Notes under the pieces: generated by a model
The model's database searches: none
Told to the model about the DNA's origin: nothing
Seen by the model: the letters and a program-made list of their open reading frames with translations, nothing else
In this document: one piece after another, positions 1 to 64,000 of the stretch
Layout of the letters: each line of letters opens with the position of its first letter
Numbering within the stretch: position 1 is the stretch's first letter
Origin: Ramlibacter pallidus
Lineage (GTDB): Bacteria > Pseudomonadota > Gammaproteobacteria > Burkholderiales > Burkholderiaceae_C
Assembly: GCF_015070875.1 (NCBI RefSeq)
Contig: NZ_JADDIV010000004.1
Span: forward strand, 372,001 to 436,000
Direction: 5' to 3'
DNA: 64,000 nt
Translations under genes and position numbers: made by a program

Positions 1-24
1 GTACTCGAGTTGCTTGAGGTCCAT
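1..24 (-). CDS. LysR-family regulator, N-terminal 8 codons only (partial)
   Basis: Read on the minus strand from position 24, the first codons give M-D-L-K-Q-L-E-Y, the usual opening of a LysR-type regulator. The rest lies outside the window. It is divergent from the protocatechuate operon, the standard arrangement for LysR control of aromatic degradation genes, so it is probably the pathway activator. Only eight residues are visible, so the family assignment rests on that match, the divergent layout and the palindrome beside it. No ribosome-binding site is obvious upstream of its start. Confidence 0.6.
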
Positions 25-70
25 GAAGCGGTATAACTTGCTTTCGATTATGCCGAAGCGGCATAGCTGC
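25..70. promoter_or_regulatory. LysR-type operator region between the regulator and the pmd/lig operon
   Basis: A perfect palindrome, TATGCCG-AAG-CGGCATA, lies at 49-65 and contains the T-N11-A core (T51 to A63) typical of LysR recognition sites. A related half-site, GAAGCGGTATAAC at 25-37, repeats GAAGCGGCATAGC at 55-67 with a 30-bp offset, about three helical turns. That fits a recognition site plus an activation site. It sits directly upstream of the regulator start and about 57 bp before the first operon gene. Regulator binding is inferred. Confidence 0.6.
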
Positions 71-121
71 TAGTCGCGCGCTTCCCTGTCGCGGGCCGGG
101 TGCGGCGACCACAATCGCGCC

Positions 122-814
122 ATGACATCCCCCCTCCTGGGCATCTCCTCCATGGCCACCCGCCAGGTGCTGGGCGAACTCGCCCGCGCCTGGGAACAGC
201 GTTCCGGCCGCAAGGTGCAGGTGGAATCCGTCGGCGGCGTCGACGCGGCCAAGCGCGTGGCCGCCGGCGAGCGCTTCGACTTCGTGGTGCTCGCCGCCGA
301 TGCGATCGACAAGCTGGCGGCGTCCGGCCACGTGGTTGCCGGCAGCCGCGTGGACCTGGTCGATTCCGGCGTGGCCGTCGCCGTGAAGACCGGCCACCCG
401 CATCCGGACCTCTCCACCGAAGAAGCCTTGCGCACCGCCGTCACCGCCGCGGGCACCATCGGCTATTCGACCGGCCCGAGCGGCGTGGCCCTGATCCAGC
501 TGTTCCAGCGCTGGGGCATTGCGCAGGACCTGCAAAGCCGGCTGGTGCAGGCGCAGCCGGGCATCCCCGTCGGCGCGTTGGTCGCCCGCGGCGAAGTGGC
601 CCTGGGCTTCCAGCAACTGAGCGAGCTGATCCATCAGGAAGGCATCGACGTCGTCGGGCCGATGCCGGCGGCCGTGCAGATCACCACCACCTTCTCCGGC
701 GCCGTGTGCGCCACCTCGACGCAGGCCGAAGCCGTGCGCGAGATGCTGGCCTTCATGGCCTCGCCCGAAGCCGAAGCCGCCAAGCGCCGCAACGGCATGG
801 AACCCGCTGCCTGA
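122..814 (+). CDS. ModA-like periplasmic-binding-fold protein without signal peptide
   Basis: The 230-residue protein resembles molybdate-type (ModA) and other type II periplasmic binding proteins: an early S-S-M-A-T-R anion-loop-like segment, the [20 protein letters not shown] region, and a GYSTGPSG phosphate-loop-like stretch near residue 118. It begins directly at the mature domain. An in-frame stop at 71-73 with no alternative start between rules out a missed signal peptide, so the product should be cytoplasmic, or it is a stripped binding protein. It is the first gene of the protocatechuate operon, where Comamonas carries pmdU/pmdK. Its ligand and role are unknown; transport without export seems unlikely. 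Confidence 0.7.
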
Positions 815-857
815 TTTCCCCGCCGTTCGCGGCCACCGTCCCCTCCTGGAAGACTTC

Positions 858-1892
858 ATGAGCCTGATCATCGATTGCCACGGCCACTACACCACCGCCC
901 CGAAGCAGCTGGAGGAGTGGCGCAACAAGCAGATCGCCGGCATCAAGGACCCGTCCGTGATGCCGAAGCCCGCGGAGCTGAAGATCAGCGACGACGACAT
1001 CCGCGAGACCATCGTCAACAACCAGCTCCGCCTGATGAAGGAACGCGGCAACGACCTGACGCTGTTCTCGCCGCGCGCGAGCTTCATGGCGCACCACATC
1101 GGCGACTTCCAGGTCTCCAGCACCTGGGCGGCCATCTGCAACGAGCTCTGCTTCCGCGTGAGCCAGCTGTTCCCCGAGCACTTCGTGCCGGTGGCCATGC
1201 TGCCGCAGTCGCCCGGAGTGGACCCGAAGACCTGCATCCCCGAACTCGTGAAGTGCGTGGAGCAGTACGGTTGCGTGGGCATCAACCTGAACCCGGACCC
1301 GTCGGGCGGCCACTGGAAGGAGCCGCCGCTGACGGACCGGCACTGGTACCCCATCTACGAGAAGATGGTGGAGTACGACATCCCCGCGATGATCCACGTC
1401 AGCACCAGCTGCAACCCGGCCTTCCACACCACCGGCGCGCACTACCTGAACGCGGACACCACCGCCTTCATGCAGCTGATCCAGGGTGACCTGTTCAAGG
1501 ACTTCCCGACGCTGCGCTTCCTGATCCCGCACGGCGGCGGCGCGGTGCCCTACCACTGGGGCCGCTTCCGTGGCCTGGCGCAGGAGATGAAGCGCCCGCT
1601 GTTGGACACGCACGTGATGAACAACGTGTTCTTCGATACCTGCGTGTACCACCAGCCCGGCATCGACCTGCTGAACACCGTGATCCCGGTGAAGAACGTG
1701 CTGTTCGCCTCCGAGATGATCGGCGCCGTCCGCGGCATCGACCCGACCACCGGCCACTACTACGACGACACGAAGAAGTACATCGACGCCTCGAAGATCC
1801 TGTCCCCCGAGGACAAGCACCAGATCTTCGAAGCCAATACCCGCCGTGTCTTCCCGCGCCTCGACGCGCGCCTCAAGCAGCAAGGACGCTGA
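858..1892 (+). CDS. ligJ: 4-oxalomesaconate hydratase (LigJ / PmdE)
   Basis: This 344-residue metal-dependent amidohydrolase-superfamily enzyme hydrates 4-oxalomesaconate to 4-carboxy-4-hydroxy-2-oxoadipate in the protocatechuate 4,5-cleavage pathway. The metal motif H8-G-H10 follows the first strand; further histidines occur in IHVSTSCNP and [10 protein letters not shown], and an acidic residue follows in [14 protein letters not shown]. The length and the HGHYTTAP start match the LigJ group rather than LigI. It lies 43 bp after the ModA-like gene and 2 bp before ligK, in the pmdE-F-D order of Comamonas, which supports the assignment. A GGAAG Shine-Dalgarno precedes the ATG. Confidence 0.92.
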
Positions 1893-1894
1893 AC

Positions 1895-2578
1895 ATGTAC
1901 GAACTGGGTGTCGTCTACCGCAACATCAAGCGGACGGACAAGGAAACCGCCGACGCGCTGGCGAAGTTCGGCTCCGCCACCGTGCACGAGGCCATGGGGC
2001 GCGTGGGCCTGATGAAGCCGTACATGCGGCCGATCTACGCGGGCGCACAGATCTCCGGCACCGCTGTCACGGTGCTCGTGCACCCCGGCGACAACTGGAT
2101 GATGCACGTCGTCGCCGAGCAGATCCAGCCGGGCGACATCGTGGTGGCGGCCTGCACCTCCGAGAACACCGATGGCTTCTTCGGCGACCTGCTGGCCACC
2201 TCGTTCCAGGCGCGCGGCGCCCGCGGCCTGGTGATCGACGCCGGCTGCCGCGACGTGAAGACGCTGACCGAGATGGGCTTCCCGGTGTGGAGCCGCGCGA
2301 TCAGCTCCAAGGGCACGATCAAGGCGACGCTGGGCTCGGTGAACATCCCCGTGGTCTGCGCCGGCGCCTGGGTGACGCCGGGCGACGTGATCGTGGCCGA
2401 CGACGACGGCGTGGTCTGCGTGCCCGCCGCCATGGCGAAGAAGACCCTGGAAGCCGCCGCCGCGCGCGAAGCCAACGAGGGCGCCAAGCGCGAGAAGCTC
2501 GCCTCCGGCGTGCTGGGGCTGGACATGTACAACATGCGCGAGCCGCTGGCGAAGGCCGGGCTGCGCTACATCGACTGA
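1895..2578 (+). CDS. ligK: 4-carboxy-4-hydroxy-2-oxoadipate aldolase / oxaloacetate decarboxylase (LigK / PmdF)
   Basis: The 227-residue protein belongs to the RraA-like class II aldolase family. It cleaves 4-carboxy-4-hydroxy-2-oxoadipate to pyruvate and oxaloacetate, the last step of the pathway, and family members also decarboxylate oxaloacetate. The diagnostic Arg-Asp pair sits in [14 protein letters not shown] and the C-terminal [11 protein letters not shown] segment is typical. It starts 2 bp after ligJ and ends 4 bp before ligI, so translation is probably coupled. Confidence 0.93.
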
Positions 2579-2582
2579 GGCC

Positions 2583-3515
2583 ATGACCAAACCCACCTCC
2601 GGCGGCTTCACCAAGACGGGCGACTGGCTCGACTGGTACTCCAACCCCAGCAAGCCGCGCTTCCAGCTGCCGCCCAACGCCGTCGACGCGCACTGCCACG
2701 TCTTCGGCCCCGGCGAAGTGTTCCCCTACGCCCCCGAGCGCAAGTACACGCCCTGCGACGCCAGCGCGGACCAGCTCTTCGCCCTGCGCGACCACCTGGG
2801 CTTCGCCAAGAACGTCGTGGTGCAGGCCACCTGCCATGGCGCCGACAACAGCGCCATGCTCGACGTGCTCAAGCGCTCCAACGGCAAGGCCCGCGGCATC
2901 GCCACCGTGCGCCGCAGCATCAGCGACAACGAGCTGCAGGACATGCATGCCGCCGGCGTGCGCGGCGTGCGCTTCAACTTCGTCAAGCGGCTGGTGGACT
3001 TTACGCCCAAGGACGAACTGATGGAGATCGCCTCGCGCATCGCGCCGCTGGGCTGGCAGGTCGTCATCTACTTCGAGTCCGTCGACCTGCCGGAGCTGTG
3101 GGACTTCTTCACTGCGCTGCCGACCACCGTGGTGGTCGACCACATGGGCCGCCCCGACGTGACCAAGCCGGTGGGCGGGCCCGAGTTCGAACTGTTCCTG
3201 AAGTTCATGCGCCAGCACGAGAACGTGTGGAGCAAGGTGAGTTGCCCCGAACGCTTGTCCGTGTCCGGCCCGCCGGCGTTGAACGGGGAGCAGCACGCCT
3301 ACCGCGACGTGGTGCCCTTCGCCCGCAAGGTCGTCGAGAACTTCCCCGACCGCGTGCTGTGGGGCACCGACTGGCCGCACCCGAACCTGAAGAACCACAT
3401 GCCGGACGACGGCCTGCTGGTCGACTTCATCCCCGAGATCGCGACCACGAAGGAACTGCAGCAGAAGCTGCTGGTGGACAACCCCAACCGGATGTACTGG
3501 CCCGAGGAGAAGTGA
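2583..3515 (+). CDS. ligI: 2-pyrone-4,6-dicarboxylate hydrolase (LigI / PmdD)
   Basis: This 310-residue amidohydrolase opens the lactone ring of 2-pyrone-4,6-dicarboxylate to give 4-oxalomesaconate. The metal motif is DAHCHVFGP; the family-typical YAPERKYTP, VVDHMGRPD and the C-terminal GTDWPHPN are all present. LigI is unusual in the superfamily in working without a bound metal, so the histidines need not imply zinc. The stop codon overlaps the start of the following esterase by one base (TGATG). Confidence 0.93.
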   Translation: MTKPTSGGFTKTGDWLDWYSNPSKPRFQLPPNAVDAHCHVFGPGEVFPYAPERKYTPCDASADQLFALRDHLGFAKNVVVQATCHGADNSAMLDVLKRSNGKARGIATVRRSISDNELQDMHAAGVRGVRFNFVKRLVDFTPKDELMEIASRIAPLGWQVVIYFESVDLPELWDFFTALPTTVVVDHMGRPDVTKPVGGPEFELFLKFMRQHENVWSKVSCPERLSVSGPPALNGEQHAYRDVVPFARKVVENFPDRVLWGTDWPHPNLKNHMPDDGLLVDFIPEIATTKELQQKLLVDNPNRMYWPEEK

Positions 3516-5197
3516 TGACCGCCCTGCGCCGCGCCTTGCTCGCTTCCGCCGCCGCCGCTTTGCTGGCGGGCTGTGCCACGCCCGGCGGGACGCCCATCCC
3601 GCCGCTGAAGCAGGACAACTGCACGGCGATGCAGGGCACGCGCATCGCGCCCTCGGCCATCGGCCTGCCCAGCGGCGCCGCGACGATCGACTCCGCGACG
3701 ATGGTCGCAGCCAGTGACCTGGCCGTCGCGGAGCGTGGCGCCACCCCCGCCGGCATGATCACGCCGGCGCTGCCGGCCCACTGCAAGGTGCTGGGCCGCA
3801 TCGCGCCGGTGGACCCGCAGGCGCCCGCGATCCACTTCCAGGTGAACCTGCCCGTGCAGTGGAACGGCCGCTCGGTGCAGTACGGCGGCGGCGGCTTCAA
3901 CGGCGTGCTGATCACCGGCACGGCGCTGGTGCCCGCGGCCCGCTACGACCAGCCCGTGCCGCTGGCCCGCGGCTACGTCACCTACGGCACCGACTCGGGC
4001 CACCAGAACCAGCCGGGCCAGCCGCCGCAAACCTTCGCCCTGAACGACGAGGCGCTGGTGAACTTCGCCCATGCCTCGTACAAGAAGGTGCGCGACGTCG
4101 CCGTGGCGGTGATGCGGCAGGCCTACGGCCGCGACCCGCAGAAGCTGTACTTCGTCGGCAGCTCCGAGGGTGGCCGCGAGGGCGTGATGATGGCGCAGCG
4201 CTACCCCCAGGACTTCGACGGCATCCTGAGCCGCGTGCCGGTGCTGAACTGGACCGGCCTGCAGCACGCCGGCCTGCGCGACGGCCTGGCGATCACGGGC
4301 GACGCCTGGCTGTCGCCCGCGCACGTGAAGCTGGTGCACGACGCCGTGCTGGCCTCCTGCGACGGCGCCGACGGCCTGACCGACAGCGTCGTCTCCAACC
4401 CGGTGGGCTGCCGCGAACGCTTCAACGTCGAACTCCTGCGCTGCTCCGCCACCACCGGACCGACCTGCCTGAACGACGCGCAGATCCGCGCCGTGAAGAC
4501 CCTGCATGCGCCGCTGGACCTGCCGGCGGAGATCGCCCACGGCGTGCGCCAGTACCCGGGCCGCGGCCCGAGCGGCGAGAACACGCGCTCCTTCGGCCCC
4601 ACCGGCGGCTGGCAGTCGTGGTGGACCGGCACGCAGGCGCCGGCCTTCCCGCCGGTGCAGGCCAACGGCATCGCCTGGTTCTACGGCGCCGGCGCCATCC
4701 AGTACTTCTATGCCCGCAACCCGCAGGCGGACCTGCGCAGCTACCGCATCCAGGACCACCTGCCGCGCGTGCGCGAAGTCTCGGCGCTGATGGATGCGAC
4801 CAACCCGGACCTGTCCGCCTTCCAGGCGCGCGGCGGCAAGCTGATCCTGCTGGAGAACATGGCCGACTACGCGCAGAGCCCGTACGCCGGCATCGCGTAC
4901 TTCCAGTCCGTGCAGCAGCGCCTGGGCGCCGACAACGTGCGCCGCTTCGCCCGCCTGTACACCGCGCCCGGCGTCGACCACGTCGGCACCGGCGCCCCCG
5001 GCAACGCCGAACTGTTCCCCGCGCTGGTCGACTGGGTGGAGCAGGGCCGCGAACCCGCGGGCCTGCAACTGGTCGAACAGGAAGGCAGGCCGCCGTTCGC
5101 CGTGACGCGCGCGCGCCCGCTGTGCGAATGGCCCACGTGGCCCCGGTACAAGGGGGGCGACCCCAACGCCGCGGCCAGCTTCGAGTGCACCCGATAG
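3515..5197 (+). CDS. Tannase / feruloyl esterase / MHETase-family lipoprotein
   Basis: The 560-residue product begins MTALRRALLASAAAALLAGC, a lipoprotein signal with lipobox LAGC (lipidated Cys20), so it is probably outer-membrane or periplasmic. The tannase-family core is clear: VQYGGGGFNG, GYVTYGTDSGH, nucleophile Ser217 in GSSEGG, Asp451, His489, and the calcium-site segment between Cys282 and Cys299. The family usually has a disulfide joining Cys-Ser of the nucleophile motif to His-Cys; here both partners are replaced (Ser216, Val490). The start overlaps the ligI stop. The gene is inserted between pmdD and pmdA, so the substrate is probably an ester releasing protocatechuate or a precursor. 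The substrate is inferred. Confidence 0.85.
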   Translation: MTALRRALLASAAAALLAGCATPGGTPIPPLKQDNCTAMQGTRIAPSAIGLPSGAATIDSATMVAASDLAVAERGATPAGMITPALPAHCKVLGRIAPVDPQAPAIHFQVNLPVQWNGRSVQYGGGGFNGVLITGTALVPAARYDQPVPLARGYVTYGTDSGHQNQPGQPPQTFALNDEALVNFAHASYKKVRDVAVAVMRQAYGRDPQKLYFVGSSEGGREGVMMAQRYPQDFDGILSRVPVLNWTGLQHAGLRDGLAITGDAWLSPAHVKLVHDAVLASCDGADGLTDSVVSNPVGCRERFNVELLRCSATTGPTCLNDAQIRAVKTLHAPLDLPAEIAHGVRQYPGRGPSGENTRSFGPTGGWQSWWTGTQAPAFPPVQANGIAWFYGAGAIQYFYARNPQADLRSYRIQDHLPRVREVSALMDATNPDLSAFQARGGKLILLENMADYAQSPYAGIAYFQSVQQRLGADNVRRFARLYTAPGVDHVGTGAPGNAELFPALVDWVEQGREPAGLQLVEQEGRPPFAVTRARPLCEWPTWPRYKGGDPNAAASFECTR

Positions 5198-7416
<2,219 letters not shown>

Positions 7417-7436
7417 ATCGCTCCTGCGAAGGTTGG

Positions 7437-7470
7437 AAATGGGCGCTACTGGGTAGCGCCCATTTTTCTT
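7437..7470 (+). terminator. Rho-independent terminator of the lig/pmd operon
   Basis: A perfect 13-bp stem (7437-7449 with 7453-7465, core ATGGGCGCTAC) with a 3-nt TGG loop is followed by a T-rich run. It lies 20 bp after the ligC stop and marks both the end of the catabolic operon and the left edge of the lower-GC island. Confidence 0.92.
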
Positions 7471-7505
7471 GGCGGATGTCTGCTTTGGGGCGGGAGCAGT
7501 CATCC
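7470..7505. repeat. Imperfect palindromic dispersed repeat at the left island border
   Basis: The arms CGGATG-T-CTGCT (7473-7484) and AGCAG-T-CATCCG (7494-7505) pair over 11 of 12 positions. The left part TGGCGGATGTCTGCT recurs with one difference at 16474-16488, where the lower-GC segment ends, and a related element lies at 15582-15645. This looks like a small repeat family rather than a transposon end; no transposase or integrase is nearby. Confidence 0.55.
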
Positions 7506-7630
7506 GGTGCACTTGGCGCGCGCGTGGCTGCTTTGCAGCGATTGCGGTCGCTGGTGGGCGCCAGGACGGGCATGCCCGGCGTGATGCCGCGCACAAGAGC
7601 CTGACAGCGGATCGCGCCGGGACGCCTCGA

Positions 7631-7649
7631 GTTCCGTAGAAGTCGGAAC
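7631..7649. promoter_or_regulatory. Inverted repeat upstream of the STAND gene
   Basis: GTTCCG and CGGAAC are separated by seven bases, 64 bp before the start of the 942-residue protein. It could be an operator or a short hairpin. The remaining sequence between 7506 and 7712 shows nothing else I can assign. Confidence 0.3.
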
Positions 7650-7712
7650 GCATCGGAAGGGACCGATCATGAAATACTGTTACAGGTTTCAACTTTTCCG
7701 TCCGCCATCCTC

Positions 7713-10541
7713 ATGGTCATTCTGGATCCAGCCCAGCTTGTCAGGATCGAAGCCGTTCATCGAGGCTTCATGTACCAGCACCTCTTCGCCGCTGGTTGCC
7801 TGCTTTCCGCTCAAGGCTCGGACCTCAGGGCAATCAGAGTCGAGCTGGACGAAGACATCGAACTGCAGTTCTCATCTCTGGCGGTCTATGTGCAAGTCAA
7901 GACGCGTAACCGTCCATTGATTCAGTCCGACATTGGGGACGCATTGGAGCGATTTGCCACGTTGCGACAGGAGCACATCTCCGGGCGAAGAGCCGGTGAT
8001 GCACAGTTTGTCGTTGTTTCGAATCAACCACCCGGTGAAGTATTGGCGCGGGCGCTTGCCGAAAGGGACCTGAACTACGATTCTTTGGAATGGCCGGGCG
8101 GCCGCATCGGACCTCAAGCTCCAGGCCTACCGCCTGCGTGGCGAGACATCGCGAGTGCGGTCGCCTGGTGCACGACGGCTGCAGAACAGTTGCCACTGCG
8201 AACAATCGCAGCCGAAACGCTGGTGTGGAAGCTAGCCGCAAATGTGGCGCTTGCGTCCAGCGGGACATGGCCCTATGGCGACCATCAGTTTCTTGCGGAA
8301 GGCCTGCCGGCCCTCTTCGAGCAGTTCGCACGCCAACTGCACGATTTTCCTGAGCTGTTGCTTCACTACAGGCCGCACCAGAACGAGCCGGCGATTGAAT
8401 CGACCGAGTACGTTCGGGTCGTCTGCGGCTTTTCGGGGGCAGGTAAGACGTCTTGGGCGGCACAGACCGCCGCGCACTCCGGAAATGCGTGCGCCTACTA
8501 CGACGCAGGAGACACTGCTCCCGCTGCCCTGCCATCGGCCCTGGTGCGGGAGTGCGCCGCCCAGTTGGCAGGTTCGATGGCTCTGGAGAGGGTTCTACTT
8601 CCCGGTGCCAGCGGCCTTGAATCGCTTCGCGCCTTGGACCAGGCATTGCAGGAGAAAGGCAGCTCTCCCATTCTGGTGATCGACAACGCCCACGCCTTGC
8701 CATCGACGGCGTTGGAGCAGGTCGCTAGGAATACGTCGAGCATCCGCCTCGTGTTGCTCGGCCACCCCGGACGCACGGTGGCCGAGCTGGAAGCATTGCA
8801 GGGCATTCGACGTGAAGACCTTCGCGGCTGGTCTGTCGAGGATGTGGCGGCCGAAGCCGCAGCGCTTGGTTGCATCGGCACCATCGAAGGAATGGAGCAT
8901 CTGCGCGTCCTGACGGGAGGCTATCCGTTGTTCGTGCAAAGCGCTGCTCGCTTGGCCGCGTCGGAGCACAACGGCAGCATTGACGACTTTGTGCATTCAC
9001 TAGAACGAGGCCTCCACGGCGCAGTCACTGCCCAGGAGGTGATTCTGGAGCGAGTCTTCGACAGCTTGCCGCTTCAACAGCAGCAGGCAGCCTGCGCCCT
9101 CAGCTTTTCTGAGGTTCCCCTATCCCGCGCGGAGATGCTCAAGCTTTTGAGGGCATGCCTAGACATGGATGAAGTGGGCGCCGCCAGTGTAGTGAGGCAG
9201 CTCAAGATACTGGGTTTGGCGCAAAGCGTCGGGGGCGATCGTGCTCGCATCCATGATGCTGTTCGTACCTTTGGCAAAATTCGATCTAGCGATCTACCAG
9301 TGCTCGAGGCACGGGCACTGCAAGAGCTGTCCGAGATCATTCTGCAATCCCTGCAGGAGCATCGAGATTTCGGTCGAATCGTTTTTTGGGCGAGACTGCT
9401 TTCTGCCCGTAATCATCTCGAGCCCCTGATCGAGCTGATGGGGGAAGAGATATTCCATGAGATGGGCGTCATTCCTGAAGTCTCGTTTGCTCTCGAACAA
9501 GCATTGGCTTCGGGGAGGTTGGAACCCGAGCAGCAGTTCTGGGCTTACGATGGGTTGATCTTCTCGGCGCTAAAACACGGAGTGCGGGAGCAAGCCGACA
9601 AGATAGTTGAGTGGCTGGCAGCATGTGAACGCGTCGTTGAGCAATTCGGTCTTTCGCCAACGCATCGAGCTCGGCTCTGGATGAAGCGCATGAATCTTGC
9701 GGGCGTGCTGCGCGATGAAGACGGCGTGATGGCCGCCCTTGAGCAGGCCTCCCGCGACATGCCCGATCTAAAGGGCCATCAACGCATACTGGCCTACAAC
9801 GCCGCTGCGGCTCTCTTTTCCATTGGCTCGCACCATGTTGCTGAGCAGGTTGTCTCCGGTGTTATTGACGAGTACTACGAAGTGCTCGGCATTTCCCCGG
9901 AGCAGGTCATGGGCCTGAGGCAAGCGGAGCTTTGGGAGGCCATCGACAAGCCATCGCTTGACATCGATGACGTCAAGCATCTCGCCGATGCACTTGAACT
10001 CCTCGCAAAGATTGGTAGAAAGACGGGGCAGAGAGTGCCGCTCGCGCGAATTCATGCCATGCGGTTTTATGAGATCGCTGGCGCCCTTGACTCCTATGTG
10101 CGTGCCGGACTCGATGTCGCTGATGACTTCGTATGGGTGAATGACTTCCTGGGCGCTCGCAACATAATGGAGGACTTTGTCCTGCCGTTCATCCAGCGAC
10201 ACTCTATGGTCGGCAAGATGCTGGATGCACGCAGCTTATATGCGGTCATACTGGCCTATAGCGGTGAGTTCGACAACGCAGAATCGGAGATGCGGCGGCT
10301 TGAGCCTCTCATTGAGGGTGCGCCGGCGCCCATGCAGACCCAGCTCGCCGCGCAAAAGCGCCTTATTGCCGAAATTCGCGAGAAGGGGCCTCCCCCTCAG
10401 CGCAGACTGCCTGAGCGTGCCGGAGCTGCTCCGTTTGCGGCCCGAGTTGCGCCAATCGTTCGCCAGAGCGCGAAGGTGGGGCGCAACGATCCATGTCCTT
10501 GTGGCTCTGGCCTTAAATTCAAGAAGTGTCATGGCGTATGA
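7713..10541 (+). CDS. Putative antiphage STAND NTPase: Cap4-like nuclease, P-loop NTPase, helical sensor, SEC-C zinc motif
   Basis: The 942-residue protein is not a recognised named gene. Its N-terminus ([16 protein letters not shown], then acidic residues near 44-50 and QVKT at 61-64) resembles the Cap4/DUF4297-type PD-(D/E)xK nuclease. A Walker A motif (GFSGAGKTS, 239-247) and a Walker B-like LVIDNAH (321-327) mark a STAND-type NTPase. A long TPR-like helical region follows (about 480-900), and the last residues [17 protein letters not shown] form a SEC-C zinc site (C928, C930, C939, H940). Nuclease effector, NTPase switch and repeat sensor is the layout of Avs-type immune proteins. GC is visibly lower than in the neighbours, suggesting transfer. 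The start was chosen because the preceding ATG at 7669 is out of frame. Confidence 0.72.
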
Positions 10542-10781
10542 GCTCAGGACTGTGACGCGCATCGCGCTAGTGAAGCGCGCATTCCGTTCGAGCTGAGGCC
10601 TCCGACACGAGACGCAGTCGGCAAGAAGCACCGCTCTCTCAGCGGGAGCGGCGCGTACTGCTTTCACTTCAACGTCTGCAACTAGGAGCCTCTCAGCTTC
10701 TGGGCTCCACGCACGCCCGAAAGGGTTTGGCGATTAAGTCGACTAGAACGCTGAATGCTGAATGCTGCACTTTGATACAGT
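10542..10781. other. Gene-free spacer inside the island
   Basis: No intact coding region, promoter or convincing terminator is visible. A short repeat of GCTGAAT/GAATGCTG units lies at about 10750-10767. With the broken genes that follow, this opens a 544-bp stretch without an intact gene. Confidence 0.5.
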
Positions 10782-10793
10782 ATGGAGATTACG

Positions 10794-10908
10794 ATGAAGG
10801 GCTACTACACCGTTCGCGCTGAGGGCCTCTGGCTGCAGCCAATTCCAGCGGATAGCACTGGAAGCTGCGTTCGCTCGTGAGTTTGAGGCGACCCTTGGCG
10901 GAATGTAG
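10794..10908 (+). pseudogene. Frameshifted small gene remnant
   Basis: From ATG 10794 the reading MKGYYTVRAEGLWLQ looks protein-like but then runs into a stop. Shifting frame near 10840 (consistent with one extra C) continues as QFQRIALEAAFAREFEATLGGM and stops at 10906-10908. Together they would give a small protein of about 37 residues or a fragment. The function is unknown. The call depends on reading two frames as one gene. Confidence 0.4.
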
Positions 10909-11076
10909 CGGACGTCGGCGCTGTGCCTGACGGCTGCATCCGAGGGGGCAGACGCTGCCGCGCGAGCGTCCTTGCATGCCGCGAGCGAGGGGGCAGCAGC
11001 TGCGGTGCGCGCAGCGATGCAAGTGCCGGAAGGCTGTCGATTCGCGATTGGGGCTTGGCAGGCCACAGATCTCTGA
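10909..11076 (+). pseudogene. Start-less open fragment of a small alanine-rich protein
   Basis: The frame is the one in which the previous remnant ends. Codons from 10909 read with strongly coding character (LTAASEGADAAARASLHAA, then VRAAMQVPEGCRFAIGAWQ) to a TGA at 11074, but there is no ATG/GTG start with a ribosome-binding site. It probably belonged to a small gene broken upstream. Two AASEGA repeats are visible. No family recognised. Confidence 0.35.
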
Positions 11077-11085
11077 GAGGAGCGC

Positions 11086-11318
11086 GTGGGCAATCAGGAA
11101 CTTCAGTCGATTCGGGACAAACTGGCCGGATCCGATGCGCGATGCGAAGCGATTATGGCCCTGCTGGGCGACAAGAGGCACTTGTCGCGAGAGGATCGCC
11201 CCCATGTGGAGGAGCTTTATCAGTCGTTGAAAGACGACTTGAAGCAGGCCGTCGCCGTCGCCTCTACGACGCGCAGATCGAGTTTGCACACTTCATGTCC
11301 AAGCTCGAAGACGCGTAG
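11086..11318 (+). pseudogene. Small hydrophilic helical protein gene with internal frameshift
   Basis: A GTG start with Shine-Dalgarno GAGAGGAG opens MGNQELQSIRDKLAGSDARC and continues as a charged helix to about residue 57 (REDRPHVEELYQSLKDDLKQ). Around 11250-11265, within a GCCGTCGCCGTCGCC repeat, the convincing reading moves to the next frame, giving DAQIEFAHFMSKLEDA and a TAG at 11316-11318. Left unshifted, the frame ends in a low-quality tail at 11340 that runs 4 bases into the next gene. Slippage in the hexamer repeat is the likely cause. Function unknown. Confidence 0.45.
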
Positions 11319-11336
11319 GTACACGAGGGTCATTGC

Positions 11337-12464
11337 ATGAATCCGCAACAGGTGGGATCGTCGATCGATAGGCACAGAGCGTCGCCAGAGGTGAGCCTCG
11401 ATCGACATACGCGCAGCAGGCTGCTGGAACTGGGCGCGCTGCTGGCGCCCAGGAAAGCCATCTATCTGGACCTGTGCTTCTGGATTCTGCTTCGTGATGC
11501 GATGCGCGCCGGGAAGCCCGATCGAGGCCTGCAAATGCTGTCGATGCTGCGCGGGCTGGTGAAATCCGGCGTTGCGTTCTGCCCGATCAGCGACAGCACT
11601 TTCCTTGAACTGTTCAAGCAGACAGACAGCGCCTCGCGGGTGGCTACGGCGGAACTGATCGACGAGCTCAGTCTGGGCGTCACGCTCGTCCCGTTTCACC
11701 TGCGCGTCGGAACGGAGATTGCGCATTACGTGCACTCGGCGAAACCAGGGACCAGTGTGTACCCCTTGAGGGAACTGACATGGTCGAAGCTCAGCTACGT
11801 GATGGGGTTTGTGCATTCCACGAAGATGGCCTTCGATGCCGCGACTAACCTGGCAATCCAGAAGGCGTTCTTCGACCACATGTGGGACAACGTCTCTCTG
11901 GTTCAGATGTGCTCGCACCTTGGCGAGGCATTTGTCCACGCCGATCCACTTCACTTCCGACAGACGTCGGCGAATCTGAACGAACAGAACCAGATACACG
12001 CCGCTGATCTCAAGAGCTTTCGGAAGACCTACAAGGGTGAATTGATCGGCGTGCTGGACCTGTTTGCGGGCACGCTGGCGCAGATCCTGGCGCCGATGCT
12101 GCCTGCTGAAGCGGGCCCGCTGCCAGCCGAGGGGACCGCTAAACGTGCCGACGTTGACCGACATTGCCTGTCTTTCTTGGTCGGCGCGCTGGACACGGAA
12201 GGTGGACGCAAGGCCATGCGCAGCCTTCACATCAAATGCTTGTTGCATGCCGCTGTGCGCTGGAACAAGGGGCAGGCACTGAAGCCCAACGACCTGTTCG
12301 ACTTCGATCACGCGGCGGCGGCCATCGGGTACTGCGATGCATTCTTCACCGAGGGGCCGCTGAGCGCCATGCTGGCTCGGCGTGACCTTCGCCTGAAGGA
12401 GGACTTCGGCTGCTTCGTTAGCTCCGATGCTGACGAGTGCTTGCGCTATCTCGAGGCGCTTTAA
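11337..12464 (+). CDS. PIN-like domain protein (putative RNase, defence island)
   Basis: This 375-residue protein is not a named gene. Acidic residues sit where a PIN nuclease would place them: Asp45 in AIYLDLCFW, Asp86/Glu91 in PISDSTFLEL, and Asp322, Asp324, Asp334 in DLFDFDHAAAAIGYCDAFFTE near the C-terminus, which resembles PIN motif D-x-x-H-x(n)-Y-C-D. The middle (150-290) is an inserted helical region. That spacing is longer than a toxin-type PIN domain. It lies upstream of a GHKL-nuclease gene by 121 bp, in the same orientation, and the two probably form one locus. Codon use is less GC-rich than the flanks. Activity is inferred. Confidence 0.6.
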   Translation: MNPQQVGSSIDRHRASPEVSLDRHTRSRLLELGALLAPRKAIYLDLCFWILLRDAMRAGKPDRGLQMLSMLRGLVKSGVAFCPISDSTFLELFKQTDSASRVATAELIDELSLGVTLVPFHLRVGTEIAHYVHSAKPGTSVYPLRELTWSKLSYVMGFVHSTKMAFDAATNLAIQKAFFDHMWDNVSLVQMCSHLGEAFVHADPLHFRQTSANLNEQNQIHAADLKSFRKTYKGELIGVLDLFAGTLAQILAPMLPAEAGPLPAEGTAKRADVDRHCLSFLVGALDTEGGRKAMRSLHIKCLLHAAVRWNKGQALKPNDLFDFDHAAAAIGYCDAFFTEGPLSAMLARRDLRLKEDFGCFVSSDADECLRYLEAL

Positions 12465-12539
12465 CGAGGTAGCAGACTTGATGCTGCGGATCCAGTTGGT
12501 ACAGCTGTGAGTATGTATGCCCACGTGAACGCAATCTAC

Positions 12540-12557
12540 GCCCTCTAGAGCGAGGGC
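12540..12557 (+). promoter_or_regulatory. Hairpin in the spacer before the GHKL-nuclease gene
   Basis: GCCCTC and GAGGGC pair around a 6-nt loop, ending 28 bp before the ATG. There is no T tract after it, so it is not a standard terminator. It could attenuate or stabilise the message between the PIN-like and GHKL genes. Confidence 0.3.
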
Positions 12558-12585
12558 TGTAACATGGTCGCTGAGGAGCCTTCCC

Positions 12586-14577
12586 ATGAGCAGCATCAAC
12601 ATTGAACGCGCTGTCAAAAATATCCGGTCCACCACAACGGTTTTCACGCCGATCGTGGAGGCTGTGGTCAACTCGATACAGGCGATTGAACTGACGAACC
12701 GGACTGACGGACACATCGTCGTGTCTATCAAGCGTTCGCCGCAGCAAGAGATCGATGATGAGTCGCGCGTGGTCGATGTCGCCGTGACTGATACCGGCGT
12801 CGGCTTCACCAAGGCCAACCGCGATTCCTTCGATACCCTCTACAGCGATCAGAAACTTGCGATTGGCGGAAAGGGCTTTGGACGTTTCACCTGGCTCAAG
12901 TACTTTGACAGCGTTCAAGTTGAAAGCGCCTACGCCGAGGAAGGGGCGTATTGGCTGCGTTCGTTCTCGATGGGCAAGAACAACGACATCATCGTCAAGG
13001 AGACAGTAGAGCCCTCTACCGAGGAGCGCGCCTATGCCAAAGTCCTGTTGCGAGGTGAGCTCACCGGACAGCTCCCCCAGAAACTCTCCACCATCGCCAA
13101 AGGGCTGGTGGAAGTCTTGCTCCCGTATTTCACGACCGAAGGCTACGTGTGCCCTGAGATCACGTTGACCGAGGAGGACGGATCGAGCTCGATCTCACTT
13201 AACGGCTACCTGCGCAGCGAGGACCCTGACATCGTCGAGATGCCCTTGGCGCAACAGGAATTCAAACTTGAGGGATCTCTTGGCCGCGAGAGCTTTCGCG
13301 TTCGCGTATTCAAGCTGTACGCGCCGCGAAACAAGATCAGCAAGATCAGTTTGGTTGCGCACAAGCGGGAGGTAACGGAGACATCCATCGCCGTGTACGT
13401 GCCGGAGTTCGCGGACGAGTTTGCCGAGCCGCCTGCTTCAGCGGGCGGCCGCGGTCGGAACTTCATCCTTCGGGCTTACGTGTTCGGAGAGTACCTGGAT
13501 CGGAACGTCTTGCTTGAGCGCGGCGCTTTTGAGTTCCAGAAGGAGAATGACGTCGCATTCGGAATCTCGCAGGTCGAAATTGAGCGTGAGGCGGCTGAAC
13601 TGGCCAGGGCCGCAGTCGCGGACCAAGTGACCTCGCGCCAGGATCGGAAGAAGGCTGCGTTGCAGCGGTACGCGGACGAGAAGGCGCCATGGCACAAGAC
13701 GACGCTCAAGGAGATGGACATCACCCGGCTGCCCATGAACGCGAGCGAAGAGCAGATGGAGAGTTACCTACACCTGCAGAAATACGAGACTGAGGTGCGT
13801 GTTCGCCGCGATGTCACTCAACTGTTGGCGAGCAACGACCTCGACGACGTACGGAACAAGGCGGCCCAACTTGCCGAGCGGATTTCACAGAGCAGCCAGA
13901 GTGAGCTGGTCCACTATGTTGCGCTTCGGCGGTACGTCTTGGAGCTGTTCGAGAAAAGCCTTCAGTTGCGTGGCGACGGAAAGTACGAGACCGAGGGTAC
14001 CGTCCACCAAGTCATCTTCCCCAAGCGGACGGATGACCAGACCACCCGGTACGAGGCTCACAACCTTTGGATTCTTGACGAACGGTTGACATTCACGACC
14101 TATTTGTCGTCCGACCTTCCGCTCACCGGCGCAAACGACAGACCGGATATTGCAGCCTTCGAGCGCCCTGTGGCATTCCGCGGCGACAACGAGCCGAGCA
14201 ACCCCGTCACGATCTTCGAGTTCAAGCGGCCTCAACGGGACGACTTCACCAATGCCAGTTCCTCCGATGATCCCGTGCAACAGGTGATCCGGTATGTCAA
14301 CAGCATCCGTGCGGGAAAGTTCAGAACGCCGGAGGGCAGGAACATTCATGTGTCCGACACGACGCCCTTCTATGGATACGTGGTCTGCGACCTCAGCGCA
14401 AAAGTGGAAGAGTGGCTTAAGACTGAGAAGAACTTCAAGCGAATGCCGGACGGATTGGGCTGGTTCAACTGGTTCGACAACATCAACCTCTACGTCGAAG
14501 TGCTCAGCTGGGACAAGATCCTTCGCGATGCGCAGATGCGAAATCGGATCTTCTTCCACAAACTGGGTCTCACGTGA
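12586..14577 (+). CDS. GHKL ATPase fused to PD-(D/E)xK nuclease domain (putative defence protein)
   Basis: The 663-residue protein has an N-terminal Bergerat ATP site: N box with Glu25 and Asn29 (PIVEAVVNSIQAIE), G1 box DTGVGF (69-74) and G2 box GGKGFGRF (94-101), the layout of Hsp90/MutL/Morc-like ATPases. After a charged middle region (about 330-470) the C-terminus carries a nuclease-like core: Pro520-Asp521 in RPDIAAFE and Glu545-Phe-Lys547 in IFEFKRPQ, spaced as in PD-(D/E)xK enzymes. The fusion predicts an ATP-gated DNA or RNA cutter. No named system is recognised. It sits between PIN-like and HEPN-like genes, all plus strand. Confidence 0.7.
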   Translation: MSSINIERAVKNIRSTTTVFTPIVEAVVNSIQAIELTNRTDGHIVVSIKRSPQQEIDDESRVVDVAVTDTGVGFTKANRDSFDTLYSDQKLAIGGKGFGRFTWLKYFDSVQVESAYAEEGAYWLRSFSMGKNNDIIVKETVEPSTEERAYAKVLLRGELTGQLPQKLSTIAKGLVEVLLPYFTTEGYVCPEITLTEEDGSSSISLNGYLRSEDPDIVEMPLAQQEFKLEGSLGRESFRVRVFKLYAPRNKISKISLVAHKREVTETSIAVYVPEFADEFAEPPASAGGRGRNFILRAYVFGEYLDRNVLLERGAFEFQKENDVAFGISQVEIEREAAELARAAVADQVTSRQDRKKAALQRYADEKAPWHKTTLKEMDITRLPMNASEEQMESYLHLQKYETEVRVRRDVTQLLASNDLDDVRNKAAQLAERISQSSQSELVHYVALRRYVLELFEKSLQLRGDGKYETEGTVHQVIFPKRTDDQTTRYEAHNLWILDERLTFTTYLSSDLPLTGANDRPDIAAFERPVAFRGDNEPSNPVTIFEFKRPQRDDFTNASSSDDPVQQVIRYVNSIRAGKFRTPEGRNIHVSDTTPFYGYVVCDLSAKVEEWLKTEKNFKRMPDGLGWFNWFDNINLYVEVLSWDKILRDAQMRNRIFFHKLGLT

Positions 14578-14689
14578 CGCACGACTGTCGAATGAAGGTG
14601 GCGGCTCAGCAGGTTTGATATGAACACAATTCTTTCCCAAGGATTGTCGCCTTGCATTCCTTACTCAGTCGACGCGGTCTTGCCGAACT

Positions 14690-15247
14690 ATGACCAAACC
14701 TATCCCTGAACTATCCTATTCGCAGGAGCTAGCGGACCTCGCGCCATGGGACAGAAGTTTCTGGCTGTCGCGAGCTTTCATAGAAGCGGCGAGAGTGCTG
14801 TGCGAGAAGATGCTCGAGGAGGAATTTTCTTCCCAGTATTCGTCGAGCCGCGTGATAGTTCACCTTGCGAGGCAAGGCATCGAGCTGTTCCTCAAGGCAG
14901 CACTGGATGCTTCTGGACGATCCGTTTCGCGTACGCACGACCTCAATGCACTTCTGGCGTCTTACAAAGAGCACTACACCGATGCAGCGTTTGATTTCAC
15001 AGTTCCCCCTCGGTTCGCTACCAGCCTAACGTTCTCGCTGTTTGAAGCCGACGACAAGATTCTGCATGGCACCATGGACCAGCGCTTTCGCTTTGCAACT
15101 GATCTAGTGGGTCAATCGTTTGCCACCCCGGAGGTATTCGACTGCATTCAAGTGTTGGAGGAGGTGCAGCTACTCGACAGGGAGCTGAAAGTAGTTGAGT
15201 GGTGCCGTATTCGGCCGTACTTGGACGGGAATCCGTTCATTCGCTAG
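14690..15247 (+). CDS. HEPN-like domain protein
   Basis: The 185-residue helical protein has the segment VIVHLARQGIELFLKAALDA followed by SVSRTHDLNALLA, the arrangement of HEPN domains that partner nucleotidyltransferases or act as RNases; Arg77 and His83 form a possible R-x5-H. It begins 112 bp after the GHKL-nuclease gene on the same strand. HEPN proteins are common toxins or RNA cleavers in defence loci, but many are only accessory, so activity is open. The start is the ATG in a weak ribosome-binding context. Confidence 0.55.
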   Translation: MTKPIPELSYSQELADLAPWDRSFWLSRAFIEAARVLCEKMLEEEFSSQYSSSRVIVHLARQGIELFLKAALDASGRSVSRTHDLNALLASYKEHYTDAAFDFTVPPRFATSLTFSLFEADDKILHGTMDQRFRFATDLVGQSFATPEVFDCIQVLEEVQLLDRELKVVEWCRIRPYLDGNPFIR

Positions 15248-15747
15248 CTCGCGGCTGACGACTTGGATGCTTGCGGATTCCTTCGGTGCATCGCCTTCCT
15301 ACGGCCAGCGGAAATTCAAAGACAGTCTTCTCTCGCAGTCCCACGCGCGGTCCGATTTCGCGATGGGTCGACTTCACCCTAAGGATGGGCTGGAGCCTCC
15401 GCCCGCGTCTGCAGGATCAGCGCTTCGCCGCAGGCTCTTAGCGCTAGTTGGTGGGGCGCCAGCAGATTCCTTTTTGCTCCGCTCTAGGCCGGCCCCCGCC
15501 GCCTGCCATGCCTGTGAGACATTGTCTTGTTTCGGGGAGCCGCGCTATCTTGCGCCCCGACCTGAATGACCGCATCCAGTCTGGAGCGGTCATCGGCAAA
15601 CGTCGGAGCCTCCAAGGTCAAATGTCCGCTCCCGGCCAGGAGCGGCTTTTGGCGAAGAGCGTCCAAGCCATCCGTACCCTGAAGAGAAGCGTAGCGCGGC
15701 CTCGAAGGCAAATTCCCGGTCGCTCCTCATCTGCCAATAATCCGCAT
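15248..15747. other. 500-bp stretch without a convincing gene
   Basis: Open frames here lack coding character and good starts. The only structure I see is a palindromic repeat at 15582-15645 (listed separately). If the downstream protein starts at an earlier ATG (15508 or 15622), part of this stretch would be coding. Confidence 0.5.
15582..15645. repeat. Internal copy of the island palindromic repeat
   Basis: GGAGCGGTCAT near 15582-15592 is complementary, with one mismatch, to ATGTCCGCTCC at 15622-15632. The latter also forms a perfect 7-bp hairpin with GGAGCGG at 15639-15645 around CGGCCA. The core ATGTC(C/T)GCT is shared with the elements at 7470 and 16474. Confidence 0.45.
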
Positions 15748-16467
15748 GTGACCGGCCACCTCTTCGAGGACTACTTCGACCTTCAACTTCGCTTTACCGC
15801 GCGGTACGCCGAGCTCACCGGCGCCCCGCTTGACGAGGCCATCGCCCGTTGCACCAACTTGCGTCGCCGCTTCGGTCTTTGGGGGTCCGTTGGAGATTCC
15901 CGTTGGGCGGCATTCTTGGACCAGGTCCGAGACTGCCCAAGGCATGCGGACCTTCTGCGGATTGCAATGGCAGCCCACGACCAGGCTTCCCCGCGGGATC
16001 GTTCGCCTTATGGGTGCTTCACGTACGATCCGCCCGATGCGCAGGGCACGTTGCGCCTCCACTTCATGCCTGAAGAGCGGCACAGGGAGACAAGTCCGCT
16101 CGCCGAGAGCAGTCTTCCGGAACGCCGCGACGAATTGCGGGCCTTGTTCCACGACGTACGGCGGCTCCACCCGGAAGTCCGGCAAGTGCGAGGTCTCTCC
16201 TGGCTCTATCACCTGCGAGCCTACAGGAGTCTTTTCCCGGAAACGTACATTGCATCGTTGACGTCGCCGACCTGGCCCCTCCACTTGAACGGCAGCTCCG
16301 TTTGGGGACAGGTTCTGGACCACCGGGGCCGTCTGAGGCCTGGCATCGCCGACACCGTGCTGTCACGTCTTGGAAGGTCGAACGTGGACGCACCTTGGCT
16401 AGCATTCCCGCTGCAGCCACTCACCGCGGCCTGTTCCGCGGATCACTTCTTCAATTTGATGGCGTAG
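15748..16467 (+). CDS. Conserved-looking hypothetical protein
   Basis: I do not recognise this family. From GTG 15748 the product is 239 residues: an N-terminal helix (TGHLFEDYFDLQLRFTARYA), a central YGCFTYDPPDAQGTLRLHFM region with alternating strands, then VRGLSWLYHLRAYRSLFPE and LNGSSVWGQVLDHRGRLRPG. No signal peptide or membrane segment is seen. The upstream in-frame sequence reads like non-coding DNA, so the short form is preferred although its GTG has no Shine-Dalgarno. It lies at the right end of the island, just before the repeat at 16474. Confidence 0.5.
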   Translation: MTGHLFEDYFDLQLRFTARYAELTGAPLDEAIARCTNLRRRFGLWGSVGDSRWAAFLDQVRDCPRHADLLRIAMAAHDQASPRDRSPYGCFTYDPPDAQGTLRLHFMPEERHRETSPLAESSLPERRDELRALFHDVRRLHPEVRQVRGLSWLYHLRAYRSLFPETYIASLTSPTWPLHLNGSSVWGQVLDHRGRLRPGIADTVLSRLGRSNVDAPWLAFPLQPLTAACSADHFFNLMA

Positions 16468-16473
16468 GTTGGC

Positions 16474-16500
16474 TGGCGGATGTCCGCTGCGGACCGGAGG
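16474..16500. repeat. Dispersed repeat copy at the right island border
   Basis: TGGCGGATGTCCGCT matches the left-border copy at 7470-7484 in 14 of 15 positions. It contains GTCCGC-T-GCGGAC. It lies between the last island gene and the convergent autotransporter, whose flank returns to high GC. Confidence 0.5.
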
Positions 16501-16549
16501 CAGCCGTCACACCAGTCCGCGCGAACGACTGCACCCCCGCCGCCCGAAC

Positions 16550-19500
16550 TCAGAAACTGACGCGCACGCCCCCCGTGACCTGATACGCGTTCTGTCCCGA
16601 GCCGCGAACTTCGTAGTTCGCGTCCAGATAGGCGGCGACGTTGCGCGTGAACTGGCCGGAGACGGTGGCGCCCAAGGTCAGCGCATTGCGCCGCAGGGGC
16701 ACGCCCGTGGCGGTGAAGCTGCCTGGCTGACCGATCAGGCCGGCGGTGACGGGAGAGTCGTTGTCGCCGGCAAGGTGCGAGGCGATCGCGCGCAGTTCCA
16801 GGCCGGCCTTGCCTCCATTGAACGGACGCACGAAGTGCAAGCCGGCGGAGAGCAGCGTGTTTTGCGTCGTGCGTTCCGCAACGGCCAGGTTGGCCGGGCT
16901 CGTGCCGGTCTCGTTGAAGCCGTCTTCTTTCAGGTGCGCGTAGCGCAGGCCCGCAAGGGGACGCAGTTCCCATTCGCCGACCTGGATCGGCATCTCGACC
17001 TGGCCCGCCAGGCCCCATTCGCGGCCCTTGTGCCTCGAGTTGGCCGTGGCGCCGACCCCTGCGATGTTGACCGTCCGGTCGGTGGTGAAGTCGTGGCTGG
17101 AGAAGGTGCCGTCCAGGCGCACGCGGGCCGAGTCCGTGGTGAAGCGTGCATACACGCCGGCCTGCGGCGATTCGATCTTGCCGCTGGCGGCGTCGCCGCT
17201 GGTGGCGTGCCATCGGCTGGTGCTGTAGCCGAGGGCGCCGCCCGCCAGCCAATGGCCGGTGACGGGTTGGTCGTAGCCCAGGACGAGGCCGCCGTTGCGG
17301 TACCGGGAACCTGCGGCGTTGCCGTCCGGATCCATGCGGCCGCCGGCGCCCAGGGCCTGGACCCACAGGCCGCGCTCTTGCGGGGAGGCCAGGGACGTTT
17401 CGACGGGCGCCAGGCTGGCGTAGCGCACCTGGCTCCAGTCGTTCATGGCGTTGCCCAGGCCGCTGGTGCTGAAGCCGCTGCGCGAGGCGAGGGAGGCAGA
17501 GAAGTTGCGGCCCAGCGCCGAAGCGACCTGGCTGGCCGACGCGTGTGCACTGCCTGCCATCGACTCGAAACTCGCTGCGGCTTGGTCCGCCGTCATGTTG
17601 TCGACCTGCTGGATCAGCGCCGCCGCGGCGCCGGGCGTGTCGACCATGCCTTGCAGGTAGTTCGCCACCGCTGTCTGATTGGGCGTCCTTGCCGCGCTGG
17701 AATAGAGCTGGGCCGCGCTGGACTGCAGGTTCAGCACGACGCCGTCGGCCGAGTAGGCCAGCGAGGGCGTGAGGAACGCGAGGTTGCTGGTGACGCCGTC
17801 GAATTGGCCGGTGGTGGAGCCGCCCGAGCTCAGGATCGTGTAGGCGGTGTTGCGCCGGTAGCCTCCGCCGCGGGCTTGCACGTCGACCGTGCCGCCGTCG
17901 ATGTGGATGGTGCCCGCGCCGACGGTGTTCACACGGTCCGCCGCACCCGTGGCGTTGGCTTCGACGCGGTACACGGAACCCGGCGCGAAGCTCAGGTTGC
18001 CGTTGACGTTGAGCGTCCCGATGGAGTTCCCGGGCGCCAGCGTGCCGCCGGAGGCGATGGCCACGCTGCCCACGGTCCCCGTGCCACCCAGGGTGCCACC
18101 GCTGTTGACCGTCGTGTGGCCGACGATCGAGCCGTTGACCGACAGTGTGCCGGCGTTGACGAAGGTTCCACCCGTGTACGTGCTGGCGCCGATGAGCACC
18201 AGGTTGCCGGAACCGGCTTGCGTCAGGGATCCCGTACCGCTGATGACATTGGCCAGCGACACCGTGTCGCTGCGGTTGAACGCCAGCGCGCCGTTGTTGG
18301 TGACGTTGCCCGAACCCAGCGAACCCGTCGTGCCGCCATTGCCCACCTGCAGCGTGCCGGCGGTGATGGTCGTGGTGCCGCTGTACGTGTTGGCGCCCGT
18401 CAGGATGGTGGTGCCTGTGCCCTGCTTGGCATAGGTGCCGGCGCCCCCCAGGTCGGTGGCGACGACGTGCGTGTCGGAGCGGTCGAAGACGACGTTGCCC
18501 GCGTTGCTGAGCGCACCGGCGCCGAGGCTGCCGCTGGTGCCGCCGTTGCCGACGCGCAGTTCGCCCTGCAGGACCGTCGTCGTGCCGCTGTAGCTGTTGT
18601 CGCCGGACAGCACCAGCACGCCGGTGCCCGCCTTGGAAAGGCGGCCGCCCCCGGTGATCGCACCGGCGAAGTCCCCGGTCTCCAGCGCCAGCGTGCCACC
18701 CACTCCCGTCACGAGGGTGCCGCTGCCTTGCAGGTCCTTGATGCCGGTGGAGAAGGTGTCGAGGTCCAGCGTGGTGCCCGCGCCGACGGTGACGCCGGCC
18801 GCGCGCCCAAGGTGGCCCGAGCCGAAGGTGTTACCCACACGCAGGGTGCCACCTGCGATTTCCACACGGCCGGTCGTGTCGACGAACGTCGCGGTGCCCG
18901 GCGCCAGGACGACCGTGCCGCTGTCGGTGGCGCTGCCGAACCGGGCGACCGCGCCCGCCTCCAGTTGCAGGTCGGTGGGCGCCAGGGTCAGGGTCTGGCC
19001 CGTCACCGCGGTGACGGTGCTGGTCTTGCCGGCCCCGAAGACCGTGACCGGCGGCGCGATCGTCATGGTGTCCAGCGCAGTGAGCTGTCCGCCCTGCAGC
19101 GACAGCGTGCCGCTGCCGATGCTGTTGGCCGACGCCAGCGCCAACGTGCCGTTGCTCACTTCGGTGGTGCCGGTGAAGCCGCTGTTGTCGCCCGCCAGCG
19201 TGAGCACCCCGGACCCGGCCTGCACCAGCCGGCCGGTGCCGGAGATGTCCTGGCCGTAGGTCACGTGGTCGGAGCGCTTGAAGACCACGCTCGCGCCGGC
19301 CGTGGCGATGGAGATGTTGCCCGCGTAGCTGCCCGTGGTCCCGCCGTTTCCGATCTGCAGGGTCGCCGCGTGCGCGTCCGTGCGCAACGTCACCGTGCCG
19401 GTCGCCCCGGGGCTGTCCGTCACGATCGCCCAGGTCACGCCGGGCGACGCCATGTAGAAGCTCCAGTCCGCCGTGCCGCTGAAGCCGCCGATCTGGTTGA

Positions 19501-19816
19501 TCTGGACCGGGCCCGCAGCGAGGGTGAGTTCACCACCGTTGATGGTGATGGGGAGGGTCCAGTCGACGCAGTTGTCGGGGGCCGAAGCGGGCCCGACGAC
19601 CGTGGTGCCATAGGTGAATGCGAAGCTGGGACCCGAGACTTGGCACGCCGCCGCCGCATCGCCGGGGGCGGCCGCGCCGGCGGCCGCCAGGACGGCGACC
19701 GCTCCGGTGCGAACCAGCCCCCGCGACCGCCCGCCGCGGCCCTGCCGCCCCAGCTCGGAGACCGCCTGCCAGGCGCCGAGGCTGTGGTTGAAGACGGAAC
19801 GGTAGATGTGGTTCAC
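16550..19816 (-). CDS. Autotransporter (type Va) with passenger strand repeats
   Basis: The 1088-residue protein begins at a GTG (19816) preceded by AAGGATT; the N-terminus NHIYRSVFNHSLGAWQAVSE is a textbook extended signal peptide of type V secretion, followed by a hydrophobic core and an AAA cleavage region. The passenger (about 90-780) is built of beta-helix repeats, including three units of roughly 45 residues sharing VGNGGT(T/S)GS, R-S-D and SGTT motifs. The C-terminal barrel (about 800-1088) ends in VRVSF with terminal Phe, as BAM substrates do. It is probably a surface adhesin or biofilm factor. A wHTH gene is divergent. Confidence 0.93.
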   Translation of the reverse strand: MNHIYRSVFNHSLGAWQAVSELGRQGRGGRSRGLVRTGAVAVLAAAGAAAPGDAAAACQVSGPSFAFTYGTTVVGPASAPDNCVDWTLPITINGGELTLAAGPVQINQIGGFSGTADWSFYMASPGVTWAIVTDSPGATGTVTLRTDAHAATLQIGNGGTTGSYAGNISIATAGASVVFKRSDHVTYGQDISGTGRLVQAGSGVLTLAGDNSGFTGTTEVSNGTLALASANSIGSGTLSLQGGQLTALDTMTIAPPVTVFGAGKTSTVTAVTGQTLTLAPTDLQLEAGAVARFGSATDSGTVVLAPGTATFVDTTGRVEIAGGTLRVGNTFGSGHLGRAAGVTVGAGTTLDLDTFSTGIKDLQGSGTLVTGVGGTLALETGDFAGAITGGGRLSKAGTGVLVLSGDNSYSGTTTVLQGELRVGNGGTSGSLGAGALSNAGNVVFDRSDTHVVATDLGGAGTYAKQGTGTTILTGANTYSGTTTITAGTLQVGNGGTTGSLGSGNVTNNGALAFNRSDTVSLANVISGTGSLTQAGSGNLVLIGASTYTGGTFVNAGTLSVNGSIVGHTTVNSGGTLGGTGTVGSVAIASGGTLAPGNSIGTLNVNGNLSFAPGSVYRVEANATGAADRVNTVGAGTIHIDGGTVDVQARGGGYRRNTAYTILSSGGSTTGQFDGVTSNLAFLTPSLAYSADGVVLNLQSSAAQLYSSAARTPNQTAVANYLQGMVDTPGAAAALIQQVDNMTADQAAASFESMAGSAHASASQVASALGRNFSASLASRSGFSTSGLGNAMNDWSQVRYASLAPVETSLASPQERGLWVQALGAGGRMDPDGNAAGSRYRNGGLVLGYDQPVTGHWLAGGALGYSTSRWHATSGDAASGKIESPQAGVYARFTTDSARVRLDGTFSSHDFTTDRTVNIAGVGATANSRHKGREWGLAGQVEMPIQVGEWELRPLAGLRYAHLKEDGFNETGTSPANLAVAERTTQNTLLSAGLHFVRPFNGGKAGLELRAIASHLAGDNDSPVTAGLIGQPGSFTATGVPLRRNALTLGATVSGQFTRNVAAYLDANYEVRGSGQNAYQVTGGVRVSF

Positions 19817-19907
19817 GGGGAATCCTTCGCGATGGCGACGCCCGCGGCCCCGGTTTGGCGATTCAACTTCATGGCGCGGAGTCTCCGGTCGGTGCAAGCC
19901 GGATGGA

Positions 19908-20930
19908 ATGGCAAACTTCAACACCATGTGTTCGAACCGCGCGGGGAGTGCGGCTGGCCCCGTGGCCTGGCTGCGAGCGGATCCCGGGGAGTGGCTCCCC
20001 GGGACGCTGGACCGTGAGCGGCTCTATGCTGCGGCGCAGCAGCTGGCAGGCCAGGCCGCCCACGCGCAGGCCGCCCGCAAGCTCGCGGCCGAAGTGCTGC
20101 GCTCCCTGGAAGAGGTGCCGGTGGCCAAGCGCGTCGTGCACGACACGCCCATCTACATCCTGCTGGTGTTCTGCATGTACCTGCACCATGTGCGCGACCG
20201 GACGGACCCGCGCAGCGGCGTCACGCTCAAGGCGCTGCGCACGCTGTTCGGCGCGCGGGGCACCGACAGCTTCGCGGGCGATTCGCACATCCGCGACATG
20301 CTGGGCTGGTGCCGCAACCGCGGACTGCTGCAGCAGGTCGTGCCTGCGCAAGCCACGGGCGACCGGCGCGTGCGGCCCCTGGAGCCGACGCCGCTGCTGG
20401 TGGACATGTTCCAGCACTGGGTGCGAGCCTTCCTGCGTGGCAGCGCGGACGTGCTGCCGCCGCCGGTCCCGCCGGACGGCCTGCCGGCGCCGGAACTGGT
20501 GTACGAGGTGCTGGCCTGCCGCATCCGCTGCCACGTGCGCGAGAACTTCACGCCGACCGAGCGCTTTCCGGTGATCCAGGAATTCATGCTGCGCAAGCAC
20601 GGCTACCACGTCTTCCTGGCCGTGGTGGAGGCCATGCGGCCGGACGGGCAGGGCGCTTCGGCGCCGGTGACGGTGTCTGCGCTGGCCCAGCGCTTCGAGA
20701 TCGCGCGCGCCACGGTGCGCAACGCGCTCGGGCCGGCGGAGCAGCGCGGCCTGCTGGCGCTGCGCGGCGCCGACGGCGCGGTGCACCTCGCACCCGGGTT
20801 CGTCCAGCTGGCGCTGCAATGGATGGCCTTCGAGGCCACCTACATGCACGGGATCATCCAGGTCGCGGCACACGCCGCGCGACATGACGGCCAGCAGGCG
20901 GCCGAAGCCCCACATCACGCATCGACGTGA
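19908..20930 (+). CDS. Winged-helix transcriptional regulator-like protein
   Basis: From ATG 19908 the product is 340 residues (a second possible start is 19926). The C-terminal part carries a helix-turn-helix, VTVSALAQRFEIARATVRNA, followed by a wing and LLALRGADGAVHLAPGF. The N-terminal two thirds also contain an HTH-like stretch (TLKALRTLFGARGTDSFAGDSHIRDMLGW), so it may be a tandem winged-helix protein. It is divergent from the autotransporter with a 91-bp shared intergenic region, so it may control it. It converges on the SDR gene 13 bp downstream. Confidence 0.6.
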   Translation: MANFNTMCSNRAGSAAGPVAWLRADPGEWLPGTLDRERLYAAAQQLAGQAAHAQAARKLAAEVLRSLEEVPVAKRVVHDTPIYILLVFCMYLHHVRDRTDPRSGVTLKALRTLFGARGTDSFAGDSHIRDMLGWCRNRGLLQQVVPAQATGDRRVRPLEPTPLLVDMFQHWVRAFLRGSADVLPPPVPPDGLPAPELVYEVLACRIRCHVRENFTPTERFPVIQEFMLRKHGYHVFLAVVEAMRPDGQGASAPVTVSALAQRFEIARATVRNALGPAEQRGLLALRGADGAVHLAPGFVQLALQWMAFEATYMHGIIQVAAHAARHDGQQAAEAPHHAST

Positions 20931-20943
20931 TGTTGACGCTCCG

Positions 20944-21726
20944 TCATACCGTCGGAACCGTCCCTCCATCGACCACGTGTTCCGAGCCCGCCACCGATGC
21001 TGCACGCGGAGAGACCAGGAAGGTGATCAGGTCGGCCACTTCATGCGGCTTGGCCGGCCGGCCGACGGGAATCCCGCCGAGCCCGTCCATGACGATCTTC
21101 TTGCCGCCCTCGTAGTCCGTTCCGGCTTGTGCGGCGATCCGCTCGGCAAATGCGACCGAGGCCTCGGTCTCGATCCAGCCGGGTGCGACGCGCAGGACGC
21201 GCACACCCTTGGGTGTCACCTCCTTCGACAAGGACTTGCTATATGTCGAGAGGGCGCTCTTCGCCGCTGCGTAAGCAGTGGTCGATTCGGGGAGCGGAAG
21301 CACGCGCTGGATCGAAGTCACGTGCAAGATCACGCCGCTGCCTCGGGCCAGCATGGCGGGCAGCAGGGCGCGGTCGAGGCGGACTGCGGACATGAAGTTG
21401 AGGTTCAGCTCCCTGAACCACGCCTCGTCGTCGAGGGCCGCAAAGCCACCTGCCGGCGCGCTCGAGCCACCCACGGAGTTGACCAGGATGTCGACCGCGC
21501 CCCATCGCTCCTCCACCGCCCGGGCGACCGTTGCCACGCCTTCGGCCGTCGACAGGTCGCCCTGGACATAGGCCACGCCTTCCTGCGGCTTCGCGGGCAT
21601 GGAGCGCGCAGTCGTCATCACATGCGCTCCGGCCTCGCGCAGGCTGGAGACCACCGCGGCTCCCAGCCCCTTCGTGCCGCCAGTGACCAGCACACGCTTC
21701 CCATGCAGTTGAAGGTCGAAGCTCAT
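20944..21726 (-). CDS. SDR-family oxidoreductase
   Basis: This 260-residue short-chain dehydrogenase has the cofactor motif TGGTKGLG, an N-S-V-G-G variant of NNAG, and the catalytic Tyr-Lys in YAAAK preceded by the serine in HVTSIQ. NAD or NADP preference cannot be read with confidence. Its start overlaps the end of the NTF2-like gene by four bases, so the two are translated together, under the divergent LysR gene. The substrate is unknown. Confidence 0.88.
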
Positions 21727-22046
21727 GCCGCGATCTCCAGGGATGCGACGAGGCCGCGTTCCAGGCGGAAGCGGTAGGTCAGGTCAATCGGGCTCCCCGG
21801 GAAATTCCCGGTGACCTCAGCGCGAACGACGTGCGCCCCGTCGTCATGCTCGAGCGCGAATGGCACGGTCGTGGCGCCGTACTTGGCCGAAGCTTCGGCC
21901 ATGAAGGCCTGGATGGCATCGATCCCCACGTAGGTGTGGTCGTCATCCTTCATCACGGCTTGCGCCGTGAAGCAGCGCGCCAGGGCGGCCGGGTCGTGTT
22001 CGGCTGCGAAGTACGCAGTGATCGGTTCGGGAAGGCTCAAGCTCAT
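21723..22046 (-). CDS. SnoaL-like / NTF2-fold protein
   Basis: The 107-residue protein has the cone-shaped NTF2-like pattern: [20 protein letters not shown], then [19 protein letters not shown] and C-terminal strands ending in [19 protein letters not shown]. Such proteins are often isomerases, hydratases or accessory binding proteins. It is the first gene of a two-gene operon with the SDR and is separated from the LysR gene by a 100-bp region with a palindrome. Confidence 0.8.
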
Positions 22047-22116
22047 GTCGTTGGCTCCTGCAGTGGGTGAAACCGAAGGATGCGCGCCGGAGCGTGGTTA
22101 GTGAATCTCCTAGAAT

Positions 22117-22133
22117 CTTCATGCGTCATGAAG
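22117..22133. promoter_or_regulatory. LysR-type operator between NTF2-like/SDR operon and its LysR gene
   Basis: CTTCATG-CGT-CATGAAG is a perfect 17-bp palindrome containing T-N11-A (T22119 to A22131), 14 bp before the LysR start. Its arm and spacer lengths equal those of the palindrome at 49-65. Autoregulation plus control of the divergent operon is inferred. Confidence 0.65.
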
Positions 22134-22146
22134 CGGAGAGTGCACA

Positions 22147-23061
22147 ATGCGTGGATCGGACTTCGCCGAGTTGAAGGCTTTTGCCGCCGTGGTCGAGCGC
22201 GCGAGCTTTGCCCGGGCGGCCGAGCATCTGGGCCTGTCGCCATCCGCACTCAGCCAGACGATCCGGCAGCTGGAAAGCCGGATCGGCGCCAGGCTCCTGC
22301 ATCGCACGACACGCAGCGTTGCGCCATCGCCTGCGGGCGATCTGCTTTACCGGCGCATCGCGCCCTTGTTCCGCGAGATGGCTGCGGCCGTCGCCGAGGC
22401 AGGGGAGTCAGCGGGGCGGGCCAGCGGCACGCTTCGCATCAACACGCTGGGCATTGCCGCGCGGACCGTCATCGCGCCGCGACTCTCCAGGTTCCACCGC
22501 GCGTTCCCCGACGTGGTGCTCGACATCGTGGTCGACGACACCTTGGCCGACATCGTGGCCGGCCGGTTCGACGCCGGCATCCGGGTCGGCGGCCGGCTCG
22601 AGAAGGACATGGTGGCCGTGCGCCTCACGCCCGACCTGGACATGGTGGCCGTGGCCTCTCCGGACTATCTGGCACGCCAGGGCACGCCGAAAACACCGGC
22701 CGATCTGCATGCCCACGCCTGCATCAATTGGCGCCTGCAAATGGACGGGAGCCCCTACCGGTGGGAATTCAAGAAGAGGGGAAGGCTGCTCGAAGTGCCC
22801 GTGCAGGGGCCCATCTTGACCAACCACGCCGATGTCGGCATCGCTGCTGCGCTGGAAGGTCTCGGGATTGCCTATCACTTCGAGCGTGATCGCGTGGGCG
22901 AGCATCTCGCGCAAGGACGATTGGTCCAAGTGCTCGCCGACTGGTCGATCTCTCGTCCGGGGCTGTTCCTCTACTACCCGAGCAGGCGGCATCGACCGGC
23001 CCTGCTCGGTGCGTTCATCGACTGTCTGCTCGACAGGGATCTGGAAGGCGCCTCTGCTTGA
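22147..23061 (+). CDS. LysR-family transcriptional regulator
   Basis: The 304-residue protein has the LysR winged HTH at 5-65 (LKAFAAVVERASFARAAEHL, then SPSALSQTIRQLESRIGARL and LLHRTTRSV) and a periplasmic-binding-like effector domain from about 90. Features such as GFDAGIRVGGRLEKDMVAVRL are typical of the subgroup that controls a divergent SDR or quinone reductase. It is divergent from the NTF2-like/SDR pair and has a palindromic site 14 bp upstream. Confidence 0.93.
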   Translation: MRGSDFAELKAFAAVVERASFARAAEHLGLSPSALSQTIRQLESRIGARLLHRTTRSVAPSPAGDLLYRRIAPLFREMAAAVAEAGESAGRASGTLRINTLGIAARTVIAPRLSRFHRAFPDVVLDIVVDDTLADIVAGRFDAGIRVGGRLEKDMVAVRLTPDLDMVAVASPDYLARQGTPKTPADLHAHACINWRLQMDGSPYRWEFKKRGRLLEVPVQGPILTNHADVGIAAALEGLGIAYHFERDRVGEHLAQGRLVQVLADWSISRPGLFLYYPSRRHRPALLGAFIDCLLDRDLEGASA

Positions 23062-23167
23062 CGTCCGTGTCGCAGGGCGGCATATCATGCGCGCCACGAC
23101 CCTTTCGAACGCAAGTGGCACGGACGGATTGCGGCAGAGAGAGGCGGTGTTGGTCCGAGGAGAGCAC

Positions 23168-23788
23168 ATGAGCCACGCTTCGATAGAGATACGCAGCGCC
23201 ACGGCCGAGGAGTTGCCGCAAGCCGTCGGCACCATTGTGGCTGCGTTCGTGGCGGATCCTCCAGCCCGGTTCGCCTGGCCCTCTGCGCGTGACTATCTGC
23301 AAACCATGCCGGTGGCGACACGCGCATTCGCGGGGAGTTGCGTCGATCACGGCACCGCTTATGTGACGGCAGACTTCCGCGGCGCCGCGCTGTGGTTGCC
23401 TCCAGGCGCCCAGGCGGACAACGCCGCCCTCGACAAAGTGTTCCGGGACAGCGTCCAGCGCGAACACCTCGACGACCTGCTGGCCACGTTCGAGAGAATG
23501 GAGATGTCGCATCCTAGGGAAGCGCATTGGTACCTGCCCCAGATTGGCGTCGATCCGACGGCGCAAGGCCAAGGTCTAGGGGCCCAGTTGATGCGCCATG
23601 CGCTCGCGCGCTGCGATGAAGAACAGGCGCTGGCTTACCTCGAGGCGTCCAAACCGGAAAACATCCCCTTCTATCAAGGCCATGGTTTCGAGGTGATCGG
23701 CGAGATCCAGGTGGGGAAGGGCCCCGTCATCACGCCCATGCTTCGCATGCCCCGCCATGCCGTGCGGGACATGAGGTCGTCGCATTGA
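23168..23788 (+). CDS. GNAT-family N-acetyltransferase
   Basis: The 206-residue protein carries the acetyl-CoA binding motif in IGVDPTAQGQGLGAQLMRHA (Q/R-x-x-G-x-G/A) and the C-terminal PENIPFYQGHGFEVIGEI typical of the fold. The ATG at 23168 follows GAGGAGAG and is preferred over longer readings. The substrate is unknown. It stands alone after the LysR gene, with a 106-bp gap. Confidence 0.88.
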   Translation: MSHASIEIRSATAEELPQAVGTIVAAFVADPPARFAWPSARDYLQTMPVATRAFAGSCVDHGTAYVTADFRGAALWLPPGAQADNAALDKVFRDSVQREHLDDLLATFERMEMSHPREAHWYLPQIGVDPTAQGQGLGAQLMRHALARCDEEQALAYLEASKPENIPFYQGHGFEVIGEIQVGKGPVITPMLRMPRHAVRDMRSSH

Positions 23789-23925
23789 CTCCCCAACGGG
23801 GGCCCGGCTCGTCATGTAGTCCTCGGATTGTGGGCTGAAAGCCGCACTCGCCCCCCTTGGATCCGCTGGGTACTGGCGGCCATCGCAGACGGTGCCTAGG
23901 ATCGATCCCGACTGAGGAGAACGAG

Positions 23926-24708
23926 ATGTCGGACACCGACCGTCGGGTCGCAGTTCTCGTGGACTGCGACAATCTGGAGCCGGACGTTGCTGAGTTTGCG
24001 CTGCGCGTCGTGGCACAGTTTGGCCGTGTGGTTCTTCGCCGCGGATACGGCAATCACCAGACGCTGGCGAACAAGTGGCGGGATGCGTTGGTCCGTTTGG
24101 CGTTCACGCCGTGCCTGCAGTACCAATACGCTCCCGGAAAGAACACTTCCGACATTGCGCTCGCGCTGGATGCGCTCGAGGCCATGTTCGACGATCGCGC
24201 GGACACATTTTGCGTTGTCACGAGTGACTCCGACTTCGCATATCTGTCCAGGAAGCTGCGTGAGCGGGGCGCCACGGTGTACATCGTGGGAGAAAGCAAG
24301 ACGCCCGCGGCCTTGCGAAACGCGAGCGATCAGTTCTTCGAGTTTGCCGATTCGGGACCACAGTCGTTGCCCCAACCCGTCTTGCCCGATCTCGAGCAGC
24401 CAGGCAAGGAAGAGCAAGAGGAGCCGGCCAAGCCTGTGCCGAAGCGGCGTCCGAAGTTCGTTGTGGACGCCGTTGATCTTTTGGCGGGTGGCGCGTCCGA
24501 GGGAAAGGTGGGCTTAAGCGCACTCGGCTCGTACTTGAAGCGAACGGACCCCGGGTTTCTCCCGCAAGCATTCGGTCATTCTGGCTTGTTGAACATGGTG
24601 AAGACGTATGACCTGCTCGGCCTTCACCAGGAAGCGAACGGGCACTGGTCGGTCTTCAAGGTGCAGCCCTCGGATGCGAAGCCCGCGGTACCGGTTTTGC
24701 ATCCCTGA
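23926..24708 (+). CDS. NYN-domain (LabA-like) putative RNase with C-terminal OST-HTH/LOTUS domain
   Basis: The 260-residue protein has an N-terminal NYN/PIN-like nuclease: Asp in AVLVDCDNLEP, Asp in TSDIALALDA and TSDSDFAYLSRKLRERG, the three acidic sites of LabA-like enzymes. A linker rich in Glu and Pro (about 150-185) leads to a LOTUS-like winged helix (VGLSALGSYLKRTDPGFLPQ) that would bind RNA. A GAGGAGA ribosome-binding site precedes ATG 23926. It ends 6 bp before the membrane Mrr-like gene, so the two nucleases probably form an operon. The target is unknown. Confidence 0.82.
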   Translation: MSDTDRRVAVLVDCDNLEPDVAEFALRVVAQFGRVVLRRGYGNHQTLANKWRDALVRLAFTPCLQYQYAPGKNTSDIALALDALEAMFDDRADTFCVVTSDSDFAYLSRKLRERGATVYIVGESKTPAALRNASDQFFEFADSGPQSLPQPVLPDLEQPGKEEQEEPAKPVPKRRPKFVVDAVDLLAGGASEGKVGLSALGSYLKRTDPGFLPQAFGHSGLLNMVKTYDLLGLHQEANGHWSVFKVQPSDAKPAVPVLHP

Positions 24709-24714
24709 GTCGAT

Positions 24715-25644
24715 ATGACACGACGAAAGCGCAGACCCGGGAAGCCGTTGCTCGACAAAGGCCTGCTCGCCGTCTTCATCGGAGGCGTGCTGTTGTGCGC
24801 GCCCCTGCTGTTCGGCACGTCGCCAATGCTCAGGCCCATGGCCGACGGCTTGAGAACGCCTGCGTGGGTCGCGATCCTCCTTGGGCTGGCGCTCCTTGCA
24901 CTTCACTGGCTCGTTTCGCGTACGAGCACTGCTTCTCTTTCACCAGAGTCTGAGGGTCGAAGCGACAGGCCGACCGGCGTGCTGCCGGGGTCAAAAGACA
25001 TGTTCCCACCCGAGATTCCAGCCGCTCCTGGAACTGCTCGGGAATTGCTCCCATCGGGATCGGACGACCCCAGGCCCTCGCGCCAACAAGGCTGGAGCGC
25101 ACAGGTTTTCAGGGACATCGAGTGGCGGCGTTTCGAGGCGGTGTGCGAGCGCTTGTTTGCGCAAGCTGGGTTCGAGGCCAAGACGCAGTCGCACGGCGCT
25201 GACGGCGGCGTTGACATCTGGCTGTACTCGAAGAACGCAACGGGACCGGTGTCCGTCGTCCAGTGCAAACACTGGTCTGGACGGCAGGTCGGCGTGAAGG
25301 AAGTGCGCGAGTTCCTCGGCGTCATGACCGCCAAAGGCGTGAAGCGGGGCACTTATGCGACGACCTCGACCTACACACCGGCAGCGGCGGAGTTCGCCAG
25401 GGAGAATGGAATCCATGTCATGGACGGCGTCGGTCTGCTGGGACTGATCGCACGACGCTCCAAGGAGCAGCAGGAGCAGCTACTGGCTGTCGCCTATGAG
25501 GGCGACTACTGGCGTCCTACGTGTGCGTCGTGTGGCGTCAAGTTGGTGGATCGCGTGTCCGGAAAGGATGGAAGCCACTTCTGGGGTTGCGTGAACTATC
25601 CGCGGTGTCGGTCGACGATGCCGGTGCGGTATCGCACTGCCTGA
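24715..25644 (+). CDS. Membrane-anchored Mrr-like restriction endonuclease with topoisomerase-type zinc ribbon
   Basis: The 309-residue protein has two N-terminal membrane helices (about 17-37 and 49-67), a linker, and an Mrr-type endonuclease domain (about 127-240) starting WRRFEAVCERLFAQAGFEAK. The catalytic set is Asp in GADGGVDIWL and Gln-x-Lys in VVQCKHW, the standard D-(n)-Q-x-K. The C-terminus is a four-cysteine ribbon, CASC followed by WGCVNYPRC, as in topoisomerase I. Restriction of modified DNA is the known role of soluble Mrr; the membrane form is common but less understood. It lies 6 bp after the NYN gene. Confidence 0.85.
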   Translation: MTRRKRRPGKPLLDKGLLAVFIGGVLLCAPLLFGTSPMLRPMADGLRTPAWVAILLGLALLALHWLVSRTSTASLSPESEGRSDRPTGVLPGSKDMFPPEIPAAPGTARELLPSGSDDPRPSRQQGWSAQVFRDIEWRRFEAVCERLFAQAGFEAKTQSHGADGGVDIWLYSKNATGPVSVVQCKHWSGRQVGVKEVREFLGVMTAKGVKRGTYATTSTYTPAAAEFARENGIHVMDGVGLLGLIARRSKEQQEQLLAVAYEGDYWRPTCASCGVKLVDRVSGKDGSHFWGCVNYPRCRSTMPVRYRTA

Positions 25645-25687
25645 TCGGTGCTGACATGCGCAATGTGCGGCAAGTCGGCCTTCATCG

Positions 25688-26101
25688 TTATTCGCGCCAG
25701 CGAACGCCCAACCAGCGACCCAGCCGCTCGCGCCAGATGTCGCGGCCAGCCTGAAGGTAGTCCCGCCGCCACCCGCGAGTCGGTGGCACGCGACGCACGA
25801 GCCACTGTGTCACGACGATGAAGGCCACCATCCAGAACAGGCTGAGCCACAAGGCGGCCCACCAGCCGCGCCCGGCTTGTTCCAGTCCTTCGCGCAGCGC
25901 CGAGCGCAGCACGATCACGCCAAAGAGCGGCACGGCCGCGATGCACAGGTAGCCGAGCAGGAATCGGGTCAGGCCCAGCCGCCGGAGGCGTTCTCGGGAA
26001 ACCAGGGACGTGATCGCCACCGACACCAGCAGCAGCCCGGCGAACCAGGGCATCTGTTCGATGGCACGCTCGACGGAGGCACTCCAGAGGATGTCGCGCA
26101 C
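25688..26101 (-). CDS. Small membrane protein
   Basis: The 137-residue protein has three likely transmembrane helices (about 18-35, 45-66 and 80-102) and a basic C-terminal tail. No family is recognised. It lies 30 bp downstream of the hydroxyacid oxidase gene on the same strand and may be its cotranscribed tail gene. Confidence 0.6.
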   Translation of the reverse strand: MRDILWSASVERAIEQMPWFAGLLLVSVAITSLVSRERLRRLGLTRFLLGYLCIAAVPLFGVIVLRSALREGLEQAGRGWWAALWLSLFWMVAFIVVTQWLVRRVPPTRGWRRDYLQAGRDIWRERLGRWLGVRWRE

Positions 26102-26131
26102 GGCGTCAGGGCCGACCGGGCGGATGGCCCA

Positions 26132-27361
26132 TCAGTGCTCGCTAAGGAACGACCGATCGAGTTCCGAAAGCGCATTCACGCCCAGCAGCGCCATGTTGCG
26201 CGACACCTCCTGCTGCAGGAGGGCGATGGCATGGCGCACGCCGGCTTCCCCTGCAACCGACGCTGCATAGTTGAACGGCCGGCCCACGAACACGAAGCGG
26301 GCGCCCAGGGCCAGCGCCTTGAGCACGTCGCTGCCGCGGCGGATGCCGCTGTCGATCATCACCGGCACCTCCGGGCACGCAGCGACCACCTGCGGCAGCA
26401 CGCGCATCGGCGCCACCGCTCCATCGAGCTGGCGGCCGCCATGGTTGGACACGATGATGCCGTCGGCGCCGTGGTCCACCGCCTGGCGGGCGTCGCGCGC
26501 GTCGAGGACGCCCTTCAGGATGATCGGGCCCGGCCAGATCCTCCGGACGGTGCGGAAGTAGTCCCAGTTCAGGTGGCCGCGGTCTCCCATTTCGCGCACG
26601 GCCGTCTGCGAGAGGATGGGCGCGCCGCGGTGCGCATAGGCACTTTCGAAATGAGGCATGCCGCGCTCCGCGAGCGTGCGCAGGAAGTTGCCGAACAGCC
26701 AGCGCGGGTGCGTGATCCCGTGCCACGCGAGGCCCAGGCTCGGCCGCAGCGGGGTCGAGAATCCGGCGCGCACCATGTTCTCGCGGTTGCCGCTCACCGG
26801 CGTGTCCGCGGTGATCACCAGGGTGCGAAAACCGGCCGCCTTCACCCGCTCGACGAGGGCGACGATGCTGGCCTCGTCGGCGGGCAGGTACGCCTGGAAC
26901 CACGCATCCGGGTTGGCGGCCACCACTTCTTCCATGCGCATGAGCGAGGCACCACTCATGACCATGGGGATGTTCTCGGCGGCGGCGGACCGCGCCAGCA
27001 CGACGTCGCCGTTGTAGCCGGACAAGGAGCAAAGGCCCATGGGCGCGAGGCCGAACGGGGCCGCGTAGCGGCTGCCGAGCAGGGTGACGGCCGTCGTGCG
27101 TTTCGTGATGTCGACCATCACGCGCGGGATGAAGGCGTAGTCCGCGAACGCGGCGCGGTTGGCCTGCAGCGACTCGCTGCGCTCGACGCCGCCGCTGATG
27201 TACGCGAACACCGGCGGAGGCAGGTGCCGCCGCGCCGCCGCTTCGAAGTCGTCCAGGCACAGAAGCTGGCCCAGGCGGGCCGGCAATCGGAGCGGGGCGG
27301 CAGAGGGCGTGCGCGCCGGGGGTGTCGTTGAGGAGCTCGGACCGATGGAATCGATGTGCAT
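26132..27361 (-). CDS. FMN-dependent alpha-hydroxy-acid oxidase / L-lactate dehydrogenase-type enzyme
   Basis: The 409-residue protein is of the glycolate oxidase / LldD family, which oxidise L-2-hydroxyacids using FMN. The active-site His and Arg are in VSNHGGRQLDGA; the FMN lysine is in ILKGVLDARDA; the phosphate loop is DSGIRRGSDVLKALALGA. The N-terminal 40 residues are a proline-rich extension. It is downstream of a Bug binding protein gene by 15 bp; the pair suggests uptake and oxidation of a hydroxycarboxylate. The exact substrate (lactate, mandelate or another acid) cannot be told. Confidence 0.9.
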   Translation of the reverse strand: MHIDSIGPSSSTTPPARTPSAAPLRLPARLGQLLCLDDFEAAARRHLPPPVFAYISGGVERSESLQANRAAFADYAFIPRVMVDITKRTTAVTLLGSRYAAPFGLAPMGLCSLSGYNGDVVLARSAAAENIPMVMSGASLMRMEEVVAANPDAWFQAYLPADEASIVALVERVKAAGFRTLVITADTPVSGNRENMVRAGFSTPLRPSLGLAWHGITHPRWLFGNFLRTLAERGMPHFESAYAHRGAPILSQTAVREMGDRGHLNWDYFRTVRRIWPGPIILKGVLDARDARQAVDHGADGIIVSNHGGRQLDGAVAPMRVLPQVVAACPEVPVMIDSGIRRGSDVLKALALGARFVFVGRPFNYAASVAGEAGVRHAIALLQQEVSRNMALLGVNALSELDRSFLSEH

Positions 27362-27376
27362 GCCTCGCGTTGAAGG

Positions 27377-28351
27377 TCAGCCCGGGGTGATCTTGGCCAG
27401 GCGGATGATCCGGCCCCAGCGATCCACTTCGGTCTTGAGGTAGCCGGCGAATTCATCCGCACCCTTGGGGTTGAGCCGGAAGCCCTGCTGCTTCGCCTTC
27501 TCCTCGATGTCGCGGCCGAACATGATCTTGATGACTTCGCGCGAGTATTTTTCGACGATCGCATCCGGCGTCTTGGCCGGCAGCATCGCGCCTGTCCAGT
27601 TCTCGACGAAGAGTCCCGTCATGCCCGTCTCGAAGGCGGTCGGCACGTCGGGCAGCATGGGGTGGCGGGAAAGGCTGCAGAGCGCCAGCGCCCGCAGCTT
27701 GCCGCCCTTCACGTGCGCGATCGACTCGGGGAAGTTGGAGAAGATCACGTCCAGCTGCCCGCCGATGAGGTCCACCATCGACGGGGCGCCGCCCTTGTAC
27801 GGTACGTGGGTCATCCGGCTCTTGTTCAGGTCGTTGAACAGGGCCATCGTCAGGTGCGGCGGCGTTCCGTTGCCGCTGGATCCGGCATTGAGCTGGCGCG
27901 ACTTCGAGACGGCGACCAGTTCCTTGAAATCCTTGATGGGGCTGTTCGCGGGCACCACCACCAGCATCGGCGAGCTCGCCATCAGCGCCAGCGGACGCAG
28001 GTCGCGCATCAGGTTGTAGGGTGACTGCGGAAACAGCGATACGTTCGCCGCGTGCGTGAGCGTGATCGCCAGCACCGTGTTCCCGTCGGGCGGCGCCTTG
28101 GCCACCAGGTCGGCGCCGAGCTGGCCGTTGGCGCCGGCGCGGTTGTCCACCGTCACCGGCACCTTCCAGGATTCCGAGAGCTTCTGGCCCACCATGCGGG
28201 CCATCATGTCGGTCAGGCCGCCGGGCGAGAATGGGACGACATACCGGATGGGGGTGCCGCTGCGCGGGAAATCGGCCTGGGCGCTCGCCAGGCGGGGCGC
28301 GCCTAGCACGCCCGCGGCGGCTGCTCCGATCATCAGTTCACGACGCTTCAT
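27377..28351 (-). CDS. Bug-family tripartite tricarboxylate transporter substrate-binding protein
   Basis: The 324-residue periplasmic protein has an N-terminal signal (MKRRELMIGAAAAGVLGAPRLASA, Tat-like twin arginine followed by a hydrophobic stretch) and the Bug hallmarks IRYVVPFSPGGLTDMMAR, LNAGSSGNGTPPHLTMALF and THVPYKGGAPSMVDLIGGQ. Bug proteins bind carboxylates and are greatly expanded in Burkholderiales, usually without a cognate membrane partner nearby, as here. AGTGGAGGAGAA precedes the ATG. It lies between L- and D-2-hydroxyacid enzymes, so a hydroxyacid ligand is likely. Confidence 0.93.
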   Translation of the reverse strand: MKRRELMIGAAAAGVLGAPRLASAQADFPRSGTPIRYVVPFSPGGLTDMMARMVGQKLSESWKVPVTVDNRAGANGQLGADLVAKAPPDGNTVLAITLTHAANVSLFPQSPYNLMRDLRPLALMASSPMLVVVPANSPIKDFKELVAVSKSRQLNAGSSGNGTPPHLTMALFNDLNKSRMTHVPYKGGAPSMVDLIGGQLDVIFSNFPESIAHVKGGKLRALALCSLSRHPMLPDVPTAFETGMTGLFVENWTGAMLPAKTPDAIVEKYSREVIKIMFGRDIEEKAKQQGFRLNPKGADEFAGYLKTEVDRWGRIIRLAKITPG

Positions 28352-28487
28352 TGTTTCTCCTCCACTGAAAATCCTGGAACAGACCGGTGACCAAGCTGCT
28401 TCTGTGTCGGCACGCCACCAGTCCTGCGGAGCCGCATCCTCGCTCAGCTTCCATCCTGCGGCAAGTCCCGTGACGGCAATCCGCCAC

Positions 28488-29522
28488 TCAGGCCAGCACG
28501 CGGGCGCGCTTTTGCTGGAAGGCCGGCCACACTTCCGGGTTCACCAGCCGCGGCGGCCGTTCGCCGGCGGCCAGGGCGACGATCTGCTCGGCACCCATCA
28601 CCGCGACGTTGCGGCGCGCCTCGTGCGTGACCCCGGCGATGTGGAAACTGGCGAACACGTTGTCCATGGCCAGCAGGGGGTGGTCCAGCGGCGGCGGTTC
28701 GCGGTCCCACACGTCGACGCCGGCGCCGTACAGGTGGCCGGAGCGCAGCGCATCGACCAGTGCCGCCTCGTCGTGGATGCCGCCGCGGGCGGTGGTGATG
28801 AAGATCGCGCCCTTCTTCATGCGCGCGAAAGCCGCGGCATCCATCATCCTGAGCGTGGTCGCGTTGCGCGGGCAGTGCAGCGACACGACGTCCGCTTGGG
28901 CGAGCAGTTCGTCGAGATCGACCTTGCGGGCACCCCGGCGCGCGACCTCTTCGGCCGGCACGTACGGGTCGCGGGCGATCACCTGCAGGCCGAACGCCTT
29001 CGCGAGAGCGCTCACCCGGCGTCCCACCTCGCCGATGCCGACGAGGCCGACGGTCTTGCCCTTGATCTCGTGGCCCATCACGTCCTCGCGCGTGAAGCCC
29101 GTCTCCCGGCGCAGCCGCCGATCGGTCTCGATCATGCGGCGCGACAAGGCGAGCATCATCGCCAGCGTGTGCTCCGCCACCGAATCGGCGTTGCCGCCGG
29201 ACTGGTTCACCACGGCAATGCCGGCCGCCGTGCACGCAGGCACATCGACCGTGTCGTAGCCGGCGCCCGACGACGACACGCACAGCAGGTTCGGACAGCG
29301 GGCGACGAGTTCGGGCGTCACGAACCACTCCCTGGGAAGTTCGTCCTTGGCCGCCGACACCTGGTACACGTGCGCCGTGGCCAGCATGTCCCAGGCCAGC
29401 GCGGAATTCCCCCGGGCCGGAAAGATCCCCAGGGAAATGCCGGGCCGCCCCGCCAGGCCTTCGTCGAACGCAGGGTTGATCCACAGGTCCGAGCGGACGA
29501 CGCGCATTTCCTTGGCTTGCAT
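28488..29522 (-). CDS. D-isomer-specific 2-hydroxyacid dehydrogenase
   Basis: The 344-residue NAD-dependent enzyme has the Rossmann motif GLVGIGEVGRRV and the catalytic Arg in TTARGGIHDEAAL; Glu and His follow, the latter in FHIAGVTHEA. The start at 29522 (MQAKEMRVVRSD) was chosen because the upstream in-frame sequence is low in coding character. It is separated from the Bug gene by 136 bp. With the FMN L-hydroxyacid oxidase it would allow interconversion or use of both enantiomers through a common 2-oxoacid. Confidence 0.9.
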   Translation of the reverse strand: MQAKEMRVVRSDLWINPAFDEGLAGRPGISLGIFPARGNSALAWDMLATAHVYQVSAAKDELPREWFVTPELVARCPNLLCVSSSGAGYDTVDVPACTAAGIAVVNQSGGNADSVAEHTLAMMLALSRRMIETDRRLRRETGFTREDVMGHEIKGKTVGLVGIGEVGRRVSALAKAFGLQVIARDPYVPAEEVARRGARKVDLDELLAQADVVSLHCPRNATTLRMMDAAAFARMKKGAIFITTARGGIHDEAALVDALRSGHLYGAGVDVWDREPPPLDHPLLAMDNVFASFHIAGVTHEARRNVAVMGAEQIVALAAGERPPRLVNPEVWPAFQQKRARVLA

Positions 29523-29596
29523 GGTGAAGACGGTTCTTTGTGATGGGCTGGCGGAACTGTACAGAAACGCCGCGGACACAAGTCGTGAGCCCGCGG

Positions 29597-30373
29597 TCAG
29601 GCGGCAGCCTCGGCCGCCAGCGCCTCCGGCACCCGCGTCACCTTGCGGCCGGCGATGATCATCCCCAGCACTTCGTCTTCCGTCACGTCGGCCGTGCGGT
29701 AGGTGCCGACCGCGCGGCCGTTCTTCATCACGCACAGGCGGTCCGAGAGGCCGAACACGTCGGGCATGTCGTGCGTGATCAGGAAGATGCCGACCCCGGC
29801 CGCCTTGAGCCGGCGCACCAGCTCGTGGACCATGCGCGTCTCCTCGGGGCCCAGGGCGGCGCAGGGCTCGTCCATGATCAGCGCCCGCGCGCGGTAGTGG
29901 ATCGCGCGCGAGATCGCCACCACCTGGCGCTGGCCGCCGGAGAGGGCGCGCACCGGCACGCGGATGTTGCGGAAGTTCGGGTTCAGCTGCCGGAACACCT
30001 CGCGCGCCGCCTTCTCCATCGCGAAGTCGTCCAGCGTGCCCCAGCGCGTCTTGAGCTCGCGGCCCAGAAACAGGTTGGCCACGCTGTCCAGGTTGTCGGC
30101 GAGCGCCAGCGTCTGGTGGATGGCCTCGACGCCGAGCGCCTGCGCGTCCGAAGGCCGCGCGATGGTGGCGCGTTCGCCGTTGATGCGGATCTCGCCTTCG
30201 TCGATCGCATAGGCGCCGGCCAGCGCCTTCATCAGCGTGGACTTGCCGGCGCCGTTGTGGCCCAGCACCGCGACCACTTCGCCCGGCCAGAGGCTCAGGT
30301 TGACGTCGTCGACGGCACGGATGCCGCCGAAGGACTTGCGCACGGAGCGCAGTTCGACCAGCGGCGTGCTCAT
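29597..30373 (-). CDS. Sugar ABC transporter ATP-binding protein, single-NBD (FrcA/XylG-like)
   Basis: The 258-residue ATPase has Walker [10 protein letters not shown], signature LSGGQRQ, Walker B ALIMDEP and a downstream H-loop in FLITHDMPD. Classical xylose and ribose ATPases (XylG, RbsA) are about 500 residues with two nucleotide-binding domains; this is a single domain, as in the fructose transporter FrcA. It overlaps the permease gene by four bases and is the last gene of the transporter. Confidence 0.9.
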
Positions 30374-31635
30374 GCCATGCGCTCCCCGGTGCGGCGGCGG
30401 TACACGACGTCGAACACGACGGCGACGATCAGCACCTGCCCGATGATCACCATGCGGTGGCCGATGCTGATGTCCAGCAGCAGCAGCCCGCTTTCCAGGA
30501 ACTGGATGACGAGCGCACCGAGCACCGTGCCCAGCACCGTGCCGCTGCCACCCGACAGCGCGATGCCGCCGATCACCGCGGCGGCGATGGCATAGAGCTC
30601 CATGCCGGTGCCGAGCGAGTTGGTGCCTGCGTTGAGGCGCGACACCGCGACGATGGCCGCGACGGCGACCGCCGTGCCCAGCAGCAGGAAGCTCTTGAGC
30701 ATCACCCACTTCACCGGAATGCCCACGAGGGCCGCCGCTTCCGGGTTGCCGCCGATCGCATAGACGGCACGGCCGAAGCTGGTGCGGTTGACGAGGAAGG
30801 CGATCGCGCCCACCACCGCGCCCCAGACCAGCACGGGGATGGGGATGCCTTGCGGCGCGCTTTTGCTGGCGATGCGGTAGGCGCACATGGCGGCGACGAA
30901 ACCGAGGATCACCACGAAGAAGAAGGCGGTGTAGGCGACGTCCAGCGCCAGCGGCTTCGGCGCGAAGCCGTGGCGCGCAGCCATGCGGCGGCGCTGCGCG
31001 GTGTTCCACGCGAGCCAGGCGCACATCAGCAGGCCGAGCACCCAGCTGGCGGTGACGCCGATGGCGCCGTCGAGGCCGCCGCCGATCAGCAGGAAGGTCT
31101 CGTCGGTCACCGGCTGCGTGCGGCCGTCGGCGATGAGGAAGGCGACACCGCGGAAGGTGACCAGCCCGCCCAGCGTCACCACGAACGAGGGCACGCCCAG
31201 GTAGGCGGTCAGCCAGCCCTGGTAGAGCGCGATCGCCAGCGACACCGCCCAGCCCGCGAGGCAGGCGTACGCCCAGTGCCAGCCCTGCGTGTAGATCAGC
31301 CAGGCGACCAGCACCCCGACCGTCGCGAGCACCGAGCCGACCGAGAGGTCGATCTGCCGCTGCACGATGACCAGCGCGATCGCCGCGGCGACGATGCCCA
31401 CCACCGCGGACTGCTGCGCGATGTTGTACAGGTTCTCCGGCGTGAGGAAGTTGCCGGTGGCCACGTGGAAGGCGATGCCCATCACGGCGAGCACCGCCGC
31501 CATGATCGCCAGCCGCAGGTCGAGCGAGCTGATGTGCAGGCGTTCACGCAGGGGCGTGGACGCCGACGGCGCCGCCCCTGCTTCCTGCGCCAGTGCCGTC
31601 GTCGCCTCCTGCGCTCCCATGCTGCTGCGCGTCAC
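30370..31635 (-). CDS. xylH: Sugar ABC transporter permease (XylH-like)
   Basis: The 421-residue membrane protein has about ten hydrophobic segments and the CUT2-family motifs [37 protein letters not shown] and [20 protein letters not shown]. The long form with an inserted segment around 220-270 is typical of XylH. An alternative start is Met6 (31620). It starts 3 bp after the binding-protein gene and overlaps the ATPase gene. Sugar specificity follows from the binding protein only. Confidence 0.88.
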
Positions 31636-31638
31636 CTG

Positions 31639-32664
31639 CTATTTGCAGGCCGCGGGGCCGCTGGCCTTGTCGACGCCGCGGCAGGCGGCTTCCTTGGAGA
31701 TCCAGCCGGCCTTGATGACCGTGTCGAGCTTGTCGGCCGTGACCGGGACGGGCTTCAGCAGGATCGCATTGAGCTTCACCTTGCGCTCGCCGCCGGCGAA
31801 GGTCGTGGCGTTGGGCACCTTCTGGCCCTTGACCAGCGCGACCGCCACCGACGCCGCCTCGCGGCCCAGCTCGCGCGCGTCCTTCCACACGGACACGGTC
31901 TGCGTGCCGAGCGCCACGCGGTTCAGGGCCGCATGGTCACCGTCCTGGCCGGACACCGGCACGCCCTTGAGGCCGCGGGCCGACAACGCCGCGACCACGC
32001 CGCCGGCGGTGCCGTCGTTGGAGGCGACCACCGCGTCGACCTTGTTGCCGGACTTGGAGAGGATCTGCTCCATGTTGCGCTGCGCGACCTCGGGCTTCCA
32101 GCCGTCGGTGTATTCCTCGCCCACGATCTTGATGTCGCCTTTCTTGATCGCATCCGCCAGCACTTCCTGCTGGCCCTCGCGCAGCAGGTTGGCGTTGGGA
32201 TCGGTGGGGGAGCCCTTGATCATGGCGTAGTTGCCCTTGGGCCTGGCGGCCAGCACGGCGCGCGCCTGCAGGCGGCCGACCTCCTTGTTGTCGAAGGAGA
32301 TGTAGAAGACCTCGGGCGACTCGATCAGGCGGTCGTAGGCGACCACGGGGATGCCGCGCGCCTTGGCCTTGGCCAGCGCCGGCGCGATGGCGTCCTTGTC
32401 GTAGGCGAGGATGATGAGCACCTTGGCGCCCTTGTTGATGAGGCCTTCGACGTCGGCGATCTGCTTTTCCGCCGAGCCGTTGGCGTCGGCACTGACGTAG
32501 CTCGCACCCAGCTTGCCGAGCTGGTCCTTGATGGCCTTCTCGTCCGTCTTCCAGCGCTCCTCCTGGAAGTTGGACCAGCTGACACCGACCACCTGGGCGA
32601 GGGCGGTCGAACAGGCGCCGGCGGCGAGCGCCGCTGCAAGCAGGAACTTGTACTGCGTCTTCAT
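31639..32664 (-). CDS. xylF: D-xylose-type sugar-binding protein (XylF-like)
   Basis: The 341-residue periplasmic protein has a Sec signal ending near ACSTALA and a mature start [16 protein letters not shown] that closely follows Xyl[19 protein letters not shown] and [20 protein letters not shown] are ligand-proximal segments of the family. It is the first gene of a three-gene transporter. Xylose is the best guess, but ligand choice in this family often differs between species. Confidence 0.88.
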
Positions 32665-32800
32665 GGTGTCTCCTTCCCTGTCGGGTTCCGGGGGAGGGCC
32701 ATTCCAGCATCTTTCTTCGCGCGCGAGAAGCGGGGAGAGCCCGCGTAAGCATTCCGCTGAAGGGCTTGTTACACCGTGAGCGGGCTGGCAGCGCAAACGG

Positions 32801-33730
32801 TTACCGAGCCTGGCCGCCGTGCTGGCCGGTGGCCACCTTCCCGCGTGCGAACTGCGACGGTGACTGGCCGACGTGCCGCGTGAACGCCACGCTGAAGGTG
32901 CTGGCCGACCCGTAGCCCACGCGAGCCGCGATGTCCGCGACGGCGGCGGCGCGGCGGCGCAGGAGGTCCTTGGCCAGCGCCATCCGCCACGCCACCAGGT
33001 ATTCCATCGGGGGCATGCCGACCTTGGCCAGGAACCGCGCGAAGAAGGTCGAGCGGGACAGCGCCGCTTCCTTGGCCATGGCAGCGACCGTCCAGGGCCG
33101 GGTCGGGTCCGCATGAAGAGCGCGGATCGCCACCGACAGCCGCGGGTCGGCGAGGCCCTGCGCCAGTCCGGGCCAGACCGCCTCCTGCTCGCCGGGCGCC
33201 CGCAGGGCTTCGATGAGCAGCACCTCGAGCAGGCGCTCGAGCACGACGTCGCGCGCGGGCCGCCGTGCGCCTGACTCGTCACCCAGCAGTTGCACCAGCG
33301 CGGCCAGCCGGGGCGCGTCGCGCACGTGGATCAGACGCGGCAGCAGCGACACCAGCAGGCCCGCATTGGGCGATGCGAAGGTGCAGTGCCCGGCCAGGAT
33401 GCGCAGGTCGGGCTCGCCCTTCGGCGCGCCGATCCGGAAGCGTCCTTCCGCGACGGCCACCGGGGTGGACAGGACGTCCTCCGGCGGTGACTCGGCACTC
33501 GTCATGCAAACCAAGTGCGCGGCAGGCACCAGCACGAAGTCGCCGGCCTGGAGCCGCACCGGCGCCTGGTCGTCCAGCGCGATCTGGCAGCTGCCCTCGA
33601 GGACCGCGCAGTAGAAAGGCTCCCCGGCATCGGAGCGCCGGATGCGCCACTGCCCGGCGCCGGACACCTGCTTGGAGAAGCGGGCGGCGGGCCGGAGCAA
33701 GGCCACCACGTCGGCAAGAGGATCGACCAT
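32801..33730 (-). CDS. AraC-family transcriptional regulator (cupin N-terminus)
   Basis: The 309-residue protein has a cupin-type N-terminal half (about 1-200, [20 protein letters not shown] and [13 protein letters not shown]) and a C-terminal double HTH (about 205-300) with [20 protein letters not shown] and [19 protein letters not shown]. This subgroup commonly controls a divergent SDR gene, and an SDR gene starts 95 bp away on the other strand. It could equally act on the sugar transporter 136 bp downstream. Confidence 0.9.
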
Positions 33731-33824
33731 CCCTGGACGCTCGCTAAAGAGATTCGTACGTTCCAGTGTAGCCAGTCCGGACCCGCGTCCCTAACCTCGG
33801 GGCTTCCCACACGAAGGAACCGAT

Positions 33825-34586
33825 ATGAAAACCGTCTTGATCACCGGCTGCTCCTCCGGCTTCGGCCTGGCCACCGCCCGGCTTTTCCTCGACCGCGGCT
33901 GGAACGTCATCGCGACCATGCGAGCGCCGCGTCACGACGTGCTGCCGCCCGAGCCCCGCTTGCGCGTGCTTCCCCTGGACGTGACCGATGCCGCCAGCAT
34001 TGCTGCAGCCGTCGCGGCGGCCGGCCCCATCGACGTGCTGGTGAACAACGCCGGCTTCGGCGCACCCGCTCCCGTGGAACTCACCTCGCCCGACACCGTC
34101 CGCGCCCTGTTCGACACGAACACCTTCGGCACGATCGCCGTGACGCAGGCCGTCCTGCCCGGCATGCGCCAGCGCGGCTCGGGCGTCATCGTCAACGTGA
34201 CCTCCAGCGCCACTTACAAGCCGCTGCCGCTCGTGGGCGTGTACCGTGCGGCCAAGGCGGCCGTGAACGCCCTGTCCGAATCGCTGGCGGGCGAGGTCGC
34301 GCCGTTCGGCATCCGCGTCCACCTGGTGCTGCCGGGCTCCTCGGGCGAAACGCAGTTCCGGGTCACCGCCGCCAAGCGCCTGGAGGGCCCGGGCGATCCG
34401 GTGTATGGCGACTTCATCCGCGACACGCTCGCGCGCATGCAGGCCATGACGGGACCGGGCACGCGCGCCCAGGACGTCTCCGAGGCGGTCTGGCGGGCGG
34501 CGAACGACGCCGCGGCACCGATGCGGATTCCCGCAGGGGCGGATGCTGTGGCGTGGGCGGAAGAAGCGGGAGTGGGGGCGCGGTAG
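33825..34586 (+). CDS. SDR-family oxidoreductase
   Basis: The 253-residue protein has the cofactor motif TGCSSGFGLATA, NNAGFG, Ser in VTSSATYK and YRAAKAAVNALSESL; it is of the classical SDR type often called oxidoreductase of the AraC-SDR pair. A GAAGGA ribosome-binding site precedes the ATG. It is divergent from the AraC gene and converges with the peroxiredoxin gene. The substrate is unknown. Confidence 0.88.
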   Translation: MKTVLITGCSSGFGLATARLFLDRGWNVIATMRAPRHDVLPPEPRLRVLPLDVTDAASIAAAVAAAGPIDVLVNNAGFGAPAPVELTSPDTVRALFDTNTFGTIAVTQAVLPGMRQRGSGVIVNVTSSATYKPLPLVGVYRAAKAAVNALSESLAGEVAPFGIRVHLVLPGSSGETQFRVTAAKRLEGPGDPVYGDFIRDTLARMQAMTGPGTRAQDVSEAVWRAANDAAAPMRIPAGADAVAWAEEAGVGAR

Positions 34587-34596
34587 GCCTGCCTGC

Positions 34597-35340
34597 TCAC
34601 CGCCGGCGCTGCTGCACCCAGGCTTCGACCGCGTCGCTGCCCCCGATCAGTTCTCCATTGACGAACATCTGCGGCACCGTGCCCGCCTTGCAGATCGCTC
34701 CCAGCGCGCGCGTGCGGATGCTGTGCGGCAGCGGCACGTCCGCATAGGGGATCCCCGCGTCGTCCAGCAGCTTCTTGGCCTTGGCGCAGAACGCGCAGCC
34801 TTCGCGCGTGAGCAGCGCGACCTGATCGGGCTCACGCGCGTTCTTGTTCACGTAGTGCAGGAGCGTGTCGGCGTCCGACACCTTGAACGGGTCGCCGGGC
34901 TCCTCCGGCTCGACGAACATCTTCTCGACGATGCCGTCGCGCACCAGCATCGAATAGCGCCACGAGCGCTTGCCGAAGTTCAGGTCGCTCTTGTCGACCA
35001 GCATGCCCATCTGCTCGGTGAAGGCGCCATTGCCATCCGGCAGCATGAAGACATTGTCGCTCTCCTGGCTCTTGGCCCATTCCTCCATCACGAAAGGGTC
35101 GTTCACGGCGACGCAGACGACCTGGTCGACACCGTTGTCGCGAAAGGTGGGAGCCAGCTCGTTGAAGCGCGGCAGGTGGGTGCTGGAGCAGGTCGGCGTG
35201 AAGGCGCCGGGGAGGGAGAACACCGCGACCGTGCGACCCTTGAACAAGGCGTCGGAGGTGATTTCCTTCCATTCGTTGTCCGCGCGGTAGCGGAACTTGA
35301 CCTGGGGGACCGGCTGCCCTTCTCGGGTCGGTTGTGGCAT
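34597..35340 (-). CDS. Hybrid peroxiredoxin-5 / glutaredoxin fusion
   Basis: The 247-residue protein joins a Prx5 domain (1-160, peroxidatic Cys in PGAFTPTCSSTHLP) to a glutaredoxin domain (170-247, CxxC in GCAFCAKAKKL, cis-Pro in TVPQMFVNG). Such hybrids reduce hydroperoxides with glutathione directly. The start at 35340 follows GGAGAG. The glutathione reductase gene lies 89 bp upstream on the same strand, so the pair supplies a complete glutathione-dependent peroxidase system. Confidence 0.93.
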   Translation of the reverse strand: MPQPTREGQPVPQVKFRYRADNEWKEITSDALFKGRTVAVFSLPGAFTPTCSSTHLPRFNELAPTFRDNGVDQVVCVAVNDPFVMEEWAKSQESDNVFMLPDGNGAFTEQMGMLVDKSDLNFGKRSWRYSMLVRDGIVEKMFVEPEEPGDPFKVSDADTLLHYVNKNAREPDQVALLTREGCAFCAKAKKLLDDAGIPYADVPLPHSIRTRALGAICKAGTVPQMFVNGELIGGSDAVEAWVQQRRR

Positions 35341-35429
35341 GGCGTGGCTCTCCTGGATGAACGGACACCGGCATCTTGCGCCGGATGCGCCCGATCGTGT
35401 TGCGCCCGCCGGCGCGTTCGGCCGCCACG

Positions 35430-36776
35430 CTAGTTCAGCGTGACGAGTTCCTCGGCAATCGTCGGATGCAGCGCCATGGTGCGCCTGAAGTCCGTCCACG
35501 TGGCACCGGCGGTGAGGGCGACGGCCACCAGCTGGATCATCTCCGCGACGACGTCGCCGAAGAGGTGGACGCCCACCACGCGGTCGGTCGCGCCATCCAC
35601 CAGCACCTTCATGAACACCTGGTCCTGCGACCCGGCGAACGCCTGCGCCATGGCCCGGAACTTCGTCTGCAGCACCCGCAGCTGCGGATACTTCTCGCGA
35701 GCTTCCTCTTCGGTGAGGCCGACCGTGCCGATCTCCGGCGTGCTGAAGACGGCGGTCGGGATCAGGTGGTAGTCGATGGGCATCGCGGTCCCGTTGCCGT
35801 AATGGCGGTCGGCGAACGCGTGGCCTTCGCGGATGGCCACGGGCGTGAGGTTCACGCGGTCGGTGACGTCGCCGATGGCGAAGATCGAATCGACGTTGGT
35901 GCGGCCCTCGTCGTCGACGCGGATCGCGCCAATGGCGTCCGTGGCGACGCCGACATCCTCCAGCCCCAGTCCCTGGGTGTTCGGCAAGCGCCCGGTGCAG
36001 AGAAGCACCTGGTCCACCTCCAGGTGCGTGCCGGCACTGTCCAGCACGCGCAGGCCCGTCGCGACTTTCTCGATGCTCCGCACCTCCGGACCGAACAGCG
36101 TGCGGATGCCGCGGCGCGCATGGTGCGCGGCCAGCAGGTCACTCAGGTCCGGGTCGAAGCCGCGCAGCAGGCGAGGACCGCGCACGAACTGGGTGACCTC
36201 GCTGCCCATGCCCGCCAGGATGCCCGCGAACTCGACGCCGATGTAGCCGCCGCCCACCACGAGCACGCGGCGCGGCTGCTCGGGGAGGTGGAACACGTCG
36301 TCGGAGGTGATCGCAAGTTCGTGGCCCGGAAAGCCGAACACCGCCGGCTTGCCGCCGGTGGCGACCAGGATCCGGCCGGCCGTGACCTGCCGGTTGCTCC
36401 CCAGCAGCCGAACCGTGTGCGCATCGACGATCCGGGCGAATTCGCCGATCGTTTCCACGCCCGCCGCGTGCAGGTTGCGCTGGTAGATGCCTTCGAGCCG
36501 GTCGAGCTCGGCATCCTTGCGATCGCGCAGCTGCGACCAGTCGAAGGCCGGGAGCGCGCCGAGCTGCCAGCCGTAGGCCTGGCTCGCGACGTACTGGTCG
36601 CGAAAGCGGCTGGCGTAGACCAGCAGCTTCTTCGGCACGCACCCGCGATGGACGCAGGTGCCGCCATAGCGCGAGGCCTCGGCGATGCCAACCCGGGCGC
36701 CGTGGGTGGCGGCGATCCGCGCGGCGCGCACGCCCCCGGAACCGGCGCCGATGACGAAGAGATCGAAGTCGTGCAC
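35430..36776 (-). CDS. gor: Glutathione-disulfide reductase
   Basis: The 448-residue flavoenzyme has the FAD motif FVIGAGSGGVRAARIAA, the redox-active pair in GGTCVHRGCVPKKL, the NADPH motif VVGGGYIGVEFAGI with following Arg residues typical of NADPH use, and the C-terminal HPTIAEE supplying the His-Glu pair. It reduces oxidised glutathione. It lies just upstream of the peroxiredoxin-glutaredoxin fusion, a clear functional link. Confidence 0.93.
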   Translation of the reverse strand: MHDFDLFVIGAGSGGVRAARIAATHGARVGIAEASRYGGTCVHRGCVPKKLLVYASRFRDQYVASQAYGWQLGALPAFDWSQLRDRKDAELDRLEGIYQRNLHAAGVETIGEFARIVDAHTVRLLGSNRQVTAGRILVATGGKPAVFGFPGHELAITSDDVFHLPEQPRRVLVVGGGYIGVEFAGILAGMGSEVTQFVRGPRLLRGFDPDLSDLLAAHHARRGIRTLFGPEVRSIEKVATGLRVLDSAGTHLEVDQVLLCTGRLPNTQGLGLEDVGVATDAIGAIRVDDEGRTNVDSIFAIGDVTDRVNLTPVAIREGHAFADRHYGNGTAMPIDYHLIPTAVFSTPEIGTVGLTEEEAREKYPQLRVLQTKFRAMAQAFAGSQDQVFMKVLVDGATDRVVGVHLFGDVVAEMIQLVAVALTAGATWTDFRRTMALHPTIAEELVTLN

Positions 36777-36992
36777 GGTCAGGCGCGCTCGTGCGGGGTC
36801 ATGGCCATCGGCGCCTCATGGATGCGGAGAGGATGAAACTGTAAACGATGGCCGCCGCCACGGAAGCGCTGCTCGAATGGAGCCGCTCGGGTCACCACCA
36901 CGCCCGTCCGTCCTCCCCATGCATCGTGAAGCTGGACAGTTCGCGCGTGCTTCGTGAAGCTGCGAACCTTCCATACCTGCGAGGCTGTAATC

Positions 36993-37526
36993 ATGAAGAA
37001 CGCAATGAAGGTCGTCTCCATCGCATCCACGTTCGCCTGCCTCCTGCTGGCATCGGGTGGCGTCGCGGCCGGGGATCTGGGGACCGCGGTCGGCGGGGGA
37101 GTGGGCGGCGCCGCGGGTGCGCTGATCGGCAACCAGGTGGGCGGCAAGAACGGAGCCGTCATCGGTGGTGCGGTGGGCGGCGGCGTTGGCGCAGCCGCGA
37201 CGACCTCCGGTTCCGGCAAGACGGGTGCCATCGTCGGCGGAGCCGTCGGCGGTGGCGCGGGCGCCGCGGTCGGCCAGAAGGTGGGCGGCAGCACGGGCGC
37301 CGTGGTCGGGGCAGGCGCGGGCGGGGCGCTCGGCGCCAGCGTCGGCAAGTCGCTCACCGAAAAGGAACCCGTGCAGGCGAAGGTCGCGCAGCCCGCGCCT
37401 GTGAAGGTCGTCACGCAGCCCGCGCCGAAGACGATCGTCGTGCGCGCCGAAGGCGAGGGACACCCGCATGCGCACAAGCGCGGCCATTTCTGCCCGCCTG
37501 GACAGGCGAAGAAGGGCCGTTGCTAG
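36993..37526 (+). CDS. Exported glycine-zipper protein
   Basis: The 177-residue protein has a signal peptide (1-26, ending GGVAA) and about 100 residues of glycine-zipper repeats such as GGAAGALIGNQVGGKNGAVI, with G-x3-G spacing and four similar GAVIGGAVGGG units, which can span or associate with the outer membrane. The C-terminus is Pro/Lys-rich with HPHAHKRGHFCPPGQAKKG. It resembles osmotically inducible SmpA/OmlB-like 2TM glycine-zipper proteins. It is divergent from gor. Confidence 0.75.
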   Translation: MKNAMKVVSIASTFACLLLASGGVAAGDLGTAVGGGVGGAAGALIGNQVGGKNGAVIGGAVGGGVGAAATTSGSGKTGAIVGGAVGGGAGAAVGQKVGGSTGAVVGAGAGGALGASVGKSLTEKEPVQAKVAQPAPVKVVTQPAPKTIVVRAEGEGHPHAHKRGHFCPPGQAKKGRC

Positions 37527-37547
37527 ATTCCTTCCCCGGCCGGACCC

Positions 37548-37898
37548 TCAGCGATAGCGCGCGTCGTAAGGGTACCGGTCGTACGGGTTCGCCACGCCGT
37601 CGCGGTCATCGTCGTACGTGGGCGCGGCGGCCACCGTCGGCGGCACCGTGCCATAGGCGATCGGCGCTTTCCCCAGCGGGATGTGCCGGCCGTAACCATC
37701 CACCTGGTACTGGGTGCCGTCCGCATCGGTGTAGACCGTGCCGGGGGCGAAGCCGGGTCGCCCCGGCGGCGTGGGATCGTACGGGACGCCGAAGATGCGC
37801 GAGATCGTGTTCCCCACGCCATCGATCAGGTCGGCGTGCGCGAGACCGCCGAAGGCGACTGCGCTGACGGCGACGGCGGACAAGATGAACTTCTTCAT
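37548..37898 (-). CDS. Small exported protein
   Basis: The 116-residue protein begins MKKFILSAVAVSAVAFGGLAHA, a clear Sec signal. The mature part reads ADLIDGVGNTISRIFGVPYD, followed by a TVYTDADGTQYQVDGYGRH strand pair and a DDDRDGVANPYDRYPYD tail resembling a calcium-binding thrombospondin type 3-like motif. No enzyme family recognised. It converges with the glycine-zipper gene. Confidence 0.75.
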   Translation of the reverse strand: MKKFILSAVAVSAVAFGGLAHADLIDGVGNTISRIFGVPYDPTPPGRPGFAPGTVYTDADGTQYQVDGYGRHIPLGKAPIAYGTVPPTVAAAPTYDDDRDGVANPYDRYPYDARYR

Positions 37899-38082
37899 GA
37901 AATGCTCCTGCGAAAAGGGTTTCGCTTTGGATGCATTCCACAATGCGCCGCTGCACGGGGGTGCCAGCGCGGGCATCGACTGCCCGTGGGGAGCTTCCTT
38001 CTCGGCTGTAGGCGGTGTCGCCTGAACGAGGCCGCGAGCGCGAGGCAATGAAGAGCTTGACACCCGTGGGCACAATCGGCGG

Positions 38083-39999
38083 GTGAGCACGCCCACCGCA
38101 CCTGCATCCGGAATTCCGGCAGACCAACGCTTCCAGACCCTTTTCGAGCAGGCGCCCTTCAGCGCCCAGTTGCTCTCCGTCGACGGCCGCACGCTGCGGG
38201 TCAACCGGGCGTGGCAGGACCTTTGGGGAGCGCACGACGGCGACCCGCTGCTGGAATTCGTGCTCTCCGGCTACGACATGCTGGCCGACCCGCAACTCGA
38301 GGCGAAGGGCGTGACGCCCTACCTGCGGCGGGCTTTCGCGGGAGAAGCCGTGCGCATCCCGGCGATCCGCTACGACCCCGCCGAGCTCGGCAAGCCGGGC
38401 CTCGCGCGCTGGGTGCAGGCCACGGCCCGGCCCATCAAGGCGGAGGACGGGCGGGTCGCCGAAGTGCTGTTGATCCACGAGGACGTCACCGAGCGTCTCC
38501 AGGCGGAGCGGGAACTGCGGGAGAGCGAGGCGCAGTTCCGGACGATCGCCGATGCCATGCCGCAGATGGTCTGGTCCACGCTGCCGGACGGGTACACGGA
38601 TTATTTCAACGAGCAGACCTACGAGTTCACCGGCCTGCCGGCCGGGTCCATCGACGGGGAACGATGGGCGGACATCCTGCACCCGGACGATCGCGAGGAA
38701 GCCTGGCGGAAATGGCGGCACAGCCTGGAGACCGGTGCGCCGTACGAAGTCGAGTACCGCCTGCGCCACCGCTCCGGGGAGTACCGGTGGGTGCTCGGGC
38801 GTGCCCTGGCCGTGCGCGACGGGCAGGGCGCCGTCATCCGCTGGATGGGCACCTGCACCGACATCCACGAGCAGAAACGCGCGCGGGACGAACTGCTCGC
38901 GAGCAACCGGCGCAAGGACGACTTCCTGGCCATGCTGGCCCACGAACTGCGCAATCCGCTGGCGCCGATCAGCACCGCGGCGCACCTGTTGAAGGCGGCA
39001 TCCTCGGATCCCGCCAAGGTGCAACGCTCCGCGGACATCATCGAGCGCCAGGTGCGGCACATGACGGAGCTGGTCGACGACCTGCTGGACGTGTCGCGCG
39101 TGACGCGCGGACTCGTGGAACTCGATCGGCAGCCGGTGGAGATGAAGACCGTGCTGGCGCATGCGATCGAACAGGTGAGGCCGCTGGTGGAAGCCCGCGG
39201 GCACGAACTGACGACGCGCATGCCCGCGGGGGACGTGCACGTGCTGGGCGACCGGCCGCGCCTGGTGCAGGTGGTGTCGAACCTGCTGAACAACGCCGCG
39301 AAGTACACACCGCCGAACGGGGCCCTCTCCGTGGCCATGGCCGTGGGGGAGGACGTGGAGATCCGGGTGGCGGACAACGGCATGGGCATCGAGCCCGACC
39401 TGCTGCCGCACGTCTTTGATCTCTTCACGCAGGGGGCGCGCACGCCGGACCGGGCACAAGGCGGCCTGGGCCTCGGCCTCGCACTCGTGAAGAGCCTGGT
39501 GGAGTTGCACGGCGGCCGGGTGGTGGCGGAGAGCGCGGGAAGCGGCCAGGGCGCCGCGTTCACCGTCACGCTGCCGCTGTTGAAGAAGGGAGACCTGCAG
39601 GCGCAGGCTGCCACGCCGGCGATCCCGCTGCCTCGTGCCACGCACCAGTTGCGGATCCTGGTGGTGGACGACAACCAGGACGCCGCCGACACGCTGGGCC
39701 TGCTGCTGGAAACGCTGGGCCACGAGGTGCACGTGGCGCACGATTCCGCTCGCGCCCTGGAAGCCGCGGAGGCGAGCCGCTTCGATGCCTTCGTGCTGGA
39801 CATCGGCTTGCCGGGCATGGACGGCTTCACCCTGGCGCGGGAACTTCGGGCCAGCGTGTCCGGTGCCGCCGCGACCTTCATCGCCCTGACCGGCTATGGC
39901 GGCGTGGATGACCGGCACCGCGGGCAGGAGGCCGGCTTCGACCACTACCTGGTCAAGCCGGCCGAGGCGGCCGAACTGGCGGCGCTGCTGCGGCGCTAG
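38083..39999 (+). CDS. Hybrid sensor histidine kinase with two PAS domains and receiver
   Basis: The 638-residue protein starts at GTG 38083. It has a first PAS-like domain (about 12-140), a second PAS with PAC (150-270), HisKA with phospho-acceptor His in FLAMLAHELRNPLAP, an HATPase with N box LLNNAAKY and G boxes DNGMGI and GGLGLGLAL, and a C-terminal receiver (about 520-638) with the phospho-Asp in AFVLDIGLPGMDG, Thr in LTGYGG and Lys in VKPAE. No membrane segment, so it is cytosolic. It is a close paralogue of the kinase at 41815 and lies 14 bp before an M14 peptidase gene. Confidence 0.93.
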   Translation: MSTPTAPASGIPADQRFQTLFEQAPFSAQLLSVDGRTLRVNRAWQDLWGAHDGDPLLEFVLSGYDMLADPQLEAKGVTPYLRRAFAGEAVRIPAIRYDPAELGKPGLARWVQATARPIKAEDGRVAEVLLIHEDVTERLQAERELRESEAQFRTIADAMPQMVWSTLPDGYTDYFNEQTYEFTGLPAGSIDGERWADILHPDDREEAWRKWRHSLETGAPYEVEYRLRHRSGEYRWVLGRALAVRDGQGAVIRWMGTCTDIHEQKRARDELLASNRRKDDFLAMLAHELRNPLAPISTAAHLLKAASSDPAKVQRSADIIERQVRHMTELVDDLLDVSRVTRGLVELDRQPVEMKTVLAHAIEQVRPLVEARGHELTTRMPAGDVHVLGDRPRLVQVVSNLLNNAAKYTPPNGALSVAMAVGEDVEIRVADNGMGIEPDLLPHVFDLFTQGARTPDRAQGGLGLGLALVKSLVELHGGRVVAESAGSGQGAAFTVTLPLLKKGDLQAQAATPAIPLPRATHQLRILVVDDNQDAADTLGLLLETLGHEVHVAHDSARALEAAEASRFDAFVLDIGLPGMDGFTLARELRASVSGAAATFIALTGYGGVDDRHRGQEAGFDHYLVKPAEAAELAALLRR

Positions 40000-40013
40000 G
40001 AACAGGACCCCGC

Positions 40014-41717
40014 ATGACCGCAACCCATTTCGCCCATCCCACGCCGTTCGAACGCGGCAACGGCAACCAGACCGCGACCTGGGCCGAATGCATCGCCTTC
40101 TATGCGCGGCTGGCGGAGCAATTTCCAAGCGTGCTGCGCTGGTGGCAGATCGGCGTCGCCGACGGCGGGCTGCCGATCCACGCCGGCCTGGTCACGGCCG
40201 ACGGCGTGTTCGATCGCCACACCCTGCGGGAGCAGCGGCGCCCGGTGTTCTTCAACAACAACGGCATCCATCCCGGCGAACCGGAAGGCATCGACGCCTG
40301 CATGGCCCTGGTGCGCGACTTCTGCGTCGAGCCCGCGCGACGGGCAGCGCTCGGTCGCACGGTGTTCCTCTTCATCCCGGTCTACAACGTCGACGGCTGC
40401 GTGAACCGGCAGTCCACCTCGCGGGTGAACCAGTTGGGCCCCGAATCGTTCGGCTTTCGCGGCAACGCCCGGCACCTCGACCTGAACCGCGACTTCGTCA
40501 AGTGCGACAGCCTGGCGGCCCAGGCCTTCAACCGCTTTTTCACCGACTGGGACCCGGACGTCATGGTGGACACGCACACGTCCAACGGTGCCGACTACGC
40601 CTACACCATGACCCTGATCCCCACCCAGCCGGACAAGCTGGGTGGCGGCCTGGGTGAGTTCCTTCGCGAGCAGATGCTGCCGGCGATCTACGGCGACATG
40701 GAGCGGCGCGGCTGGCCGACCTGTCCTTACGTCAACCTGCTGAAGGAGACACCGGACGACGGCATCGAGGACTTTCTCGACGTGCCGCGCTTCTCGACCG
40801 GTTATGCCGCCCTGCACCACACGATCGGCTTCATGCCCGAGACCCACATGCTCAAGCCCTTCGCCGACCGCTTGGCGGCCACGCGCACGCTGGTCGAGGT
40901 GGTGCTGGCGTTCAGCGTGGCGCACGGGGAACGCATCCAGGCGCTGCGGCGCGACGCGCGGGAAGACGCCAGGCGCCGCACGCAGTGGCCGGTGCGCTGG
41001 CGCAACGACCACGATCGTCCAGCGCGCCTTCGCTTCCGGGGCTATGCGGCCGTGCGCACGCCCAGCCGCCTGGGCAACTATGAAAGGCTGGCCTACGACA
41101 GGAACCAGCCGTGGGAGAAGGACATCCTTCACTACGACCGCTGCCTCGCGGAGCCTGCGGTGACGGTGCCCAAGGCCTACCTCGTGCCGCAGGCCTGGCG
41201 CGAGGTGATCGAACGGCTGGAGTGGAACGGCGTCGCGCTGCAGCGGCTGGACGCGGACCGCGTGTTCGATGCGGCCCGCGTGTACCGGGTGGTGGAGGTC
41301 GGAACGCGCCCCGCCGCCTATGAAGGCCGGATGTTCCATGACCGGGTGGAGTTCAGCACCCACGCGGAGAGCATCCAGGCGCGCGCCGGCGATGTGCTGG
41401 TGCCGCTGGACCAGCCCGGTGCCCGCTACGCTGTCGAGACGCTGGAGCCCGAGGCGCACGACAGCTTCTTCCGCTGGGGCTTCTTCAACAGCGTGCTGGA
41501 GAGGAAGCAGGCTTCCGTCTCGGCCTACGCCTTCGAGGACACGGCCTTGCAGATGCTGGAGGACGAGCCGGCGCTGCGGCAGCAGTTTGAAGAGTGGAAG
41601 GCCGCCCATCCCGAGCAGTTGTCCAGCCAGGAAGCGGTGCATTGGTTCCTGTTCACGCACGGTCGGCGACATGCGGAGCCGGAGTGGCGGCGCTACCCCG
41701 TGGTGGGGCTGATGTAG
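40014..41717 (+). CDS. M14-family zinc carboxypeptidase-like protein
   Basis: The 567-residue protein has the zinc motif H-x-x-E in GIHPGEPEGID, RHLDLNRDF, then the third ligand His in VDTHTSNGADYAY and the general-base Glu in HTIGFMPETHMLKPF. The C-terminal half (about 330-567) is extra and unassigned. There is no signal peptide, so a cytosolic substrate is likely. It lies between two hybrid kinases; whether it is functionally tied to them is unclear. Confidence 0.85.
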   Translation: MTATHFAHPTPFERGNGNQTATWAECIAFYARLAEQFPSVLRWWQIGVADGGLPIHAGLVTADGVFDRHTLREQRRPVFFNNNGIHPGEPEGIDACMALVRDFCVEPARRAALGRTVFLFIPVYNVDGCVNRQSTSRVNQLGPESFGFRGNARHLDLNRDFVKCDSLAAQAFNRFFTDWDPDVMVDTHTSNGADYAYTMTLIPTQPDKLGGGLGEFLREQMLPAIYGDMERRGWPTCPYVNLLKETPDDGIEDFLDVPRFSTGYAALHHTIGFMPETHMLKPFADRLAATRTLVEVVLAFSVAHGERIQALRRDAREDARRRTQWPVRWRNDHDRPARLRFRGYAAVRTPSRLGNYERLAYDRNQPWEKDILHYDRCLAEPAVTVPKAYLVPQAWREVIERLEWNGVALQRLDADRVFDAARVYRVVEVGTRPAAYEGRMFHDRVEFSTHAESIQARAGDVLVPLDQPGARYAVETLEPEAHDSFFRWGFFNSVLERKQASVSAYAFEDTALQMLEDEPALRQQFEEWKAAHPEQLSSQEAVHWFLFTHGRRHAEPEWRRYPVVGLM

Positions 41718-41814
41718 GTTCGCGCCAGCTCGTCGCATCGGCGGAGGAGACTGTAGAGCCAGGCCTGGCGGCGTGCGGCCTGCAACCCACCGCAGGCAAG
41801 AGGGCCCTGCTAGC

Positions 41815-44141
41815 ATGGCCTGGTCACCCCTTGCAAGGCTCCGTGCAGTGAACCCACCTCCCGGCTCCGACACTGCCGCCTCGGACTTCCGCGCCTTCGC
41901 CGACCACGCGGCGGTGATCATGTGGATCACCGATGCCACGGGCCACTGCATCGCGTTGAACAACAAGTGGTACGCCTTCACGGGCCAGGCGCCGGGCGAA
42001 GGGGAGGGCATCGGCTGGACGAACGCCGTGCACGAAGCGGATCGCCTTGCCGCCAAGACCACTTTCCTGGCAGCCAGCGCGGCCAAGGTGGGCTATCAGG
42101 CCGAGTATCGCCTGCGTCGACACGACGGCGCCTACCGTTGGGTCATCGACTTCGCCGAGCCCCGCTTCGGCGAGGGGGGAGAATACGCCGGCTACATCGG
42201 CTCCGTCATCGACATCACGGAGCGCAAGGAAGCCGAGGAAGCCCTGAGGGCCGCGAACGCGAGGCTGCAACGCGCGCAAGCCGCTGCAAAGCTCGGCACC
42301 TTCGAATGGGACATGCGCAGCAACCGGCTGGAGTGGTCCGAGGGCATCTATCCGTTGCTCGGACTGGAACCTTTCAGCCGCGCGCCGAGCATGGACCTCG
42401 TGATGAAGTGCGTCCCCGAAGGCGACCGGGAAGGGCTCTCTCGCGTCATGGCGCGGATCACGTCGACGGTCGGCGAGTTCGACGTCGAGTTCCGCGTCGT
42501 CGGTGCCGACGGAAAGGAGCGATGGATCGCGACGATCGCGGAGGTCCAGGCGGGGGCGGATGGTCGGCCGGCGATCATGCGCGGCGTCGACATCGACGTG
42601 ACCGAACGCCGGCGCAACCGGCAGGCGCTCGCGGAGAGCAACGCGCATCTCACGGCGGCTTTCGAGCAGACGGCGGCCGGCATGTGCGAAGTCGACCCGA
42701 CAGGACGCATCCTGCGCGTCAACCAGCGTTACTGCGAGGTGGTGGGGCGGCCGGCCGAGGAGCTGCTTCGGCTGCGGATGCAGGACATCACGCACGCGGA
42801 GGACCTGGCAGCGAACCTGGCGCTCTTCGGGAAAGTCGTCGAAACCGGGGAGGCCTTCCAGATCGAGAAGCGCTACCTCCGTCCGGACGGGACCACCGTC
42901 TGGGTGAACAACACGGTGAGCCGGATCGTGCTTCCGGGCGAAACCGACGCAGAGAAGCGCATCAGCGTGCTCGCCGTGGTGGTGGACATCACGGCCGGCA
43001 AGGCCGCCGAGAACGCACTGCGCCTGGCGGACAGGCGCAAGGACGAGTTCCTGGCGATGCTGGCGCACGAGCTTCGCAATCCGCTCGCGCCCATCGGTGC
43101 GGCGGCAGCGATCCTCAAGCTGGCGAGGGGCGATGAAGCCCGGACCTTGCGCGCTTGCGACATCATTTCCCGCCAGGTGAAGCACATGACGGGACTGGTG
43201 GACGACCTGCTCGATGTGTCCCGCGTGACGCGCGGACTGGTGCGCCTGGAAAGGAAAAGCGTCGACGTGAAGCGCGTGGTGTCCGAGGCACTGGAACAGG
43301 CACGGCCGCTCATCGAGCAGCGCCAGCATCGCTTGTTCGTGCAAACGTCGCCGTCGCCCGCGTTCGTCGAAGGAGACCACAACCGCCTGGTGCAGGTCGT
43401 CGGCAACCTGCTCCACAACGCCGCCAAGTTCACGCCCGAGCGCGGCCGCATCACCTTGGCGACGGACGTCGACGAAGGGTTCGTGAAGATCTCGGTGGAG
43501 GACGACGGCGTCGGCATGACCCCCGAGATGATCGCGAGCGCCTTCGAACTGTTTTCGCAGGCCGAGCGCACGCTCGATCGCTCGCAAGGGGGTCTCGGCA
43601 TCGGCCTCGCCCTGGTCAGGAGCCTGGTCGACATGCACGGGGGCCGGGTGTCCGCCGAAAGTGAAGGGACGGACCGGGGCAGCCGCTTCGAGGTCTGCCT
43701 GCCGCTCACCGCCCCGCCAGAAGAAGCTCACGGCACGACCCATCCGCTGGATCGGAGCGAAGGCAAGCGTCTGACGGTCCTGGTGGTCGACGACAACGTC
43801 GACGCTGCGCAGACCCTGGCCATGCTGATCGAGGCCATGGGCCATGACGTGCACGTGCTGCACGATCCACGCGGGGCCCTGCAGCGGGCAGAAGAGGTGC
43901 GCCCCGACCTGTGCCTGCTGGATATCGGCCTTCCCTACATCGACGGCATACGCCTCGCCCGGATGTTTCGCGAATCGCCTGCCTTCGGCGCCTTGCGCCT
44001 GCCTTCGGCGCCTTGCGCCTGGCGGCGGTGACCGGCTACGGACAGGACGTGGACCGCGAACGCGCGCTCGCCGCGGGATTCGACAGCTTCTTCGTGAAGC
44101 CGTTGGATGAAGCCGCGCTGGCCGGCCTGTTGAACGGCTGA
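41815..44141 (+). pseudogene. Hybrid PAS histidine kinase, receiver domain frameshifted by a 20-bp tandem duplication
   Basis: The gene has three PAS/PAC regions (about 20-145, 150-275 and 280-415), HisKA with acceptor His in FLAMLAHELRNPLAP, an HATPase (LLHNAAKF, DDGVGM, GGLGIGLAL) and a receiver beginning LTVLVVDDNVDAAQ with phospho-Asp in LCLLDIGLPYIDG. At 43981-44020 a 20-bp unit is repeated exactly, shifting the frame and ending the product at 44031 after residue 738, losing the TGYGQD and FVKPLDE parts. Without the repeat the product would be 768 residues ending at 44141. Kinase activity may remain. Alternative starts: GTG 41773 or 41848. Confidence 0.85.
43981..44020. repeat. Exact 20-bp tandem duplication inside the receiver domain
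   Basis: Two adjacent identical copies of GCCTTCGGCGCCTTGCGCCT. Twenty bases is not a multiple of three, so the duplication breaks the frame; removing one copy restores a perfect receiver C-terminus. The unit is preceded by CGCCT, giving microhomology for slippage. Confidence 0.97.
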
Positions 44142-44172
44142 GAAGGCGCGGCGACGATCCCTGCCGCGGGAC

Positions 44173-45111
44173 TCAGGCCAGCGGACGCGTCAGGTAGACC
44201 AGCTCCCGGCCAACGATGGCCTGCCGCGTCGGCATGAAGATCGTGCAGCCATCGCACGGCGAGCGGATCTCCCGCTCCCCGTCGGTGGCGATCAGCTCGC
44301 CACGCGCGAACACTTCCATGCCGACCATCGGCCGCGCGAACTGCACCCGGCCATCGCGCACGACTTCCGTCGACAGCAGCTCGTAGCGTCGCGCAGGGGC
44401 GGGCGTCGCCCAGGCCGGGTCGGGTTCGACCAGCCCGAAGTGCGCGAGGAAGCGCAACGTGACTTCGACCGCGACCTCGCCGGTCGCGCGCAGGAAGTGC
44501 TGCCCGCATTCCGCCACCAGCGCCACGGCGTCCGAGTGGGCATCGCCATGGCGGCCATGCTGGATGACGGGCGTGCCCGTGCCCAGGCCGTTCGGCATCA
44601 CGAGGTGGATGGCCGGCACGCCGATGGCGGCGGCGGCGCGGGCATTGCGCTCGAAGGTCGGGTACACCCAGAAGGGTTCGACCTCCTGCGAAGTCGAATG
44701 CAGGTCGAGGATGTGGTCCGCCGCGGCCAGCGCCGGCCGGAGTTCGCGCGCGCGGCGCAGCTCCGGGCTCTGCTCCCCGCCCTCCAGCCACTCCGGCGAC
44801 CAGATGCGGTTCATGTTGTGCACCAGCTGCCGGCTGGCGAACGGGTCGTCCGTGGAGAAGGACTCGTAGGCCTCAACGTTCGCGAAGCTGACCGTGAGCA
44901 CGCCGCGCACCGGCCGCACCTCGCGGTCCAGCAGGTGCGTCGCGGCGACCATGCCGCAGAACTCGTTGCCGTGCGTCAGCGCGTTGACCAGCACGTGCGG
45001 TCCGGGCCGGCCGGAGTCGAAGCGGTGCACGTAGGGGATGCCGGTGTTGCCGGCCTGGTAGGGGGTCAGGTCGCGCGGCAGGAGTTCGAGCGTGGGGGCG
45101 GTTTCCGTCAT
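44173..45111 (-). CDS. Succinylglutamate desuccinylase / aspartoacylase-family zinc hydrolase
   Basis: The 312-residue protein has the zinc ligands in THGNEFCGM (H-x-x-E) and in DLHSTSQE, with a C-terminal beta domain including SPCDGCTIFMPTRQA, matching AstE/AspA-like deacylases, which cut an amide bond of an N-acyl amino acid. The start at 45111 (MTETAPTLELLPRDL) is favoured over a longer reading. It converges on the broken hybrid kinase. Confidence 0.87.
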   Translation of the reverse strand: MTETAPTLELLPRDLTPYQAGNTGIPYVHRFDSGRPGPHVLVNALTHGNEFCGMVAATHLLDREVRPVRGVLTVSFANVEAYESFSTDDPFASRQLVHNMNRIWSPEWLEGGEQSPELRRARELRPALAAADHILDLHSTSQEVEPFWVYPTFERNARAAAAIGVPAIHLVMPNGLGTGTPVIQHGRHGDAHSDAVALVAECGQHFLRATGEVAVEVTLRFLAHFGLVEPDPAWATPAPARRYELLSTEVVRDGRVQFARPMVGMEVFARGELIATDGEREIRSPCDGCTIFMPTRQAIVGRELVYLTRPLA

Positions 45112-45194
45112 GTGGGCCAGGTGGTTGCGGGCGATAGTGTGCGGCAGTTTCGCGGCGCTAACATGGCAGCGCACGTACCCTGAAGGAGTTGTCC

Positions 45195-45596
45195 ATGGAC
45201 CCGAAGCGCGTAGGCGGCTGCCTCTGCGGCGCGGTTCGCTATGAAGTCGAAGGCGCCGTCACGCACGAGACGCTATGTCACTGCACCTTCTGCCGCCGTG
45301 CCAGCGCCGCGCCGGTGGTGGCCTGGTTCTCCGTGCCACCCGGAGCCTTTCGCCTGACGCAGGGCAGCCTGAAGAACTTCCAGTCGTCACCGGGGGTGGT
45401 GCGAAGCTTCTGTGCCGACTGCGGCACGCCCATCACCTACCAGCGCGACGGGCTTGGCGAACTGGATGTCACGACGTGCAGCCTCGACGACCCCGAATCG
45501 ACGCCGCCGCGCGACCACACGTTCACGCGGAGTGCACTCGCCTGGGCCCCCGTCGACGACGGCTTGCCGCGCCATGCCACGCTGAGGGAGCCTTAG
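45195..45596 (+). CDS. GFA-family (CENP-V/Gfa) zinc protein
   Basis: The 133-residue protein has the cysteine pattern of glutathione-dependent formaldehyde-activating-like enzymes: GCLCGAVRYEV, CHCTFCRR and CADCGTP, which would hold two zincs. Despite the family name, most members have no proven formaldehyde role. AAGGAG lies 7 bp before the ATG at 45195. It is divergent from the AstE-like gene by 83 bp. Confidence 0.9.
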   Translation: MDPKRVGGCLCGAVRYEVEGAVTHETLCHCTFCRRASAAPVVAWFSVPPGAFRLTQGSLKNFQSSPGVVRSFCADCGTPITYQRDGLGELDVTTCSLDDPESTPPRDHTFTRSALAWAPVDDGLPRHATLREP

Positions 45597-45717
45597 GCGC
45601 GTCGGCTGGGATCGCTCCGCGCGCAGGCCCGCGCCGGAGGAAAGCCAACCTCGGGAGCGGAGTGACGCGGGGGGCACGACCGCGTACGATGGCCGGACTC
45701 ACTTCGATGGTGCTGCC

Positions 45718-46233
45718 ATGCGCTCCGATTCGGACCCTCTCCAGAAGTTGCTTCGGTATTCGGCCTGGGCGAACGACACGATCTATCGATCGCTGGCTGG
45801 CGTGGACCCGGGCATCCTCGTGCAAGCAAGGCCGGGTCGGCCATCGGGCGCGCTCGGGGTCCTTGGCCACATCCATGTGGTGGGCCGGATCTGGAAAGGG
45901 CATCTCACGGGCGAGGCGCATGGTTTCCGCTCCAGGAACTTCGAGTCGCTGCCCTCGTTCTCCGAGTTGAGAGAGCTCCAGCTGTCGCTCGACGGTTGGT
46001 ATACGGAGTTCGCAAGCGCGTTGCCTGTCGGCCAGCGCACCGTACCCATCGACTTCCAGTTCGTCGATGGAGGCTCGGGCACGATGACGGCCGAGGAGAT
46101 GCTGTTGCACGTGGTCAACCACGGCACGTATCACAGGGGATATGTCGCCGACATGATGTACGAAGCCGGGCTGAAGCCGCCGACCATGGACCTCCCGGTG
46201 TTTCTCCGGGACGCGTGGCGCGCCGCGGCCTGA
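45718..46233 (+). CDS. DinB-family protein
   Basis: The 171-residue four-helix-bundle protein has likely metal ligands His in LGHIHVVGRIW and two His in LHVVNHGTYHRGYVADMM (H-x3-H), the DinB/YfiT metal site. The start LLRYSAWANDTIY is typical. DinB proteins are putative thiol-dependent transferases. It is followed after 39 bp by a DJ-1-like gene on the same strand. Confidence 0.88.
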   Translation: MRSDSDPLQKLLRYSAWANDTIYRSLAGVDPGILVQARPGRPSGALGVLGHIHVVGRIWKGHLTGEAHGFRSRNFESLPSFSELRELQLSLDGWYTEFASALPVGQRTVPIDFQFVDGGSGTMTAEEMLLHVVNHGTYHRGYVADMMYEAGLKPPTMDLPVFLRDAWRAAA

Positions 46234-46272
46234 CCGGATGCGCCTGGATCCTTTGCTCTGCTGGGAGTCGCG

Positions 46273-46899
46273 ATGAAGTTCGGAATCCTGCTTTTCCCCG
46301 CCGTCGAGGAACTCGACTTCGTCGGACCGTGGGAGATGCTGACCATGTGGAAGCAGGTGGCGGGTGGGCCCGAGACTTGCCTGTTGGTGGCCCAGACGGA
46401 CGCGCCCATCGCCTGCGCGAAGGGGATGAGCGTCAACCCGCACGTCTCGTTCGACACCTGTCCCGCACTCGACGTGCTGCTGGTCCCCGGCGGGCAAGGT
46501 ACGCGAACCGAAGTGGACAACGCCGTCCTGGTCGATTTCATCGCGAAGCAGGCAGCGGGCTGCGAGGCGGTGCTCTCCGTCTGCACGGGCGCGTTCCTGC
46601 TGCACGCCGCCGGGATCCTGCAGGGCAAGAAGGCTACGACGCATTGGGGGTCCCTCGATCGGTTGACGGCCCTCGGCGACGTCCAAGTGGTGCAGGAGCG
46701 ATATGTTCGCGACGGAAAGGTGTGGTCATCGGCCGGCGTCTCGGCCGGCATCGACCTGATGCTCGCCTTCATTGCGGCAAGCGCGGGCGACGATGTCGCG
46801 GGAAAGGTGCAGTTCTCTTCCGAGTACTACCCGTCCGCGAAGACCTACGGCACGTATACATCGCATGAGAAGGCACCGCTCTATATCCGAGGCACCTGA
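46273..46899 (+). CDS. DJ-1/PfpI-family protein
   Basis: The 208-residue protein has the DJ-1/PfpI fold with the nucleophile elbow Cys in VLSVCTGAFLLHAAGIL and an acidic residue in PAVEELDFVGPWE. It resembles isonitrile hydratase (InhA)-type members. No HTH is attached, unlike the GlxA protein at 58129. The function is not certain. Confidence 0.85.
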   Translation: MKFGILLFPAVEELDFVGPWEMLTMWKQVAGGPETCLLVAQTDAPIACAKGMSVNPHVSFDTCPALDVLLVPGGQGTRTEVDNAVLVDFIAKQAAGCEAVLSVCTGAFLLHAAGILQGKKATTHWGSLDRLTALGDVQVVQERYVRDGKVWSSAGVSAGIDLMLAFIAASAGDDVAGKVQFSSEYYPSAKTYGTYTSHEKAPLYIRGT

Positions 46900-47051
46900 C
46901 CAGCCCCACGATGGTCACGCTGCGCCACCGGCACCGTCCCCCCATCGGCGCGCAACGTCTTCGCTGACAGCGGTGTCCCGCGCGATCCCGGCCACGAACT
47001 CCAGCGCGGCCTCCGTCTCCAACGCGCAAGTCAGAGCGGGGCGGCCGCCGG

Positions 47052-48689
47052 TCAGTCCACCCGCACCGCCTTCACCGCGCCCCCCTGGAACAGCGTCAGC
47101 CCACGCACCTCGCCACTCGGCAGCCGCTCGAACTGCACCTCGGCCTGCACGACGTCCCAGGCGAAGCGATCGGGCTGGCCCGCCACCGGGTAGACCAGCA
47201 TGCGGTCCTGGTCGGTGAGCTGCACCGAGAGCTGTCCGCCGTCGGCGCGCACATGCAGCTCGAAGCGGGGCGCGCGGTAGCGGCCGACATAGACCTGCAG
47301 GTCGGCCTGCGGCAGCAGGGCCGCGGCAGGCAGGGGGTCGCCCGTGCGGCGGGCCGGGCGCTCCTCCCCGCGGATCACCCAGTGCAGCGCCGTCACGCGG
47401 CCGTCGGTGCGCTCGAACACCGCCTTGGCGCGCGTGCCGTAATTGAAGCGGTCCGGGCCGGACGGCGTGAGGGCGACATACGGCGCCCCGGTGCTGCGCA
47501 GGTAGAGCCGCCCGTCCTGGGCGACCACGGTGAACGCGTTGTGGCGCGTTTCGCGGAACACGCCCTGGTAATCGGCCAGACGCTCGGGGGGAAGCTCGAA
47601 GCGGGCGTCGTCGACGGGATAGCGCCCCACCAGCATGTCGTTGGCGATGCGCCAGACGGCGGACTGCGCGTTGCTCGCGAGGAGCACCACCACTTCCTGC
47701 GTGTCCTGCGCGATCGTCAGCACCGACCGGAAGGCGCCGGTGCCGCCGGTGTGGCCATACGTGCGCCGCGCGGGCGGGCCGTTGACGAACAGCCCGTAGC
47801 CGACCTGGCCGTCGAGCCGAGCGAGCGGGGTGACCAGGCGCTCCGCCGCCGCGCCCAGGGGACCCTGGCGTCCCGCGAGGATCGCGCGGCCCAAGACCAA
47901 CAGGTCTTCCGCGGTCGAACGCAGCGCGCCGGCGCCGGCGAAGGCCTGCATGTCCCAGCGCGGGGCCGGCCCGGTGCCGTCGAAACCCGGCGCGAGGCGC
48001 GAGGCGTGGGGGCCGAGGTCCTGGATCGTGTTCGCCATGCCCAGCGGCTGCGTGATGCGCTCGCGCACCAGCTCCGCCCACGGTTTGCCGTGGCGCTCGG
48101 CCAGGAGCTCGCCGAGCACCGCGAAGCCGAGGTTGCTGTACGACCCATCGCAAGGCGCACGGCTCGCCAGGGCGAGCTGGCCCAGCATCTTCCAGAGGCG
48201 TGCCCGGTCGTACGTGCGATAAGGGTCGCGACGGAGGTAACCCCCCTCGCGGAAGTCCGGCGGCAGGCGGGGGAGGCATGACGTGTGCGTCACCAGCTGG
48301 CCCAGCGTGATCGCCGCGGTGTCGGGGTGGCTGAACGCCACCTTGTCCTGGAGCACGCGGCCCAGGGTATCGTCCAGCGAGAGCACACCGGCCTCGACCT
48401 CCTGCGCGAGCAGCAGCCCCGTGAAGACCTTGCTGATGGAGCCGATCTCGAACAGCGTGGCCTGCGGCCCCGTGGCGACCGGGGAGGCGATGCCGCTGGC
48501 CGCGCCGGCGTAGGTGGCGCGTCCGTCCCGCCATGCACCTGCCACCGCCATGCCGGGTTGCGGGCCGAGCGCGTCGCGGGCCAGCACTTCGACCGGCGTC
48601 GACAAGGGCACCACGGCCGGTTGCGCCCAGGCCCCCGCGGCGACCGCCAGGGCGAGGGCAATGGACAGGAGGGGCGGCTGGAGGTTCAC
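47052..48689 (-). CDS. Secreted serine beta-lactamase-like hydrolase (class C / PBP-like)
   Basis: The 545-residue protein has a signal peptide if started at GTG 48689 (NLQPPLLSIALALAVAAGAW, then AQP); starting at ATG 48728 would place charged residues first. The serine site is S-x-x-K in GSISKVFTG, then Y-x-N in GSYSNLGFAV and H-T-G-G near residue 330. The last ~150 residues are a lipocalin-like DUF3471-type C-terminal domain found in esterase/peptidase members. It may be an esterase, D-aminopeptidase or AmpC-like enzyme; resistance cannot be inferred. Confidence 0.88.
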   Translation of the reverse strand: MNLQPPLLSIALALAVAAGAWAQPAVVPLSTPVEVLARDALGPQPGMAVAGAWRDGRATYAGAASGIASPVATGPQATLFEIGSISKVFTGLLLAQEVEAGVLSLDDTLGRVLQDKVAFSHPDTAAITLGQLVTHTSCLPRLPPDFREGGYLRRDPYRTYDRARLWKMLGQLALASRAPCDGSYSNLGFAVLGELLAERHGKPWAELVRERITQPLGMANTIQDLGPHASRLAPGFDGTGPAPRWDMQAFAGAGALRSTAEDLLVLGRAILAGRQGPLGAAAERLVTPLARLDGQVGYGLFVNGPPARRTYGHTGGTGAFRSVLTIAQDTQEVVVLLASNAQSAVWRIANDMLVGRYPVDDARFELPPERLADYQGVFRETRHNAFTVVAQDGRLYLRSTGAPYVALTPSGPDRFNYGTRAKAVFERTDGRVTALHWVIRGEERPARRTGDPLPAAALLPQADLQVYVGRYRAPRFELHVRADGGQLSVQLTDQDRMLVYPVAGQPDRFAWDVVQAEVQFERLPSGEVRGLTLFQGGAVKAVRVD

Positions 48690-48780
48690 GGCGCGAGTAT
48701 CGCGCCAGCGGCGCCGCGCCGCATCCATCGCATAATCGCGGCGGCTCCGGCGCTTCAAGCATGACCGATACCGGAAGGCA

Positions 48781-48874
48781 TCGGGCTGTGGGGTATCCCC
48801 ATGGCATCCCTTCGAAGCTGGCATCACGCCGCGTGATGGCCATTTGCGCGTTGCGCAAGACGCATCACACCCGA
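48781..48874 (+). ncRNA. Possible retron msr-msd-like structured RNA upstream of the RT remnant
   Basis: Within 94 bp are three hairpins: TGGGG-TAT-CCCCA (48789-48801), CATCAC-GCCGC-GTGATG (48822-48838) and TTGCGC-GTT-GCGCAA (48844-48858). They are enclosed by TCGGGCTGTG (48781-48790), which can pair with CACACCCGA (48866-48874) with one bulge, like the a1/a2 stem of a retron RNA. It ends 31 bp before the RT start. GC-rich DNA forms hairpins by chance, and this is also the upstream region of the divergent gene, so the call is weak. Confidence 0.25.
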
Positions 48875-48905
48875 CCCGCTGGTTGGGGCGCCGGAGCCAC
48901 CCCGC

Positions 48906-50024
48906 ATGACGCGCCTTCGCTACCGCCACTGGATCGCCACCGGACTCGCTTCCGCGCGTGCGGCGCCTGCTGCTGCGACCGGCACGCATGGGGCGGCCCC
49001 CTTTCGCATTGGAGACCTTGCGCCTGCCGCGCTGGGACACCGCTGCGGACCTGGCCGCGTGGCTGGACGTTCCCTTGGACAGGCTGCAGTGGTGGACGAG
49101 CCCGGCACAGGACTTCCGCGCGATGCAGGCCGATCGGCCAACCAGTGCGCACTACCATCCGCTGCTCAAGGCCAAGCGCTCGGGCGGGCTGCGGCTGATC
49201 GAGGTTCCCAAGCCCGCCTTGAAGCGCGCGCAGCAGAAGCTGCTGTCCGGCCTGCTGGAGGCTGTGCCCGTCCATGAGCATGCCCACGGCTTCGTTCGCG
49301 GCCGCAGCGCGATCAGCCACGCGCGCGGGCATGCCGGCCATGCCGTGGTCCTGGCCTTCGACTTGCGGGATTTCTTCCACAGCATCGGCGTCGCGCGCAT
49401 CCGTGCGCTCTGGCGGACGCTGGGCTACGCCGAAGGCGTCGCCGACGCGCTGGCGCGATTGACGACGACGCGCACGCCCCTCGCGGTCCGTGAACGGCTC
49501 GTCGACGACGGCGGCATCGACTGGAAGGGCGCCAGGCGCCTCGCCTCCCGCCACCTGCCGCAGGGCGCGCCGACCTCCCCCGCGCTGGCCAACCTGTGCG
49601 CGTTCGGGCTGGACCTGCGGCTGGAGGGACTGGCCTGGCGGTTCGGCGCGCACTACAGCCGCTACGCCGACGACATCGTCTTCTCCGGACCGCGCGAGCT
49701 GCGATCGCGCGGCCGCGCGCTGCAATCCTGGGTCGAGGCCATCGTGCAGGCCGAGGGCTTCAGGCTGCATCCCGGCAAGACGCGGCGGATGCCCGCCCAC
49801 CACGGCAGCAGGTGACCGGGATGGTGGTGAACGAGCGGCCCAACCTGGCACGGGACGCCTACGACCGGCTGCGGGCGCGATTGCATGCCTGCGCCGCGAG
49901 CGGCTGCGACGCCGCGACCTGGACGCGGTTGCAAGGTCAGGTCGGCTGGGCGTGTCAACTCGTCGTGGCGTCGCGGGCGGAGAAGCTGCAACGCATGCTG
50001 GCGGCGGTGCCGGTCCGGCGCTGA
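48906..50024 (+). pseudogene. Retron-type reverse transcriptase, degraded
   Basis: The RT core is clear from 48958 to 49815: RSGGLRLIEVPKPALKRAQQ, VPVHEHAHGFVRGRS, DLRDFFHSIG, the retron-like LPQGAPTSPALANL, and the catalytic box SRYADDIVFSG. Two lesions are seen. The start MTRLRYRHWIATGLASA (48906) is in another frame from the core and much of the usual N-terminal segment is missing. After RRMPAHH (about 49802) the hallmark QVTGMVVNERPN continues in the minus-one frame to 50024. An intact form would need both repaired. Programmed frameshifting at the second site is possible but less likely. Confidence 0.75.
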
Positions 50025-50181
50025 TCCCCTGCGCCATCCGCCGCTCCCCGGCGGCCGCGGGTCCGCGGGACGCTGGTGGTTGCGGCGCAACATGCCTGCG
50101 CAGTCGGGTGCTGCACGCACGGCGCGCCAGCGGCCGCGCGGTATCGGTGCGCTACGATGCCACCAAACAGATGGGGACGGA

Positions 50182-51129
50182 ATGGTCTGGGCACGCTTCT
50201 TCGTGCATCTGGCGCTGCTGGCGGCAAGCCTGGCCTGGCTGTCCCTGGCGGGCTCGCTGGCCCCGCAACTGCTGTTCAACGCGGCGCTCCTCTCGCTGGC
50301 CATCGTGCAGCTTGGCTTCCTGGCGCACGACGCATCCCACCGGCAGATCGTGCGGAGCGCACGCGGCTCGCGGCGCCTCGGCTTCCTGCTCTGGAACGTG
50401 CTGTGCGGCATCAGCGTGTCGTGGTGGGAGGACAAGCATCGCCGCCACCACCGCCATCCGCATGTGCTGGAAGCCGACCCCGACCTCTATGACGTGTTCG
50501 TCTTCCTGCCCGCGGCGCTCGCAGGTCGCCCGGCGTGGCGCCGCCGGGTCGCGCGCTGGCAGGCCTGGCTGTTCCTGCCGCTGGTGGCCTGCACCGCGGC
50601 CTATTTCCAGGGGCTGAGCTTGCTGCATGTCGTGCGGGCGCGGCCGCGCGGCTGGGTCGCGGAGCTCTCGGCGCTGGTCCTGCGGCACGGCGTGCTCTTC
50701 GGCCTGGCGCTGCATGCGCTCGGTCCCACCGGAGCAGCCGCCTTCCTGCTGCTCCACCACGGCCTGACGGGTCTCTACCTCGGCGGGGTCTTCGCCTGCA
50801 ACCACTACGGCCTGCCGGTGCTGCCGCCAGGCACCGACCTGCGCGAACCGGAACGGACGCTGGCGGTCACGCGCAACGTGCGCACCGGCCGCGTCGGCGA
50901 CTACCTGTTCGGCGGGCTGAACTACCAGATCGAGCACCACCTGCAGCCGGCCCTGCCGCAGCATGCCCTGCGCGCTGCCGCGGCCCGCACGCGCGCGTGG
51001 TGCCGGGCCGAAGGCCGCACCTACCACGAGACCGGCTGGTGGGACGCCATGCGGGCGGTGTTCGCGGGCCTGCACGCGGCGGGGCAGGGGACCGCACTGG
51101 AGGCACGGAGGCCGCATGCTGCGCCATAG
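50182..51129 (+). CDS. Membrane fatty acid desaturase-like protein (first of the lipid cluster)
   Basis: The 315-residue protein has hydrophobic helices and the three histidine boxes of membrane desaturases: HDASH (H-x3-H), KHRRHH (H-x2-H-H) and QIEHH, the last of the front-end/acyl-CoA type. Known relatives introduce double bonds or oxygen into acyl chains using a diiron centre and oxygen. It is the first of four genes overlapping by 14, 4 and 4 bp. Its stop lies inside the next gene. Confidence 0.88.
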   Translation: MVWARFFVHLALLAASLAWLSLAGSLAPQLLFNAALLSLAIVQLGFLAHDASHRQIVRSARGSRRLGFLLWNVLCGISVSWWEDKHRRHHRHPHVLEADPDLYDVFVFLPAALAGRPAWRRRVARWQAWLFLPLVACTAAYFQGLSLLHVVRARPRGWVAELSALVLRHGVLFGLALHALGPTGAAAFLLLHHGLTGLYLGGVFACNHYGLPVLPPGTDLREPERTLAVTRNVRTGRVGDYLFGGLNYQIEHHLQPALPQHALRAAAARTRAWCRAEGRTYHETGWWDAMRAVFAGLHAAGQGTALEARRPHAAP

Positions 51130-51970
51130 CGCCGACCGCAGGACGCTGCTGTACATGGCCGCCGCCACCGGCGTGCTCTTCGCGCAGTGGACGGCCGACC
51201 GCTTCCACCCGCTGCTGTTCGCCGCGTCGCTGGTGCTGGCGTTCGCCGTGAGCGTCATGCACCACAACCACCAGCACCTGCCGCTGTGGCGCAGGGCGTG
51301 GCTCAACCATGCCACCGACCTGTGGTTCACGCTGTTCCAGGGACATCCCGGCTTCGCCTTCGACCCGGCGCATGTCGGCGACCACCACGCGCACCGGAAC
51401 GCGGAGCGGGACACCACGCGCACGTGGCGCTGGGGTGACGGCAACGACTTGCCGGGCTTCATCGCGCACCCGGTGCTGTTCGCCTGTGCGGTGGGTCCGC
51501 TGCTCGGGCGGCATGTCGCGCAGCTCTCGCGGACCGATCGCCGCCGCCTCGCGGTGGTGGCGCTGCACTATGCCGTTCTCGTCGGCGCCGTGGCCTTGGC
51601 GCTTCGGGCCGACTGGCAGCGCGCCGTGTTGTTCGTGTTGGTCCCGCAGGCCGCGGCCCTGTTCTTCCTGCTCGCCGCCAACTACCTGCAGCATGCGCAT
51701 GCGGACGACCTTTCGCGCTGGAACCATTCGCGCAACTTCCTCGGCTGGGTCAACCCCCTGTTCTTCAACGTCGGCCTGCACACGGCGCACCACGAGCACG
51801 GCGACGCGCACTGGAGCGATCTGCCGCGGCTGCATGCGCAGCTCGCGCCCCGCCTCGATCCCCGCCTGGTCGAGCCGAGCCTCTTCGCCTACGGCCTGCG
51901 CGTGTTCGTGGCAGGCACCTTCGTCCCCGCGCTCCGCTCCCGGTCCCTGCGAGGCCGCACCGTTTCATGA
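51116..51970 (+). CDS. Second membrane desaturase/hydroxylase-like protein
   Basis: The 284-residue protein has several membrane segments and histidine clusters MHHNHQHLP, GDHHAHRNAERD and HTAHHEHGDAH, the spacing of the fatty acid desaturase/alkane hydroxylase superfamily but different from its neighbour. It overlaps the first desaturase by 14 bp and the ketoacyl synthase fusion by four. Reaction and acyl substrate are unknown; two different diiron membrane oxygenases in one operon suggest sequential chain modification. Confidence 0.85.
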   Translation: MLRHSADRRTLLYMAAATGVLFAQWTADRFHPLLFAASLVLAFAVSVMHHNHQHLPLWRRAWLNHATDLWFTLFQGHPGFAFDPAHVGDHHAHRNAERDTTRTWRWGDGNDLPGFIAHPVLFACAVGPLLGRHVAQLSRTDRRRLAVVALHYAVLVGAVALALRADWQRAVLFVLVPQAAALFFLLAANYLQHAHADDLSRWNHSRNFLGWVNPLFFNVGLHTAHHEHGDAHWSDLPRLHAQLAPRLDPRLVEPSLFAYGLRVFVAGTFVPALRSRSLRGRTVS

Positions 51971-53901
51971 ACGCCCCCACCGAACGTTTTTCCGTCTTCC
52001 CCACGCGCTACCGGCGCGTGCACCTGGTGGGCTCCGGCCTGTTCATGCCGGGGCTGCCCGTGCCGAACGCCGAGATCGACCGCTACGTCGCGCCGCTGAA
52101 CCGCCACTCGGAGCGCATCAAGCGCCGCGTGCTCGCGGACAACGGCATCGAGACGCGCCACTACGCCATCGACGAGGCGGGCAACTCCCTGCATTCGTCC
52201 TCGGACCTGGCGGCGCGCGCGGTGCAGGACTGCCTGCGCGCGGCCGGCGCCAAGCTGGAGGACGTGGGCATGCTGTGCACCGGCTCCTCCGGCGGCGACA
52301 CCGGCATGCCCGGCTTCGCCAGCATGCTGCAGGGCGAACTCGGCGCCCGGCCGATGGAGATCAGCAGCCACCAGGGCATCTGCGGCGCCGGCATCTCGGC
52401 GCTGGTGCATGCCGCTTCCGCCATCGAACTGGGCACCCACGCGCGGGCGCTGGTCGCCACCAGCGAGTTCCCGTCGCGCCTGTTCAAGCGCTCGCGCTTC
52501 GTCCCGTCGGGCTACGACACCGACTTCGACGCGCACTTCCTGCGCTGGATGCTGTCGGATGGCGCAGGTGCCTGGCTGCTCGCGGACCAGCCGGCGGCCA
52601 CCGGCTTGTCGCTGCGGCTGGACTGGGTCAGCTCGCGCTCCTTCGCCGGCGACCTGCCCGTGTGCATGCAGGTGGGCTTCGCGCATGACAAGGCCGGCAA
52701 GTCGTACCTGGACTATCCCTCGCTGGCGGAGGCGGAGCGCGACGGCGCCTTCCTGCTGCGGCAGGACACCCGCCTGCTGCCCCAGCTGTTCGACCTGGGC
52801 ATCCACGAGTACGCGAACCTGGTGCGCGCCGGCTGCTTCGACCCGGCGCGCGTCGACCACTTCCTCTGCCACTATTCGTCCGAGAAGTTCGCCGGCGTGA
52901 TCGAGGACCTGATGGAACGCGCCGGCCTGCGCCTGCCGCGCGAGCGCTGGTACAGCAACCTGCGCCGCCGCGGCAACACCGGCGCCGCCTCCATCTTCAT
53001 CATGCTGGCCGACTTCCTGCGCGAGAAGACGCTGCAGGTGGGGCAGGAGGTGCTGTGCTTCGTGCCGGAGTCCGGCCGGTTCACGGTGTCCTTCCTCAAG
53101 TTCACGGTGGTGCAGGCGGGGAGCGCGCCCGCCCGGGCGGAGCCGGCTCGCCCGCCGCAAGTGCAGGTCGGGGATGCCGGCTCGGACGAGGGCGCCGACG
53201 TGCCGCCGCCGCACCTGCCGTTGCCGGGGCAGGACGGCCGGGTGGCGCACGTGCTGCGTGAACTGGCCGGCGTGTGGCACGAGTTCCGCTCGGACTTCTG
53301 GCGCACCCCGCTCGTGCGCCGCATCGTGCAGGGCCGCATGTCGCGCGACGACCACCTGGCCTGGATGGCCTGCTGGATCCCGCAGGTGCGCGAAGGCAGC
53401 CTGTGGATGCGCGAGGCGGTGCGCAACACGGGCGCGCCCTACGAAGAACTGGTTCGGCTCATCTCCGCGCATGCCGACGACGAGCAGCACGACTTCCGCA
53501 TCCTGTTCGACGACTACCGCGCGGCCGGCGGTACGGCGGAGCGCATCGAAGACCTGCGCCGCAACCCCGGCGGCGACGCGCTCAACAGCTACATGCATGC
53601 GGCCGCGGCGCAGCCCAATCCGATCGGGCTGCTGGGCGGCATCTACATCATCGAGGGCACCGGCCAGCGCATCATCCCTTCGCTGCTGCCGCGCCTGCGG
53701 CGGCAACTGCAACTGCCGGAATCGTCCTATCGGTTCCTGCGCTACCACGGAGAGAACGACGTGCAACACCTGGCCCGGTGGATGGATGCGGTGACGCATG
53801 TGATCTCGCAGGACCCGACGGGCGACGCCGGCGAGCGCATCGTCGCCACCGCCCGTGACGTGGCGGCCCTCTACGTGATGCAGGCGAGGCACGTCCTGTG
53901 A
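51967..53901 (+). CDS. Beta-ketoacyl-ACP synthase III fused to haem-oxygenase-like diiron oxygenase domain
   Basis: The 644-residue fusion has a KAS III domain (about 15-382) with nucleophile Cys139 (HQGICGAG), His302 (FLCHYSS) and Asn337 (RRGNTGAA), the three-residue active site. A 40-residue proline-rich linker follows. The C-terminal domain (about 425-644) is of the iron-containing redox enzyme / haem-oxygenase-like diiron family, with candidate ligands Glu476, Glu506, His508, Glu563, His594, Asp598 and His601 (HGENDVQH). Known relatives (UndA, BesC) break C-C bonds or form alkenes from acids. The fusion would make and then oxidise an acyl product. It starts inside the stop of the previous gene. 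Confidence 0.85.
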   Translation: MNAPTERFSVFPTRYRRVHLVGSGLFMPGLPVPNAEIDRYVAPLNRHSERIKRRVLADNGIETRHYAIDEAGNSLHSSSDLAARAVQDCLRAAGAKLEDVGMLCTGSSGGDTGMPGFASMLQGELGARPMEISSHQGICGAGISALVHAASAIELGTHARALVATSEFPSRLFKRSRFVPSGYDTDFDAHFLRWMLSDGAGAWLLADQPAATGLSLRLDWVSSRSFAGDLPVCMQVGFAHDKAGKSYLDYPSLAEAERDGAFLLRQDTRLLPQLFDLGIHEYANLVRAGCFDPARVDHFLCHYSSEKFAGVIEDLMERAGLRLPRERWYSNLRRRGNTGAASIFIMLADFLREKTLQVGQEVLCFVPESGRFTVSFLKFTVVQAGSAPARAEPARPPQVQVGDAGSDEGADVPPPHLPLPGQDGRVAHVLRELAGVWHEFRSDFWRTPLVRRIVQGRMSRDDHLAWMACWIPQVREGSLWMREAVRNTGAPYEELVRLISAHADDEQHDFRILFDDYRAAGGTAERIEDLRRNPGGDALNSYMHAAAAQPNPIGLLGGIYIIEGTGQRIIPSLLPRLRRQLQLPESSYRFLRYHGENDVQHLARWMDAVTHVISQDPTGDAGERIVATARDVAALYVMQARHVL

Positions 53902-54818
53902 AGAAGCAGCCCAAGTTCCTCGACGGCGCGCACGACCCGCGCGACCCGAACCCCTGGATGGCCGTCTGGCTGGACCGCAGCATCCCGATCGACGACACCG
54001 TCAAGCGCGCGTGGCTGGAAGACAGCAGCTCCGCGTCGCGCCAGTTCCTGCTGCCGGTGGTGCGGCCGCTCGCGCGCGCGGCGATCGTGCTGATCCAGCT
54101 GGTCAAGATCTTCCTGCCCAAGACGCTGACTTCGTCGCGCGTGCTGCACTGGCTGCTGTCCGAAAGCCTGAAGACCTTCGTCACGCCGAACGCCAACTGG
54201 CTGATCCTGCGCCACTTCCACCTGGGCGCGGAGATCCTGGCCTTCCTGGGGCGCAACATCCAGGGGGTGACGATCCCGCCGCTCGAGAACATGCGCATGC
54301 GCAACCTCGAGGACCTGAAGGAGGACGCCTTCCTGCGGCACGACCTCAACGTCTTCAACTTCCTGATCTACCTGAACCAGCAGCTGCGCGACCAGGGCCG
54401 CGACATCGTCCCGGCGGCGCAGCTGGATTTCAGCGACGTCACGGACGGCGACCTTCCCATCGAGCCGATGCCGGACCGCTGGTGCAACAAGGTCGACCTG
54501 CAGACCGCCATCGAGCTCTACACGCCGGTGTACCAGCTGTTCCTGACCGACAACGACTTCTGGCGCGCCACGCATTCGCTTCAGCTCGACGAAACCATCG
54601 CCATCTACGCCGCGCGCGTGCTGAACGATCCGCTGCCGGCGATGCTGGTGAACAACCGCCACCCGATGATTCCGCTGTCGACGCTGCGCTCCGGTGCGCG
54701 CCTGGTGCTCCATGGCCTGTCCGTGGAGATGCTGCACGCCTACCTGGTGTTGAAGAAGCGGGAGCAGGCGCGCGGCGCGCTTGCGGGCGCGCCGCCGGCC
54801 GCGCCCGCGGTGGGTTGA
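53898..54818 (+). CDS. Unknown protein of the lipid cluster
   Basis: The 306-residue protein is not recognised. It begins KKQPKFLDGAHDPRDPNPWM, has a hydrophobic stretch around 55-80, a conserved-looking VTPNANWLILRHFHLGAEIL with a His pair, and RHDLNVFNFLIYLNQQL. Charged helices dominate the second half; there is no signal peptide. It overlaps the fusion gene by four bases (ATGA-type), so it is almost surely part of the same pathway, perhaps a membrane-associated partner of the diiron enzymes. Confidence 0.6.
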   Translation: MKKQPKFLDGAHDPRDPNPWMAVWLDRSIPIDDTVKRAWLEDSSSASRQFLLPVVRPLARAAIVLIQLVKIFLPKTLTSSRVLHWLLSESLKTFVTPNANWLILRHFHLGAEILAFLGRNIQGVTIPPLENMRMRNLEDLKEDAFLRHDLNVFNFLIYLNQQLRDQGRDIVPAAQLDFSDVTDGDLPIEPMPDRWCNKVDLQTAIELYTPVYQLFLTDNDFWRATHSLQLDETIAIYAARVLNDPLPAMLVNNRHPMIPLSTLRSGARLVLHGLSVEMLHAYLVLKKREQARGALAGAPPAAPAVG

Positions 54819-54833
54819 AGCGGAACCGGCCGG

Positions 54834-55469
54834 TCACCCCGCGTCGTTGCCGTCCAGGGAGCGGCGCATGGCGGCCAGGCTCTTCTTCAGGATGGACCCG
54901 GTGGCGCCCGACATGGGCAGGTTGCCGATCTCCAGGGCCCGCGCGGCGTAGCTCGCCGTCGCCAGGCAGTTCTTCAGCTCGTGGCACTCCGCCGCGCCGA
55001 GGACACCGGCGCTGAGGTCGTCGGCGTCCCGCTCCTTGCTGAAGGCGGCGACGGCGACCGCGATCGCATTGTCCAGGCAACGATTGAGGGTGGAGAACTC
55101 GTGCACCCGGATGGAGGCATCCATTTCGATGGCGACTTCGGTGATGACCTGGCAGAGGTCCCCGTAGTCGTGCACCACCTGGTCGACGGTGTAGCCGAGG
55201 ATCGACAGCTGCCGGCCATGCTCGCTGGCACCAGACCCGATCTCCGACAGTTCGGAGTGCTCACCGCCGGGGCCCCCGGAAAGGCGAAGGCTTTCGAGGG
55301 CCCGCCCACCCTGGTCGGCCAGCAGCGTCTGGTGCAGTTGGCGCAGGAAAAGCGGGATGCCGTTGCGCAACTGGTCCGGCGTGGCGTCCCGATGCGGCCG
55401 CAGCGCCACCATGGCCGCACATCGCACGATCAATTCATCACGATGCTCGGAAACGAAGTCGGACAGCAT
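54834..55469 (-). CDS. Truncated sensor histidine kinase-like protein without ATPase domain
   Basis: The 211-residue protein resembles the N-terminal part of RsbRD-type soluble histidine kinases: a helical sensor (1-150, LIVRCAAMVALRPHRDATPD) and a phospho-acceptor-like AECHELKNCLATASYA (H-E-L-K-N). The ATPase domain that should follow is missing; the sequence ends SLDGNDAG soon after. It could still act as a sensor or phosphotransfer stub, but truncation is the simpler reading. The gene upstream on the same strand is also cut short. Confidence 0.6.
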   Translation of the reverse strand: MLSDFVSEHRDELIVRCAAMVALRPHRDATPDQLRNGIPLFLRQLHQTLLADQGGRALESLRLSGGPGGEHSELSEIGSGASEHGRQLSILGYTVDQVVHDYGDLCQVITEVAIEMDASIRVHEFSTLNRCLDNAIAVAVAAFSKERDADDLSAGVLGAAECHELKNCLATASYAARALEIGNLPMSGATGSILKKSLAAMRRSLDGNDAG

Positions 55470-55528
55470 GGCGACCTCCTGGCGGTCTGTCTGCAGCGCG
55501 GGAGTCGACGCGGAGATCAGTCAGGCGC

Positions 55529-56086
55529 TCACCAGCTTACTGCAAAGCGCACGGCTGAGTGGCTAGGGCAGGGTGGGCACCAGGTCGCCCAGAGGTTCAC
55601 CACGACGGGCTTGCCCGTGAATCGATCCAGGGAGGTGACTGTCCCGTCGAGACGGAAGACGGCGATGGCTGGCAGGTCCAGGCGCGGCTGGTCCAGCAGC
55701 GTCCCGCCAACCGTGGCTGCGACCCAGACCGTCGTGGAAGTGCCGATGGCCGTGGCCAGCGGCAGCACCGCCTGGCGTCGGCGGATCGCGAGTCCGCCCG
55801 CCAGAAGAACGGCCGCGAGGAGTCCCACCTCCGGCGCCCACCCTCCATCCCGGATGTCGAGGATCGAGAGCGGCGCGTCGAGGTACGCGGTTCCGTATCG
55901 CGCCACGAAGCCGAGGCGCGCTGCGGCGACGCCGGCCGCCAGCAGGAGGTACAGCACCGGCGCGATCTCCACGCCACGACGCCGTGCCAGCGTGGACGCC
56001 GCCACCCAGCCGGTCCACACCGCCAGGAACGTGACCAGCACGCCGATCTGGAGGGCGAACGGTCCGAGAACGATCGTGTGGGGCAT
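55529..56086 (-). pseudogene. Membrane/TlpA-like thioredoxin protein truncated after CxxC
   Basis: The 185-residue reading has an Lgt-like or DUF-type membrane part (about 1-115, four hydrophobic helices) followed by the beginning of a thioredoxin fold, GKPVVVNLWATWCPPCPS. The fold normally continues about 90 residues beyond CPPC with a cis-proline; here it stops after HSAVRFAVSW. It is a plausible 3' deletion, with the next gene starting 59 bp on. It may encode a non-functional disulfide reductase. Confidence 0.6.
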
Positions 56087-56255
56087 CGGGTTCAGTCTTT
56101 TCCGGTCCGCCGCCCACGCCGCGTGCCCGCCTCGCGGGAATGCCAAGCGCCCGCCTGGCCCCCACGAGCGGGATTTCGACACGCTGCCGGCCGCCGGCCG
56201 GTAAGGGTGAGGTAAAGCGTGGTCAGTTCGGCCGGCGCCTGCCTAGAGTGCATGC

Positions 56256-56459
56256 ATGGACACCCCCACCGCGCCGCCCGACAATGCCCGCGAGCTGCCG
56301 CTTCCCGGCACGCGCTCGGGCGAAGGCACGCAAACGCTCTGGCAGCACATGGCGCGCGACGAGCAGCAGAAGACGAGCAACCGCGGAGCGGGCCAGCGCG
56401 AAGCCCTGGCGTCGCAGCAGGCGGTCCATCCCGGACGCCGCGCCACCGACGGCAGGTAG
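56256..56459 (+). CDS. Small hydrophilic hypothetical protein
   Basis: The 67-residue product is rich in Gln, Arg and Asp (MDTPTAPPDNARELPLPGTR, then GTQTLWQHMARDEQQKTSNR). It resembles no family I know. The reading has coding-like composition, but the opposite strand is also open over most of the same span. It is convergent with the DUF1439 gene and ends 11 bp before it. Confidence 0.4.
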   Translation: MDTPTAPPDNARELPLPGTRSGEGTQTLWQHMARDEQQKTSNRGAGQREALASQQAVHPGRRATDGR

Positions 56460-56470
56460 CGCGCGGGGCA

Positions 56471-57028
56471 TCACGGCCGCTGCTTCGGCACGAACTCGAT
56501 GTCCAGACCGTCCTCCAGCACGATCAGGTTGCCCGGTTCGAAGCCCATGACGTCGGGCAGGGCGAGTTCGCGATCCGTGAAGCGGTGCAGGACCACGTCG
56601 CCGCGCATCCTGGACAGCAGGGCCCTCGTGGCGTTCTCGATGGCGTAGGTCGCATCCTGGCCCAGTCCGGGCACGTGCACGCGGTGAGCCTCCGGTTGAT
56701 GTGCGCGGACCGTGCGGTCCGTGGGCTCGTAGCGCAGGGCGAAGAGCACGTCGACTTCGCCGGCCGCAGGGTCCCGGAGGGTTGGGGCCTTGGCCTCGAG
56801 CTGCAGCACGGCGCCGAGCTTGTTGCGCCTGGCGAGCAGGAGGAGGGCAGGGGCGCCGACCTCCAGCTCCACCCAGCCGGGCAGCGCGAAGCGCAGCGGA
56901 AAGCGGGCGGAAAGCGCTTCGAGGAGCTGCGAAGCCGGGATCTTGCGGCGCGGGAGCGTGGGCGCAGCCCGGGCGGCCAAGCTGGCCGCTGAGCATGCTG
57001 CAAGGGTGAGGACCAGGCGCCGGCGCAT
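56471..57028 (-). CDS. DUF1439-family periplasmic protein (YceB-like)
   Basis: The 185-residue protein has a signal peptide (MRRRLVLTLAACSAASLAAR, cleavage near ARA) and a TULIP-like amphipathic fold: IPASQLLEALSARFPLRFAL followed by alternating strands and FTDRELALPDVMGFEPGNL. Relatives of E. coli YceB bind lipids or are of unknown role. Cys12 lies in LTLAAC, so a lipoprotein is possible. Confidence 0.75.
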   Translation of the reverse strand: MRRRLVLTLAACSAASLAARAAPTLPRRKIPASQLLEALSARFPLRFALPGWVELEVGAPALLLLARRNKLGAVLQLEAKAPTLRDPAAGEVDVLFALRYEPTDRTVRAHQPEAHRVHVPGLGQDATYAIENATRALLSRMRGDVVLHRFTDRELALPDVMGFEPGNLIVLEDGLDIEFVPKQRP

Positions 57029-57069
57029 GTCCCATTCTGCGCCGGGGCAGCGCGCCCCGGCGACAGCCG

Positions 57070-57339
57070 CTAGCGCCGCGGCTGCTGCACAGCCAGTTTG
57101 GCGCTGGCCAGCTCAGGCTTGTCCATCCTTCGATCCACGTACGCGCGCCCGTGCTCGAGCGCCAGGTCGCTGTTCGTCCAGCGCCCGATGTTCACGCGAT
57201 GGGACGCGGTCGGGCGGGTGGCGAAGCACACCCAACCTTCCGAGACGCCCAGGGACGAACGGAACCACGTGGTTTGAAGGGTCCAGCCGCGATGTTCGAC
57301 ATCGGCGCCTGGCGGGCAGGGAGGAAGATCTGTCGTCAA
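57070..57339 (-). CDS. Small hypothetical protein
   Basis: The 89-residue reading contains VEHRGWTLQTTWFRSSLGVS and GRWTNSDLALEHGRAYVDRR, with balanced composition that looks coding. No domain is recognised. It stands alone between DUF1439 and isochorismatase-type genes on the same strand. Confidence 0.5.
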   Translation of the reverse strand: MTTDLPPCPPGADVEHRGWTLQTTWFRSSLGVSEGWVCFATRPTASHRVNIGRWTNSDLALEHGRAYVDRRMDKPELASAKLAVQQPRR

Positions 57340-57388
57340 GCGGCGAGTCTAGCGGGGAACGGCCCGCGTGCCACAGTCCGCGCCCTCC

Positions 57389-58027
57389 TCAGTCGACCGG
57401 CAACCCCCGCCCGCGGCGGTTGGAGAACACCGGGTTGTCACGGCCCAGCGGTTGCCGCGCCTTCAATGCCTCGAGCCAGTTCGCGGTGGACGTCACGGCG
57501 GCGAAGTTGCTGTGGAAGACGACGCTGAAGACGCGGTGGATCTCTTCGGCGCTCGCCCGGCCGGCGGCATTGGCGTAGGGCAGGGCGCCGCTGGCGTCGT
57601 GCAGGTACTCCATCGCCAGGCCGCGGTGCAGGCCTTCGAAGAGGGTGGACGCCACGCAGTTGTGCGTCATGTAGCCGGTGACGGCCAGCGTGTCGATGTT
57701 GCGTGCCTGCAGCCACCCGGCGAAGTCCGTGCCCGTGAAGACGCTGGGAAAGGCCTTCGTGACGAGGTGGTCGCGCGGGCGGCGCGCGATCTCGTCGTGC
57801 AAGGCACCCGCGGGCGTGTCGGCCTGGAACACCGGTGCTCCCGCGGGCGCATGGTGCCGCACCACCACGACCGGGATGCCGGCCTGCGTCGCGGCGTCCA
57901 TCGCGCGTGCCACGTTGGGCAGGGTCTGCGCGATCGGCGGATGCTCGATCGGCAAGCCGCCGCCGTCGAAGTACTCGTTCTGCACGTCGATCACGACGAG
58001 GGCTCTGCGGGGGGAAGCGGAAGACAT
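57389..58027 (-). CDS. Isochorismatase-family cysteine hydrolase
   Basis: The 212-residue protein has the catalytic Asp in VVIDVQNEYFDGG, a Lys in TKAFPSVFTGTD and the nucleophile Cys in TGYMTHNCVASTLFEGL, the isochorismatase-like fold of nicotinamidase and related amidases. Members without iron-scavenging context usually act on small amides. It is divergent from the GlxA regulator by 101 bp, which probably controls it. Confidence 0.9.
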   Translation of the reverse strand: MSSASPRRALVVIDVQNEYFDGGGLPIEHPPIAQTLPNVARAMDAATQAGIPVVVVRHHAPAGAPVFQADTPAGALHDEIARRPRDHLVTKAFPSVFTGTDFAGWLQARNIDTLAVTGYMTHNCVASTLFEGLHRGLAMEYLHDASGALPYANAAGRASAEEIHRVFSVVFHSNFAAVTSTANWLEALKARQPLGRDNPVFSNRRGRGLPVD

Positions 58028-58094
58028 GACTGGGTTCCTTTCGGGAGTGGAGGGTCAGGCCGGGATTCTTCGCTTACCGGCCCGATGCCGAAAG

Positions 58095-58129
58095 TGGCCC
58101 GAATGCCATGCTTCGATAGAATCGGGCCA
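58095..58129. promoter_or_regulatory. 8-bp inverted repeat reaching the GlxA start codon
   Basis: TGGCCCGA at 58095-58102 and TCGGGCCA at 58122-58129 are perfect inverted repeats 19 bases apart; the last base is the A of the ATG. It could be an operator for the divergent pair or a hairpin that masks translation. Confidence 0.45.
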
Positions 58130-59154
58130 TGACCCACCCGGAGCCCGAGAACGTCGCCGTCGTCGCGTTCGACGGCATCAGTCCCTTCCACCTTTCGGTG
58201 CCCTGCCTGGTCTTCGGCGAAGACCGGCGGCCCGACGGCAGCCCACGTTTTCGCCTGCGCGTGTGTGCTTCCGAGGCCGGGCCGCTGCGTACCAACGCCG
58301 GCTTCGACCTGGTAACCCAGCGTGGCCTTGGTGCCCTTCGCACCGCCAGCATCGTGGTGGTGCCGTCCTGGCACGAGGACGGGCGCGCGGCCCCGCCCGC
58401 GCTGCTACGGGAACTGCGCGCCGCGCACCGCCGGGGCGCCCTGATTGTCGGCCTGTGCCTGGGCGCCTTCGTGCTGGCCGAAGCCGGGTTGCTCGACGGC
58501 CGGCCGGCCACCACGCACTGGCACCTGGTGCCGCGGTTTCGCGCGATGTATCCGTCGGTGCAGCTGCAGCCCGAGGTGCTCTACGTCGACGAGGGTGACG
58601 TCATTACCTCCGCGGGCACCGCTGCGGGCCTGGACTGCTGCCTGCACGTGCTGCGCAAACGCTACGGCGCGGAGGCAGCCAACCAGGCCGCGCGGCGCAT
58701 GGTGGTCGCGCCCCATCGCCAGGGCGGCCAGGCCCAGTACATCGCAAACCCGGTACCGGAGCGGGCGGAGCGCGACCGGCTCGGCCCCGTGCTGGAGTGG
58801 ATGTCGCGGCACCTCGCGCAGCCGCACGGCCTGGACGACCTGGCGGCGCGCGCGTTCATGAGCCGGCGCACCTTCACGCGCCAGTTCCGCGATTCGACCG
58901 GCACCACGGTGGTCGGCTGGCTGAAGGCGCAGCGGCTCGCCCTGGCGCAGCGCCTGCTGGAGGGGACGGAGTTGCCGATCGAGGAAGTCGCGGCCCGGGC
59001 GGGATTCGGCTCCAGCGCGTCGCTGCGCCAGCATTTCGCGCAGGCGCTCAGGACGTCGCCGCAGTCGTATCGGCGCGAGTTCTCGCACGAGCGGGCTTTT
59101 GCGCCACGGGCGGCGGCGTGGCGTCAGGACCGCGCCACGAGCTCGCGAACATAG
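58129..59154 (+). CDS. GlxA-type regulator: DJ-1-like sensor with AraC DNA-binding domain
   Basis: The 341-residue protein has an N-terminal DJ-1/PfpI domain (about 5-190) with GLCLGAFVLAEAGLLDG at the nucleophile elbow, and a C-terminal AraC double HTH (about 220-320) with DDLAARAFMSRRTFTRQFRD and VAARAGFGSSASLRQHFAQA. GlxA-type proteins often regulate neighbouring amidases or amino-acid enzymes; the divergent isochorismatase-like gene is the natural target. It overlaps the 3' end of the convergent NmrA gene by about 30 bp. Confidence 0.92.
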   Translation: MTHPEPENVAVVAFDGISPFHLSVPCLVFGEDRRPDGSPRFRLRVCASEAGPLRTNAGFDLVTQRGLGALRTASIVVVPSWHEDGRAAPPALLRELRAAHRRGALIVGLCLGAFVLAEAGLLDGRPATTHWHLVPRFRAMYPSVQLQPEVLYVDEGDVITSAGTAAGLDCCLHVLRKRYGAEAANQAARRMVVAPHRQGGQAQYIANPVPERAERDRLGPVLEWMSRHLAQPHGLDDLAARAFMSRRTFTRQFRDSTGTTVVGWLKAQRLALAQRLLEGTELPIEEVAARAGFGSSASLRQHFAQALRTSPQSYRREFSHERAFAPRAAAWRQDRATSSRT

Positions 59155-59984
59155 GCGTCCAGCGTGATGCTCCCGCGGGTAGCCTCGTCGGGGACCTGCA
59201 GGTCGTCCAGGCTGGCGGCCGTCATCCGGGCATAGGACTCCGCGGCCGCTTCGGAAAAACCGAGTTGGCGGAACATCGCGCGCCACTGGTCGCGTGGAAC
59301 GACGGAAACCTTGACGGGCCGGTGCAGCGCGCGCGAGAACGCGCCCGCCACGTCAGCGGCCGTGTAGCGTTCCGGACCTTCCACGTGCTGCGTGCCCACG
59401 TCGTCCAGCGGCGAGAGCAGCCGGCGCGCCGCCGCCGCGCCCAGGTCCTTGGGCGCGGCCATCGGGAGGCGTGCATCCGCCGGGTAGAGCGAGGTCAGTG
59501 TTCCGGACTCGCGCACCGCCGGCAATTGCGAATCCCAGTTGCTCATGTAGAACCCGGCGCGGTTGATGGCTGCCGGGATCGCCTGGCGGTGAAGGCCTTC
59601 TTCCAGTTCCCAAAGGACGGAGAGATCGCCGATCCGCTCGCCGGGACGCGCTCCGCCGGTGGAGGCGGCCACCACCTTCTCCAGGCCGGAACCCTCCAGG
59701 GCTCGCAGGATGCCTGCCACCGTGCGGCGTTCCACCACGTCGGTGTCGGTCCCGGGATCGGCGGGCGGGTTGAGAAGGAAGGCGCGGCGGCCCTGCCGGA
59801 ACACGGTGCGCAGCGAATCGGGATCGTTCGCATCGGCCTGGGCGATGCGCGCCCGCGTGCCTTGCCAGCGACTTCGGGCGCGATCCGCATCGCGCGTGAC
59901 GATCGTCACTTCATGACCGGCGGCCAGCAGCGACCCGGCGACCGCCGACCCGACGTGACCTGTGCCTCCCATGACAATGAACAT
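59124..59984 (-). CDS. NmrA-like NAD(P)-binding oxidoreductase
   Basis: The 286-residue atypical SDR has the Rossmann motif VMGGTGHVGSAVAGSLLAAGHEV with GGTGHVGS, and a long C-terminal half typical of NmrA/YtfG-like quinone reductases or redox sensors. The usual catalytic Tyr-Lys is not evident. It lies downstream of the WYL regulator on the same strand, 69 bp away, and that gene may control it. Confidence 0.85.
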   Translation of the reverse strand: MFIVMGGTGHVGSAVAGSLLAAGHEVTIVTRDADRARSRWQGTRARIAQADANDPDSLRTVFRQGRRAFLLNPPADPGTDTDVVERRTVAGILRALEGSGLEKVVAASTGGARPGERIGDLSVLWELEEGLHRQAIPAAINRAGFYMSNWDSQLPAVRESGTLTSLYPADARLPMAAPKDLGAAAARRLLSPLDDVGTQHVEGPERYTAADVAGAFSRALHRPVKVSVVPRDQWRAMFRQLGFSEAAAESYARMTAASLDDLQVPDEATRGSITLDAYVRELVARS

Positions 59985-60053
59985 TCGCTCGACTCCTTTC
60001 GTTGCGATGGAGCCAGCGTACGGCCGTCCTCCTGACAGTTCGTGTCAGGATCT

Positions 60054-60737
60054 TCAGAACTGCAGGCCCGGTTCCAGCCGCCGGTACGCGGCCAGGAGGC
60101 TGCGCCGCGACCGGGGAGGGCGCTCATCCAGCGGTTCGATGTCGCGGATGCGGTCGAGCCGGAAGTTGCGGAAGGCGCCGCGCCGTTCGCACCACGCAGC
60201 GAGGATCTCCGCGCCTTCGAACCAGCCCAGCGCGACCGGCCACACGCGCCGTTCGGTGCCATGCCCGTCCCGGTCGGAGTACCGGATGCGCAGCACCTGC
60301 TGCCGGGAGATCGCCCGGCGCAGGGCGCCGAGGGTTCCGGTGCGTTCGGGCGGCGGCGCCACGAGGAGCGGAACGTCAGCGCCCGCGGCGTCGTCGAAGG
60401 CGGCGGGCAGGACTGCGGCCAGCTTGGCGCGTGCCGACTCCGCGCCCCGTACCAGGGTGGCGTCGCCGCGCCGCATGACGAACCGCAAGCCGAGCAGGAG
60501 CGCAGCGGCCTCGTCCGCATCGAAAGCCAGCGGCGGCAGGAAGAAGCCCTCGCGCTGCACGTACCCGACCCCCGCGCTGCCCTCGATGCGGGCGCCCTGC
60601 AGGTTCAGGGCAGCGATGTCGCGGTAGATGGAACGCTCGCTCACCGCGAAGCGCTGCGCCAGCGCGGCGGCGGTCATCGCGCGACGGCGTCCGCTCAAGG
60701 TTTGCAGGATGGCGAGAAGCCGTTCGCTCCGGGTCAT
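60054..60737 (-). CDS. YafY-type HTH / WYL-domain regulator
   Basis: The 227-residue protein has an N-terminal HTH (SERLLAILQTLSGRRRAMTA and RFAVSERSIYRDIAALNLQG) and a WYL-type domain around QQVLRIRYSDRDGHGTERRV, GWFEGAEILAAWCE. Full-length YafY proteins are about 230-300 residues and often have a C-terminal extension, which is short here. It is upstream of the NmrA gene on the same strand and is the likely local repressor or activator. Confidence 0.9.
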   Translation of the reverse strand: MTRSERLLAILQTLSGRRRAMTAAALAQRFAVSERSIYRDIAALNLQGARIEGSAGVGYVQREGFFLPPLAFDADEAAALLLGLRFVMRRGDATLVRGAESARAKLAAVLPAAFDDAAGADVPLLVAPPPERTGTLGALRRAISRQQVLRIRYSDRDGHGTERRVWPVALGWFEGAEILAAWCERRGAFRNFRLDRIRDIEPLDERPPRSRRSLLAAYRRLEPGLQF

Positions 60738-60767
60738 GCCGTGGTGGCCGATTCGGCGCTGGTCACC

Positions 60768-61415
60768 TTATCCGCGCCTGCGCGGTTCCATCCTCTCCCC
60801 AGGCAAGCACTCGTACGGTCCCCTCCACCCGGGGAGCTGCTCGATGCTCGCCAGCCACTTCCCGATCGCCGGGTGCTTCGCCCGCACGTCGTACCCGGTC
60901 TCCTCGACCGGATAGAACAGGTACCCGCACATCGAGAAGTCGGCGATCGTCGGCGCGTCCCCCACCATGAAGGCGGACTGCTGCAGGTGCTTGTCGACGA
61001 TGCCGAAGGCCGCCTCGAAGCGCGCGCGCAGGAAGTCCATCACCACGGGGTTCGGTGCAGCGTCCGCCAGCGAGTACATGAAGCGGTAGGTGGCGAAATA
61101 GCTGGTGAACTTGTGGTTGTCGTACAGCAGCCAGCGCAGCACCTCGCGCTGCTGCGCCTCGCCGTCGCCGCCGAAGCGCCCGTGCTTGCGGGCCAGGTGC
61201 GTCAGGATCACGCCGGACTGCGTCAGGCGCAGGCCGCCGTCGTCCAGCACGGGCGCCTCGCCCTGCTCGTTGACGGTCTCGCGGTACTCGGCGGACCGCG
61301 TCTGCCCGTGGAAGAAGTCGATGAAGACCGGCTCCCACGGCTGGCCGAGGACGTCCAGCATCACCGCCACCTTGTAGCAGTTGCCGGACTGGCAGAAGGA
61401 ATGCAGCTTGTACAT
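60768..61415 (-). CDS. Glutathione S-transferase-family protein
   Basis: The 215-residue protein has the N-terminal thioredoxin-like domain (MYKLHSFCQSGNCYKVAVML, with cis-Pro and Ser in GEAPVLDDGG) and an all-helical C-terminal domain with the N-capping Asp region MVGDAPTIADFSMCGYLFY. The Ser11/Asn12 region suggests a Ser- or Cys-type enzyme. The Met at 61415 is favoured over an upstream start. It follows the WYL regulator gene by 30 bp but upstream of it on the same strand. Confidence 0.88.
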   Translation of the reverse strand: MYKLHSFCQSGNCYKVAVMLDVLGQPWEPVFIDFFHGQTRSAEYRETVNEQGEAPVLDDGGLRLTQSGVILTHLARKHGRFGGDGEAQQREVLRWLLYDNHKFTSYFATYRFMYSLADAAPNPVVMDFLRARFEAAFGIVDKHLQQSAFMVGDAPTIADFSMCGYLFYPVEETGYDVRAKHPAIGKWLASIEQLPGWRGPYECLPGERMEPRRRG

Positions 61416-61481
61416 GCCCGCGTTTGTACGGGCAGGGCACGGCAGCGTCAACCGTGGACCGGCGCGCGCGCCACGGCGCGC

Positions 61482-61940
61482 TCAGTTCCAGTTGTCGATC
61501 TTGACGTCGTCGGGACACGGCTGGCCCGCGCCCTTCTCCACCAGGTCGCGCAGGCTGAGCAGGAAGACGGCCCACTTCATGCTGCAGTGGGACATGGACT
61601 CCCCTTGCTCGCGCCAGCCGCGGTGCCCGAACAGCACGATGGTCATGCCGTCCTGTTCGGCCAGCGCGAACGACACTTCGGTGCCCACCCAGTCGGCAGG
61701 GCCGGACTTCACGCGCCACCGCACCCTGTCGCCGGGGCTGAGCTCCAGCACTTCCATGTCGAAGCGGCCCAACTCGGCGCCGGCCTTGGTCCGGAACGTG
61801 AACGCGATGGACTCGCCGACCTTCGATTGGCCGGTCGTATCGCGCGTCCACCAGCCCGCGAGCCCTTCGATGGTGGAGAGCGCCGGATAGACCCTGGAGG
61901 CCGGTGCCTGGATGCCGATGCGATGGACGATGTTGAACAT
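61482..61940 (-). CDS. SRPBCC / AHSA1-domain protein
   Basis: The 152-residue protein is a START-fold AHSA1 family member: VHRIGIQAPASRVYPALSTI, LAGWWTRDTT, and the C-terminal SLRDLVEKGAG helix. Roles in the family are varied (ligand binding, stress). A GGAGCG ribosome-binding site lies before the ATG at 61940. It is upstream of the GST gene on the same strand, 66 bp away. Confidence 0.88.
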   Translation of the reverse strand: MFNIVHRIGIQAPASRVYPALSTIEGLAGWWTRDTTGQSKVGESIAFTFRTKAGAELGRFDMEVLELSPGDRVRWRVKSGPADWVGTEVSFALAEQDGMTIVLFGHRGWREQGESMSHCSMKWAVFLLSLRDLVEKGAGQPCPDDVKIDNWN

Positions 61941-62035
61941 GGACGCTCCTTGGGAACGGAAGTGGGAAGGACGCCATCCTGGAGGATCCGCCGGCCGGGC
62001 GTGAGTAACAAGCTTGTCGCGATCCGCAGCCGCGG

Positions 62036-62992
62036 CTAGCGGCCGACCAGCCCGAGCAGCGTGCCGCGCGCCACCTGGTCGCGCGCCGCGGGCGAGAGCT
62101 GCGCCAGGAAGCCCTGGACGCTGGCGAACTTCATCGCATCCGCCGCCGCCGAGCGATGACTGGCGTCCGTTCCCACCAGGAAGCGGTGCGGCATGGCTTC
62201 GACCAGCTGCAGCCACTCGGGCCACACCTTCTCGCCGTCTCGCAGGATGGTGTAGTCGGGGGATCGCGGGTGGCGAGGCCAGGTTCGTGCGCTCAGTTCG
62301 TAGTAGAGGTTGGGGTGGCGCTCGAGCATGCGACGCGCCAGGAACAGCGGTGTGTAGCCGCCGTGCGCCCAGATCACCGGCACGTCCGGAAAGCGGACCA
62401 GCAGTTCGCCCAGCTCGCCCATGCGCGTGCTCTCCACGTGCAGCATCACCGGCACCTTGTGCTTGCGCGCGATCTCGAGGATGCCGGTGACCATGGGACC
62501 CAGAGGGCTGAAGTCGGTCTCCTCGAAGCCGGCCGACGGGAAGTGCGCCGCGGAGATCTCGCCGATGCCCTTGTACGTTCCGGTCGCGAGCAGGGCATCG
62601 AGCTGCGCGAGCAGCGCCTCGTCGTCGCGGTCCCAGGCGGGCCGGTAGGCCGTGCGTTCCGGGGAGATGGAAGCGAAAGGAATGAAGCGGCCCGGGTGCA
62701 GCCGCGCCGCCTCCGCCACCGATTCGTTGCTGCTGCGCCCGCCCCAGAAGACCACCGCCTGCGTGGCGCCCCAGCGCTGCATCAGGTCCAGCTGCATCGC
62801 CGGGTCGTTCAGGTGCGCGTGCGCGTCGACGAAGGGGATGGGGTCGGCCGGTGGAGTGGGCACGGCGCCGCCGGTGGACACCGCCCGCTGCATGGCCTGC
62901 CGCGACTGGCGCGCGGGCGTGGGGCTGTCGGCCTGCGGCCAGGCGGCCAGCGAGGAAAGTGCCAGGCAGGCCGGCAGGAGCCAACGGATCAT
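62036..62992 (-). CDS. Exported amidohydrolase-family protein
   Basis: The 318-residue protein has a signal peptide (MIRWLLPACLALSSLAAWPQ) and amidohydrolase_2-type motifs: FVDAHAHLNDP, HVES, IWAHGGYTPL and VGTDASHRS as metal ligands and base. Secreted or periplasmic members of this family are less common. The family hydrolyses or decarboxylates small carboxylates. A 95-residue gene lies 7 bp upstream of its start on the same strand. Confidence 0.88.
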   Translation of the reverse strand: MIRWLLPACLALSSLAAWPQADSPTPARQSRQAMQRAVSTGGAVPTPPADPIPFVDAHAHLNDPAMQLDLMQRWGATQAVVFWGGRSSNESVAEAARLHPGRFIPFASISPERTAYRPAWDRDDEALLAQLDALLATGTYKGIGEISAAHFPSAGFEETDFSPLGPMVTGILEIARKHKVPVMLHVESTRMGELGELLVRFPDVPVIWAHGGYTPLFLARRMLERHPNLYYELSARTWPRHPRSPDYTILRDGEKVWPEWLQLVEAMPHRFLVGTDASHRSAAADAMKFASVQGFLAQLSPAARDQVARGTLLGLVGR

Positions 62993-62999
62993 GGTCTGG

Positions 63000-63287
63000 T
63001 CACGCGCCGCCTTCACCCGCGGCGGGCTTCATCGCGACCAGACCCTTCTGGATCGTGGCGATGTTGTTCCGGAACGATTCCAGGGCGGCCGGCTGGATGT
63101 GCTGCGCGCGCGCCGCGGCGAGCATGCGCATGTTGTTCTGGATGGGCTCCAGCATCGGCGGGAACGTGCGCACCAGCGTGCCCAGCAGGGCGTCCTGGGT
63201 GACCTGCACCGCTTCGATCTTTCCCAACAGCGCGCTGCACAGCTCGTGCAGGGCGCGCACGCTCGCGAGGACTTCCTCTTCATCCAT
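63000..63287 (-). CDS. Small helical hypothetical protein
   Basis: The 95-residue protein reads EVLASVRALHELCSALLGKI followed by a second helix with MEPIQ-like MLEPIQNNMRMLAAARAQHI. It has no signal or membrane segment. It lies 7 bp upstream of the amidohydrolase gene on the same strand, so the two are probably cotranscribed. No family recognised. Confidence 0.6.
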   Translation of the reverse strand: MDEEEVLASVRALHELCSALLGKIEAVQVTQDALLGTLVRTFPPMLEPIQNNMRMLAAARAQHIQPAALESFRNNIATIQKGLVAMKPAAGEGGA

Positions 63288-63554
63288 GGCAGTTTCCGGA
63301 GGGCTAAACCCGACATGGTGCCCGATCCGGCGCCGGCCCTGCTGCGCCGCGTGCTGCGCCGAGAAGTCGCTCGACGCAATGACGCAGCCGCACACCTTGG
63401 TGGCCACGGACGAAGCGTCGCAGGCGCGCGACGGCCGCGACCGTCCAAAGGGCGCGGTCACTGGAGCTGCGGCTCGTTCGCTGCTAGGGTCGGGGCAGGG
63501 AGGAAGGACGCCGCGCGGAGCAGGGCTGGCGTCCCGCAACGCGTGGTCATCTAC

Positions 63555-64000
63555 ATGGCGCTGCAGTTCGCAGCAACCTATTTCTTCGTGCCGCTGCTGG
63601 TGGGATGGATTGTGGTCTCCACCGCCGGCGACTTGCGGGTGCAGAAGGTGATCGGCTGGTCCCTGGTGGCGCTCGGCGCCTGGGGTGCCGTGTCGGGCGT
63701 TCCGTACTGGTGGTCGGCCGGGTTGAGGGCCTGGCGCGCCGAGGCGCACATGGACCGGCAATGCAAGCGTGCGATGGAGCAGTTGCCGGCGACCCGGCTG
63801 CCCGCGGAGGGAGTGCTCGTGGTCACGGATGGCGCCGTGCGGGCCAGCATCCCGGTCGAGAAATTGGTGCTCCCCGGGGCCGGACGCTTCCAGCGGGTGC
63901 AGGAACAGCGCACCATGGGAAAGACGATCTTCGACGTGATCGACCACCAGTGGGAGCCCGACCGGCATGCCAACCTGGGGCACGTGAAGCGCTCGGTGGT
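63555..64000 (+). CDS. Membrane protein, 5' part only (runs off the window)
   Basis: From ATG 63555 (or GTG 63543) an open frame with no stop reaches the right edge. It begins MALQFAATYFFVPLLVGWIV and VIGWSLVALGAWGAVSGVPY, two likely membrane helices, then a soluble part with EGVLVVTDGAVRASIPVEKL and MGKTIFDVIDHQWEP. At least 148 residues are present. No family recognised. It is divergent from the 95-residue gene with a 267-bp intergenic region. Confidence 0.65.
   Translation, partial: MALQFAATYFFVPLLVGWIVVSTAGDLRVQKVIGWSLVALGAWGAVSGVPYWWSAGLRAWRAEAHMDRQCKRAMEQLPATRLPAEGVLVVTDGAVRASIPVEKLVLPGAGRFQRVQEQRTMGKTIFDVIDHQWEPDRHANLGHVKRSV

Follow-up and report, generated by a model that had tools for sequence, protein, structure and literature searches.

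Ketosynthases of the StlD/DarB type, which act in stilbene and dialkylresorcinol pathways and include the solved StlD structures PDB 5gk0, 5gk1 and 5gk2, are the closest described enzymes to the condensing enzyme considered here, and a paper cited in PMC3992019 refers in its title to a widely occurring ketosynthase that forms 1,3-cyclohexanediones and resorcinols. The heme-oxygenase-like dimetal oxidases of PF14518 (UndA, BesC, SznF, CADD, FlcD and PolF) form a second point of reference, and a ligand motif of the form E-H-X-H-D-H or E-H-X-H-E-H is reported in about 85% of groups (PMC11363339). Further candidates for comparison are OleA, a head-to-head condensing enzyme, and the Pseudomonas aeruginosa PA1895-1897 operon, a QscR target for which PMC6113619 states that Pfam domains suggest fatty-acid synthesis in two of the three genes.

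In the 64,000-nucleotide stretch of Ramlibacter pallidus DNA analyzed here (the window), four open reading frames on the forward strand fill positions 50182-54818 and overlap by 14, 4 and 4 bp in the order 1-2-3-4, exactly as the initial annotation had placed them. Overlapping genes on one strand also agree with its view of a co-transcribable lipid gene set, and the start codons of genes 1 and 2 are concordant with those of relatives. The GC content of the operon (0.68-0.73 in 1-kb windows) falls inside the range of the displayed flanks (0.65-0.74), and an Rfam scan gave 0 matches at gathering scores. The gene downstream of the operon has a match in 19 of 40 genomes of the genus. No description of a pathway with this gene set was found in the papers searched, so the earlier statement to that effect holds for that literature. 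We consider it about an even chance (probability near 0.5) that the four genes are an instance of a conserved lipid-biosynthesis module giving an oxidized two-chain lipid.

A relative is encoded in 272 stretches, and the unit occurs in genera including Variovorax, Achromobacter, Lysobacter and Azoarcus. A set unique to the R. pallidus genome was thereby rejected, and the novelty assigned to the cluster survives as the lack of a described pathway in the papers searched but not as rarity. The 80 loci that are named were taken as the top matches of the 272, a choice that favors full-length fusions. Among the 82 related loci, 77 have the order PF04116-type hydroxylase, gene 2, fusion, DUF6999 (76 on the forward and one on the reverse strand), and 78 have gene 2, fusion and DUF6999 in this order with a first gene upstream (77 PF04116-type, one gene 1). 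As three of the four genes thus keep a shared order in 78 of 82 loci, their co-occurrence exceeds chance; the proposed search for the same two-domain order and neighbors accordingly returned fusion, gene 2 and DUF6999 recurring together. In Pseudoalteromonas and four more genomes the ketosynthase and the oxidase are adjacent separate genes beside DUF6999. Sampling from the side of DUF6999, the two adjoin it in 12 of 14 genomes, as separate genes in four, while genome G134 carries DUF6999 without the pair. Judged by gene content, the core of the module is the predicted ketosynthase, the putative oxidase and DUF6999. Downstream of DUF6999 no gene was found across many genera, and flank clusters beyond the unit and its shadow frames, which were separated from genuine clusters by coordinates, reach at most six genus labels in 34 representative loci. 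Two relatives have lipid genes next to DUF6999, which were counted in favor of a membrane lipid: in L133 a diacylglycerol kinase gene overlaps it by 4 bp, and in L134 an MFS-acyltransferase-AMP-ligase gene adjoins it.

Genes 1 (50182-51129, forward) and 2 (51116-51970, forward) encode desaturase-like proteins of the membrane desaturase family PF00487, with 115.1 bits (E 5.9e-33) and 72 bits (E 8.6e-20) respectively against a Pfam cut-off of 29.7. Gene 1 carries the boxes H49xxxH53, H86xxHH90 and Q249xxHH253 and gene 2 the boxes HNHxH, HxxxHH, QHxH and HxxHH; this bears out the earlier remark that the histidine boxes of the two desaturase-like proteins differ. Neither protein has a relative of solved structure at E up to 0.1. 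That two desaturase-like proteins precede the fusion is correct for R. pallidus but not for most relatives, where a PF04116-type hydroxylase takes position 1; a PF00487 protein comes first in the R. pallidus window and in Lysobacter niastensis (L029), whose protein matches that of gene 1 at 43%. With gene 1 found in one of the 82 related loci, the two desaturase-like proteins were rejected as a defining pair. Gene 2 is present in 80 of the 82 and absent from two, one of which also has no recognized first gene, and profile searches of the split ketosynthase/oxidase loci found neither gene 2 nor the hydroxylase. These absences show that the module does not require the His-box enzymes. Three PF04116 genes sit elsewhere in the R. 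pallidus genome, away from the locus, and might act in trans.

Gene 3 (51967-53901, forward; 644 aa) fuses an StlD/DarB-like ketosynthase (51967-53121, residues 1-385) to a PF14518 heme-oxygenase-like oxidase (53209-53898, residues 415-644). The ketosynthase part matches PF08541 (ACP_syn_III_C) with 34.7 bits against a cut-off of 26.6. Its residues C139, H302 and N337 are the same in 83 of 83 fusion rows, the R. pallidus row counted, and in all five aligned split forms, in keeping with the intact-looking Cys/His/Asn site noted at the outset. A ketosynthase with its triad therefore stands, whereas the assignment to ketosynthase III gives way to an StlD/DarB-like enzyme, since StlD is the best match both in sequence (phmmer 3.5e-61) and in fold (Foldseek, 5gk2/5gk0, E 1.1e-30, residues 17-382), and the catalytic Cys, His and Asn align with those of StlD, including the His that is altered in 5gk2. 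By analogy, this kinship would point to dione-type products over an olefin. The scores of 323.5 bits with the NCBIfam StlD/DarB model NF005293 and 266.8 bits with the DarB model NF053539 lie under the curated cut-offs of 450 and 550, so that cyclization is not assured; six relatives reach 321.7-413.7 and 263.6-387.7 with the same models. A quick ketosynthase tree has three split rows joining the fused group, a placement among the long-branch meetings that the program flagged. In an OleA-like alternative, head-to-head joining of two acyl chains would give a beta-keto acid, and oxidative decarboxylation or cleavage by the oxidase would then yield a long-chain ketone, an enone or an internal alkene. 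The fold search does list OleA (E about 1e-17), the oxidase superfamily is known to accept fatty acids as substrates (UndA; PMC13108848), and no carrier protein was recognized among the four genes. As StlD matches far better by both searches and no other olefin-pathway gene was recognized among the four, we regard this course as rather unlikely.

The oxidase part scores 43.4 bits with PF14518 (cut-off 28.9) and is predicted to be all-helical across residues 424-641; the 50 Foldseek matches listed for the fusion are ketosynthases only. Its candidate ligands are E506, D509, E563, H594, D598 and H601, to which the invariant H502 and the near-invariant E476 can be added. E563 in alpha-2 and H594-x3-D598-x2-H601 in alpha-3 fall in the canonical ligand columns of PF14518. 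The alpha-1 Glu/His pair is altered: Asp509 stands in 83 of 83 fusion rows, whereas His occupies this position in all 26 of the other PF14518 proteins that could be aligned, with a seed model that drew partly on the same proteins. These came from 31 loci (29 high-scoring loci, L001 and L002), five of which (L158, L160, L168, L170 and L001, the latter from R. pallidus) were unmatched by the seed model and dropped. The heme-oxygenase-like domain of the initial annotation is thus upheld, but its ligand set is non-canonical, and Asp509 might fail to bind metal.

This replacement in every fusion row would suit a domain that is structural or metal-sensing and leaves the ketosynthase alone to make the product. 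Yet none of the 83 rows departs from H502, E506, D509, E563, H594, D598 or H601, E476 is kept in 82, and all eight are retained in the five aligned split forms. As relaxed constraint would not keep these residues, a non-catalytic domain appears improbable. Chemistry of the UndA/BesC kind, in which the desaturase-like proteins would tailor a chain for conversion to a terminal alkene, seems more improbable still. The oxidase shares the PF14518 superfamily with these enzymes, and UndA turns a fatty acid into a terminal alkene by decarboxylation (PMC13108848), but the alpha-1 His of the other proteins is Asp in the fusion, and such a route would, by our reasoning, need neither a ketosynthase nor DUF6999. 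Among solved structures, only 3dde, a protein of unknown function, is credibly related to the domain in sequence, and the matches listed at E up to 1 include no UndA chain, so the earlier guess at an olefinic lipid gained no positive support.

Gene 4 (53898-54818, forward), which had been called an unknown protein, belongs to a named family of unknown function, DUF6999 (PF22523; 398.9 bits, cut-off 27, E 1.2e-119). It is predicted to be all-helical, with R105-H106, H148-D149, H255, H272 and E277 conserved. No solved structure is a credible relative of DUF6999 by sequence, and Foldseek gave no significant match. As UndA, PolF or RohS chains make up 13 of the 50 matches listed (E at least 0.6, TM-scores 0.10-0.15), a hidden oxidase of the heme-oxygenase-like fold was considered and is held as a lead only; profile comparison with the oxidase gave a probability of 0.1 of 100. 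DUF6999 was also matched in the genome of the laboratory model Caulobacter vibrioides, which served as a control.

For the proposed two-chain lipid module, we infer the reaction and product as follows. The His-box enzymes would hydroxylate or desaturate acyl chains, and the ketosynthase would condense two acyl thioesters to a beta-dicarbonyl or a cyclic 1,3-dione. Because no carrier protein, ligase or transporter was recognized among the four genes, the thioesters would be drawn from primary metabolism. The condensation product may be handed straight to the fused oxidase, which with O2 could dehydrogenate, hydroxylate or oxidatively decarboxylate it; the occurrence of both enzymes fused or separate is consistent with sequential action. 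DUF6999 might then complete, anchor or transfer the product, most likely an oxidized two-chain lipid retained in the membrane. Possibly this lipid bears a resorcinol- or quinone-like ring, as the Pfam search of the four genes recognized no DarA-type flavin aromatase, a role that the oxidase could take. A bolder version, which we offer tentatively and as doubtful, is that the fused oxidase represents a new metal-site class, in which Asp replaces the alpha-1 His and H502 and E476 are recruited. It would oxidize the handed-over dione in place of the dialkylresorcinol aromatase and, with DUF6999 and the two membrane oxygenases as partners, would supply many Pseudomonadota with an undescribed class of membrane lipid that has two chains and a ring.

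The module is compact and widespread, with no function found in print, and through it DUF6999 gains a gene context. Because it exists both fused and split, the hand-over from condensing enzyme to oxidase could be studied in a natural setting. If the altered ligand set binds metal, it would widen the metal-site repertoire of the oxidase superfamily.

Compared with known systems, PA1895-1897 is likewise a short operon with genes of the fatty-acid-synthesis type, but the available description mentions no ketosynthase, heme-oxygenase-like protein or DUF6999. OleA shares the thiolase fold and gives a significant fold match, but is further from gene 3 than StlD, and the rest of its pathway has no recognized counterpart among the four genes. 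The PF14518 oxidases share the domain and the alpha-2 and alpha-3 ligand columns, but the fusion departs from the E-H-X-H-D-H or E-H-X-H-E-H motif (PMC11363339) through Asp509 and the additional H502 and E476. StlD and DarB come closest, with the top sequence and fold match and an aligned triad; gene 3 scores under their NCBIfam cut-offs (323.5 of 450 and 266.8 of 550), the flavin aromatase has no recognized equivalent among the four genes, and here the ketosynthase has an oxidase partner, either in the same polypeptide or encoded by a separate gene.

The operon in the window comprises four genes on the forward strand (gene 1, 50182-51129; gene 2, 51116-51970; gene 3, 51967-53901; gene 4, 53898-54818) in a genome of 4.3 Mb and 6 contigs. 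ORF coordinates and Pfam assignments agree with the initial annotation, which had described four genes with successive overlaps of 14, 4 and 4 bp. Genes 1 and 2 both match PF00487 and carry the His boxes HxxxH, HxxHH and QxxHH (gene 1) and HNHxH, HxxxHH, QHxH and HxxHH (gene 2); for both, searches gave no solved relative at E values up to 0.1. Gene 3 encodes a fusion of ACP_syn_III_C with PF14518 (iron-containing redox enzyme). Gene 4, previously listed as an unknown protein, is present as described but belongs to a named family, PF22523 (DUF6999). Just upstream on the same strand lies a Retron-St85-like reverse transcriptase (48958-49815 and 49596-50024; 142.7 bits, cut-off 235), which looks broken, its C-terminal continuation by eye sitting in another frame. 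No Rfam family matched the window at gathering scores.

Evenly drawn samples of the class and of the phylum, which share genomes and both contain the own genome, gave DUF6999 in 7 of 369 and 9 of 398 genomes, respectively; together they hold 14 distinct carriers. Among 14 control genomes, only Caulobacter vibrioides gave a match. A ketosynthase and an oxidase are encoded beside DUF6999 in 12 of the 14 carriers, fused in eight (the own genome, G284, G605, G782, which is of the same family, G043, G721, G049 and G079) and split into two neighbouring genes in four (G137, G362, G631 and G771). This association indicates that the core consists of ketosynthase, oxidase and DUF6999. In G134 DUF6999 stands alone, with only a weak ketosynthase-like match elsewhere. 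G112 holds, at C95:1434-2358, DUF6999 fragments and a ketosynthase remnant, which look like what is left of a decayed core. Profile searches found no His-box enzymes in the split loci, and these enzymes are common partners of the fused form. Directly upstream of the split ketosynthase, two loci encode proteins of 185 aa (L027:11436-11993) and 188 aa (L135:10441-11007), neither matching a Pfam family above its cut-off; the latter appears membrane-like by eye.

A near-full-length fusion occurs in 3 of 61 genomes (the own genome and 60 relatives), namely the own genome and two from other families of the same order (G043 and G049), and is absent from the 36 other genomes of the genus searched, several of them incomplete. 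In a named collection, 272 stretches encode a relative of the fusion; the best 80 of these, which were taken further, all cover nearly the full length, with identities of 54-64%, and include Lysobacter, Variovorax, Achromobacter, Bordetella, Azoarcus, Collimonas, Chitinimonas, Povalibacter, Cellvibrio and Woeseia. Matches to the fusion protein were also present in 41 of 72,556 plasmid records, one of which, from Pseudoalteromonas sp. THAF3, covers at least 80% of it; here ketosynthase, oxidase and DUF6999 are likewise three separate genes. The lipid module is real and widespread. It is also apparently undescribed so far: no description of the ketosynthase-oxidase-desaturase/hydroxylase set appeared in the literature searched, which consisted largely of listings and abstract openings, and DUF6999 was not mentioned there, which is weak evidence as subscription journals lay mostly outside the search.

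Across 82 related loci (the best 80 of the 272 together with L024 and L025), 77 share one gene order, which begins with a gene for a PF04116-type fatty-acid hydroxylase and continues with gene 2, the fusion and DUF6999 (76 on the plus strand, one on the minus strand); PF04116 was scanned directly in two hydroxylase proteins, and the others were classed by their BLAST similarity to one of the two. Gene 1 was found in a single related locus, that of Lysobacter niastensis (L029), which has the same four genes in the same order as the window. Povalibacter (L031) has only the fusion and DUF6999, Lysobacter chinensis (L097) is without gene 2, in Woeseia (L096) the hydroxylase gene lies downstream, and the Collimonas sequence (L093) stops short of the expected DUF6999 position. 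The window, G721 and L029 fall together in a quickly built tree of the ketosynthase part (SH-aLRT 92 and 93, below the program's mark of 95). As no hydroxylase gene was found in 15 kb of the G721 locus (L133) by profile search or in L029 by BLAST, a single loss or replacement of the hydroxylase on this branch would fit.

Downstream of DUF6999, where 51 of 81 loci had a candidate, no additional gene recurs across many genera. The largest cluster (22 loci, Variovorax and Bordetella) looks like a shadow frame, since its example frame starts within DUF6999. In two relatives DUF6999 has neighbours that suggest a setting in membrane-lipid metabolism: in G721 the gene of a diacylglycerol kinase (PF01219) overlaps it by 4 bp (L133:7171-7557), and in G631, a genome from another class of the phylum, it adjoins the gene of an MFS-acyltransferase-AMP-ligase protein of 1133 aa (L134:3697-7098). 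DUF6999 itself is predicted to be all-helical (pLDDT 84.1, pTM 0.83), and R105, H106, H148, D149, H255, H272 and E277 are invariant even when the 25%-identical Pseudoalteromonas protein is included. Among solved structures no credible relative by sequence emerged (best E 1.3), and a fold search gave nothing significant.

The best solved relative of the ketosynthase part is StlD (phmmer, 3.5e-61). C139, H302 and N337 are invariant in all 83 aligned fusions, and the ketosynthase His aligns with the residue altered in the StlD mutant 5gk2. Because its scores lie below both curated cut-offs (323.5 bits against 450 and 266.8 against 550), the ketosynthase is best regarded as StlD/DarB-like rather than as a member; six relatives, four of them split, likewise fall under these cut-offs, and a stand-alone protein (L026) exceeds that of 450. 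A Streptomyces plasmid also encodes a StlD/DarB-like ketosynthase under the cut-off (L028:9992-11128; 381.9 bits); the same stretch codes for acyl carrier proteins, FabF, a P450 and an FAD monooxygenase. In the ketosynthase tree the fused proteins form one group (SH-aLRT 100), joined by three of five split rows at 84, a join that may be a long-branch effect according to a warning of the program; the remaining two split rows have long branches and no placement. StlD also leads a Foldseek search with the AlphaFold2 model of the fusion (mean pLDDT 81.6, pTM 0.62) at E 1.1e-30, followed by AbyA1, PqsD, FabH and OleA at about 1e-19 to 1e-17. Ketones or internal alkenes, formed in an OleA-like way, are possible products.

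The oxidase domain passes PF14518 (43.4 bits, cut-off 28.9), and its sole credible solved sequence relative is 3dde (1.1e-7), whose function is unknown. H502, E506, D509, E563, H594, D598 and H601 are invariant in all 83 fusions, E476 is kept in 82, and all eight ligand-like residues are present in the five split oxidases aligned. Comparison with 31 other PF14518 loci (29 from the order, two from the own genome), 26 of them alignable, retains E563, H594, D598 and H601 throughout and Glu at position 506 in 24, with Gly in the other two; the column of Asp509 is His in all 26. The full set of candidate ligands claimed initially therefore needs correction, as Asp509 replaces His, and the predicted ligand set is non-canonical. 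Another PF14518 protein of the own genome (L002:1387-2070) has canonical ligand columns and lies beside frames that by eye resemble an AMP ligase and a short-chain dehydrogenase. PMC13108848 describes 3H/3C and 3H/4C ligand sets for heme-oxygenase-like oxidases, and PMC11363339 gives E-H-X-H-D-H or E-H-X-H-E-H for about 85% of groups, the deviant E-H-X-H-V-R for FlcD, and about 9% of groups without a strong prediction, a fraction to which the oxidase described here may belong. With H502 as a metal ligand the set could be 3H/4C by count, the alpha-1 positions still being unlike published sets. A UndA-like reaction yielding a terminal alkene is another possible outcome.

Sequence evidence covers the gene set, its fused and split forms, the triad and the ligand-like residues; the function that we infer goes further. 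The His-box enzymes would tailor acyl chains, the ketosynthase would condense two acyl thioesters and hand the product directly to the oxidase for an O2-dependent oxidation, and DUF6999 might perform a final or transfer step. According to a title cited in PMC3992019, 1,3-cyclohexanediones and resorcinols are formed by a widespread ketosynthase, and in the Azoarcus dar cluster darB encodes the DAR-cyclase and darA the DAR-aromatase (PMC3949708). None of the four genes is recognisable as coding for an aromatase, so the most economical specific guess is that the fused domain oxidises a dione, a reading to which we give about one chance in four.
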